Below are positions 1-36,442 of a stretch of DNA of 36,442 nt, piece by piece. Each line of letters starts with the position of its first letter. The first letter of the stretch is position 1. Where the stretch lies: NCBI GenBank assembly GCA_031280685.1, contig JAITGM010000003.1, forward strand, positions 1 through 36,442, in the 5' to 3' direction. The position numbers were made by a program, and so were the translations under genes. The notes beneath the pieces are model-generated. The model was not told the DNA's origin and made no database searches. It saw only the letters and a program-made list of their open reading frames with translations. This stretch comes from Christensenellaceae bacterium. GTDB lineage: Bacteria > Bacillota > Clostridia > Christensenellales > UBA1750.

Positions 1-4
1 CAAG

Positions 5-37
5 AAAAGCGTAGGGGATAAAACCCTACGCTTTTTC
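5..37 (+). terminator. Intrinsic terminator hairpin at window edge
   Basis: A 12-bp perfect stem (5-16 with 24-35) around a 7-nt loop is followed by a T run on the plus strand. It would end a plus-strand transcript from outside the window. The stem is also flanked by A/T on the other side, so it may work in both directions. Just after it lie two copies of ATGTCACAC about 11 bp apart. Confidence 0.75.
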
Positions 38-68
38 TATATGTCACACGAAATGTCACACATAATAT

Positions 69-93
69 AAAACCGCCTTATTTAGACGGTTTT
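69..93 (-). terminator. Terminator of the tRNA-Gln/tRNA-Glu operon
   Basis: Read on the minus strand, a 9-bp stem (including one G-U pair) closes a 7-nt loop and the 3' arm ends in four U. It begins 2 nt past the encoded CCA of tRNA-Glu, so it is the likely end of the tRNA transcript. Confidence 0.75.
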
Positions 94-94
94 A

Positions 95-170
95 TGGCAC
101 CTCCAAGGGGATTCGAACCCCTGTTGCCGCCGTGAGAGGGCGGTGTCCTAGGCCACTAGACCATGGAGGC
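95..170 (-). tRNA. tRNA-Glu (anticodon CUC)
   Basis: The minus strand folds into a standard cloverleaf. The 7-bp acceptor stem starts GCCTCCA, with a G-U first pair. The anticodon stem CCGCC/GGCGG carries the loop CTCTCAC, giving anticodon CTC. The T arm contains GGTTCGAATCC. The 3' CCA is encoded in the DNA (95-97). It lies 5 nt downstream of tRNA-Gln in the same transcript. Confidence 0.96.
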
Positions 171-175
171 AAAAC

Positions 176-249
176 TGGCAGCGGAACTAGGATTCGAACC
201 TAGGCAATACGAGTCAGAGTCGTAGGTGCTACCGTTACACCATTCCGCT
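176..249 (-). tRNA. tRNA-Gln (anticodon CUG)
   Basis: Minus-strand cloverleaf with acceptor stem AGCGGAA/TTCCGCT, anticodon stem TACGA/TCGTA and loop CTCTGAC, so the anticodon is CTG. The T arm has GGTTCGAATCC and the 3' CCA is encoded (176-178). It is the first gene of a two-tRNA operon with tRNA-Glu. Confidence 0.96.
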
Positions 250-282
250 GCGATCACGCGCTTTCGCGCCTTGGCAAAAGGC

Positions 283-312
283 ATTATACCCGAAGGCCCG
301 CGCAACTGTCAA
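283..312 (-). promoter_or_regulatory. Sigma-A promoter of the tRNA operon
   Basis: On the minus strand a perfect TTGACA (-35, 307-312) and a perfect TATAAT (-10, 283-288) are separated by 18 bp. Transcription would start near 276, about 27 nt before tRNA-Gln. Confidence 0.88.
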
Positions 313-358
313 GCCCCAAAGTGCGCTCCCTCGGAAAAATACCGCGATCCGCAACGAT

Positions 359-587
359 AAAAAATCCCAAAGTGCCGCTCACCTTATTTTGACACCTGCT
401 TTCCTAGCAGGGAGGTGCCCTATGGTAGGCGTCTGCCTTCCCCTGCAAGGGGGCCTGGCATGTTCCCGGCCAACTCGGGCTCCATTTGAGATCTGTAGGT
501 TCAAAATAAAGATGTGGCGCACACCCCAGGATGAAAGCTGCGGCGAAGGAAATTCTTCGCCCGTGCGGCCTTAGTATGGCCTTTTTC
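359..587 (-). ncRNA. ssrS: Structured RNA, probable 6S RNA
   Basis: No plausible protein is encoded here. On the minus strand a long interrupted closing helix joins both ends of a core at 359-532: ATCC with GGAT, GTGC with GCAC, CAC with GTG, and TTATTTTGA with TCAAAATAA. The RNA then runs into six U at 364-359. The enclosed part holds the string TTGAACCTAC, which resembles the 6S closing-stem/bubble junction, and several small hairpins. A consensus promoter lies directly upstream, so the primary transcript would be about 229 nt, with an extra 5' hairpin at 541-560 that may be trimmed. Length, closing stem and independent promoter fit 6S RNA, the RNA polymerase-binding regulator. The several inner hairpins are less rod-like than textbook 6S, so the identity is an inference and another structured RNA is possible. 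Confidence 0.6.
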
Positions 588-593
588 CGTCCC

Positions 594-623
594 ATTATAA
601 CAACGCCTCCGGCGGCTTGTCAA
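594..623 (-). promoter_or_regulatory. Sigma-A promoter of the 6S-like RNA
   Basis: Minus-strand TTGACA (618-623) and TATAAT (594-599), both perfect, with an 18-bp spacer. It has the same design as the tRNA promoter 311 bp away, which suits an abundant stable RNA. Confidence 0.88.
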
Positions 624-673
624 GAAGGCCAGCCAGCCTTCTTCCATAGAAAAAACCAGAAAAAAAGCGGCGC

Positions 674-1096
674 TCAGGCGCTGAGGTAAAGGCAGACGCT
701 GGCGTCGAAACTCAGCTTGTATTCCTCGCCGCCCAAGGGCACCGCCTCGTACGGCTGCAGGTCCACATCGCAGCTCAACGTGCCCATATAGCGCATGATT
801 TCCTCGCTGTACGGGGTGCGCAGCTCAAGCAGCAGTTGCAGGCTGCCGCAGCCCGCGTTTTGCCGCCCCAGGAGCATCACGGGCACAAAAAGGCTATATT
901 GCCACCTGCGCAGCCCCTCTTCCGGCGTTTCGCCCAGGCAGCCGCTGAGCTGCAGGCGGCAGTGGCTCAAGATCGGATAGATCTTCTGGGCCTCGCCGTG
1001 CATTCCGCTGCAAGAGATCGTCCTTTCCTGCGCGCGCAGGGTCAGCCTGGTGTGGTAAAGGGCTTGGTAGCCCCGCCTAAAGCCCTGGTTCTCCAT
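674..1096 (-). CDS. Hypothetical protein, 140 aa
   Basis: I do not recognise the family. The chosen ATG start (MENQGF) is preceded by AAAGGGTG at a normal distance; an in-frame TTG 14 codons upstream has no clear ribosome binding site. The protein has no signal peptide or obvious membrane helix and looks rich in beta strands, with five cysteines and alternating hydrophobic stretches such as LFVPVMLL and LQLLLEL. That pattern is faintly like the SPOCS/DUF3794 beta domain of clostridial envelope and spore proteins, but I would not assign it. It stands alone, divergent from tig. A longer plus-strand frame across the same bases (836-1243) lacks a start signal and looks like a shadow. Confidence 0.6.
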   Translation of the reverse strand: MENQGFRRGYQALYHTRLTLRAQERTISCSGMHGEAQKIYPILSHCRLQLSGCLGETPEEGLRRWQYSLFVPVMLLGRQNAGCGSLQLLLELRTPYSEEIMRYMGTLSCDVDLQPYEAVPLGGEEYKLSFDASVCLYLSA

Positions 1097-1434
1097 GTTT
1101 CGCACCCTTTCCGCATGAAGCTTCCCCTCGCCGGCCAAAGGGGTGCTTCATATCTATGCCGCAGCGCTCTTCCTTATAAGGCGGGTGGCTTGGCCTTTTT
1201 TCGCGCCGCTTTCCCGGGCCGCGCGCCCGCCGCGCGGAGGTAAACATTTGGTAAACAGTCGCCGCAAAGCCCACGCCGCGGCTCTTTCCCCCTGCCTTTT
1301 GGTTGACTTTTAGTTGACTTTTCTTCCCTGAACGTGCTATCATCTTTTCGATTCCGCCCATCCGCCGGCGGCCGCTGTGACGCGGCGCTTTTTCGGCGTG
1401 GACGGAGCCTGCAAATGTTATGGAGGGGTTGGCA
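1097..1434. other. Divergent intergenic region before tig
   Basis: The 338 bp between the hypothetical gene and tig hold the tig promoter, a direct repeat of TTGGTAAACA-like sequence near 1240-1257 and a tandem TTGACTTTT pair (1303-1322). I see no gene or RNA here. No clear promoter for the minus-strand gene was found. Confidence 0.5.
1314..1343 (+). promoter_or_regulatory. Probable promoter of tig
   Basis: TTGACT (1314-1319) and TATCAT (1338-1343) with an 18-bp spacer, about 90 bp upstream of the tig start. The -35 half lies in a tandem repeat of TTGACTTTT, so an alternative -35 sits 11 bp upstream. Confidence 0.65.
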
Positions 1435-2733
1435 ATGAGCGCTACTTTCGAAAGGATTTCCTCTAATCAGGTTAAATTAACGATCACGGTTCCCGCAGCG
1501 GACTTTTCCGCGGCGATGAGCAAGGCCTATCTGCGCGTGCGCGGCAGGGTAAACGTGCCGGGCTTCCGCAAAGGCAAGGCGCCGCGCAAGGTGATCGAAA
1601 ACTATTATGGCCAGGGCATCTTGATGGAGGAAGCGTTCAACGCCCTCGTCCCTCCCGCATATGATAGTGCTGTGACCGAACTCGATCTGAACCCCGTCGC
1701 CCAGCCGGATATCGACATCTCGAGCTTTGGCGAAAACGAAGACTGTATTTTTACCGCCACGGTCTATGTGCGGCCCGAGGTCACCCTTGGGCAATATAAG
1801 GGCATCGAAGCGCCGGAAATTGAAGTCGCGGTCAGCGACGACGAGGTTTCGGCCGAGCTTGAGTCCGCGCGCGAGCGCGTGGCCCGCTGGCTCGACGCGG
1901 AGCGCCCCGCCAAGCAGGACGACCGCGTGAACATCGACTATTTGGGCACCGTGGGCGGTACGCCCTTCGAAGGCGGCCAAAGCGAAAATTTCCCGCTGGT
2001 TCTCGGCTCGGGTACCTTCATTCCGGGCTTTGAAGAGCAAATCATCGGCATGCAAAAGGGCGAAGAAAAAGACATCGCCGTCACCTTCCCCGAGGATTAC
2101 CGCGCCACCGAGCTCGCCGGCAAGGATGCTTCCTTCCACGTCCTCCTGCGCGAGATCAAGGAAAAAGAGCTGCCGGGTCTCGACGATGAGTTCGCCTCCG
2201 AGGTTTCCGAATTCGAAACCCTTGAGGAATACCGGGCCGACATTCGGGGAAAACTGGAAGAACAGGCCAAAACGAGGGCGGAAAACGAACGCGGCGACCA
2301 AATCGTGGCCAAGGTGGTCGAAAACGCGAGCGTTGACGTGCCCGAGCCTATGATCGATGCCCAGGTGCATAACATGATCGACGAAATGGCCATGCGCATG
2401 AGCTATCAAGGCCTTCGGATGCAGGACTTTCTGCAATACACCGGCCAGACCGAGCACGATCTGCACGAGCAGTACGAAGAGCCCGCGAAGCAGCGCGTTT
2501 TGACCGAGTTGGTTCTCGACGCGGTGCGCAAGGCTGAGGGCATCGAGGCCAGCGATGAAGAGGTCGCCGCCGAGATCGAAAAATACGCCTCCCAGATCGA
2601 AAGGCCGAGTGAGGAGATCAAGGCCGAGTTCGGCGAAAACGAGATGAACTACTTCCGCGATCTCGTCCTCTCGCAAAAGACCCTCGCTTTCCTCAGCGAG
2701 CACGCCGTGCCCGCCCTTAAGGCGGCGGAATAG
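1435..2733 (+). CDS. tig: Trigger factor (ribosome-associated chaperone, peptidyl-prolyl isomerase)
   Basis: Trigger factor binds at the ribosome exit tunnel and shields nascent chains. The 432-residue product has the family layout. An N-terminal ribosome-binding domain carries the signature [12 protein letters not shown] (about residues 40-51). A central FKBP domain covers about 155-235 ([23 protein letters not shown]). A long helical C-terminal chaperone domain follows. I chose the ATG at 1435 because GGAGGGG lies 6 nt upstream; an in-frame ATG at 1420 has no binding site. It is followed by clpP and clpX, the classic bacterial order, so folding and degradation functions are grouped. No defects are visible. 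Confidence 0.97.
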
Positions 2734-2825
2734 CGCGGCCCGTTTCGGCCCCGCCGAAAGCGGGTATAACAAGGCAAGGTCTTTTTCCAACCATAGTTTC
2801 CAACCACAGAAGGGAGAGAAACGCG

Positions 2826-3410
2826 ATGTCATTGGTGCCTATCGTCGTCGAACAGACCAGCAGAGGGGAACGCTCCTACGATATCTTTTCCCGGCTCCTC
2901 AAGGATCGAATCATCTTCTTGACCGGCGAGGTCGAAGACCATATGGCCAATTTGGTCATCGCCCAGATGCTCTTCCTCGAAATGGAGGATCCCGACAAGC
3001 CCATCAATCTCTACATCAACAGCCCCGGCGGCTCCGTCACGGCGGGCATGGCTATTTACGACACGATGCAGTATACCCGCTGCCCAGTGGCAACGCTCTG
3101 CGTGGGCATGGCGGCCTCCATGGGCGCGCTCTTGCTCCTGGCCGGCGCCAAAGGGATGCGCCAGGCCCTGCCCAACGCCGAGGTCATGATCCACCAGCCC
3201 CTGGGCGGCGCGCGCGGCCAGGCGAGCGATATTTTAATCCAGGCGGCGCAGATCGAAAAGACCAAAAAGCTGCTCAACGAAATCATCGCCAAGCGCAGCG
3301 GCCAGCCGCTTGACCGGGTAGAGAAAGATACGGACCGCGACCATTACATGAGCGCCCAGGAAGCCCTCGAATATGGTCTGATCGACCAAATCGTCGATCC
3401 GCGCCGCTAA
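2826..3410 (+). CDS. clpP: ATP-dependent Clp protease proteolytic subunit
   Basis: This serine peptidase forms two stacked heptameric rings and degrades proteins fed to it by ClpX or ClpC. At 194 residues it has normal length. The catalytic triad is complete: Ser98 in GMAASMGA, His123 in MIHQPLGG and Asp172 in DRDHYM. The start has AGGGAGAG upstream. It sits 92 bp after tig and 45 bp before clpX, probably in one transcript. Regulation is not visible: I found no CtsR-like or CIRCE element. Confidence 0.98.
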
Positions 3411-3455
3411 AAGCCGCAAAAGGCCAACCTCAATCTTTCGGAGGACTTTTTAAAG

Positions 3456-4772
3456 ATGCCAAACAAGTACGAGAACAAGATCAAGGAACCCCGCTGCTCC
3501 TTCTGCGATAAAACCTCCGAGCAAGTCCGCCGTTTGGTGGCCGGCCCCGGGGTCTATATCTGCAACGAGTGCGTGGAGCTTTGCCACGATATCCTCGATG
3601 AAGACATGATCGAAGCCGACTTCCTGCCAGACGACCTGCCCACCCCAACCCAGCTCAAGGCCCACTTGGATGAATACATCATCGGGCAAGAAAGGGCAAA
3701 GCGCGTGCTTTCCGTGGCGGTCTACAACCACTATAAGCGCATCGGCGCCACGGGGAAGAAGGGCAGCGGCGAGGTTGAGCTGCAAAAGTCCAATATCCTC
3801 ATGCTCGGCCCCACGGGCTGCGGCAAGACCTTCCTGGCCGAAACCCTGGCCAAGATTCTGAACGTCCCCTTCGCAATCGGCGACGCCACGGCGCTGACCG
3901 AGGCCGGCTACGTGGGCGAGGACGTCGAAAATATCCTCCTCAAGCTCATCCAGGCCGCGGATTACGACATCGAGCGCGCGCAGCGGGGCATCATCTACAT
4001 CGACGAGGTCGATAAGATCACCCGCAAGAGCGAAAACGTGTCGATCACCCGCGATGTGTCGGGCGAGGGCGTGCAGCAGGCCCTGCTCAAGATCCTCGAG
4101 GGGACGGTGGCCTCCGTGCCGCCGCAGGGCGGTCGCAAGCATCCCCATCAGGAATTTTTGCAGATCGACACCAAGAATATCCTCTTCATCTGCGGCGGCG
4201 CCTTCGATTCCATCGACGGCATCATCGAAAGCCGTCTCGGCCAAAAGTCGATGGGCTTCGGCGCCGAAATCCATTCGAAAGTGCTGCGAAACGTGGGCGA
4301 AACCCTCGAAAAGATACAGGCCGAGGATCTGCTCAAATTCGGCCTCATCCCCGAATTCGTGGGCAGGCTGCCCGTGGTCGTCACCCTCAATCAGCTCGAT
4401 GAGGAGGCCCTCATCGCCATCCTCTCGCAACCCAAGAACGCGCTGTGCAAGCAATATAAGCAGCTCTTCGCGCTCGATGGTGTGGAGTTGGACTTCGACG
4501 AGGAGGCCCTGCGCTACATCGCCGCCCAGGCCATTGAGCGCAAGTCCGGCGCGCGCGGCCTGCGCGCCGTACTCGAAGAGATCCTTCTCGACGTGATGTT
4601 CGAAATCCCCTCTCAAGAAGAGATCGGCCGCTGCGTCATCACCCTGGAAGCCGCAAAAAAGGCCTCGAAGCCGGCCCTCTTCCCCACCGATATTCCCAAA
4701 GCGGCCCGCATCGCGGCCAAGCAGGTCAAGCCGCGCAAGAAGGCGAGCCCCGGCGGCGGCTACTTGGCTTAA
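3456..4772 (+). CDS. clpX: Clp protease ATP-binding subunit ClpX
   Basis: ClpX is the AAA+ unfoldase that recognises substrates and threads them into ClpP. The 438-residue protein has the N-terminal zinc-binding domain with four cysteines (14, 17, 36, 39), Walker A GPTGCGKT at about 118-125, Walker [10 protein letters not shown] at about 180 and a GRLPVV sensor region near 350. The ClpP-docking IGF loop appears as MGFG rather than IGFG, a conservative change. GGAGGAC precedes the ATG. A tail rich in Lys and Pro ends the protein. The next plus-strand gene is far away, so there is no lon gene after clpX as in many Bacillota. Confidence 0.98.
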
Positions 4773-4790
4773 TCCCCGCATCAAACACTG

Positions 4791-4817
4791 CAAAGCGCCG
4801 CAAACCGCGGCGCTTTG
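4791..4817. terminator. Hairpin after clpX
   Basis: An 11-bp stem, CAAAGCGCCGC paired with GCGGCGCTTTG, around a 5-nt loop about 20 bp past the clpX stop. The U-rich tail is weak (TGCTTGTCTTTC). It is the likely end of the tig-clpP-clpX transcript. Confidence 0.6.
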
Positions 4818-4902
4818 CTTGTCTTTCTCGGCCGAAGAAGCGGCGCGAAGCTCATGCCCCGGCGGTTTGGGCCAATCCTTCGTTCTGCTCTTCAACTTTA
4901 TA

Positions 4903-4930
4903 GAAGCGCCGCGGTTCGCGGCGCTTCTTT
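4903..4930. terminator. Second hairpin between convergent genes
   Basis: A perfect 11-bp stem (GAAGCGCCGCG with CGCGGCGCTTC) with a 3-nt loop, followed by TTT on the plus strand. It lies between clpX and the convergent HD-domain gene and may act on either transcript. The stem core matches the upstream hairpin, so the two are probably related copies. Confidence 0.55.
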
Positions 4931-4979
4931 GATTCATTCTTCGCCTTTTGCAACCCCTTAAAAAAGTGCCCGCTTTTGC

Positions 4980-5645
4980 TCACTTTTCGCCCATTTCGGC
5001 CAGTTTTTCCTCCAAACGCCGAAGACCCTCCTCCGCGCCGTAATATTCGGTGAAGAACCGCCGCAAAAACTCGAGCAAGAAGGCATGGCGCTCGGCGGCC
5101 AAGGCCTTTGCGGCCCTGGTATACAGCCCATCCTTCAAAAGCAGCAGCTTCTCGAAAAAATGGTCGATATCGCCCGGCGCTTCGCCGCTTTCCGCGACCA
5201 GCGGCCTGCCCAGCCGGCCGCCATAGCTAAAGGTTCTGGCGATGCCCATGGCCCCCAGGGCATCGAGCCTGTCGGCATCCCGCAGGATGCGAACCAGCTC
5301 GCCCGGCGGAGCACTCTCGCCCCTGTTTTGCGAGAACGATACCTCTTCTGTCGCCAAAAAGACCTCTTCCGCCAGGCCATCTTCGACGCCATGCGCCCAA
5401 AGAATCCCAAAAACCACCCTTTTCCGCTCCTGCCTTTCGGGCACGAATTTGTGATCCGCCACATCGTGCAGCAGCGCGGCTGCGCCCAAGGGGAACAGTT
5501 CCCCCGCGTAGCCTTCGCCCCGCGCGATGGCCAGCGCGGCCTCATATACCCTGCGCGCATGCGCCCAGTCGTGCGCCGCCTCGGCCCCCGAGAGCCGGGC
5601 CTTCACCGCGGCATAGAGCTGCGCCAAGCTAGGGATTTCTTGCAC
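4980..5645 (-). CDS. HD-domain phosphohydrolase (YedJ-like)
   Basis: The 221-residue protein belongs to the HD superfamily of metal-dependent phosphohydrolases. It shows the expected ligands: His25 in HDWAHARRV, the paired His-Asp near 60 in ALLHDVADHKF, and a later Asp in LRDADRLDALGAMGIART, an arrangement typical of small soluble YedJ-type proteins. The substrate is unknown. It is on the minus strand, downstream of feoB in the same direction, with a repeat-bearing gap of about 210 bp between them. AAGGAGG precedes the ATG. Confidence 0.85.
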   Translation of the reverse strand: MQEIPSLAQLYAAVKARLSGAEAAHDWAHARRVYEAALAIARGEGYAGELFPLGAAALLHDVADHKFVPERQERKRVVFGILWAHGVEDGLAEEVFLATEEVSFSQNRGESAPPGELVRILRDADRLDALGAMGIARTFSYGGRLGRPLVAESGEAPGDIDHFFEKLLLLKDGLYTRAAKALAAERHAFLLEFLRRFFTEYYGAEEGLRRLEEKLAEMGEK

Positions 5646-5681
5646 CTTGCTTCCTCCTTATATTCGCCTGACCCCGCCCTT

Positions 5682-5853
5682 GCGGCAGCTGACAGGCCCT
5701 GCCAATCCCATTCGCCGCCGCAATTACAACGCAGTGCCTCGAATTGCAGCCTCGTAAGCCAAGCGGAAGCGTAGCTTCCGGAGGCGGGCGCAGCTCGCCG
5801 GCCACGCCGCAGCGTGGCCCTTGGCTTTTAGCGCGCGAGCGCGCCTTAATCCA
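5682..5853. repeat. Dispersed repeat and palindrome cluster
   Basis: The 208-bp gap between feoB and the HD gene starts with a copy of the dispersed element GCTGACAGGCCCTRCCRAT (5686-5706), also present near 32160, 32333 and 34999. It continues with short perfect palindromes: GGAAGC-GTA-GCTTCC, GGCCACGC-CGCA-GCGTGGCC and GCGCGC-GA-GCGCGC. I see no gene. One of the palindromes may end the feoAB transcript. Confidence 0.65.
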
Positions 5854-7860
5854 TCAGAGCCAGATGGAACCGGCCAGCCGGACGAGCAGCGCCGCCACCC
5901 AGGCGATGCCGGTCTGCGCCACCATGGCCAAGACGGCCCAACGGGTGCCTGTTTCGCGGCGAATGGCCGCCATAGCGGCAACGCAGGGCATATAAAGCAA
6001 GGTGAAGCAAAGGAAGGTCAGCGCCTGCAGGGGGCTGTAAAGCCCTTGCAGCGCGCTTGAGAGCGTCAGCCCGTCCCCGGATCCGGTCAGCACAGCCATG
6101 GTGGAAACCACGGCCTCCTTGGCGATGAGGCCAGTCACCAGCGAGGTCGAGGAGATCCAGTCCCCAAAGCCCAGGGGCGCAAAGACCGGCGCGATCAGCC
6201 GCCCAAGCGCGGCCAGAAGGGAGGAAGAGCTGCCGCTCACCAACATGAGCCTCGAATCGAAGCTCTGCAAGAGCCAAATCAGCACCGAGGCCAAGAAGAT
6301 GATGGTAAAGGCGCGCAGAAGGAAGTCCTTGGCTTTTTCCCACATGTGCAGAATGACGGTCTTAAGCGAGGGCAGGCGGTAGGCGGGCAATTCCATCACG
6401 AAGGGCACCGAATTGCCCTTATATCCGGTCTTGCTGAGGATCAACCCATATAAAATGGCCACGAGCATGCCCGTGAGGTAGAGGCAGGTCATCACCAAGG
6501 CGCCGTTTTGGGGGAAGAAGGCGGCCACGAAGGTGGCATAAATGGGCAGCTTAGCCGAGCAGGACATGAAGGGGATCAGCAAGATGGTCATGGCACGGTC
6601 GCGTTTGGAAGCCAGTGTGCGCGTGGCCATGACGGCGGGCACCGAGCAGCCAAAGCCCACGAGCATCGGCACGAAGGAGCGGCCTGAAAGGCCGATCTTG
6701 CGCAAAAGCTTATCCATCACGAAGGCGACCCTCGCCATATACCCGCTGTCTTCCAAAATCGAAAGGAAGAAAAACAGCACCATGATCGTAGGCAGGAACG
6801 AGAGCACGGAGCCGACCCCCGCGCACACGCCGTCGATGATCAGGGAGTGGATGGCGCTGTTGATTTCCAGAGCGGCCAGGCCCTCGTCGAGCAGGCCGGT
6901 CAGGGTATCGACCAAAAAGCTAAAGCCGTCGCTTAAAAACGCCCCAAAAAAGCCAAAGGTTAAAAAGAAGACCGAGGCCATCACCAGCAAGAAGACCGGA
7001 ATGGCGAAAATGCGGTGCGTGAGCAGGTTATCAATCCTGGCGGAACGGTGCTGCTCCCTGTTGAGGCCGGATTTGCGCACCGCCTTTTTGCAAATGCCCT
7101 CGATGAAAAGGTAGCGCATATCGGCCAGGGCGGCTTCGCGGTCCGTGCCCAGCGAGGTCTCCATCGCCTCGACGATGTGGCCGATGATGTCTTCTTCCGC
7201 GGCGCTCAGGGCCAAAACCTGTCGCACCGGCCCGTCGCCCTCGACCATCTTGGTAGCCGCGTAGCGCTTGGTCATGCCGTGCCGAAGCGCCGCGCCCTCA
7301 ACGATGTGGGCGATGGAGTGCACGGCCGTGTGCACCGGCCCCTCGCAAAGGTCGAGGGCCTGGCTGGGCACGTTTTGGGCGGCCAGAGCGGAAACCTGGG
7401 CCATGAGCTCTTCTAGCCCCTCGCCAAGGCTCGCCGAGATGGGCACCACGGGCAGCCCAAGCTCCTTTGAGAGCAGCTCGGCATCGATCACGTCGCCATT
7501 GGCGCGCACTTCGTCCATCATGTTCAGCGCCACCACGACCGGCGCGCCAAGCTCCATGAGCTGCACCGTCAGGTAAAGGTTGCGCTCGATATTCGTGGCG
7601 TCCACGATGTTGATCACGGCCCGAGGCTTTTCCCCAATGAGGAAATCCCTCGTCACCACTTCTTCCGCCGAATAAGGCGAGAGCGAGTAAATGCCGGGCA
7701 GATCGACCAGGTTCATATTGTGCCTGCCGCGAATAAGCCCTTCCTTTTTTTCGACCGTCACGCCCGGGAAATTGCCCACGTGTTGGTTCGAACCCGTCAG
7801 GGCGTTAAAAAGCGTGGTTTTGCCCGCGTTTGGGTTGCCAATCAGCGCGATGGAGCTCAT
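5854..7860 (-). CDS. feoB: Ferrous iron transport protein B
   Basis: FeoB is the inner-membrane Fe(II) transporter with a cytosolic G domain. The 668-residue protein starts with GNPNAGKTT (G1, residues 8-16), DLPG (G3, 53-56) and NMMD (G4, 113-116). A helical GDI-like domain follows, then a membrane part from about residue 280 with two Gate motifs, including the segment with GFGCSVPAVMATR. It ends shortly after the last helix, as is common in Clostridia. Its start overlaps the feoA stop by 4 nt (ATGA), so the two are translationally coupled. Iron control is suggested by the palindrome upstream of feoA. Confidence 0.97.
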   Translation of the reverse strand: MSSIALIGNPNAGKTTLFNALTGSNQHVGNFPGVTVEKKEGLIRGRHNMNLVDLPGIYSLSPYSAEEVVTRDFLIGEKPRAVINIVDATNIERNLYLTVQLMELGAPVVVALNMMDEVRANGDVIDAELLSKELGLPVVPISASLGEGLEELMAQVSALAAQNVPSQALDLCEGPVHTAVHSIAHIVEGAALRHGMTKRYAATKMVEGDGPVRQVLALSAAEEDIIGHIVEAMETSLGTDREAALADMRYLFIEGICKKAVRKSGLNREQHRSARIDNLLTHRIFAIPVFLLVMASVFFLTFGFFGAFLSDGFSFLVDTLTGLLDEGLAALEINSAIHSLIIDGVCAGVGSVLSFLPTIMVLFFFLSILEDSGYMARVAFVMDKLLRKIGLSGRSFVPMLVGFGCSVPAVMATRTLASKRDRAMTILLIPFMSCSAKLPIYATFVAAFFPQNGALVMTCLYLTGMLVAILYGLILSKTGYKGNSVPFVMELPAYRLPSLKTVILHMWEKAKDFLLRAFTIIFLASVLIWLLQSFDSRLMLVSGSSSSLLAALGRLIAPVFAPLGFGDWISSTSLVTGLIAKEAVVSTMAVLTGSGDGLTLSSALQGLYSPLQALTFLCFTLLYMPCVAAMAAIRRETGTRWAVLAMVAQTGIAWVAALLVRLAGSIWL

Positions 7861-8096
7861 TTGCCCTCCTTCTCCGCGCCGAACAGCTCGATCTGGCGCG
7901 CGTCCTCCTTGCGGATGCTGAGCTCATAGCCGCGAAGGGTCAATTCGATGGGGTCGCCCAACGGGGCGACCTTGCGCACCGCCACGGCGGTGCCCGGCGT
8001 CAGCCCCATGTCGAGCAGGCGGCGGCGCAGCGCCCCTCCGCCGCCCACAGCCGCGATGCGCGCGCTTTGGCCGGGTTCCAACTGGTCAAGGGTCAT
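7857..8096 (-). CDS. feoA: Ferrous iron transport protein A
   Basis: This is a small cytosolic SH3-like protein that interacts with FeoB and supports Fe(II) uptake. It has 79 residues, the usual length, with the typical start LDQLEPGQSARIAAV, RRRLLDMGLTPGTAV in the middle and DPIELTLRGYELSIRKEDA near the end. GGAGG lies 8 nt upstream of the ATG. It is the first gene of feoAB. Confidence 0.95.
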   Translation of the reverse strand: MTLDQLEPGQSARIAAVGGGGALRRRLLDMGLTPGTAVAVRKVAPLGDPIELTLRGYELSIRKEDARQIELFGAEKEGK

Positions 8097-8126
8097 GGTC
8101 TTTGCCTCCCAAGCCTTTTCTATTAG

Positions 8127-8142
8127 GTTAGCATTTGCTAAC
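8127..8142. promoter_or_regulatory. Probable iron-regulator (DtxR/IdeR-like) operator upstream of feoAB
   Basis: A perfect 16-bp palindrome GTTAGCATTTGCTAAC lies 31 bp upstream of the feoA start. With its left flank (TTAGGTTAGC) it resembles the DtxR/IdeR consensus half-site. Position and gene function fit repression by iron. The spacing between half-sites is longer than in the classic 19-bp box, so an MntR- or other DtxR-family regulator is also possible. Confidence 0.65.
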
Positions 8143-8290
8143 TATTGGTACACCATACGATAGCACCCCCGGAGCCCCGCTGTCAAGCGTAGGCACGGCG
8201 CTCCCGCGCAAATGCATAACTGGCGCCATCCCTCTTCATCGGCGGCAAACAAAATTTTAACAGTGCCTTCCCAATCGAAAGAAAACAGGC

Positions 8291-8296
8291 TATAAT
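8291..8296 (+). promoter_or_regulatory. Probable -10 element for the enolase-superfamily gene
   Basis: A perfect TATAAT lies 73 bp upstream of the start codon. The best -35 at 17-bp spacing is TTCCCA (8268-8273), which is poor, so the promoter may need an activator. Confidence 0.45.
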
Positions 8297-8368
8297 TGGA
8301 GGTAAGGAGCTTCCATGCTCTTTTGCCCGCCAGGGTGGCGCAATACAGAAAGGGGAGCGAAAAAAGCC

Positions 8369-9583
8369 ATGAAAATCACGGACGTCAAGAGCGCAACCAT
8401 CGGCACCAACATCTGCATTCGCATCGTAACCGATAAGGGCATCGACGGATTCAGCCAGATCGAGAACAACAAGGACTTCGTCAAGCCCCTCATTCCCTAT
8501 TTTAAAAGCATGATCGTCGGCGCGGATCCTACCAACGTTGAGGATTGCATGCGCCGCATGCGCAGGGCGGGCGCCTTCAAGCCCTGGGGCAAGGTCATCA
8601 GCTCAATCGAGATGGCGCTTTGGGATATCGCGGGCAAGGATGCCGGCGTGCCCGTCTATAAGCTGCTGGGCGGCAAGGTTCGCGACCGCGTCCGCGTCTA
8701 CCAGGGCAGCTTCGTCAGCGAGAGCCGCCCCCACAAGGATCCCAAGACGCCGGAAGAGATCGCCGAAAACATCCTGCACCTCAACGAGATTCCAGAGGGC
8801 TTCACCATCGCCAAAACGGCCCTTTTCTGGCACCGCGGCGGCTTTTACAAGGAAACCGACGCCTACAATACCTATTACCCGCCCAAGAGCTCCAACGCCA
8901 GGTTTAACCCAGGCAGCCTGCTCACCTCGGAAGCCATCAACATGAGCATTGATTTCGTGGCGCGCATGAAGAAGGTCGTAGGCGACCGGGTCGGCCTCGC
9001 CTTTGACTCGGGCCCAGGCTTCACGCCCATCGATGCGCTACGCCTGGCCAGGGGCGTCGAGCCCTACAACGTCATGTGGCTGGAAGATACCATCGCCGGC
9101 GACTACACGCCCTACACGATGGCCCACGCCTACCGCGACCTGACCATGCAGACCACCACGCCCATCCACACCGGCGAGCAGATCTTCCTGCGCCAGAACT
9201 TCGTCGAGCTGATCGAAAAGCAGGCCGTCAACATCGTTGGGCCCGACCCTGCAGATGTCGGCGGCATCGCCGAGCTGAAGTGGATCGCCGAATACGCAGA
9301 CCTGCACGGCATCATGATGGCCCCGCATGGCACTTTCGATGGCGTTTTCGGCATGGCGGCGCTGACCCAGGTCGGCGCGACGATGCCGCAAAACTACATC
9401 GCCTATGAATACCCCTTTGGCAACCCCTCCTGGTGGTACGACATTGTCGAGGGCCTGCCCACCAACTTCCTGCGCGACGGCCACGTCACCGTTTGGGATG
9501 CCCCGGGCATCGGCGTGACCTTCAACGTCAACAAGGCCAGCAAGTACCTAAGCGAAGAAGATAAGGACTTCTTCCTGGGCTAA
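8369..9583 (+). CDS. Mandelate racemase/muconate lactonizing (enolase superfamily) sugar-acid enzyme
   Basis: Members of this superfamily abstract a proton alpha to a carboxylate, usually in dehydration or epimerisation of sugar acids. The 404-residue protein has the N-terminal capping domain and a barrel with the expected metal ligands: Asp in LAFDSGPG, Glu in WLEDTIAGDY and Glu in HTGEQIF. A His/Asp dyad is plausible from GPDPADVGG and MMAPHGTFDG. A KTA segment (about residue 150) may supply the other base. The exact substrate cannot be read. The ATG at 8369 has AGGGGAG upstream; an upstream in-frame ATG at 8315 adds 18 unlikely residues. No pathway partner is adjacent; an RraA-like protein lies at the window end. 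Confidence 0.88.
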   Translation: MKITDVKSATIGTNICIRIVTDKGIDGFSQIENNKDFVKPLIPYFKSMIVGADPTNVEDCMRRMRRAGAFKPWGKVISSIEMALWDIAGKDAGVPVYKLLGGKVRDRVRVYQGSFVSESRPHKDPKTPEEIAENILHLNEIPEGFTIAKTALFWHRGGFYKETDAYNTYYPPKSSNARFNPGSLLTSEAINMSIDFVARMKKVVGDRVGLAFDSGPGFTPIDALRLARGVEPYNVMWLEDTIAGDYTPYTMAHAYRDLTMQTTTPIHTGEQIFLRQNFVELIEKQAVNIVGPDPADVGGIAELKWIAEYADLHGIMMAPHGTFDGVFGMAALTQVGATMPQNYIAYEYPFGNPSWWYDIVEGLPTNFLRDGHVTVWDAPGIGVTFNVNKASKYLSEEDKDFFLG

Positions 9584-9653
9584 GCCCGATGCGGGGGGCG
9601 GGCGCAAGGCATGCCCGCCCCCCTTTCATCTTGCACGAAGGAGGCTTTCCCCC

Positions 9654-10034
9654 ATGAAATACGAGCGCAAATTCTATCGCTGCCCCCATTGCGGCAACGT
9701 CATCAGCTTCTTGCAAAACGCCGGGGTAAGCGTCGTCTGCTGCGGCGAAGAGATGCGGGAATTAACGCCCAACACCAGCGACGCCGCCCAGGAAAAGCAC
9801 CTGCCCGTCGGCAAGCGCGAAGGCAATATGCTCAAGGTCACGGTCGGCTCCGTTCCCCACCCGATGACCGAGGAGCACCACATCGCCTGGATTGCCGTCG
9901 TCGAGCACGACCGCACCTCGCGCGTAAGCCTTTCGCCCACCGGCGCGCCGGAGGCCGCCTTTTACGTGGGCGACGGGCCCGTGACGGTGTATGAATACTG
10001 CAACCTGCACGGCCTTTGGGTGGCCGATCTCTAA
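9654..10034 (+). CDS. dfx: Desulfoferrodoxin (superoxide reductase)
   Basis: This enzyme reduces superoxide to hydrogen peroxide without making oxygen, a defence typical of anaerobes. The 126-residue protein has both iron centres. Center I is a desulforedoxin-like site with Cys10, Cys13, Cys29 and Cys30. Center II has His49, His69, His75, Cys116 and His119, and the EKH motif (47-49) keeps the catalytic Glu-Lys. AGGAGG precedes the ATG. It faces the flavin reductase-rubredoxin gene across a shared terminator, and reduced rubredoxin is the known electron donor for such enzymes. Confidence 0.97.
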   Translation: MKYERKFYRCPHCGNVISFLQNAGVSVVCCGEEMRELTPNTSDAAQEKHLPVGKREGNMLKVTVGSVPHPMTEEHHIAWIAVVEHDRTSRVSLSPTGAPEAAFYVGDGPVTVYEYCNLHGLWVADL

Positions 10035-10056
10035 ACCGGCCCAAATCGCAAAAAAA

Positions 10057-10079
10057 GAAGCCCTTTAGGGCTTCTTTTC
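10057..10079. terminator. Bidirectional terminator between superoxide reductase and rubredoxin fusion
   Basis: The stem GAAGCCC/GGGCTTC (10057-10074) has an A run on its left and TTTT on its right, so it works as an intrinsic terminator for both convergent genes. Confidence 0.85.
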
Positions 10080-10103
10080 GCTTCCTTTTGCCTTTCCGCT
10101 CCC

Positions 10104-10769
10104 TTATTGCTCTTCAAACTCGGACTTGGGCACGCCGCAGAGCGGGCAGACCCAATCCTCGGGCAGCTCTTCGAAGGGAATCTCTCCTTCGTAGACATAG
10201 CCGCAAACCGAGCAGACGAATTGCTTCTTTTCAGGCATTTTGACTTCCTCACTTTCCTTTTTCTCTTCCCTGTGGGTCGGCGCGCCCTTGGGAGCCTTGC
10301 CCTTCAGCACGCTGTGGTAATAGGCATAGCTCAGCGGCGCCGCCCCTTCTTCGAGCATGCCGCCATCGCGGAGTCCGCACCAGAAGACCTCGTGCGTGCC
10401 CACCGATGCCTTCCCCTCGACCTCAAGCTCCAGGTACGAAACCGCGCCCCGGCGCAAAATCGGCAGCCCGCCCGGCGATAAAACCAAGTCGCCCTCGCGG
10501 TTCTTATCCACATCCCTGCCGGAATTGTAGCCAAACAGCCCGATCAGCTTGGGATCGACGCTCTGCGCCAGCACCGAAACCGCGAAGCGCCCGCCGCTTT
10601 TGAGCAAAGAGGCGGTATAGCTCCCGCGGTTAAGGCTCATCGCAAACACCGGCGGCTCCGCCGTGATCTGAAAGAAGGCGTTCATCACGCAGCCGGTCAG
10701 GCCCCTTTCGCCCTGAACCGCGGCCAGATACAGCCCATAGCTGATCGAGAAATAGACCCTCTCATCCAT
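10104..10769 (-). CDS. Flavin reductase-like domain fused to C-terminal rubredoxin
   Basis: The 221-residue protein has two parts. Residues 1 to about 150 form an FMN-binding split-barrel flavin reductase domain. After a charged linker (about 155-175), the last 50 residues are a complete rubredoxin with [10 protein letters not shown] and [12 protein letters not shown] supplying four iron-binding cysteines. Related high-molecular-weight rubredoxins take electrons from NAD(P)H via flavin. Here it probably feeds the neighbouring superoxide reductase, which is an inference from gene context. I chose the ATG at 10769 with AAAGGGGG upstream; a TTG two codons earlier is too close to that site. Confidence 0.9.
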
Positions 10770-10828
10770 GCTCAAGCCCCCTTTCTCTTATCATACCTCC
10801 TTTCCCAGCCGTTGAAAACCCACAACCG

Positions 10829-10859
10829 CAAAAAAAGGCGCCCCGGTCGTCGGGGCGCC
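10829..10859 (-). terminator. Terminator of the DUF6232 operon
   Basis: A perfect 9-bp stem (GGCGCCCCG/CGGGGCGCC) with a 5-nt loop is followed on the minus strand by seven T. It lies 13 bp past the stop of the 108-aa gene. Confidence 0.9.
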
Positions 10860-10871
10860 ATCGGCAAAGGC

Positions 10872-11198
10872 TTAAAGCGTGATGCTTTGCGCGATAAAGT
10901 CCGCCAAGAGCGTCAAGCCCAGCTCCTTGGCCAGTTCCAGCGCAACGCCACCCAGCTTTTTAAGCGCCGCCTTCAATTTTCCTTCTTCCTGGGCTTGTGC
11001 CGCGCTCTTCGCTTCCTCAAGGGCCGGGATTTCCGATGAGGAATCGCCACGCGCCGCTCTGCAGCAAGCTAAAACCGCGGTGAGCTGCTCTTCCAACGCC
11101 GCAAAGTCCAAGGTTGGGGCCGCGCCCTGCTTAATGGTCACGCCACAGCTCTTGTTCACGATGTTGCCGCTGCCCACGTTCATGATGCTGTCTGCCAT
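10872..11198 (-). CDS. Small protein with N-terminal Gly/Asn motif and helical C-terminus
   Basis: The 108-residue product has no named family that I can give with confidence. Residues 6-22 hold MNVGSGNIVNKSCGV, a short beta-prone Gly/Asn motif. Residues from about 30 form helices, including an acidic-to-basic stretch (EEAKSAAQAQEEGKLKAALK) and a hydrophobic end (LALELAKELGLTLLADF is the general character). The upstream membrane protein ends with nearly the same motif. The ATG starts 1 nt after that gene's TGA and has no ribosome binding site of its own, so it is probably made by translational coupling. The architecture recalls small effector-associated or adaptor proteins that carry amyloid-like motifs, which is inference. 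Confidence 0.75.
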   Translation of the reverse strand: MADSIMNVGSGNIVNKSCGVTIKQGAAPTLDFAALEEQLTAVLACCRAARGDSSSEIPALEEAKSAAQAQEEGKLKAALKKLGGVALELAKELGLTLLADFIAQSITL

Positions 11199-11199
11199 C

Positions 11200-11697
11200 T
11201 CAAGCGCTCACATTCTGGGACTGGTTCACGATCGTCCCCGAGCCGAAGTTCATGAGGATGTTTTCGGTCGTTTTACCCGTGCGCACGATCTCCGAAATGG
11301 TTTCAAAAGCCTCCTGAATAAAAAAAGTGCTGCTCGAAACGAAGGAGTAGGTGCCGCCTGAGCTCATCTCAATATGCAGGCCGAACAAATCCTGGTTGCT
11401 GTTAGCAGTCCACAGGCCAAGCCCGATTCCCGCGATAAGAAGAGCGAGCCCCAAAAGAACCGGCACCGGCTGAGGATTCCCAAAGCGATCAGGACTCTGC
11501 CAAAGGGCCACGGCGCCGGCCGCGCACAGGGCGATGATCCAGAGCCAGGGAAGGGGCTTTTTGGGCAATTGCCCCGTCCAAACCTGACTGATATTCGAGA
11601 TTTGGATGAAGTTCTCTTGGCAGCGAATGATATTGCCCTCAATTCTCACATTCTCGTTTTGGAAGACCTTACCGGTATCCGGCGTGCTGCTTGCCAT
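11200..11697 (-). CDS. DUF6232-like membrane protein with C-terminal Gly/Asn motif
   Basis: The 165-residue protein has a short N-terminal beta region (about 10-42), two membrane helices (about 49-66 and 78-97), then a cytosolic segment (LFGLHIEMSSGGTYSF and onward) ending in a helix. This matches the plan of DUF6232 proteins, whose function is unknown. The C-terminus is unusual: residues 148-163 read MNFGSGTIVNQSQNV, almost the motif found at the N-terminus of the next protein. AGAGGGGA precedes the ATG. Transcription starts from a promoter with a G10 tract in its spacer. Confidence 0.75.
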   Translation of the reverse strand: MASSTPDTGKVFQNENVRIEGNIIRCQENFIQISNISQVWTGQLPKKPLPWLWIIALCAAGAVALWQSPDRFGNPQPVPVLLGLALLIAGIGLGLWTANSNQDLFGLHIEMSSGGTYSFVSSSTFFIQEAFETISEIVRTGKTTENILMNFGSGTIVNQSQNVSA

Positions 11698-11774
11698 GCT
11701 CTTTTCCCCTCTCGCTTCCCACTTTTTTGCCCCCGGGCGCTCGAAAATTCGCCCGGGAAGTGGCTGCTTTATCC

Positions 11775-11805
11775 ATCATACCCCCCCCCCTGTCCAATTT
11801 GTCAA
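11775..11805 (-). promoter_or_regulatory. Promoter of the DUF6232 operon with a G10 tract in the spacer
   Basis: On the minus strand a perfect TTGACA (11800-11805) and TATGAT (11775-11780) are separated by 19 bp, of which the last ten are all G (11781-11790). The spacing is 2 bp above optimum, so loss or gain of single G residues should change promoter strength. The leader of about 70 nt contains a strong CCCGGGCG/CGCCCGGG hairpin (11739-11764). Confidence 0.75.
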
Positions 11806-11867
11806 TATCTTTCTTCTTCATCGCCGAGACGACCCTCTTCGTCGGTTTTCCCCACGCCTTTTTACGC

Positions 11868-11903
11868 AAAAACAGCGCCCAGGCGATGCCGAGCGCTGTT
11901 TTT
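11868..11903 (-). terminator. Terminator of spoIIQ
   Basis: A perfect 11-bp stem (AAAAACAGCGC/GCGCTGTTTTT) around a 14-nt loop, about 30 bp past the spoIIQ stop, with a T run at its minus-strand 3' side. Confidence 0.85.
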
Positions 11904-11932
11904 CTGGGCCTGATTCCGGATTGCCAATGGCC

Positions 11933-12562
11933 CTAGTTCGGATCCACGGGCAGGCCGTTCTTGCGCAGCTCTACGTGGGTGTGCAGGCCCTCGGCCCGCT
12001 CGCTCAGGTTGCTGCCCACCAGGCCGATGGCCTGCGCAGCCGAAACGTAGTCTCCCTCCTTCACGAGGAGCTCCTCGCTCAGGCTGGCATACAGGCTCGT
12101 GTAGCCGTTTAGGTGGTCGATCAGCACGCAAACGCCCAAAAAGGGATCCTCATAGGTTCTTTCCACCCGCCCGCCCATCATCGCGCGCACGGGGGTGCCT
12201 TCCGGGCCTGGGTAGTCCACGCCCGGGTGGGTGCGGTAGTCCGCCGTCGTGCGCTGAAAGACCAGCGCATCCGCCGAATAGCCTATGCCCTGCTTGCCGC
12301 CGTCCACGGGCAGGGCAAGCTCCGGCGTTTCTTCCTCGGGCTCGATCACGGCGGCGGCGGGCAGCGGGCTGGGGCTGGGCGGCTGGTAGGCGGTCATCTG
12401 GGGCAGTTCGCCCTCCGCCTGCGACCTGGGCATCCTCGTGAAAAGTGCGGTGAAGCCGATCAGGCCGAAGCACAGGCAGAGCACCAGCGTAAAGCCCCTC
12501 TTTTCCCAAAAGGCAGAAAAGCGCAAAAGCACCTCATCGCGGCCCTTCTTTGCATCCTTCAT
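11933..12562 (-). CDS. spoIIQ: Stage II sporulation protein Q-like M23 peptidase
   Basis: SpoIIQ is made in the forespore and meets SpoIIIAH across the intermembrane space during engulfment. The 209-residue protein has one membrane helix (about 24-42), a Pro-rich linker, then an M23/LytM domain. All zinc ligands are present: His112 and Asp116 (HPGVD) and the HTH pair (His194, His196). Clostridial SpoIIQ keeps these residues while the Bacillus protein does not. The ATG at 12562 is chosen because GGAGG lies 10 nt upstream; an in-frame ATG 8 codons earlier overlaps that site. The order murA-spoIID-spoIIQ is conserved in spore formers and supports the name. No clear sigma-F promoter was found. 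Confidence 0.88.
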   Translation of the reverse strand: MKDAKKGRDEVLLRFSAFWEKRGFTLVLCLCFGLIGFTALFTRMPRSQAEGELPQMTAYQPPSPSPLPAAAVIEPEEETPELALPVDGGKQGIGYSADALVFQRTTADYRTHPGVDYPGPEGTPVRAMMGGRVERTYEDPFLGVCVLIDHLNGYTSLYASLSEELLVKEGDYVSAAQAIGLVGSNLSERAEGLHTHVELRKNGLPVDPN

Positions 12563-12629
12563 AGCGAAAAAACCTCCTTCGCGCATGTGAATTGCTCACG
12601 CTTAGGAGCTTTCCCTTTTTTGGAAGCCC

Positions 12630-13733
12630 TTATTCCAGCTTTGAAAGGGGCAAAATCTCGACGCCCTGGTAATAGTGCGAAAGAATCTCGCGAAAGCCGG
12701 CGCCGGACTTGGCCATCGCCTCCGCGCCGGTCTGGCTCAGGCCTACGCCGTGCCCGAAACCCAAGACCTCGAAGCGAAGCTCGCCGCTTCCAAACTTCAG
12801 CGTAAAATTGGTGGATTTCAGCCCCAGCGCGCCGCGCAGCGCCTTGCCGCTGGCCTGTTTTTCCCCCAGGCGAAGGGTCAATACCCGGCCGCTGGCGCTC
12901 CTGCCCAAGATCTCGATCTGCCCCTGCAGCTTCGCGGCTTCCAGCTTCGCCCCCGGAAAGGCCGCGTTCAGCTTTTGGGCCAGCTCCTCGTTTTTCAGCG
13001 TCAGGCTCGAGCGAAAATCGCGCTCTTGCTCCTCGCCCGGGCTCTTGACCGAGCTTAGATAGGGCAGCGCCTGGGCAAAGACCGCGGCCGAGTCCTCGGT
13101 CTGCCCGCCCGAGGAAGAGTGAAACAGGGCTTGGATCGCTTCGCCCTCATAGGCGCAGCAAAGCCCCTGCGTTTCCTCCACGGCGAGCCTGAGCTTTGCC
13201 AGTTTTTCTTCATACTGGGTGCCGAAGTTCTTGCGCATCTTCTCATCGCTGGCGAAGGCCGCGCAGTGGCTGGAGCTCGTGCACAGATCCGCGTCCTTCG
13301 CCATTGCGCAGCCCCCGCCACCGTAGGCGCGGCTCTTCCAAAGCGCGTAGCTGCGGATCGCCACGGCCTGCGCCTTCAAGGCTTCGGGCTCATAACCGGC
13401 CGGCATTTCCCCAGCAAGGGTGTGCAAAACGTAGTCTTCCAGGCCCATTTCCACGCTCTTACCCAGCGCGGTATCAAAGATATGCAAAATCGGCTCCGGC
13501 GCCCGGGCTTCGGCCTGCGGCGGGGCGCTTTCTTCCAGCCCGGCCTGCGGCGCAGGCGCGGGGCGCTCCAAGGCCACCAAAACGCGCTCCGGCGGCGCGC
13601 TTTGGCGCGGGGCTGCGGCCGGGGCGGCGCTCGGCTGCGTTTCCGCGCCAAAGCCGCCCTTCTCTAGCAGCCCAAACAGTGCCAGCACGGCCAAGGCCGC
13701 CAGAAAAATGCCTTTCAATAGCGTTTTTCGCAA
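12630..13733 (-). CDS. spoIID: Stage II sporulation protein D (lytic transglycosylase)
   Basis: SpoIID cleaves peptidoglycan glycan strands during engulfment of the forespore, acting with SpoIIP and SpoIIM. The protein has an N-terminal membrane anchor (about residues 8-22), a Pro/Ala-rich linker (30-80) and the SpoIID domain, with the catalytic Glu109 in LAGEMPAGYEPEALKAQAVA and later HSSSGGQTEDS. I chose the TTG at 13733 (367 aa) because GGGGGGAG lies 6 nt upstream; the open frame continues upstream without a better start. A sigma-E promoter and a hairpin covering the ribosome binding site lie directly in front. Confidence 0.93.
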   Translation of the reverse strand: MRKTLLKGIFLAALAVLALFGLLEKGGFGAETQPSAAPAAAPRQSAPPERVLVALERPAPAPQAGLEESAPPQAEARAPEPILHIFDTALGKSVEMGLEDYVLHTLAGEMPAGYEPEALKAQAVAIRSYALWKSRAYGGGGCAMAKDADLCTSSSHCAAFASDEKMRKNFGTQYEEKLAKLRLAVEETQGLCCAYEGEAIQALFHSSSGGQTEDSAAVFAQALPYLSSVKSPGEEQERDFRSSLTLKNEELAQKLNAAFPGAKLEAAKLQGQIEILGRSASGRVLTLRLGEKQASGKALRGALGLKSTNFTLKFGSGELRFEVLGFGHGVGLSQTGAEAMAKSGAGFREILSHYYQGVEILPLSKLE

Positions 13734-13742
13734 GAAGAACTC

Positions 13743-13770
13743 CCCCCATAAACAAATCCGTTTATGGGGG
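13743..13770 (-). promoter_or_regulatory. Hairpin covering the spoIID ribosome binding site
   Basis: An 11-bp perfect stem (CCCCCATAAAC/GTTTATGGGGG) with a 6-nt loop lies between murA and spoIID. On the minus-strand RNA its 3' arm includes the G-run that serves as spoIID ribosome binding site. There is no U tract after it, so it is not a normal terminator. It could block translation in read-through RNA from murA. Confidence 0.7.
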
Positions 13771-13771
13771 A

Positions 13772-13800
13772 ATTGTATGCGCCCAAGGGTCTGCCTATTC
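13772..13800 (-). promoter_or_regulatory. Sigma-E-type promoter of spoIID
   Basis: On the minus strand the -10 CATACAAT (13772-13779) matches the sigma-E consensus fully, and GAATAGG (13794-13800) fits the -35 at a 14-bp spacing. The -35 overlaps the murA stop codon. In Bacillus spoIID is a sigma-E gene, so the context agrees. Start of transcription would be near 13765. Confidence 0.72.
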
Positions 13801-15042
13801 TTCCCTGCGGATGCGCGCGCCCAGCGCGCCCAGCTTTTGCTCCAAATTCTCATAGCCCCTGTCGATGTGCTCTACGCCGCCGATGCGGCTTTGGCCCTCG
13901 GCATCGAGCGCCGCCAGCACCAGCGCCGCGCCGGCACGCAGATCGGTGCAGAGCAGCTCCGTGCCGTAGAGCTTCTTTACGCCGCGCACCACCGCGATCC
14001 GGTCGCGAACGGTGATCTGCGCGCCCATGCGCCGAAGTTCCGCCGCGTGCATGAAGCGATTTTCAAAAATGGATTCCACCAGAATGGAACTTCCTTTGGC
14101 GCGGCATAATAAGGCCATCATCGGCGCCTGCAAATCGGTCGGGAAGCCGGGATAGACCTGGGTCTGCACATCGACGCCCCGCCGCGGCCCGCCGCGCACG
14201 TAGATTTGGTCGCCCGAGATCCGCAGCTCGCATCCGCATTCCAAAAGCTTGGCGTTTAGGGCAAAAAGATGCTCCGGTGCGGCGCCGCGCAGCAGGATTT
14301 CGCCCCTGGTGGCGGCCGCACAAAGCAGAAGCGTTCCAGCCTCGATCCGATCTGGCATCGGCGTCACCCTGGCCCCGTGCAGGCTCTCTACCCCCTCTAC
14401 CGCGATGAAGGATGTGCCCGCGCCGCTGATCCGCGCGCCCATGGCGCTCAGCACCCGCGCCAAATCGACGATTTCCGGTTCCCGCGCGGCATTTTGGATG
14501 AGCGTCGAACCCCTTGCCAGCGTCGCCGCCATGAGGATGTTCTCGGTCGCGCCGACCGAGGGCGAGTCCAGGTAGACCGTGGCGCCCCGCAGGCCCGCCG
14601 CGCGGCAGCGCAGCCCGCCCTCCTCATACTCGATATCGGCCCCCAGCGCCTCCAAGCCCTTCACGTGCAAATCAACCGGCCTGGAGCCGATGGCGCAGCC
14701 GCCCGGCAGCGGCAAAAACGCCTCGCCCAGCCTGGCCAGCAGCGGCCCCAGCACCAAAATCGAGGCGCGCATCTGGCGAACCGGCGCGTAGGCCCGCTCC
14801 TTTGGTTGCCGCGGGTTTTCGGCGCAAAGGCAGGCCGCCCTGCCCTCACGCCCGAGCCTTACGCCAAAGAGCCCCAAAATCTCGAGCATTGCGGCAATGT
14901 CGCTGATGCCGGGCAGATCCTCGACGAAGAGCTCTTCCTTCGTGAGCAGCGCGGCCGCTAAGATGGGCAGCGCTGCGTTCTTGGCCGGCGCAACCTTGGC
15001 TTCCCCCCGAAGCGGCGGCCCTTTTTCGATGATAAAGCGCAT
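13795..15042 (-). CDS. murA: UDP-N-acetylglucosamine 1-carboxyvinyltransferase
   Basis: MurA adds enolpyruvate to UDP-GlcNAc, the first committed step of peptidoglycan synthesis. The 415-residue protein has the family landmarks: Lys21-Asn22 in APAKNAALPIL, the catalytic Cys116 in LPGGCAIGSRPVDLH (the residue alkylated by fosfomycin), and the later DRIEAGT and PGFPTDLQAP motifs. The ATG at 15042 follows GGAGGGGG by 5 nt; an in-frame start 20 codons upstream is unlikely. It lies upstream of spoIID and spoIIQ, so it is the paralogue linked to sporulation genes as in Bacillus murAA. Confidence 0.96.
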   Translation of the reverse strand: MRFIIEKGPPLRGEAKVAPAKNAALPILAAALLTKEELFVEDLPGISDIAAMLEILGLFGVRLGREGRAACLCAENPRQPKERAYAPVRQMRASILVLGPLLARLGEAFLPLPGGCAIGSRPVDLHVKGLEALGADIEYEEGGLRCRAAGLRGATVYLDSPSVGATENILMAATLARGSTLIQNAAREPEIVDLARVLSAMGARISGAGTSFIAVEGVESLHGARVTPMPDRIEAGTLLLCAAATRGEILLRGAAPEHLFALNAKLLECGCELRISGDQIYVRGGPRRGVDVQTQVYPGFPTDLQAPMMALLCRAKGSSILVESIFENRFMHAAELRRMGAQITVRDRIAVVRGVKKLYGTELLCTDLRAGAALVLAALDAEGQSRIGGVEHIDRGYENLEQKLGALGARIRREE

Positions 15043-15214
15043 TTTCCCCCTCCTTTCTAGCAAATTCCTGCGTTTTTGCGGGTATGCTTTAGTCTTCCGC
15101 AAGCGGCAAGTCCCGATGCCGAAAAAGGGAGCTTCATCCCATGTGAATCTCCGGCAGGAAGCGCTGTGTTTCCATTAAAAATCGCCTTGATTTAAGCCTT
15201 TTTTATGCCTTTGC

Positions 15215-15243
15215 TTGCCGCATCGCGCCTGCGGTGCTAGAAT
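15215..15243 (+). promoter_or_regulatory. Promoter of the acetyltransferase gene
   Basis: TTGCCG (15215-15220) and TAGAAT (15238-15243) with a 17-bp spacer, 24 bp upstream of the start codon. Confidence 0.6.
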
Positions 15244-15267
15244 AGGCTTCGGGAGGCGATTTCCAGC

Positions 15268-15861
15268 ATGAATACGCCCGAAATCACGACCGAGCGCCTG
15301 CGCCTGCGCAGATTTCAAGAGAGCGACGCCGAGGCTCTGTTCTCTATCCTTTCCGACCGGGAGGTCAATACCTTCCTCCCTTGGTTCCCGCTCGAAACGC
15401 TCGCGCAGGCCCGAACCCGCCTGCGCGAAGGCTATCTCAAGAGCTACGAAAAACCCCTTGGTTTTCGCTATGCCGTTTGCCTGAAGGGCGAACCCGCCCC
15501 GGTCGGCTATGTGGAGCTTGGCGACGGCGCCCCCTACGACCTGGGCTACGGGCTCAAAAAGGCGTTTTGGCATCAGGGCATCACGACCGAGGCCTGCCGG
15601 GCCGTACTCGGGCAGGTCCGGCTTACCGGCCTTCCCTACGTCACCGCCACACACGACAGGAACAACCCCCGGAGCGGCAGCGTGATGCGGGCTCTGGGCA
15701 TGCGCTATCGCTATAGCTATGAGGAGCTTTGGCAGCCCAAAAACCTGCTCGTAACCTTTCGGCTCTATCAGCTCAACCTGGATGGCGACGACGGGCGCAC
15801 TTTTATGGGCTATTGGGAAAGGTTCCCGGTTCATTTTATCGAAGATGGTCTTCAAAGCTGA
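15268..15861 (+). CDS. GNAT family N-acetyltransferase (RimJ/RimL type)
   Basis: The 197-residue protein transfers an acetyl group from acetyl-CoA to an amine, probably of a protein N-terminus or small molecule. It starts TERLRLRRFQESDAEALF, as RimJ/RimL-type enzymes do. It has the beta-strand/CoA-binding region DLGYGLKKAFWHQGITTEAC (about 92-111) and the C-terminal NNPRSGSVMRALGMRY motif. GGGAGG precedes the ATG. It is a single gene with its own promoter and is followed by a hairpin. Confidence 0.9.
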   Translation: MNTPEITTERLRLRRFQESDAEALFSILSDREVNTFLPWFPLETLAQARTRLREGYLKSYEKPLGFRYAVCLKGEPAPVGYVELGDGAPYDLGYGLKKAFWHQGITTEACRAVLGQVRLTGLPYVTATHDRNNPRSGSVMRALGMRYRYSYEELWQPKNLLVTFRLYQLNLDGDDGRTFMGYWERFPVHFIEDGLQS

Positions 15862-15888
15862 AGCGCCGCCTTTTTTCGGGCGGCGCTT
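15861..15888 (+). terminator. Terminator of the acetyltransferase gene
   Basis: The stem AAGCGCCGCC/GGGCGGCGCTT, with a T-rich loop, directly follows the TGA. The tail after the stem is short (CGTGCT), so it may be leaky towards the next gene. Confidence 0.6.
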
Positions 15889-15933
15889 CGTGCTATACTG
15901 CGGGGAATAAAGCCAAAAGGGAGGGGAAAACCC

Positions 15934-16689
15934 ATGCGCGTCAGCGTAAACCCAAGCTGCTTCTTCCGCGGCCTGCCGCTCAAAGAGGCCCTCGCGCGAA
16001 TCGAGGGCTTCGGCTTTTCGCTCTTTGAGCTCTGGCGCATCGGCCAGGCGCAGTTCGACGAGCTTTCGGCCTGCCTGCGGCCCGGCGGCCCGCGCCTTGC
16101 GGCCTTTTGCCCGCAAAGCTTTACCCTGAACGACGAGGCCTTGCACGAAGGCTATCTTGCCTCGCTGCGCGAGGCCGTTCTTCAGGCCAAGGCCCTGAAC
16201 GCCCCCGCCCTGATCACCCAAGTGGGCGAAGATACCGGCGCGCCGCGGGCGCAGCAGCGCGCGGCCATCAAAAATGGCTTGCGGCGCGCTGCCGCCCTCC
16301 TTGAACCCGAAGGGCTGACGCTGCTCATCGAGCCGCTGAACAGCAAAAAGGACCATCCCGGCACATTCTTGACCGATTCCCTCGAGGGTTTCGATCTCGT
16401 CCGCGAGGCCGATTCCTCCGCGATCCGCCTGCTCTTTGACGTCTACCATCAGCTCCACATGGGCGAAGACGCGCTCGCCCGCATCCGCGGCCATCTCGAT
16501 TGCATCGGGCATTTTCACCTGGCGGGCTTTCCCGCGCGGGACGACCGACTTTTCGAAGGCTACGACCACCGCGCTCTGCTCGAATTCCTCGCTTCTTCGG
16601 GCACGCGGGCGCCGGTCGGGCTCGAGCTCTTCCCCCGGGGCGAAAAAGAGGGCGAGGTTCTGCTCCGCGAGCTGGCCGCTTACCTCTAG
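15934..16689 (+). CDS. Sugar phosphate isomerase/epimerase family (hydroxypyruvate isomerase-like)
   Basis: A TIM-barrel protein of the xylose-isomerase-like superfamily, 251 residues. The metal and catalytic residues expected for hydroxypyruvate isomerase are in place: Glu133 in LIEPLN, Asp169 and His172 in LFDVYHQ, His195 in GHFHLAG and Glu231 in GLELFP. The substrate could be hydroxypyruvate, tagatose or another small sugar. GGGAGGGG lies upstream of the ATG. It ends 220 bp before the convergent DUF1015 gene, and the gap is filled with inverted repeats. Confidence 0.88.
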   Translation: MRVSVNPSCFFRGLPLKEALARIEGFGFSLFELWRIGQAQFDELSACLRPGGPRLAAFCPQSFTLNDEALHEGYLASLREAVLQAKALNAPALITQVGEDTGAPRAQQRAAIKNGLRRAAALLEPEGLTLLIEPLNSKKDHPGTFLTDSLEGFDLVREADSSAIRLLFDVYHQLHMGEDALARIRGHLDCIGHFHLAGFPARDDRLFEGYDHRALLEFLASSGTRAPVGLELFPRGEKEGEVLLRELAAYL

Positions 16690-16909
16690 GCCCTGCGGCC
16701 GAGCGATGGCGCCCGAATCGCGCCTTCGGGGCCAACCCGCCCGCAGGGCGGGCAGCCAAAAAGGAGCTTTTTCCGGGCCTTGAACCCGAAAAAAGCTCCT
16801 TTTTGGCCAGGGCTGCGAAGCAGACCGGGTTGGCCTCCCTGCGCTGCCAAAGGCAGCGCAGGGTCTTTCCCCGCCCCGGGCCTAAAGGCCCGGGGCGGGG
16901 AAAGACCAC
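16690..16909. repeat. Cluster of large inverted repeats between convergent genes
   Basis: Three strong hairpins follow each other: 16756-16806 (about 17-bp arms beginning CCAAAAAGGAGC), 16837-16863 (12-bp perfect arms, 3-nt loop) and 16863-16906 (21-bp perfect arms, 2-nt spacer). An outer repeat GGCCAACCCG (16730-16739) pairs with CGGGTTGGCC (16826-16835) around the first. They likely stop both convergent transcripts, but they are far larger than needed. Confidence 0.85.
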
Positions 16910-18136
16910 TCAAGGCCGAATCCGCCGGCACTCCATGTAATAGCGCTTCTCGTTGGCTTCCCCCATCGAAAAGGCCTTTCTGGGCAACGGCCCGTGCTGG
17001 ATCGACGAAAAAAGCTCAAGCTTTTCCATCTTCGGGAGCAAAAAGGCGGCATTGCCCTCCCTTCGCCCAAGCTCCCTTGCGACTTCGCCGCCGTGCACAT
17101 AGTCACACTCCACGCCAAGCTCGTCGATAACAGCCTGCAGCTTCACCAAGGGCAGGTTCAGGTAAAGCCTTTCCCCCTTAGCGGAAACCAGCAGCGCCTC
17201 CTGCCCGGAAGGCGCCCTTCCTTGCCCTGTTACGCTGGCGAAGTCGCCCAGCGCGCGCTCCAGGGCCTCGATCTCCACACCGAACAGCGCCCGGTGGATC
17301 GGCTCGAAGTTGAGGGCCGGGTCATGAAGGTTAACGAGCTCGCACAGGGCGTAGCGCGCGGGGTGGCTTTCCCTTTCCCCGGCCGAAAGCCCAGCCTTGA
17401 TCTTTTCCCAAACCGCCTTGGCCGAGGCCAGGGAATGGTTCCCATCCCCCACCGCGATGAAGGGCTTTTCGCCCTTGCCCCGATACAGCTCAGAAAGCGC
17501 GGCGCGGGCCTGTTCCAGTTTCTCACCCTCGACAGCCCATCCGCAAAGCCGCCCGCCGCCCTGCAAAAGCTCCAGGTCATACAGCGCCTTCTCCGCCCGA
17601 AGCGCCTCATACAACGGGGGCAGAAGGCGGTTTCCCACGTCGTCGGCCAGAAGCATCACATGGGAGCTTTCCAATTCCGCACCCTCGCGCAAGCCCATGC
17701 GCGCGGGCAGGCGCGAAAGGATCGTGCCTTCGGTGCAGCGGATATCGGAGTTTGAGCCCGGCAAATACGCATAGCGCTCAAGGTTTACGGCCAGCACAAG
17801 GCCCAGTCTCGTGCCGCTCGCCGTATGCCTGGCCACGAGCACGAAGCCCTCAAAGGCCGTTGTGAGCACATTTTTTTGGTATTCCCTCATCGCGGCCCAA
17901 ATCACGGGCAGCCTCTTTTCGCCCTCTGCCAAATAGGCTTCCGGCAGAATGAGCGAGAGCGTGGAGGGCGCGGACCCCACAGCCTTGGCAAAGGCCTGCC
18001 ACACCTCGGGCTGGGCCGTGTATTGGTCGCAGGCGATGGCGGGCCAGCGGGGATCCGAGGGATTTTGGGGCAGCAAAATGGTCGGCAAATGGAGTCCCAT
18101 CTGCGCAAAGCTCAGGTTCCCGCGCGGTGTCGTCAT
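16910..18136 (-). CDS. DUF1015 family protein
   Basis: The 408-residue product matches the DUF1015 family, widespread in Clostridia and of unknown function. Landmarks are the N-terminal ACDQYTAQPEVW, the central strand pattern around SSHVMLLADD, the highly conserved IAVGDGNHSLASAKAVWE (about 233-250) and NFEPIHRAL. No signal peptide or membrane helix is visible, so it is cytosolic. Family members often sit near serine biosynthesis genes, but no such neighbour is seen here. The ATG at 18136 has AAGAGGG upstream. Confidence 0.9.
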   Translation of the reverse strand: MTTPRGNLSFAQMGLHLPTILLPQNPSDPRWPAIACDQYTAQPEVWQAFAKAVGSAPSTLSLILPEAYLAEGEKRLPVIWAAMREYQKNVLTTAFEGFVLVARHTASGTRLGLVLAVNLERYAYLPGSNSDIRCTEGTILSRLPARMGLREGAELESSHVMLLADDVGNRLLPPLYEALRAEKALYDLELLQGGGRLCGWAVEGEKLEQARAALSELYRGKGEKPFIAVGDGNHSLASAKAVWEKIKAGLSAGERESHPARYALCELVNLHDPALNFEPIHRALFGVEIEALERALGDFASVTGQGRAPSGQEALLVSAKGERLYLNLPLVKLQAVIDELGVECDYVHGGEVARELGRREGNAAFLLPKMEKLELFSSIQHGPLPRKAFSMGEANEKRYYMECRRIRP

Positions 18137-18278
18137 GCGAAAAAGCCCTCTTTTCTCTTCACTTCGCCATCCATCGGCTTTTTTTGGGAAGCGCCCTCAT
18201 TAAAGCACGCCGCCCCTTGTGCTTGCAAGGCAAAAATGCTATGCTTCTGTTGAATTTTGACCTAGGGAGGGCCTTCTT

Positions 18279-19640
18279 TTGCATCTGAACGACGAAGGCT
18301 ACATCTTGCTGGCGGTTTTCATCCTGCTCATGGCGACGCTTTGGCTGGGGTTTGACGCTTACGGCCGCAGGCGCGACCATAGCGGCCTTTCCGCCGGGCC
18401 CTTGCAGTCTGCGCTGGAGCTGGTCGGCTCGGAAAGCGCCCTGCTCCTCTTCCCCCTTCTGCCCGCCGCGCTGCTGAATGGCGGGCATCTTTTGCGGCCC
18501 GCCGGGCTGTTTTTGGGCCTTCTGGCCGCGCTGCTTCTGGGGGCGCGCTTTCGCGAAGCGCTGCTGGCCGCAGGCAGCTTCGACCTGACCGAGGCCCTGT
18601 TCAAGCGCGGCGTCCGCGCGGGGTTTCTGGCCACGGCCATCCTGCTGCTCTTTTCCCTGCCGCTCATCGCCGCCTGCGTTTCCCTGCTGGCCGAACTCTT
18701 CTTCACCATATTCTCCCTTGCCCGTCACATCGCTCTGCCCGTTTCCGCCCTGCTCTGTGCGCTTTTTGCCCTGCCGGGCGGCGACGAAAGCTTGCGGCGC
18801 AGGGGCGCCTTAAAGCCCCTGCTGCTCTTGCCGGTGCTCGCCCTCCTTGCGGCAAAGGCGGTTCAGGGCAACGCCTTCGTTCCACCCGCCCTTTCGGCGA
18901 GTCCTTCCGCGCTGGGCGGCTATGCGGCCGATCTTTCCCTGGCCTTCGCCTGCCTGGGCCTGCCCGTCTTTTGCCAAAGAACCTTCGCCGCCGGGAGTGC
19001 GCGGGCCTACCGACGCTCCATCCCCTTGGCGCTCGCCCTTGCCGCGCTTTGCCTCGGCGGGGCGCTGCTTTTGGGGCTTTTTCCTAACTCCGGAGCGACC
19101 GGCGGCACGGAGCTTGATCTCCTCACCCTCATGCAGGACGGGCTTTCGCCCGCGCTCGCGGGGGTTCTGCTCTGCTGCCCTCTTGCCCTTGCGCTCTATG
19201 GCGCCTTGGAGGGCGGCGCCCTCGCGGGCTCTACGCTGACGTGCTTTTTCGCCCTTCTCTTCCCCGGCTGGAGCGAGGGCCGCCTGCACATCCTGCGTCC
19301 GGTCTGCGGCGCGCTTTGCTTCCTGCCAATCGCGCCGCTTGCGCTCCTGCCCCTGGGCGTAGACGAGCTGTTCCTCCTTGCGCTTTCGGGCTTCGCCGGG
19401 AGCTTTGGGCCGTTGTTTTGCGCCCTTGCGCTCAAAAAGGGGGTTTCCCATCTCGGAGCCACGCTCTGCCTGTGCTGCGGGGCGGCCTCGGCGCTGCTCT
19501 GGAGTCTCGTCCCCATGCTCGGCGCTCTCTTCCCCGCGCCGCTGCCCAGCTTTTTGGCCGGATTTTTGGGCCTGGTTCTTGGAAATTCCATCGCGCCGGA
19601 AGCCAAGCTGCCGGCAAGGGAAGCACAAGAGGAGAGTTAA
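18279..19640 (+). CDS. Multi-pass membrane protein, divergent sodium:solute symporter-like
   Basis: The 453-residue protein has about 11 hydrophobic helices. The segment FCQRTFAAGSARAYRRSIPLA (about 237-257) resembles the conserved loop of SSS-family transporters, and the overall helix layout fits. The usual sodium-site and substrate motifs are weak, so it may be a degenerate or specialised member; no substrate can be named. I take the TTG at 18279 as start, with GGAGGG 9 nt upstream. The DUF6886 gene follows after 3 nt, so the two form an operon. Confidence 0.65.
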   Translation: MHLNDEGYILLAVFILLMATLWLGFDAYGRRRDHSGLSAGPLQSALELVGSESALLLFPLLPAALLNGGHLLRPAGLFLGLLAALLLGARFREALLAAGSFDLTEALFKRGVRAGFLATAILLLFSLPLIAACVSLLAELFFTIFSLARHIALPVSALLCALFALPGGDESLRRRGALKPLLLLPVLALLAAKAVQGNAFVPPALSASPSALGGYAADLSLAFACLGLPVFCQRTFAAGSARAYRRSIPLALALAALCLGGALLLGLFPNSGATGGTELDLLTLMQDGLSPALAGVLLCCPLALALYGALEGGALAGSTLTCFFALLFPGWSEGRLHILRPVCGALCFLPIAPLALLPLGVDELFLLALSGFAGSFGPLFCALALKKGVSHLGATLCLCCGAASALLWSLVPMLGALFPAPLPSFLAGFLGLVLGNSIAPEAKLPAREAQEES

Positions 19641-19643
19641 CCC

Positions 19644-20165
19644 ATGCGCATCTTCCACGTGGGCGAGAATCCGGATATCGAGCTGTTTTCGCCGCGCCCA
19701 TCCAGGGCGGATGGAGCCGGCATGGGCCGGGCGCTGGTCTGGGCCATTGACGAAGCGCGCCTGCCCAACTATCTTCTGCCCCGCGACTGCCCGCGCGTGA
19801 CCTGGCACTGGCGAGAAACCAGCCTTGAAGCCGACCGCGCGGCCTTTTTTTCATCCCCGAGCGCCACGCACGGCATCGCCATCGAGCATGGCTGGTTCCG
19901 GCGCTGCGCCGGGGCCACGCTCTATCTTTATGAGTTTGCGCCCGAGGGCTTTCGTCTTTTTGACGAAACCGCGGGCTATTATGTGAGCGAAGCCGAGCAA
20001 AAACCCACCGGGCGCCAAACCGTGCACGATGTTTTCGCAGCCCTTCTCGCCCACAAAACGGAGCTGCGCATCCTCGACGATTTATGGCCGCTTTCTGCCC
20101 AAATTCAGGCTTCGAGCCTTGGCTGGTCGATGATTCGGATGGCAAACGCGAAGAGGGAGGCCTGA
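19644..20165 (+). CDS. DUF6886 family protein
   Basis: The 173-residue protein starts MRIFHVGENPDIELFSPRPS and contains LVWAIDEARLPNYLLPRDCPRVT, both hallmarks of the DUF6886 family. The family is cytosolic, has no known function and is often found next to transport or unrelated metabolic genes. It is probably co-translated with the symporter-like gene (3-nt gap; AGGAGAG within the end of that gene). Confidence 0.85.
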   Translation: MRIFHVGENPDIELFSPRPSRADGAGMGRALVWAIDEARLPNYLLPRDCPRVTWHWRETSLEADRAAFFSSPSATHGIAIEHGWFRRCAGATLYLYEFAPEGFRLFDETAGYYVSEAEQKPTGRQTVHDVFAALLAHKTELRILDDLWPLSAQIQASSLGWSMIRMANAKREA

Positions 20166-20339
20166 GGGCCTTTCGCTGCACGCAGCCAAGTGCGGAGGGG
20201 TAAAGATCAACGCGCCGCGCTCGAATTACAGCCAATACGGCGGGCCGCGAGCGGAGCGAGCGCGAGGTCTCTCATCGCCCTTCGCAATGACGGATCGGCT
20301 GCGCCGAAAGCTGCCTTGCCAACGGGAAGGCGAGATCCC
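20166..20339. repeat. Repeat-bearing spacer
   Basis: The 174 bp hold a CTCGAATTACAGCC module (a relative lies near 5739), the palindromic GCGAGCGGAGCGAGCGCG and a short CTTCGCAATGACGG element that is the end of the dispersed repeat seen near 32280, 32450 and 35380. No gene is visible. Confidence 0.6.
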
Positions 20340-21209
20340 CTACGGAGCCGCGAAACAGCATTCGCTCGCTTCGATTTCAAAAACCTCGGCCTGGTGCACC
20401 CGCAGGCCGCCTTCCGCAAAAAGGCGCAGCCCAGCGCCGTCCGCGTCCGTGGGGAAGGCCAGGGCCGAAAGGCAGTCGCCGCCGTTAAAGAATACCTCGA
20501 TGGCCGGGCCGTCAAGGTAAAGGCGCAGCTCGTTGATGCCCTGGCCCAGCACCACGCCGCCTTGCGGCCCAAGGCCGCCCGCCATGGAGCAGTCCAGGCT
20601 CAGCCCCTCGGTCGCGCCGTCAAAGCGCAGGGCCGCCTTTTGGCCGTTTTCGCCGCGCAAGCACTCGAAATTCAGCGCGGAAGCCCCGGCTTCGAAGCGA
20701 ATCACAGCCCCCAGATGCCGCCCTTCGATGCCCTTGAGCGGATTTTCGCCTTCGTGCAAGGAAAAATCCCTCTTCAAAAAGAGACGCTTTCCGCGCAGCC
20801 TGCCCATTTCGGGCACCGGGCGCAGAAACAGGCCCCCGTCGCGCCGCAGGCCAATGGCCCTGGGCAAGGCTGGGAAGCTCATCCCCTTTTCCTCACTCAC
20901 AAGCTCGCCGCAAAGCAGCGCGTCGCCTCCGGGCCGCAGGGCCAGCCGCGGATTTTGGTAGCTTGCGCCAAAATCGACGGGAAAGGGCTTGCGGAAGGCG
21001 TATTCCTCGCCCTTGCGCAGCCCGAAGCGCGCCATCACGCGCTTTTCGCCCTCCCTTTGGCAAAGGAGCAGCGCCTTTTCGCCTTCAAGCGGCAGCAGGC
21101 AGCGGTTGATCTGCCCCTCTTCCCCGGGGAGCCCGGCGGCCAGCGATTTTGCCTCCTCAAAGGCGAGGCGTGGGATCAATCCAAAAATTGGCCGATTAAA
21201 TTCTTCCAA
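20340..21209 (-). CDS. GH32-like protein lacking the catalytic propeller half
   Basis: The 289-residue protein matches only the C-terminal part of glycoside hydrolase family 32 (invertase/levanase). DFGASYQNP (79-87) corresponds to the D-x-G-x-DFYAP strand. PRAIGLRRDG (116-125) and PVPEMGRLRG (131-140) match the end of the propeller, and the rest is the beta-sandwich with LRLYLDGPAIEVFFNGG. The catalytic motifs WMNDPNG, RDP and EC are absent. The TTG at 21209 has GGAGGAAG 6 nt upstream and there is no longer frame, so it looks like a real gene. It may be a remnant or a carbohydrate-binding derivative. Confidence 0.75.
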   Translation of the reverse strand: MEEFNRPIFGLIPRLAFEEAKSLAAGLPGEEGQINRCLLPLEGEKALLLCQREGEKRVMARFGLRKGEEYAFRKPFPVDFGASYQNPRLALRPGGDALLCGELVSEEKGMSFPALPRAIGLRRDGGLFLRPVPEMGRLRGKRLFLKRDFSLHEGENPLKGIEGRHLGAVIRFEAGASALNFECLRGENGQKAALRFDGATEGLSLDCSMAGGLGPQGGVVLGQGINELRLYLDGPAIEVFFNGGDCLSALAFPTDADGAGLRLFAEGGLRVHQAEVFEIEASECCFAAP

Positions 21210-21401
21210 GCTGCACTTCCTCCTATTCGAAGCCTGACGGGCTTAAAATCCTTCGTTTTGCGCGGGAAATCGATGCTCAGCTCGGCTCGTCCCCGCTTTT
21301 GACCAGTATATCACACATTTTGGCGCATGGAAGAGCGCCTCGCCATGTAAATTCATTTCAAAATAGGTTAAAAGAAAGCTGAACTTTTACGCAAGGCATG
21401 G

Positions 21402-21430
21402 TTGCTTTTTTCCCAAGGCCGCCGTATAAT
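21402..21430 (+). promoter_or_regulatory. Promoter of the structured leader and zinc-ribbon gene
   Basis: TTGCTT (21402-21407) and a perfect TATAAT (21425-21430) with a 17-bp spacer. Transcription would start near 21437, almost 290 nt before the start codon. Confidence 0.82.
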
Positions 21431-21436
21431 ACGTTT

Positions 21437-21700
21437 AGTTGCTCGAACTTGAGGTTTCGTTCAGGTCTGTGGTTGTAAGTCGATGCCAGTCGCGGGCGAA
21501 ACGATCCACGTAAGCTCATCAAAGCATGGGCGAGCATAGCGCGGCCTAGAAGTAAGTCCGGCCGGGGGCGTCAAGCGCGGCCCCGAGAGTTGCAAGTAGT
21601 GGGGAGGGTTAACACCCTTAGGAGCGAAGCATCCAGCCGGCGAATGTGGGGTTAAAGACCAGGTCAGCTGGGCAAAACAACAAGGCGCGAGTAACAAAAG
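21437..21700 (+). ncRNA. Long structured RNA upstream of the zinc-ribbon gene (raiA-motif candidate)
   Basis: Between a strong promoter and the next ribosome binding site lie about 260 nt with no reading frame of note and clear RNA features. Helices include CGGCC/GGCCG around 21541-21562, GGGT-TAAC-ACCC near 21607-21618, and a long-range CCAGC/GCTGG pairing near 21633 and 21668. Purine-rich single strands such as GGTTAAAGACC fit a folded RNA. The general look (GAGGTTTCGT start, long multi-helix body, zinc-ribbon or raiA-type neighbour) recalls the raiA-motif RNA of Bacillota, but I cannot confirm the family. It could be a stand-alone RNA or a long cis-regulatory leader. I see no terminator before the gene. 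Confidence 0.55.
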
Positions 21701-21723
21701 ACTTTTCGGAGGGATACCTAACC

Positions 21724-22005
21724 ATGTACGAAGACAAGACTTTGGTGTGCAGAGACTGCGGCGCGGAATTCGTTTTCACCGCCGGCGAGCAGGCATTTTA
21801 TGCCGAGAGGGGCTTCCAAAACGAGCCTTCCCGTTGCAAGGCCTGCCGCGATGCCCGCAAGGCGACCGGCGGACGCAGGGATGACCGTCCCCGCGAAATG
21901 TACGACGCGGTTTGCGCCGAGTGCGGCCGTCCGACCAAGATCCCCTTTATTCCCAAGAACGACCGCCCGGTTTATTGCAGCGAGTGCTTCCAAGCTCGTA
22001 GGTAA
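21724..22005 (+). CDS. Zinc-ribbon domain protein
   Basis: The 93-residue protein has two zinc ribbons, each with two CxxC pairs: CRDC and CKAC in the first half, CAEC and CSEC in the second. The halves are joined by a basic, Arg-rich linker (ATGGRRDDRPRE). Such tandem ribbon proteins are common in Clostridia and may bind nucleic acid or ribosomes; the function is not known. I use the ATG at 21724, with GGAGGG 10 nt upstream. It is preceded by a long structured RNA and followed by a terminator, so it forms a one-gene unit with its leader. Confidence 0.9.
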   Translation: MYEDKTLVCRDCGAEFVFTAGEQAFYAERGFQNEPSRCKACRDARKATGGRRDDRPREMYDAVCAECGRPTKIPFIPKNDRPVYCSECFQARR

Positions 22006-22038
22006 TCCCCCGGCCTCAGCTCTAGAGAAAAAGGAAAT

Positions 22039-22073
22039 GCAAGGCGCTTCTGAATTGAGGCGCCTTGCTTTTT
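22039..22073 (+). terminator. Terminator of the zinc-ribbon gene
   Basis: A 9-bp stem (GCAAGGCGC/GCGCCTTGC) with a 12-nt loop is followed by five T. A textbook intrinsic terminator 33 bp past the stop. Confidence 0.92.
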
Positions 22074-22143
22074 AGCTCCCGGCAACAAAAAGCGCGGTTT
22101 TGGCGTTTACCCTTTAAACCACTAAAGGAGAGTTCCCCCAGCC

Positions 22144-23892
22144 ATGCTTGAAGGCGCTTACGAGATTCTTTCGCTCACCCTGCGGTATTGGTTCATCGCG
22201 CTGCTGCTGGCGGCGCTGTTTTTGCTGCTGCGCCTATTTTTGCGCGAGCTGCGGGTTTTTCGCGCAATCGGCCGGGAAATCGAGCGCTCGAGCCGGGATT
22301 TTACGCTCAGGCTGCTCTCTGATCCTGATCGGCTGCTTGTGCAGGGCAGTTCCTTCCCGCTCAGGGGCGAAATGCTGTTGGGCAGCGGCAGGGGCGCCAA
22401 TTTGCGCATCCAAAACGGGAGCCTTTTTGCCCAGCACGTCCTGCTGCGCGCGGAAGACGGCGGGCTTAGCCTGGAGCCCGTGGGCAACGCGCTGGTGGCC
22501 GTCGCCGGCGAGGAACTCGACAAGCGCGGCTTCGCCCGCGCGGGGGACGAGCTTCAAATCGGCGAGCTGCTCTTTCGCCTTGAAGAGAGCAACCCCCTTC
22601 TTAACGAAGAGCACACCCGCAGGGCGGCGCGGGAGCCCAGCTTCCGCCTGCCGGGGCAGGATTGGATTCTGCTCTTCCTCTGCGTGTTCGAATTCTCCGG
22701 CTTTGCGCTGTTGAGCTTTTATAAGGGCTTTTCGCCGCTCTCTGCCGCGCTGGCCGCGGCGATGCCGCTGGGGCTGGTGCTTTTTTCACGCCTTTCGCGG
22801 CGCTTTTTGCCGCATATGGATCAAAGCCTGCTGCTCATCGGGCACTTTCTGTGCGCGCTGGGGCTGATTTTGCTGGTGCGGCTCAGCCCCGAGCGCGCGG
22901 GCAAGCAGGCGCTGTTCTATTTGGCCGGCGCGGCGCTCTCGTTCCTGGTGACGGCGCTGGTGGCCAAGCTCAAAAGCTTTGCCTTTTTGCGCTGGCCCGC
23001 CATCCTGCTCTCGCTGGGCCTGCTGGGCGCCACGCTGCTGCTGGGCACCGAAAAATTCGGCGCGAAGAACTGGCTGGGTGTGGAAGGCTTTAGCTTCCAG
23101 CCCTCCGAATTCGTCAAAATCGCGCTGATTTTGGTGCTTTCGCTGGCCTTGAGCCAGCGGCGCAGCCTGCCCTCGCTTTTGCCCGCCGGCCTGTTTGCCG
23201 GCGGCTGCCTTCTGCTCATCGTTTTGCAAAAGGATCTGGGCGCGGTGCTGATCTGCTTTTGCGTCTGCCTCTTTTTGTATTACGCGGCCACGGGCAACCT
23301 GGGCGTCAGCCTTTTCGCGCTCCTGCTGGCCGGGCTTGGGGCGCTGGCGCTCTACTTCCTCTTTGACCACGTGCAGGTTCGCGTGGCGATCTGGCGCAAT
23401 CCCTGGCGCAGCCCCGAGGGTTCGGGTTACCAAATCGTGCAAGCCCTGGTCGCCATCGCTTCGGGGGGCATGACGGGCCTTGGCCTGGGCCTGGGCAGCC
23501 CCAGCGTCGTGCCCTTGTATGATACCGACTTCATCTTCGCCGCAATCTGCGAGGAATTCGGCCTGGCCGTCGCGCTGATGACCCTTTTGCTCTATGCTTT
23601 GCTCTTCCTGCGCGCAAGCTTCATCGCCTCGCGCTGCCAGAGCGGCTTTGACGCTCTGGTCTGCGTCGGCGCGCTGGCCTCCCTCTCGATCCAGACCTTT
23701 CTCATCGTCGGCGGCGTCATCAAGATGATTCCCCTCACCGGCGTGACCCTGCCCTTCGTGAGCTACGGCGGCTCGTCGATCCTCTCGTGCATGATCCTTT
23801 TGGGGGTCTTGCAGGGGGTTTCGGTGCGCGCCGGGCGGCGCGAAGAAGAAGCCTACCTGCGCGCCCAGGCGCCAAGGGAGGCGGCAAGATGA
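22144..23892 (+). CDS. SEDS family (RodA/FtsW) glycosyltransferase with N-terminal FHA-like domain
   Basis: SEDS proteins polymerise peptidoglycan together with a class B penicillin-binding protein. The 582-residue protein starts with a membrane helix (13-34). An FHA-like domain follows (about 65-147; LGSGRGANLRI, then FAQHVLL, and AGDELQIGELLFRLEE). The RodA/FtsW membrane domain runs from about 173, with FSFQPSEFVKIALIL, GSGYQIVQALVAIASGG, DFIFAAICEEFG and LPFVSYGGSS. The FHA part keeps Arg83 and His98, but the usual Ser before the His is Phe, so phosphothreonine binding is uncertain. In Actinobacteria the FHA protein and RodA are separate neighbouring genes. The stop overlaps the next start (ATGA). 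Confidence 0.93.
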   Translation: MLEGAYEILSLTLRYWFIALLLAALFLLLRLFLRELRVFRAIGREIERSSRDFTLRLLSDPDRLLVQGSSFPLRGEMLLGSGRGANLRIQNGSLFAQHVLLRAEDGGLSLEPVGNALVAVAGEELDKRGFARAGDELQIGELLFRLEESNPLLNEEHTRRAAREPSFRLPGQDWILLFLCVFEFSGFALLSFYKGFSPLSAALAAAMPLGLVLFSRLSRRFLPHMDQSLLLIGHFLCALGLILLVRLSPERAGKQALFYLAGAALSFLVTALVAKLKSFAFLRWPAILLSLGLLGATLLLGTEKFGAKNWLGVEGFSFQPSEFVKIALILVLSLALSQRRSLPSLLPAGLFAGGCLLLIVLQKDLGAVLICFCVCLFLYYAATGNLGVSLFALLLAGLGALALYFLFDHVQVRVAIWRNPWRSPEGSGYQIVQALVAIASGGMTGLGLGLGSPSVVPLYDTDFIFAAICEEFGLAVALMTLLLYALLFLRASFIASRCQSGFDALVCVGALASLSIQTFLIVGGVIKMIPLTGVTLPFVSYGGSSILSCMILLGVLQGVSVRAGRREEEAYLRAQAPREAAR

Positions 23893-25274
23893 ACCAGATG
23901 CAAAAAAATATCCGCGCGCTAACCCTCGCCCTGCTTGTGCTCTTTGGCAGCCTTATCGTATACTTTTTCTATACGATTCCAGCCTACAGCGGGCGCTGGT
24001 TCGCCACGCCCTACAATACCCGCCTGCGCGCGGCCAAATCCAAGGTCATCCCCGGCGATATCTTTGACAGAAACGGCGTCTTGCTGGCCAGTACCGACGG
24101 CGACGGCTCGAGGCGCTACAAGGGCTCATCCAGCCTTAGGCGCGGGGTGGCCCATGTGCTAGGGGACCCGCAGGGCTTGGTGCCCACCGGGGCCGAAACC
24201 ATGTTTGCCGCCGAGCTTTTGGGCTTCCATTCCGGGCTTTTTGACCGATTTGCCCAGCTCTTCGCCGAAAGGCGGCGCGGCAGCGACGTGACGCTGACCA
24301 TCGACGCAGAGCTTTCCGCCTACATCGCCTCCGAGTTCCCCGATGGCTACGACGGCGCGGTGGCGCTGATGGATTACGAGAGCGGCGAGATCCTGGCGCT
24401 GTATTCCAGCCCGGCCTTCAAGCTCAGCGACCCTTCCGCAAGCGCCGAGGGCGCGCTGCTCAACCGGGCCTTGCAGGGGCGCTACGCGCCGGGTTCCATC
24501 TTCAAGCTGATCACCCTAAGCTGCGCGCTCGAAAACATCCCAAACGTGCTCGACCGGCAAATCGACTGCACGGGCCACCTGCAAGTGACCGGCGCGGTGG
24601 AAGTGACCGACACGAGCGGCGAAGGCCACGGGCACCTCACCATGCGAGAAGCCTTTGAAAAGTCTTGCAACATCGCCTATGCTTCCCTCGCCCTCGAGCT
24701 TGGGGAGGACGCCCTGCGCCGCACGGCGCGGAACTTCGGCTTTAACGGCAACTTCCTCTTCCCCGAGGTGATCGTCTACGAATCGCTCTTCCCCTCCTCC
24801 ATCGAAGACGAGGGCGAGCTGGCCTGGACCGGCGTAGGGCAGGGCAAGCTGCTGGCAAGCCCGCTGCACATGGCCATGATCGCGGGCGCCATGGCCAACG
24901 GCGGCGTGATGGCGCAGCCCAAGCTGCTCCTTAGCGCCAAGGATCAAAGCGGCGCCCTGCGCCAGGGCGCGGCGGCAAAGAGCTTCCAGCGGGCCGTTTC
25001 GGCCGATCAGGCCGCGATCCTGCACGGGCTGATGCTCGAAACCGTGCAAAAGGGCACGGCGACTAGAGCGGCCGTCAGCGGCCTTCAAATCGGCGGCAAG
25101 ACGGGCACGGCCCAGGTCAATTCCTCCGGCGGCAAGTACGAGCCCCATTCCTGGTTCATCGGCTTTTGCGAAGAAAAGCGCCTTTGCCTGGCAGTCGTCG
25201 TCGAAAACGGCGGCGCGGGCAGCGGCGCGGCCTCCCGCTTGGCGGGGAAGATCTTCAAAAAGGCCAACCGATAG
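23889..25274 (+). CDS. Class B penicillin-binding protein (transpeptidase)
   Basis: This enzyme crosslinks peptidoglycan as the partner of the SEDS protein encoded just before it. The 461-residue protein has an N-terminal membrane anchor (about 9-30), a short dimerisation region with PGDIFDRNG, and the transpeptidase domain with Ser203-x-x-Lys206 (SIFK), SCN at 259-261 and KTG at 404-406. It is short for the class, of the PbpA/PBP2 type found next to RodA in Clostridia and Actinobacteria. The ATG lies in a 4-nt overlap with the SEDS gene, so the pair is coupled. Confidence 0.95.
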   Translation: MNQMQKNIRALTLALLVLFGSLIVYFFYTIPAYSGRWFATPYNTRLRAAKSKVIPGDIFDRNGVLLASTDGDGSRRYKGSSSLRRGVAHVLGDPQGLVPTGAETMFAAELLGFHSGLFDRFAQLFAERRRGSDVTLTIDAELSAYIASEFPDGYDGAVALMDYESGEILALYSSPAFKLSDPSASAEGALLNRALQGRYAPGSIFKLITLSCALENIPNVLDRQIDCTGHLQVTGAVEVTDTSGEGHGHLTMREAFEKSCNIAYASLALELGEDALRRTARNFGFNGNFLFPEVIVYESLFPSSIEDEGELAWTGVGQGKLLASPLHMAMIAGAMANGGVMAQPKLLLSAKDQSGALRQGAAAKSFQRAVSADQAAILHGLMLETVQKGTATRAAVSGLQIGGKTGTAQVNSSGGKYEPHSWFIGFCEEKRLCLAVVVENGGAGSGAASRLAGKIFKKANR

Positions 25275-25298
25275 GGAAATTTCGCGATTGGAGCTGCT

Positions 25299-25874
25299 AT
25301 GACCATGAAAAAAACGCCCCCCGAGCTGCTCTTCCCCACGCGGGCCGGCTTCCGCGCCTGGCTTTGCGAAAACGCGGAAAGCGGCGAAGGGATTTGGCTG
25401 ATCTTCAGCAAGACGAAGGCGCTTTTGAGCATTTCTGCAGCCGAAGCCCTCGAAGAGGCCCTCTGCTTTGGCTGGATTGACGGCCAGATCAGGAAGCTGG
25501 ACGAAGACCGCTATAGGAAGTACTTCACCCGCCGAAGGGCGGGCAGCAATTGGTCCGCCGTGAATAAAAAGGCGGTGGAATCCCTGCGCGAAAGAGGAAT
25601 GATGACCGCGCTTGGCGAAAAGGCGATAGAGGATGCGATCAGGGCCGGAACCTGGGCGGCCCCCGAGCCCGCGCCGATCGGCGACGAGCAAATCGAGGGC
25701 TTGGCCCAAAGGCTGGCCGGCCTTTCGCCCGCCCATGAAAACTTCTTGGCGATGCCGCGCTCGGTTCGGCTGACCTACACCAAAAGGTTCCTCTCGTTCA
25801 AGAGCGAAGCGGCGCGGGAGCGTGACTTTTGGCGGATTGTGGAGCGGCTCAATCAAAACCTGAAGCCCATGTAA
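25299..25874 (+). CDS. YdeI/OmpD-associated family protein
   Basis: The 191-residue cytosolic protein matches the YdeI/OmdA family. The core ALCFGWIDGQIRKLDEDRYRKYF is followed by TRRRAGSNWSAVNKK, and the C-terminal helix begins near LSPAHENFLAM. The family is common in bacteria and its function is poorly known. It lies 24 bp after the penicillin-binding protein gene and 38 bp before the moxR gene, so it may be read in the same transcript. Confidence 0.88.
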   Translation: MTMKKTPPELLFPTRAGFRAWLCENAESGEGIWLIFSKTKALLSISAAEALEEALCFGWIDGQIRKLDEDRYRKYFTRRRAGSNWSAVNKKAVESLRERGMMTALGEKAIEDAIRAGTWAAPEPAPIGDEQIEGLAQRLAGLSPAHENFLAMPRSVRLTYTKRFLSFKSEAARERDFWRIVERLNQNLKPM

Positions 25875-25912
25875 GGCCGGCCGCGGACTTTGGCAGTTAA
25901 GGAGCGTTTTTT

Positions 25913-26866
25913 ATGGAGTTTGCACGGGTTCAGTCGCTGGGCGCGGCGATTGCGGGGAACATCCAAAGGGTCATCGTGGGCAAGGGCGAAAAGATCGAGC
26001 TCTTGCTGGCCGGGCTGCTCTCGGGCGGGCATGTTCTGCTGGAAGACCTGCCGGGCACGGGCAAGACCACCCTTTGCCGCGCGCTGGCGGCCTCGCTGGG
26101 CGCGGGCTTTTCGCGCATCCAGTTCACGCCCGATCTGCTTCCTTCGGACGTGACCGGCATGTCGGTCTTCGATCCCAAGGAGGCCCGTTTTGAGTTTCGG
26201 CCCGGCCCTGTCTTTACCAACATCCTCCTGGCCGATGAAATCAACCGCGCCACGCCGCGCAGCCAGAGCGCCATGCTCGAATGCATGGAAGAAAGGCAGA
26301 TCAGCTACGATGGGGTCAGCTACCCCCTCGACCGCCCCTTCTTCGTGATCGCGACCCAGAACCCCATCGAGACCCAGGGTACCTTCCCCCTGCCGGAAGC
26401 ACAGCTCGATCGCTTCGCCTTGCGGCTCTCGCTTGGCTACCCCAGCCACGACGAGCAGAACCTGATCCTGCGCCGCTTCCAAAACGCCCAGCCGGAAGCC
26501 GATCTGCGGCCGGTCTGCGAAAAGGGCGAGATCGTGCAAATGCAGGCAGCCGTGCGCGAGGTCTTCGCCAGCGACGATATCCTCTCTTACATCAGCGCCA
26601 TCTGCGAAAAGAGCCGCGAGCTCGAGCAAGTCCTCCTGGGCGCCTCGCCGCGCGCAGCGCTGCAGCTCTTCCGCGCCGCGCAGGCGCTGGCCGCGCTGCG
26701 CGGGCGCGATTTCGTCAGCGCAGACGATATCAGGCTCTGCGCGCCGCCGGTGCTCGCGCATCGGCTCATCCTGCGCGCCGCCTTCGGGGCCACCGGGCAG
26801 GGCGAGGCCGCGGTGCTCGAAGCGCTCTCAAAGGTCGCCGCCCCGACCGAGGACCCAAGCGCTTAA
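25913..26866 (+). CDS. MoxR family AAA+ ATPase
   Basis: MoxR ATPases act as chaperones that assemble or activate protein complexes, often with a DUF58 partner. The 317-residue protein has Walker A in LEDLPGTGKTTL (about 44-51 for the core), Walker B in ILLADEINRATPRSQSAMLECMEE, the sensor FVIATQNPIETQGTFPLPEAQLDRF split over two strands, and the C-terminal lid. GGAGCG precedes the ATG. It is the first gene of a moxR-DUF58-DUF4129 series. Confidence 0.95.
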   Translation: MEFARVQSLGAAIAGNIQRVIVGKGEKIELLLAGLLSGGHVLLEDLPGTGKTTLCRALAASLGAGFSRIQFTPDLLPSDVTGMSVFDPKEARFEFRPGPVFTNILLADEINRATPRSQSAMLECMEERQISYDGVSYPLDRPFFVIATQNPIETQGTFPLPEAQLDRFALRLSLGYPSHDEQNLILRRFQNAQPEADLRPVCEKGEIVQMQAAVREVFASDDILSYISAICEKSRELEQVLLGASPRAALQLFRAAQALAALRGRDFVSADDIRLCAPPVLAHRLILRAAFGATGQGEAAVLEALSKVAAPTEDPSA

Positions 26867-26914
26867 ATTACCAAAACGCGGCTCCCTTCCGCACAGAAAG
26901 GTCTTTGCCCGCCC

Positions 26915-27985
26915 ATGCTCAACGCCCTCTGGATCCTCATCTTCTTTTCGCTGTTTGCGCTCACGCAAATGGCCTTGTTCCTGCGCGTGGGGCTCAACGG
27001 GGTGCGCATCGCCCGATCCTTCACCAAAGAAAGGCTTTTTGAGGGCGAAAGCCTGCAAATGATCGAGCTCATCGAAAACCGAAGGTTCCTTCCCCTGCCC
27101 TGGCTGCGGCTCGAAAGCCGCATGCCGGCCTCCTTTCTCTTTAGCCAGAGCGAAAACCTCGAAATCGAGGGCCTGCGCTACCACCACTCGGTGTTCTTCC
27201 TCGGTCCTTGGCGGCGGGTGCGCCGCGCGCATGAGCTTAAGGCGGCCAGAAGGGGGCACTACCAGCTCGTTTCCGTTTCCATCACCGTGGGCGACCTGCT
27301 GGGCATCAAGTCCGTAACCGTTTCCCTTCCCATGCAGGCCTCCGTCACGGTGTATCCTAGGCTGCTCCCCAGGGAAAGGCTTTCCCTGCCCGCCTCGCGC
27401 TGGCAGGGCGAAGCGCTCGTGCGGCGCTTCATCCAACCCGATCCCTTTCTCTACAACGGCATCCGCGCCTATCAGCCTGGCGACGCCCCGAGGGACATTC
27501 ACTGGCGCGCCTATGCCCGCACGGGCGAGCTGAAGGTCAAGCAGCGGGACTATTCCGCGGCCTCAAAACTGCTCCTGCTCCTCAATATCGCCCCCGCCGA
27601 ACTGCTTTGGGGCGAAATCGGCTCGGAAGCGCACGAGCGCCTCGAAGAAGCCATTCGCACGGCGGCCAGCCTTTGCGTCTACGCCTTGGGCGACGGCCTG
27701 GACGTAGGCCTGGGCAGCAACGCGGATCTGACCCAGTTCGATGGCCAAACCCTCTTCCTGCCGCCATCGTCCGGCCCACAGCAGCGCGAAAGGCTGCTCG
27801 AAGCCCTGGCCAGGCTGCGGCTGCGCCGGGCCGCGAACTTCCACGCCTACCTGCAAAGCCTTCCCCCGCTCGCGGGCTGCGACATTCTGGTTTTGAGCGC
27901 TTATTCCTCCCCGCTCATCGAAAGGGAACTCGAAAGGCTCCGCGGCAACGGAAACACCGCGGACTTTTACCCCTTCCCGGGGTAA
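26915..27985 (+). CDS. DUF58 domain protein
   Basis: The 356-residue protein has an N-terminal hydrophobic segment (about 2-25) and the DUF58 core, with GIRAYQPGDAPRDIHWRAYAR followed by GELKVKQRDY, the family signature. DUF58 proteins have a von Willebrand A-like fold and work with MoxR ATPases. It lies 48 bp downstream of the moxR gene. A repeat-rich gap of 474 bp then separates it from the next membrane protein. Confidence 0.92.
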   Translation: MLNALWILIFFSLFALTQMALFLRVGLNGVRIARSFTKERLFEGESLQMIELIENRRFLPLPWLRLESRMPASFLFSQSENLEIEGLRYHHSVFFLGPWRRVRRAHELKAARRGHYQLVSVSITVGDLLGIKSVTVSLPMQASVTVYPRLLPRERLSLPASRWQGEALVRRFIQPDPFLYNGIRAYQPGDAPRDIHWRAYARTGELKVKQRDYSAASKLLLLLNIAPAELLWGEIGSEAHERLEEAIRTAASLCVYALGDGLDVGLGSNADLTQFDGQTLFLPPSSGPQQRERLLEALARLRLRRAANFHAYLQSLPPLAGCDILVLSAYSSPLIERELERLRGNGNTADFYPFPG

Positions 27986-28459
27986 AATAAAGAGTATTCA
28001 GATTCCCAGGCGGCATGGGGCGGCGGCTTTTTATCCCGCCAGAGATCGGGCGCGGGGCAATTCCCGCTTCGCGAAAGGCCATAGGCCGCCCAAGCTCCTC
28101 GGGCACTCCGACTGCTGGCGAAGCGGCCGCGAACGGCGCCCGATGGCGAAAGCGGGGGGAATCGGCCTGAATCCACGCAAAAACGCGGCTTTGCCGGGCT
28201 GCATAGCCAAGGGAAGCGGCGCTGCGCTCAACGCAGGCGCCCGAATTGCGGCTTCGGGGGCGGGCCCGGAAGTTCCTTCCGGGGGCGGCCGCATGACGGC
28301 TCAGGCCGAACCCGCAGGTTCGAAGCCTGTGCCGTCGTGGCCGTCAGCCGCGCGTAGCGCGGCGCCCGCCCCTTGGCGCGCGAGCGCAGCGAGCGCGCCG
28401 TTCCGGCCCCGCCTCGCTCAGGCGCATCCATCGAGGTCAAGGAAAGGAGGCCCCCGCCC
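27986..28459. repeat. 474-bp spacer of palindrome mosaic
   Basis: No gene is visible. The stretch holds several short inverted repeats: CCGGAA-GTTCC-TTCCGG (28267-28283), an imperfect 42-nt cruciform with arms GACGGC/GCCGTC (28295-28336), CCGCGC-GTA-GCGCGG (28350 region) and GGCGCGC...GCGCGCC (28375-28399). A module like GGCGCCCGAATTGCGGC (28239) also occurs near 16708. It splits what is usually a compact moxR operon. Confidence 0.6.
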
Positions 28460-29677
28460 ATGCTTCCACGCCTGGTTCTGCGCGCAGTTTATTTCGCGCT
28501 GGCCTTCTTCGGCCCGTCGCTTCTGCTGCTCACGCCTTCCGGGGTTGACCCGCTCCAGGTCTTGCTCGTCCTGCTCGCCTGCGCTGCCCTCGGGCTGCTT
28601 TTGGGGCTTGGCGAACGCTTTAGGCGGCTGCGGCTCCTGCTCGGCGCCCTGCCCTGCGCCCTGCTTTGCCTGCTTTCTTTCGGCCCTGCGCTGCCCGCGA
28701 GCTATATCGAGCTTCTCCTTTGCCTGGCCCTCTATTTTTGCATCGCCAAGGCTGGGGATTCCCTTCCGCTCTGCCCGCCGACCGCGATGTATCTGGGCTT
28801 TGTGGGCTATGGCGCCTCGACCATTTTCGCCTTCTTTTTGGACATCCCCATCGGCCCGGCGCTGGGCCTTGGCTGCTTTCTGCTCTTGAGCCTGACCATC
28901 CTGCTCGTCAACCGCGATGCGATCCAGCAGGCCGCGGGCACGCAGGCCCGGCGGATGCTGGCCGGCAACCAGGCGCTTTCCTTCCTTCTCATCGGCCTGA
29001 TTGCGCTGCTGGCCTTCGCCGTACCCATCAAAAACGCCTTCGTCCGCCTCATGGCCTGGCTTTTCTCCCTCCTTCTGCGGCCCGGGGATGACGCGCCGGC
29101 AGAATCCGGCGATCCGCCGCCCGCGGAAGCCGATGGGCTGGTTTTGCCCGAGCTTGGCGAGGCAGCGCCCCTGCCGCCCTGGCTTGAAGCCGCGCTGCAG
29201 GTCCTTTCCCAGGTCTTTTCCACGCTCTGCATGCTGTTTTTCATCGGGCTGATGCTCTACTGTCTCTATCGCCTCTTTCATGACGCGATTTGGTCCTTCC
29301 TGCGCTTTTTGCAGGGGCTTTTCGCCCAGCCCGATGGCGGCTTTGGCTACACGGAAGAGAGCGAGGCCCTGCTCAGCGCCGAGGGTATGGGCCGCCAGAT
29401 CAGGCACGATCTGGCCCTGCGCTTCAAGCGCCTGCTGGCGCGTCCCCTGCCCTTTGAGCGGCTAAGCCCCGCCGGGCAGATGCGCAGGCTCTATCAAATC
29501 GCGCTCAAAAAGGCCCTGCCAGGCCTGCCACACGCCCAAAGCCTCACCCCCGAGCAGTTTGCCAAGGCCGTGCACGCCCCCGAGGGCTTCGCGGCCGACT
29601 ATACCCTCGCCCGCTACGGCGCCCGCCCCTTTGAGGGCGACGCCCCCGAAGCCTACCGCCGCAACTGGAGGATGTAA
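28460..29677 (+). CDS. Membrane protein with DUF4129-like C-terminus
   Basis: The 405-residue protein has six or seven membrane helices in its first 200 residues and another near 255-280. The cytosolic tail contains MRRLYQIALKKALPG and SLTPEQFAKAV, which resemble the DUF4129 end of TgpA-like transglutaminase proteins. The transglutaminase domain itself (Cys-His-Asp) is absent. Together with MoxR and DUF58 it makes the usual three-part set. The ATG at 28460 follows GGAGG by 10 nt; the open frame upstream lies in repeats. UvrC starts 6 nt after its stop. Confidence 0.8.
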   Translation: MLPRLVLRAVYFALAFFGPSLLLLTPSGVDPLQVLLVLLACAALGLLLGLGERFRRLRLLLGALPCALLCLLSFGPALPASYIELLLCLALYFCIAKAGDSLPLCPPTAMYLGFVGYGASTIFAFFLDIPIGPALGLGCFLLLSLTILLVNRDAIQQAAGTQARRMLAGNQALSFLLIGLIALLAFAVPIKNAFVRLMAWLFSLLLRPGDDAPAESGDPPPAEADGLVLPELGEAAPLPPWLEAALQVLSQVFSTLCMLFFIGLMLYCLYRLFHDAIWSFLRFLQGLFAQPDGGFGYTEESEALLSAEGMGRQIRHDLALRFKRLLARPLPFERLSPAGQMRRLYQIALKKALPGLPHAQSLTPEQFAKAVHAPEGFAADYTLARYGARPFEGDAPEAYRRNWRM

Positions 29678-29683
29678 AGCGCC

Positions 29684-31612
29684 GTGAACGAAACTCTCGA
29701 ATTCAAACTTAAAAACCTGCCGGACTCCCCGGGCGTCTACCAAATGAAGTCCAAAGGGGAGCTTATCTACGTGGGCAAGGCGGTGAACCTCAAAAACCGC
29801 GTGCGGCAATACTTTCAGCGCCTGCTGGACCACACCCCCAAGGTGCGCGCCATGGTCGAAAGGGTCGATGATTTCGACATCATCCTCTGCGATACCGAAC
29901 TCGAGGCCCTGATCCTAGAATGCAACCTCATCAAGCGGCATAAGCCCTTTTATAACATCCTCCTGAAGGACGATAAGCAATACCCCTACATTCGCGTGGA
30001 TCTCACGCAGGACTACCCCCGCTTCGAGTTCGCCCGACGGGCCGAAAAGGACGGCGCGCGCTATTTCGGCCCCTATTTTGGGGCCACCGTCGCGCGGGAT
30101 GTTCTCGACCTGCTGCACAAGATCTTCCCCCTGCGCAACTGCAAGCTCGATCCGCGCTTCGGCGCCGCGCCGCCAAAGGGCTTCCGCCCTTGCCTGCGCG
30201 CGCAGATCGGCCTTTGCCTGGCGCCCTGCATGGGCAGGGTGATGATCGGGCAATACGAAGAGCTGGTGGGCCAGGCGCTGGACTTTTTAAGCGGCAAGCA
30301 GGCCGATCTCGTCCTGCGGCTGCGCGCGCAAATGCAAGGCGCGGCCGCAGCCATGGAATTTGAGCGCGCGGCCGCGCTGCGCGACCGCGTCGCGGCCGTG
30401 GAAGCGGCGATGGAAAAGCAAAAGGCGCTCGTCGTCGAGGGCGAGGATGCCGACATCCTCTGCGCCCTGCCGGACGGCGGCGACCTGCTCGTGCAGGTGC
30501 TGTTTCAGCGCGGCGGCAAGGTGCTGGGGGCCGAGCGCTTCACCATGGAGCGCGCCGCGCAGGAAGAGGACGAGGGGTTGACGATGTTCCTCCTGCAGCA
30601 CTACGGGCAGGCCCCCTTCATCCCTAAGGAGATCCTTCTCGACCGCGAACTGGCCGACCAGGCCGTGCTCGAGCAGCTCTTCAGCGAGCAAAGGGGTGCC
30701 CGCGTCTACCTGCGCGCGCCAAAGCGCGGCGAAAAGGCAAAGCTTGTCGCCCTGGCGCGCAAAAACGCCGTGGATGAGGCGCGCAAGCGCGCGGAACTCT
30801 TCGCGCGGCAGCAAGGCCGCACCATCGGCGCCGCGAAGGAGCTTGCGGCAGCCATCGGTCTTGAACTCTTCCCCCGCCGCATCGAGGGCTACGACATTTC
30901 AAACACGCAGGGCACGAATTCAGTCGCCTCCATGGTCGTCATGCTGAACGGGCAGGCAGCCAACCGCGAATACCGCCACTTTAAGATCAAGACCGTCGTC
31001 GGGCCGAACGACTTTGCCTCCATGGCGGAGGTGATTACCCGGCGCTTCATCCGCGGCGAGCGCGAAAGGCTTGAGGCCCTTAAAGCCGGCGCGGAACCCG
31101 CGGGCTTTGCCGACCTGCCCGAGCTTGTTCTCATCGACGGCGGGCCGGAGCAACTCAAATACGCCCTCAAGGCGCTGCACGCCGTGCCCATGGAGCGCTA
31201 CCCGGCCCTGTTCGGCCTGGCCAAGCGCTTTGAAGAGATCTATTTGCCGGGCCGTGAGGATCCCATCCGGCTCGGCCAGCACTCCGAAGCGCTGCGGCTC
31301 ATTCAGCGCCTGCGCGACGAGGCCCACCGCTTCGCCATCACCCACCACAAAAAACTCCGCGCCAAGGCCGCCACGCGCTCAAGGCTCGAATCGGTGCCGG
31401 GCATCGGCCCCGCCCGCCGCCGCGCGCTGCTGACCCACTTTTCGAACATGGACGCGCTGTCAAAGGCCAGCGTCGAAGAGCTCCTCTCCACGCCCGGCAT
31501 GTCAAAGCCCAGCGCCCAAGCGGTCTACGACGCTTTCCACGGCGCGTCCGCGCCTTCGCACGCCACTGCCGTGACTTCGCGGGCGGGTATTGCGGATCCC
31601 GGGCTCAAATAG
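29684..31612 (+). CDS. uvrC: UvrABC system protein C (excinuclease)
   Basis: UvrC cuts the damaged strand on both sides of a lesion in nucleotide excision repair. The 642-residue protein has the GIY-YIG nuclease domain (SPGVYQMKSKGELIYVGKA near 14-32), the UvrB-binding coiled coil (AMEFERAAALRDRV, about 223-236), the RNase H-like endonuclease (ISNTQGTNSVASMVV) and a helix-hairpin-helix pair (VPGIGPARRRALL). I use the GTG at 29684, 6 nt after the previous stop. The last about 18 residues (from HATAV) are encoded by a dispersed repeat whose second tandem copy begins 13 bp past the stop, so the tail is probably acquired. Confidence 0.96.
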   Translation: MNETLEFKLKNLPDSPGVYQMKSKGELIYVGKAVNLKNRVRQYFQRLLDHTPKVRAMVERVDDFDIILCDTELEALILECNLIKRHKPFYNILLKDDKQYPYIRVDLTQDYPRFEFARRAEKDGARYFGPYFGATVARDVLDLLHKIFPLRNCKLDPRFGAAPPKGFRPCLRAQIGLCLAPCMGRVMIGQYEELVGQALDFLSGKQADLVLRLRAQMQGAAAAMEFERAAALRDRVAAVEAAMEKQKALVVEGEDADILCALPDGGDLLVQVLFQRGGKVLGAERFTMERAAQEEDEGLTMFLLQHYGQAPFIPKEILLDRELADQAVLEQLFSEQRGARVYLRAPKRGEKAKLVALARKNAVDEARKRAELFARQQGRTIGAAKELAAAIGLELFPRRIEGYDISNTQGTNSVASMVVMLNGQAANREYRHFKIKTVVGPNDFASMAEVITRRFIRGERERLEALKAGAEPAGFADLPELVLIDGGPEQLKYALKALHAVPMERYPALFGLAKRFEEIYLPGREDPIRLGQHSEALRLIQRLRDEAHRFAITHHKKLRAKAATRSRLESVPGIGPARRRALLTHFSNMDALSKASVEELLSTPGMSKPSAQAVYDAFHGASAPSHATAVTSRAGIADPGLK

Positions 31613-31660
31613 GCGGTTTCCGCGCACGCCACTATCGTGGCTTCGCGGGCGGGTATTGCG
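31559..31660. repeat. Tandem 36-bp repeat overlapping the end of uvrC
   Basis: Two copies of CACGCCACT...GGGTATTGCG (31559-31594 and 31625-31660) are 66 bp apart and differ at four positions. The part 31576-31624 also has an inverted, roughly 85-90% identical copy at 35287-35335. Confidence 0.85.
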
Positions 31661-31663
31661 ATA

Positions 31664-31678
31664 CCCCCCCCCCCCCCC
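31664..31678. repeat. Homopolymer of 15 C
   Basis: Fifteen C in a row lie directly after the second tandem repeat, about 50 bp past uvrC. No promoter elements frame it. It is a likely site of length change or sequencing error. Confidence 0.9.
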
Positions 31679-31785
31679 GCGTGCCCCCCAGAGAAGCTTC
31701 AACCCAGCCCCGCGCGCTGACGGCCTGGCCCCGGCACTCGCTAGGGAAGCAAGGCAACTCAAAAGGCGCCTTTTTCGCGAAATTT

Positions 31786-31814
31786 TTTACATTCCGCGTA
31801 ATCCATGCTATTCT
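31786..31814 (+). promoter_or_regulatory. Promoter of the Hol_Tox-like toxin gene
   Basis: TTTACA (31786-31791) and TATTCT (31809-31814), 17-bp spacer, followed by a leader of about 50 nt. Confidence 0.7.
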
Positions 31815-31870
31815 TTTCGCGTGATCAACGCGGGCGGCGGGTCGCTCCCCATTTAAGGAGGAGTGACTTC

Positions 31871-31966
31871 GTGGTGAAATGGCCTGAGCTCTTTGCTTTG
31901 CTCATGTTCACGATCGCTCTTGTAAGGCTGGTCATCGACTTGATGGACCGCCGCAACAAGAAATAG
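31871..31966 (+). CDS. Small hydrophobic peptide, putative holin-like (Hol_Tox) type I toxin
   Basis: A 31-residue peptide is encoded from GTG, with AAGGAGGAG 7 nt upstream, an excellent ribosome binding site. It reads as a few N-terminal residues (Trp-Pro-Glu), one membrane helix (LFALLMFTIALVRLVI) and a charged end DRRNKK. This is the plan of the putative holin-like toxin family of Bacillota (type I toxins of the BsrG/TxpA kind). An antisense promoter in the 3' region supports the reading. The gene is shorter than most gene callers accept. Confidence 0.72.
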   Translation: MVKWPELFALLMFTIALVRLVIDLMDRRNKK

Positions 31967-32054
31967 AAAACACCGCCCTTTGGTAAAGGCGGCGCTTCCT
32001 TCAGCTTAAATTGCACAGAGGAGCGACCACCCTACCAAGGAGCCGCCCTTTGTT
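31960..32054 (-). ncRNA. Candidate antitoxin RNA, antisense to the toxin mRNA 3' end
   Basis: A minus-strand promoter (32061-32089) would start RNA near 32054. It would run to the hairpin CCGCC...GGCGG at 31973-31992, which on this strand is followed by a U-rich stretch (TGTTTTCTATTT). The RNA of about 90 nt would cover the toxin stop codon and the 3' untranslated region, the usual arrangement in Bacillota type I toxin-antitoxin pairs. It is inferred from signals only. Confidence 0.6.
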
Positions 32055-32060
32055 GGTCAC

Positions 32061-32089
32061 AGAATACCACCGCATCGCGCCCCTGTCAA
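32061..32089 (-). promoter_or_regulatory. Promoter of the candidate antitoxin RNA
   Basis: On the minus strand a perfect TTGACA (32084-32089) and TATTCT (32061-32066) with an optimal 17-bp spacer. No gene on this strand starts here, so it should drive a small RNA. Confidence 0.75.
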
Positions 32090-32095
32090 GCAAAA

Positions 32096-32126
32096 GCGGC
32101 GCCCTTTTTTGAAGGGGCGCTTTTTT
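32096..32126 (+). terminator. Terminator of the toxin mRNA
   Basis: The stem GCGCCC/GGGCGC with a T-rich loop is followed by TTTTTT on the plus strand. A toxin transcript ending here would be about 305 nt and would contain the whole antitoxin target. Confidence 0.75.
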
Positions 32127-32284
32127 CGCGCTGAAGGGCAGCACCTGCGGCGGCGAAATGAATCGGTAGGGCCTGTCAGCCGCCCCTTCCCCGCCATTGC
32201 GAGCGCCAGCGAAGCAATCCAGCGTTCCCCTCCCTTGCGAAAACCCTTCTGGGTCGCCGCGTCGCTCCCCTCCTCGCAATGACG
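32127..32284. repeat. 158-bp tandem duplication, copy A
   Basis: It is nearly identical to copy B at 32300-32458. It contains the dispersed element ATCGGTAGGGCCTGTCAGCC and the widespread CATTGCGAG...CAATGACG inverted-end element, whose ends pair with each other. No gene is seen. Confidence 0.9.
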
Positions 32285-32299
32285 AAAAACGCACCATTT

Positions 32300-32458
32300 C
32301 GCGCTGAAAGGCAGCACCTGCGGCGGCGAAATGAATCGGTAGGGCCTGTCAGCCGCCGCTTCCCCCGTCATTGCGAGCGCCAGCGAAGCAATCCAGCGTT
32401 CCCCTCCCTTGCGAAAACCCTTCTGGGTCGCCGCGTCGCTCCGCTCCTTGCAATGACG
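32300..32458. repeat. 158-bp tandem duplication, copy B
   Basis: It differs from copy A at only a few positions and one inserted base, with a 15-bp spacer between copies. The near identity suggests a recent duplication. Confidence 0.9.
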
Positions 32459-32494
32459 CGCAAAAGGGGCGGCCCACAAACCCAAAAATCCTGC

Positions 32495-32528
32495 AAAAAA
32501 GGCCCCCGCGCGGCGAAGCGCGGGGGCC
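32495..32528 (-). terminator. Terminator of the SH3b protein gene
   Basis: A perfect 11-bp stem (GGCCCCCGCGC/GCGCGGGGGCC) with a 6-nt loop is followed by six T on the minus strand, 40 bp past the stop. Confidence 0.92.
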
Positions 32529-32567
32529 TGCATGGTTCACAAGGTTTCAAGCCGCTTGCATTGTTTC

Positions 32568-34445
32568 TTACGCGAGGTAAGAGGTGCTCACATAGTAGGT
32601 GCTGCCAGCGTAGTTGATCTTCGCCCAGGCGCCACCAGCCACGATCTCAACCACATCCACCTTGGAGCCACGGGTCAGCTTGCCAACGATGGCATAGCTG
32701 GTGCCGGCGCCAGCGCGAACGTTCAGAGTGCGGGCGGTAACGGACTTGGTGCCGATCACGGTGCTGGAGCTGTACTTGATGAGGTACTGCGCGGAAACGT
32801 AGTTGCCGGTGCTGAGCTTCGCCCAGCCGTCCTTAATTTCCACAACCTCAACCACGGTGCCCTTGGCATAGGTCGTCACAATCGCGGAACCCGTGCCGGC
32901 GCTCTTGCGAACGTTCAGGCGGGAGGCGGTCACAACATACTTCGTGCCGGGCTCGATGGGGGTAATGCCGCTGACGACGATCTTAGCGGTGTCGCCATAG
33001 AGGATGGGAGCCGTCGGGCTGCTCGCACCCTTCCAAGAGTAGCTTAAGCTCACATACGAGGTGCCTTCCTTCATACCGATGAGGCTGTATTTGCCATCCT
33101 TCTTCACGATGGAGTAGATATTGCGATCAGCATTATCGGTGTAGAAGAGCTCAACGTCGCTAGAGATGTCCTTCAGGGGATCCACATTGGTCACATAGGC
33201 GGGGAACAGAACCTGGTTCACAGCCAAGGTGATGGTGCGATCCTTGAAGTATACGCCTTCGGGGTTGCGAGCAACGATTGAGGTGCGCAGAACGAAGTAA
33301 GCCTTCGCGCGGTAGATCGCGTCCTCAGTCTCAACCTGAATCCAAATTTCGTGGGGGATCTTCAGGTCGCTCTGGCTGTTGAGATAAGCCTGGTTCCAAG
33401 TCTTGGCCGGATTCGTATCGGTAATGTTACCAATCGTCGTGCCGGGGATAATCAGAGGTATCGTGCCCTTCTGGGTGGTTTGCTTGTCGTAGTCAAGCTC
33501 TTTGGCATCAACCGCGTCGGAACCGTCAACGCCATAGCTAAGATAGTTGCGGTCACCGCTCTTCGTATCCTGCGTATAGCCGATAATGGTATAAACAGCC
33601 TTGTTGGTGAAGCTCGAGCCATCATTCTTCGCCACGCCAACGGTAAATTCGTTGCTAGAGAAGGTGGCCAGATTGAACTTCGAATCGGTGGTGTCCACAA
33701 ACCAGACGCCATCAACGAGGTGAACGTCATAGTCCGTGGACTTCAGGGAGGTGATCTTCAGATCCTTAACCGGCTTGCCAGCCGCATTAAACTTGATTTC
33801 GAAGCTGACGGTCTGCACGTAGTAGTCGTTCAGGTTGGCATTGGAGGCATTCGGCTCCTTGCCGGTGGTGAGGCGCACATCGTACTTAACGGTCGCAGCC
33901 CTCGACACGGAGATGGCAAATTGCAGAGAATCGCCGGTCAGGTCGCCGTCAGTCGGAGTATACGCCGTGTAGTCCCAATCATCCACGGCAATCGACTGCC
34001 AGCTTCCGCCATTGACGCGATATTCAAGCGAAGCGAGCTCGTCAATGTCGTTGGCGACATAAACTCCGCCGCTAGCAGTGGCTGTTAACGCAGCATCGAT
34101 CGGAGCGGCGAAGCCGCCCAGCTCAACATTGAACTCCTTGCCATAGGTGGCCCAGAAGTCTGCCTCGGTGGTAACCGTTGAGCTGACGTTCTGCAACTTG
34201 CTAAAGTCCACATTCACGGTAACTGAAGGAGTCTGCTTAGCCTTCGAAATCCATTCCAGGCTGCCGCCGCCGAACACGGAGGAAACGACGGGATCAGAGC
34301 CGCCAGTGTAGCCGGCCGGAGTCAAAACGAAGTTATGCAGGGTGTTCTGGCCTACGACATCGGGGTTATCCGTCGCCGCGAAGCTCAGGGGCGCGAATGC
34401 GAGCACCATCGTCAGTGCAAGCACAAGAGCCAAAATCTTTTTCAT
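32568..34445 (-). CDS. Secreted protein with two C-terminal SH3b domains
   Basis: The 625-residue protein has a clear signal peptide (MKKILALVLALTMVLAFA, cleavage near 23). A long Thr/Ser/Asp-rich beta region that I do not recognise covers about 25-495. Two bacterial SH3 domains follow (about 500-562 and 565-625), each with the LNVRxxAGT motif. SH3b domains bind cell-wall peptides, so it is probably a surface or wall protein. There is no sortase motif or catalytic domain. Codon use is less GC-rich and more regular than in its neighbours, as seen in very highly expressed genes. Three tandem promoters lie upstream and GGAG precedes the ATG. Confidence 0.88.
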   Translation of the reverse strand: MKKILALVLALTMVLAFAPLSFAATDNPDVVGQNTLHNFVLTPAGYTGGSDPVVSSVFGGGSLEWISKAKQTPSVTVNVDFSKLQNVSSTVTTEADFWATYGKEFNVELGGFAAPIDAALTATASGGVYVANDIDELASLEYRVNGGSWQSIAVDDWDYTAYTPTDGDLTGDSLQFAISVSRAATVKYDVRLTTGKEPNASNANLNDYYVQTVSFEIKFNAAGKPVKDLKITSLKSTDYDVHLVDGVWFVDTTDSKFNLATFSSNEFTVGVAKNDGSSFTNKAVYTIIGYTQDTKSGDRNYLSYGVDGSDAVDAKELDYDKQTTQKGTIPLIIPGTTIGNITDTNPAKTWNQAYLNSQSDLKIPHEIWIQVETEDAIYRAKAYFVLRTSIVARNPEGVYFKDRTITLAVNQVLFPAYVTNVDPLKDISSDVELFYTDNADRNIYSIVKKDGKYSLIGMKEGTSYVSLSYSWKGASSPTAPILYGDTAKIVVSGITPIEPGTKYVVTASRLNVRKSAGTGSAIVTTYAKGTVVEVVEIKDGWAKLSTGNYVSAQYLIKYSSSTVIGTKSVTARTLNVRAGAGTSYAIVGKLTRGSKVDVVEIVAGGAWAKINYAGSTYYVSTSYLA

Positions 34446-34493
34446 GGTTTGGGGTCTCCTTTCGTTGTTTGAAATCGCCTGTGAACCAGTGCC

Positions 34494-34522
34494 ATTCTAG
34501 CACAGCCGTCGAAGGTTTGCAA
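34494..34522 (-). promoter_or_regulatory. Promoter P1 of the SH3b protein gene
   Basis: TTGCAA (34517-34522) and TAGAAT (34494-34499), 17-bp spacer, with an extended TGTGC before the -10. The leader is about 40 nt. Upstream it has a TTGCGAATTTGTAACG block. Confidence 0.75.
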
Positions 34523-34626
34523 AGGGTTCGCAACAACCGTTACAAATTCGCAACAAAGCCGTTTCTTCCCTTTTCTCTCCCCTCGGGCGCTAGTTGTTGG
34601 CCAGCCTTTTGGCTGAATCCACCGCC

Positions 34627-34655
34627 ATTGTAGCACGCCCTTCGCTTCTTTGAAA
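34627..34655 (-). promoter_or_regulatory. Promoter P2 of the SH3b protein gene
   Basis: TTTCAA (34650-34655) and TACAAT (34627-34632), 17-bp spacer. Its surroundings (GTGCTACAATGG and an upstream TTACGAAATTGTAACG block) match those of P1, so the two look like a duplication. Confidence 0.65.
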
Positions 34656-34878
34656 GCCCTTGGTCACATTCGTTACAATTTCGTAACACCCCGTGCCCCT
34701 TCGCTTCCATTTTCCGCTCCGCGCAATGACGGCAAGTGCTCCAGCGTTTTTCTTCGCTTACCGCTTCTGCGCTCCGTCGTGCTTTCTTGGCTACGGTTTC
34801 GGCCATCTAGGCTTAAGCCTTTCGCCTTTTGGGGGCTTTTTCAGCTTCCGCCGAAATCTCCCCCCTCAAGGCATCCAT

Positions 34879-34908
34879 AGTGTAACACTTCTGTCATACT
34901 TTCGTCAA
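34879..34908 (-). promoter_or_regulatory. Promoter P3 of the SH3b protein gene
   Basis: TTGACG (34903-34908) and TACACT (34879-34884) with an 18-bp spacer, about 435 bp upstream of the start codon. The sequence ends ACTATGG after the -10, like P1 and P2. Confidence 0.55.
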
Positions 34909-35408
34909 GCCCTTTTCATCATTTCTTTCATCTTTTTTTACGCGTCTGCCGCAATCGCCATTCTTCAGGCCTTTTTGCCCCTTCCGGCCTTCCCTGGCGG
35001 CTGATAGGCCCTACCAATCCCCTTCCTCGCCACCCGCTTTGCCTTCCCCCGGCGGCCGGTACCGATAGGTTTCTACCATATCGCTCCCTCGCCGCCTGCC
35101 TTCGTCACTGCGTTGCCGCACCCTGTCCCTGCAATGCCGAGCTGCCCCCGGTCGCGCAAGGTCTAGCTACCTCCTCTTTGGGGGGGCGCGCGGGGGGAAT
35201 CGGAGCCGAGTTGTGCCCAGTGGGCACAATAACGAGGCGTAGATTGGCCTAAATAGAGCGGTTGCACAAGCCACGGCGAAGCGTGGCGCGGAAACTGCCT
35301 ATTTAAGCCCGGGATCCGCAGTACCCACCCGCGAAGGCCCGGAGGGCCGCTTGCCGCGTCGCTTACGCTCCTCGCAATGACGAGGGCACAATCCAGCCCC
35401 CTCTCGCC
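34909..35408. repeat. 500-bp repeat-rich spacer without a gene
   Basis: It contains a copy of the GGCGGCTGATAGGCCCTACC element (34997-35016), a perfect hairpin TTGTGCCC-AGT-GGGCACAA (35212-35230), an inverted copy of the uvrC-tail repeat (35287-35335) and a CTCCTCGCAATGACG end (35369-35383). I see no coding signal. Confidence 0.7.
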
Positions 35409-35918
35409 CTATCCCTTCTTCCAAATCCCCTCAATCTCCCCCACATAGGCGATGTGCGGGTCGTTCTCGGGGTACATCTTCTCGCCGAAGCCGGGCACGG
35501 TGAAGAGCGGAAGCTCGATCTGCTGCGCATACAGCTTCTTGCAGAAGATCACGGTCTGCGCCTGCTCGATGTAGGGCACGCCGCCCTCGCGCGCCACCGT
35601 GAAGCCGGCCTTAGCGATCTTGTCGCCGTCCCGGCCCGAGGCGCTGCCCAAAAGGTTCATCTCCTCGCGAAAACCCGGGCCAAAAAAGCCCAGCGAGAAG
35701 CGCTCGGCCGCCGAAACAAACTCGTTGGTGTAGCGCTGCGGGCGAATATAGACCGTGGCCGCGTTCTTGCCCCAAACCACCCCAAATCCGCCCCAGGCTG
35801 CGGTCATCGTGTTGGCCTTGCCCTCTTTTTCGGCGGTGATCAGCATCCATTCCTTCCCAAGCGTCACGAAAGGGTTAAAGCTGAAGGCGCTCGCCGCGAT
35901 TTCGATGAAATTCTCCAT
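35409..35918 (-). CDS. Flavin reductase-like FMN-binding protein
   Basis: The 169-residue protein has the split-barrel flavin reductase fold, with PFVTLGKEWMLITAEKEGKANTMTAAWGG at the start and VYIRPQRYTNEFV, a typical FMN-contact region. Unlike the fusion at 10104-10769 it has no rubredoxin. Small proteins of this kind in Clostridia bind FMN and have unproven substrates. AGGAGAG precedes the ATG. An incomplete RraA-like gene lies upstream on the same strand. Confidence 0.87.
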   Translation of the reverse strand: MENFIEIAASAFSFNPFVTLGKEWMLITAEKEGKANTMTAAWGGFGVVWGKNAATVYIRPQRYTNEFVSAAERFSLGFFGPGFREEMNLLGSASGRDGDKIAKAGFTVAREGGVPYIEQAQTVIFCKKLYAQQIELPLFTVPGFGEKMYPENDPHIAYVGEIEGIWKKG

Positions 35919-35941
35919 TCTCTTTCTCTCCTTTTTTTATA

Positions 35942-35980
35942 AGGGCGGGAAGATGTGCCGCATCTCCCCGCCCATTTTTG
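35942..35980. terminator. Hairpin between the RraA-like and flavin reductase-like genes
   Basis: The stem GGGCGGG-A-AGATG/CATCT-C-CCCGCCC has a T-rich tail on the plus side only. On the minus strand, where the genes lie, no U tract follows, so it may be a processing or partial terminator site. Confidence 0.45.
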
Positions 35981-36022
35981 CTTTTTTCGCTCTTTTTGGC
36001 CCATTTTTTAGCCAAAAACGGC

Positions 36023-36442
36023 CTATAGCGTAACCGTCGCCACGCCCGTGGGGTTGTCGATCCACCATTGCTTCAGCTCCGCCAAATCGGGCGCCCAATC
36101 CAGGTGCTGATAGGGCTTTGCGGCCTCCGATTCCTTGAACCAAACGAGGAAATCGTCAAAAATCGGCAAGGCCCAGCGGCCGTCGACCTGCGCCGTCGTG
36201 TAGGTGCCCGAAGCCAGGCGCTCAAAGCCAAACAGGTCGCGCACTTGGGACTTTTCGGCGCGAATCGCCACTTCTTCGGCCATGTGCGCGGGGATGAAGA
36301 TCACGCCAGACATGGTGCAGACCACGATGTCGCCCGGCAGGCAGGTCGCCCCGCCAATGCGGGTGATCCCGTTGAAGGAGGACATCACGCAGTCCGCGAT
36401 CGCCGTGGGGTCTTCCCCGCGGTGATAGACCTGCAGCCCTTC
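36023..36442 (-). CDS. RraA family protein, 5' end outside the window
   Basis: The frame is open to the window edge; 139 residues of the C-terminal part are visible. The segment GGATCLPGDIVVCTMSGVIFIPAHMAEEV corresponds to the RraA-family strand PGD-x-V-x-(G/D)-D-x-x-GV-x-x-IP. Members include 4-hydroxy-4-methyl-2-oxoglutarate aldolases and RNase E regulators; here an aldolase-like role is more likely, because the host type lacks a classic RNase E. The usual DxD near that strand reads CTMSG, an unusual substitution. The catalytic Arg/Asp region is outside the window. Confidence 0.75.
   Translation of the reverse strand, partial: EGLQVYHRGEDPTAIADCVMSSFNGITRIGGATCLPGDIVVCTMSGVIFIPAHMAEEVAIRAEKSQVRDLFGFERLASGTYTTAQVDGRWALPIFDDFLVWFKESEAAKPYQHLDWAPDLAELKQWWIDNPTGVATVTL

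Follow-up and report, generated by a model that had tools for sequence, protein, structure and literature searches.

A G10 tract in the promoter spacer of a DUF6232 operon: a candidate slippage-tuned promoter within a class of G-run promoters in an order of uncultured gut Clostridia

In porA of Neisseria meningitidis a poly-G run of 9-11 G between the -35 and -10 elements sets the level of expression (PMC3639595). The tp0126 promoter of Treponema pallidum also carries a poly-G between these elements and is transcribed best at a spacing of 17 bp, and the run of tprL in the same organism ranges from 7 to 11, with 9 as the commonest length (PMC7864442). Slippage of a G run in a Gram-positive gut commensal is described for the pilus switch of Bifidobacterium breve (PMC9187656), and a survey of homopolymeric tracts in prokaryotes concerns coding sequences (PMC2831843). 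An earlier note on the DNA studied here had called the mechanism known from host-associated pathogens and rarely described in Clostridia of this kind. The latter agrees with our searches of the open-licence literature, where nothing was found on phase variation in connection with the Christensenellales and no report of a G-run promoter class in the order of the genome concerned.

The DNA analysed, hereafter the window, is a stretch of 36,442 nucleotides from a Christensenellaceae bacterium (GCA_031280685.1, contig JAITGM010000003.1). It contains a two-gene operon and its promoter on the minus strand, with the features given below; G001 denotes the sister species, the one relative of the same genus that was compared.

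11800 to 11805, minus strand: -35 element TTGACA, a perfect consensus by direct reading, identical in G001
11791 to 11799, minus strand: non-repeat part of the spacer, AATTGGACA, 9 bases; AAAAGGGAA, of equal length, in G001
11781 to 11790, minus strand: G10 homopolymer GGGGGGGGGG in the promoter spacer, a candidate slippage tract; G10 also in G001
11775 to 11780, minus strand: -10 element TATGAT, 5/6 of the consensus, kept in G001 with the following GGATAA
11200 to 11697, minus strand: first gene, a DUF6232 protein of 165 aa with the C-terminal motif ENILMNFGSGTIVNQSQNVSA (PF19744, E 1.2e-7)
10872 to 11198, minus strand: second gene, a soluble, probably helical protein of 108 aa with the N-terminal motif IMNVGSGNIVNKSCGVTIKQG, 65% identical in G001
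10837 to 10859, minus strand: likely operon terminator, a strong hairpin of 9 G-C pairs followed by T7

The promoter of the DUF6232 operon reads TTGACA AATTGGACA GGGGGGGGGG TATGAT (minus strand, 11805-11775) with a total spacer of 19 bp, exactly as the earlier note had described it: a perfect -35, a good -10 and a 19-bp spacer ending in ten G. Sites of the form TTGACA-N15-20-TATNAT were seen three times in the window, compared to 0.00 expected from shuffles of the window, and the window also holds an 18-bp promoter just upstream of apparent tRNA genes. The generic promoter scan covered spacers of 16-18 only and for that reason missed the 19-bp promoter.

A homopolymer of at least about 8 between a recognisable -35 and -10 marks the promoters of the porA and tp0126 type, and the G10 promoter contains such a run. 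The likeness to porA thus lies in the G run between the two elements, and it extends to tp0126 and the tpr promoters, which also have a poly-G in the promoter, that of tp0126 again between -35 and -10. The settings differ, however. The product of porA is an outer-membrane porin of a pathogen, for which length variation and antibody escape have been shown, and those of tp0126 and the tpr genes are spirochaete outer-membrane proteins whose promoters were tested with reporters and fragment analysis, whereas the DUF6232 gene encodes a predicted inner-membrane protein of an uncultured Clostridia lineage. The G tract of Bifidobacterium breve, in contrast, lies in a coding sequence and acts by frameshift, while the run described here would act on promoter spacing.

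The spacings of other promoters in the genome indicate what a 19-bp spacer may mean. Among 36 sites matching TTGACA-N12-22-TATRAT, the spacer is 17 bp in 14, 18 bp in 12 and 16 bp in 4, four sites have short spacers (12-13) and may be due to chance, and spacers of 19 and 20 belong only to the two G-run promoters. Since ordinary promoters of this genome mostly fall within 16-18 bp, a spacer of 19 lies off the range, and a loss of one or two G brings it back. We therefore read the DUF6232 promoter as slippage-tuned in the manner of porA and tp0126 and resting at a weak setting of 19 bp, and give this reading a probability of about 0.6. It would be a sigma-70 type promoter in which a slippage-prone G run takes up part of the spacer and, by its length, determines how strong the promoter is. 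Slippage of the DNA polymerase would at times add or remove a G and so shift the distance between -35 and -10. With G10 the spacer of 19 bp is beyond the ordinary 16-18, so that weak transcription would be expected of the assembled state, which is that of the majority; with one or two G lost the spacer becomes 18 or 17 bp, and transcription of the operon should rise. Three parts of this reading are inferred: that the run varies in this species, in which direction a change acts, and that the cell gains from it.

A spacer of this length has another possible meaning. MerR-regulated promoters typically have spacers of 19-20 bp, and a long spacer kept for twisting by an activator would account for the 19 bp seen in both species. 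The fit in length is outweighed by the rest of the element: AATTGGACA-G10 has no dyad symmetry, the nine spacer bases outside the run show little sequence conservation, and other promoters of the class described below have spacers from 9 to 23. We rejected this candidate on the missing dyad and regard it as very improbable.

The comparison with the sister species speaks about the history of the element. Among 41 genomes the DUF6232 gene was found in G001 only, besides the window's own, and the two proteins are 62% identical. The promoter in G001 is TTGACA-AAAAGGGAA-G10-TATGAT, also with a spacer of 19, and the alignment of the window with G001 has a conserved block from GAT.TTGACAAA to G10TATGATGGATAA amid gapped and diverged intergenic DNA. 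From this pattern the promoter element looks selected. The equal G10 of both species is compatible with a slow switch as well as with a fixed element. MutS is present in the genus and lowers mononucleotide slippage; together with G10 in both species this may mean that switching is slow. The candidate phase-variable switch proposed in the earlier note is the best available reading, for which the sister promoter, the order-wide class and the porA and tp0126 precedents speak, and is held back by the equal runs of both species and by MutS.

It could be argued that a G run in such a genome is a chance feature of an ordinary promoter, or that its length is misassembled. The window has as many G7 as its shuffles, the run alone not being rare in a GC-rich genome, and G8+ runs are many genome-wide and accumulate at the ends of contigs. 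Several contigs of this genome (L037, L044, L045, L048) end in long G/C homopolymers of up to 24, which are probably the sites where the assembly broke. Within the window, a C15 run lies at 31664-31678, beyond a long ORF and beside a short imperfect repeat, with no adjoining promoter elements. What matters is the position of the G run before the -10 and not the run alone: G8+ followed by TATRAT within 5 bases occurs at 3 distinct places of the genome (4 matches), compared to 0 for the reversed pattern. Moreover, the same run stands in the independent genome G001, the class numbers about 130 matches against 0 reversed, and the 277 kb of class loci hold 3 other G8+ runs, the loci having been chosen for having one. 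A chance run or an assembly error is therefore already disfavoured, and we consider it improbable.

Two further G-run promoters were noticed in the same genome. On contig C44, TTGACA-G16-AGGT-TATGAT (spacer 20) precedes a gene for a secreted SH3 protein, and on contig C4, TTGACG-GGA-G9-TATAAT (spacer 12) precedes a lipoprotein gene. In G001 the orthologue of the C44 gene, at 58% identity, has no G run; directly before a TATGAT upstream of it lies an array of 6.6 copies of ATGGC (L323:1374-1406, G001 contig C229). Such an array in the promoter region there, itself a repeat of the slippage type, would support the view that the design exists for slippage.

Beyond this genome, about 130 matches to the pattern TTGACA-N1-12-G8+-N0-7-TATRAT were listed for the order, spread over 59 of 396 genomes, and the reversed form gave none. 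When only the G run and the -10 were searched for, a TTGAC stood at promoter-like distance in 13 of 16 places, and for this reason we take these places to be promoters. Run lengths in the 125 distinct cases of the order are 8 (15 cases), 9 (69), 10 (29) and longer (12), and the spacers range from 9 to 23, mostly 15-20, whereas ordinary promoters in the same loci have 17 bp in 8 of 10 cases. The genus g59 was searched with a looser G5 pattern. Its run lengths are bimodal (27 of length 5, 6 of 6, 2 of 7, 15 of 8, 29 of 9 and 8 of 10), with a dip at 6-7 and the maximum of the long runs at 9. The spacer of 17 bp is found in 5 of 56 long-run promoters of g59 compared to 23 of 33 short-run ones (p 3e-9), and the spacers of the long-run promoters scatter over 13-21 without a peak at 17. 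Long-run promoters are thus robustly not concentrated at 17 bp. The conserved island in G001, the bimodal run lengths of g59 and the empty reversed control all point to retention of the run by selection.

A rival reading makes the run a fixed promoter feature, a G-specific spacer that keeps the promoter at a sub-optimal set strength or lets supercoiling, or a DNA-binding regulator of lipoprotein-type genes, act on it. The strand of the run fits such a feature. The coding strand carries G and never C: the C-run version of the promoter had 0 matches in the same 26 genomes as the g59 search, and slippage alone does not predict this absence, which therefore counts against slippage alone. In the order set, the total spacer varies less than it does when run lengths are shuffled across the promoters (p 0.016), and spacers of 17 bp are under-represented (6 observed, 16.4 by permutation, p 0.0005). 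A joint avoidance of 17 bp by run length and remaining spacer is a lead; in the independent g59 subset, however, the deficit is unconfirmed (5 vs 6.8 expected, p 0.28), and the spacers of the class, with their range of 9 to 23, are hardly those of a fixed element.

Run lengths among related copies bear on both sides. The run is constant in most diverged paralogues, as it is in the two species of the genus: all copies in G108 have G9, six copies in G393 have G8, and 16 of 17 paralogous promoters of G397 have G8 and one G7, over downstream DNA that is just 54-90% identical. On the other hand, some close copies do differ (11/12 in G098, 10/11 in L307, 10/9 in G402 and 9/8 in G217/G280). Judging by these copies, runs of 8-9 look stable and length changes seem to come more easily in longer ones, as slippage predicts. 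The constancy of G8-9 implies low slippage rates, with MutS present, or selection on length. Two contigs of G041, C2 and C4 (L053, L063), stop shortly past one and the same promoter, TTGACA-GAGC-G9-ACG-TATAAT. This suggests that the gene following the G-run promoter is a repeated one, perhaps rRNA. If the gene is repeated, a G-run promoter there would argue for fixed, constitutive use, and the G9 common to both contig ends agrees with this. A fixed element is, however, at odds with the close copies of unequal length and with the tandem pentamer that one orthologue has in place of the G run. Weighing these points, we consider a fixed feature the main rival explanation of the run, though a rather unlikely one.

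The class also has a distinct set of genes behind it. A simple lipobox test was positive for 55 of 109 non-redundant downstream proteins; among the remaining ORFs of these loci it marked 9 of 103 (p 1e-11). By this test the class consists mainly of surface-lipoprotein promoters. In G397 about 17 paralogous lipoprotein genes each lie behind their own TTGACA-N4-G8-TGN-TATAAT promoter, one with G7 (L332-L348). A scan of named genomes used the 8/9-G10 build and required G10, and shows the spread over taxa and not run-length statistics; among the matches listed, the build occurs in uncultured Clostridia and Bacilli, Anaeroplasmataceae, Lachnospiraceae, Streptobacillus notomytis, Treponema and Saccharibacteria, many of these groups being host-associated. 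Streptobacillus notomytis, a host-associated fusobacterium, has several TTGACA-N8/9-G10-TATAAT promoters, apparently a set (L209, L227, L245, L260).

The DUF6232 operon itself is an atypical, non-surface member of this class. The family assignment of the earlier note is borne out by PF19744 at 32.6 bits over a curated cut-off of 27.4, the G001 orthologue scoring 42.5 bits. The protein has two predicted membrane helices, and a search for a signal peptide and a lipobox found neither. Its single-sequence fold has low confidence (pLDDT 55) and would support a rough order of strand, membrane hairpin and strand-helix, and that alone. The second protein has no Pfam match at E up to 10, a PADLOC search with both proteins gave no match, the viral contigs searched held no homologues, and a literature search on DUF6232 found nothing. 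The surface or defence function proposed earlier for the operon is thus unsupported, as there is neither an export signal nor a match to a known defence family. The surface-exposed product that is customarily expected behind such a switch is lacking in the DUF6232 gene and present in the promoter class (lipobox in 55/109). GSGTIVNQS closes the first protein and GSGNIVNKS opens the second (window 10872-11697), and the shared GSGxIVNxS is kept in G001. Such a shared motif would fit two proteins acting together, possibly through a homotypic interaction.

Promoters of this kind are already known from porA and tp0126; judging by the open-licence literature searched, the DUF6232 promoter and the order-wide class appear to be new for the lineage. 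Tentatively, the class could serve default-low bet-hedging, in which each gene has a private promoter whose spacing misses the 17-bp optimum by a base or two, and rare slippage would activate single genes in single cells. Such bet-hedging, a rather unlikely proposal, would span a large set of G-run promoters on lipoprotein-type genes in uncultured gut Clostridia. Slippage-tuned promoters have so far been described mainly in a small number of pathogens. Should the class switch, the surface lipoproteins would differ from cell to cell throughout a whole order of uncultured gut Clostridia, which would affect interactions with phage, the immune system and neighbours as well as the expression that is inferred from metagenomes.

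Follow-up and report, generated by a model that had tools for sequence, protein, structure and literature searches.

The raiA RNA, renamed ModT in C. difficile, is described in the parts of the literature consulted here as an abundant, trans-acting RNA that affects sporulation and the growth transition and that folds compactly with two pseudoknots (PMC11706538, PMC11751092, PMC12286853, PMC11477304). Deletions of raiA in C. difficile and C. acetobutylicum were complemented in trans (PMC11706538). There are hints that the RNA associates with protein, and the sections of PMC11706538 consulted name no partner. The usual neighbours are given there as comFC (74%) and raiA/HPF (66%), and periplasmic-binding proteins are reported as neighbours as well, often hundreds of nucleotides off (PMC11477304). 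According to the consulted portion of Haack et al. 2025, variant 2 makes up 68% of the sequences and variant 1 keeps a short P6 stem-loop (PMC11751092).

We examined a 36,442-nucleotide stretch of a Christensenellaceae genome, hereafter the window, in which an earlier note had described a long structured leader upstream of a zinc-ribbon gene. The note had likened this leader to the raiA-motif class, with a new RNA family tied to tandem zinc-ribbon proteins as its fallback. When the window was searched against the Rfam covariance models with cmscan, as the note had proposed, RF03072 matched with 174 bits (E 2.5e-44). This is 73 bits over the gathering score of 101.3 and covers the model from end to end (1–209 of 209), which identifies the RNA as raiA. 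A new family was accordingly rejected; nothing speaks for it once Rfam has been searched, and we give it practically no chance. The family claim aside, the link to the zinc protein holds up and recurs at 34 of 44 raiA loci, as described below. The conserved cores of the window copy are GTCTGTGGTTG-AAGTCGATGCC on the 5′ side, where the raiA core pattern matches with 0 mismatches at 21465–21487, and ACCAGGTCAGC on the 3′ side, the latter read from the sequence. The genome carries one copy of the RNA. The region is thus a known raiA RNA and a new member of that family, a modest, textbook case. The features of the locus are collected in Table 1.

Table 1. Features of the raiA locus, in window coordinates.
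Feature	Start	End	Strand	Basis
Promoter: TTGCTT (21402–21407), 17-nt spacer, TATAAT (21425–21430)	21402	21430	+	Read from sequence
Predicted RNA extent, including the outer extension of helix P1 beyond the Rfam model	21438	21695	+	MFE fold; flank pairing
raiA (ModT) RNA, full length, Rfam RF03072	21456	21676	+	cmscan and covariation
Shine-Dalgarno GGAGGG of the zinc-finger gene	21708	21713	+	Read from sequence
93-aa protein with two treble-clef zinc domains (PF13451 zf_Tbcl and PF23477/TIGR04272)	21724	22005	+	Domain searches
Intrinsic terminator, 12-pair stem and T run, 3′ of the zinc-finger gene	22039	22068	+	Terminator scan

The secondary structure was examined in an alignment of 16 homologues, consisting of the window and 15 loci from a 41-genome set of relatives. 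The Rfam structure could be counted directly on this alignment, which made RNAalifold and a private covariance model unnecessary. Across the 16 sequences, 84.6% of 882 cells were paired, compared to a mean of 71.2% in shuffled alignments, and the covariation score was 0.392 versus 0.142. Changes on both sides were found in 27 of 56 base pairs, with a shuffled mean of 19.6 and 12–17 in controls where the partner was slid. Sliding the partner by 1–3 columns lowered pairing to 32–43%, and none of 500 shuffles reached any of the five covariation measures. Two of the pairs projected from Rfam, columns 84/111 and 89/106, form in 0 of the 16 sequences. The covariation that the earlier note had called for is therefore present, with all controls lower, and it supports the RF03072 consensus secondary structure.

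Folding energy was tried as structural evidence and proved uninformative: the window RNA folds with a z-score of −0.91, 41 of 200 shuffles folded equally well or better, and four short raiA sequences (see below) gave z-scores from −0.23 to −2.47. The energy by itself is unremarkable; the claim of structure rests on the covariance-model match and the covariation. It is on these grounds that the several helices described in the note hold up, the single-sequence fold being unremarkable. An extension of P1 beyond the Rfam model is suggested by the flanks. At the 11 loci of the window's family, 5′ and 3′ flanks from the same locus pair at a mean of −20.7 kcal/mol versus −12.9 kcal/mol when swapped, and over all 44 loci the means are −18.7 and −9.8 kcal/mol, the stretches compared including part of the model's own P1. 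The note's statement that the RNA holds no frame stands for the + strand, where the ORF listing has none of at least 60 aa within the RNA, but not for the − strand, which has a 78-aa ORF at 21461–21697. A GTG extension of the zinc gene is listed as well.

The RNA lies behind what the note had called a consensus promoter. The −10 element is a perfect match, while the −35 element matches 3 of 6 consensus positions, so the description fits only in part; a generic promoter scan of the window did not list the site. The layout itself recurs: TTGNNN, 16–18 nt and at least five of six TATAAT positions are found upstream of 40 of the 44 raiA loci, compared to 3.6% of shuffled upstream sequences. Transcription is expected to start near 21437, which leaves 287 nt up to the ATG at 21724 and agrees with the leader of almost 290 nt noted earlier. 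The 93-residue zinc-ribbon protein is likewise a real gene product, which scores 89.6 bits for zf_Tbcl (PF13451; cut-off 24) and 70.8 bits, also over cut-off, for zf_Tbcl_2, the CxxC-x17-CxxC domain (PF23477/TIGR04272). It is the only PF13451 protein encoded in this genome, and its gene starts 48 nt past the end of the raiA model. The terminator scan found no terminator-like site between the RNA and the gene. The site at 22039–22068 is by itself weak evidence, as shuffles average 1.9 such sites. Taken together, the promoter, the raiA RNA with its extended P1, the zf_Tbcl gene and the one terminator look like a single transcription unit. A sequence search gave the protein no relative of solved structure (best E 0.1). 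Its AlphaFold model (mean pLDDT 85.1, pTM 0.43) had 0 Foldseek matches in the PDB at E ≤ 0.001, so the fold search neither supports nor opposes RNA binding.

Other features were seen in the window. A 6S RNA at 360–535 (−) scores 73.1 bits against a gathering score of 46.4, and two tRNA genes, at 98–170 and 179–249 (−), lie beside it. At 20340–21209 (−) is a gene for a 289-aa protein whose only Pfam match is to the C-terminal domain of glycosyl hydrolase family 32, apparently without the catalytic domain. Encoded at 22144–25274 (+) are an FtsW/RodA/SpoVE-family protein, extended at its N terminus by a long stretch, and then a penicillin-binding transpeptidase.

The association of raiA with zf_Tbcl was examined at 44 raiA loci (window included), 22 from the 41-genome set and 22 more from a phylum sample, with kinship ignored in the counts. 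At 34 of them, in 14 families, a zf_Tbcl gene on the strand of the RNA has its start codon 31–48 nt downstream; the remaining 10 have no adjacent zf_Tbcl gene. The RNA was found in 22 of the 41 relatives (21 over the gathering score) and zf_Tbcl in 30. Both occur in 21, the RNA only in one (G040), zf_Tbcl only in nine and neither in 10 (Fisher p 9e-4). Across 239 genomes of the phylum, raiA was found in 23 (16 over the gathering score) and zf_Tbcl in 156. The protein family is thus far commoner than the RNA, most zf_Tbcl genes are without raiA, and zf_Tbcl does not need raiA. No hidden raiA was detected with permissive Rfam thresholds in 32 zf_Tbcl loci that lack an adjacent RNA match. The core pattern with at most one mismatch occurs in 21 genomes, all among the 23 Rfam carriers; since it adds no carriers, raiA is not grossly under-detected in the 239-genome sample. 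The exact core pattern had 0 occurrences in viral contigs. Some zf_Tbcl genes without raiA (L080, L089, L090, L092–L095) seemingly follow other structured leaders in which a CCTCC could pair with the ribosome site, although these align poorly. Sub-threshold matches to the cspA thermoregulator (gathering score 78) lie near zf_Tbcl at L098 943–1236 (−; 50.7 bits) and L099 2065–2405 (+; 68.5 bits).

The other neighbours of raiA vary. HPF genes were found in the flanks examined of 17 of the 44 loci and ComFC genes in nine, in searches with a few representative proteins at E 1e-4 over flanks that are in part short (432 nt downstream in L145). In the window's family (11 genomes), the 2.4–21 kb of flank on each side yielded neither HPF nor ComFC, SecA or flagellar genes, and the zinc gene stays beside raiA in all 11. 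A tblastn search of the 36-kb window had no HPF or ComFC match, and the HPF gene of this genome is on another contig, C38. These frequent neighbours are therefore absent near the window RNA, which is a departure from a frequent feature of raiA loci and not from a defining one. Elsewhere, the raiA-zf_Tbcl pair is flanked on one side by flaG-fliD-fliS-fliT flagellar genes or by recD2-comFC, and on the other by HPF, SecA and an amino-acid ABC transporter, the names other than zf_Tbcl being read from the sequences without a family search. At three of the 44 loci (L139, L140, L151), zf_Tbcl is replaced by a cold-shock protein gene, which lies 90–117 nt after raiA and is followed by HPF.

Terminators track the absence of the zinc gene. 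A terminator-like hairpin within 90 nt after raiA was found at 6 of the 10 loci without zf_Tbcl, compared to 2 of the 34 with it (Fisher p 7e-4, kinship ignored). One of these two hairpins lies inside the zf_Tbcl gene and the other is weak. The finder misses long loops, and by eye one is present in L143. These observations suggest two layouts for raiA: a gene by itself with its own terminator, or the leading part of a unit shared with zf_Tbcl. By its sequence the window locus has the second.

A shortened form of the RNA was also found before zf_Tbcl. Seven sub-threshold raiA matches of the phylum sample (L069–L075) score 42–59 bits, span 113–120 nt and all lie 40–44 nt before a zf_Tbcl gene. 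A scan of genome contigs for the two raiA cores spaced 48–78 nt apart gave 13 loci (L106–L118), and zf_Tbcl directly follows in all 13, the gene being truncated at the edge of the locus in L106 and L107. The carriers are Thermosediminibacter, Tepidanaerobacter, Fervidicola, Thermovorax and metagenome-assembled genomes titled Tepidanaerobacteraceae, Thermosediminibacteraceae, Thermoanaerobacterales (two) or only Bacillota bacterium (two), a group that we take to be the Thermosediminibacterales. In this form P6–P8 are missing, and the score is below the Rfam gathering score where scored. The 5′ and 3′ cores are invariant in the 15 distinct sequences, 13 of which were collected by a pattern that itself demands most core letters. 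In a hand-made register, P4 forms 5 of 5 pairs in all 15 sequences, with U-A/A-U (8/7) and C-G/G-U/G-C (8/6/1) exchanges that may reflect only one or two events. In the same register, the loop-to-loop match GCCG:CGGC of pseudoknot 1 was read in all 15. The short raiA may be a minimal RNA that still works or one on its way to being lost, and the invariant cores would favor the former. One locus, G114 (L184 1440–1630, −), has the same family label as five of the short-raiA carriers; here the raiA core is deleted, while the promoter, the outer P1 arms, the ribosome site and the zf_Tbcl gene are kept. A possible raiA remnant, ACCAGGTCGGCTAAGCAA, precedes zf_Tbcl in G072 (L078).

We propose that the window probably holds a gene for the noncoding raiA (ModT) RNA, and that this RNA is transcribed as one unit with the gene of the small zinc protein with its two treble clefs. 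Transcription would start near 21437 from a promoter of the sigma-A type, and the first ~260 nt would fold into the compact raiA structure closed by the long P1 stem. Polymerase, meeting no terminator, would read on through the zinc-finger gene and stop at 22039–22068. RNase cleavage and trimming at the foot of P1 would probably free the RNA, and the downstream piece would give the zinc protein. Action of the RNA in trans is the likeliest, given what is published on C. difficile and C. acetobutylicum, and on that precedent we take the window's raiA to be a trans-acting RNA that is produced along with a zinc protein. For this organism, the single transcript, the processing at P1 and the action in trans are what we infer, the single unit from the sequence.

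What the zinc gene does behind raiA is less clear-cut. It may only borrow the strong raiA promoter, the jobs of the RNA and the protein being unrelated, and we regard this as a serious possibility, if not quite an even one. It would suit the many genomes with zf_Tbcl and no raiA (156 with the gene, 23 with the RNA, of 239), the cold-shock gene in the place of zf_Tbcl, and G114, where the loss of the RNA core with retention of promoter and gene is the pattern expected if zf_Tbcl uses raiA's promoter. However, the pair persists in 14 families as the other neighbours change, which exceeds the needs of promoter borrowing. The RNA could instead be a cis-regulatory leader that, on sensing a ligand such as zinc, regulates the zinc gene at the level of translation or transcription. 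Rfam types RF03072 as "Cis-reg; riboswitch", the spacing to the gene is fixed and short at 31–48 nt, and a zinc protein is what comes next. Yet the published deletions in the two clostridia were complemented in trans (PMC11706538, as far as consulted), 10 of the 44 loci lack the gene, and no riboswitch expression platform, neither a switchable terminator nor a sequestered ribosome site, was found between the RNA and the zinc gene, with GGAGGG (21708–21713) outside P1 in the predicted fold. We therefore consider a cis-acting role improbable. A more tentative idea, which we hold to be rather unlikely as a whole, is that raiA and zf_Tbcl work together as a module of RNA and protein. The zinc protein, translated from the shared transcript, would bind or mature raiA or join it on the ribosome, and a core of ~100 nt (P1, P3, P4, P5 and pseudoknot 1, without P6–P8) would suffice for the part linked to zf_Tbcl, since the Thermosediminibacterales keep exactly the short form before this gene.

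Few bacterial RNAs are as abundant or as intricately folded as raiA/ModT, for which zf_Tbcl is a concrete candidate partner. The gene stands 31–48 nt behind raiA in 14 families and also behind the shortened RNA of the Thermosediminibacterales, a candidate minimal core. The literature searched, of incomplete coverage, has no mention of the raiA-zf_Tbcl link or of the P6-less form, either of which may appear elsewhere; the word "zinc" has 0 occurrences in PMC11706538 and PMC11751092. Compared to the PF13451/TIGR04272 family, for which no function is given, the window protein has both domains, each over its cut-off. With raiA/ModT the window RNA shares the full model match, the 5′ and 3′ cores, the covarying helices and a strong sigma-A-like promoter. 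Its surroundings differ from the published neighbours, as far as these were consulted, in that zf_Tbcl follows 48 nt after the RNA with no terminator between and HPF is on contig C38. Like variant 2 in the portion of Haack et al. consulted (PMC11751092), the window copy has a multi-stem domain of the P6–P8 type. In contrast, the short raiA of the Thermosediminibacterales lacks P6 altogether, whereas variant 1, as described there, has a short P6.
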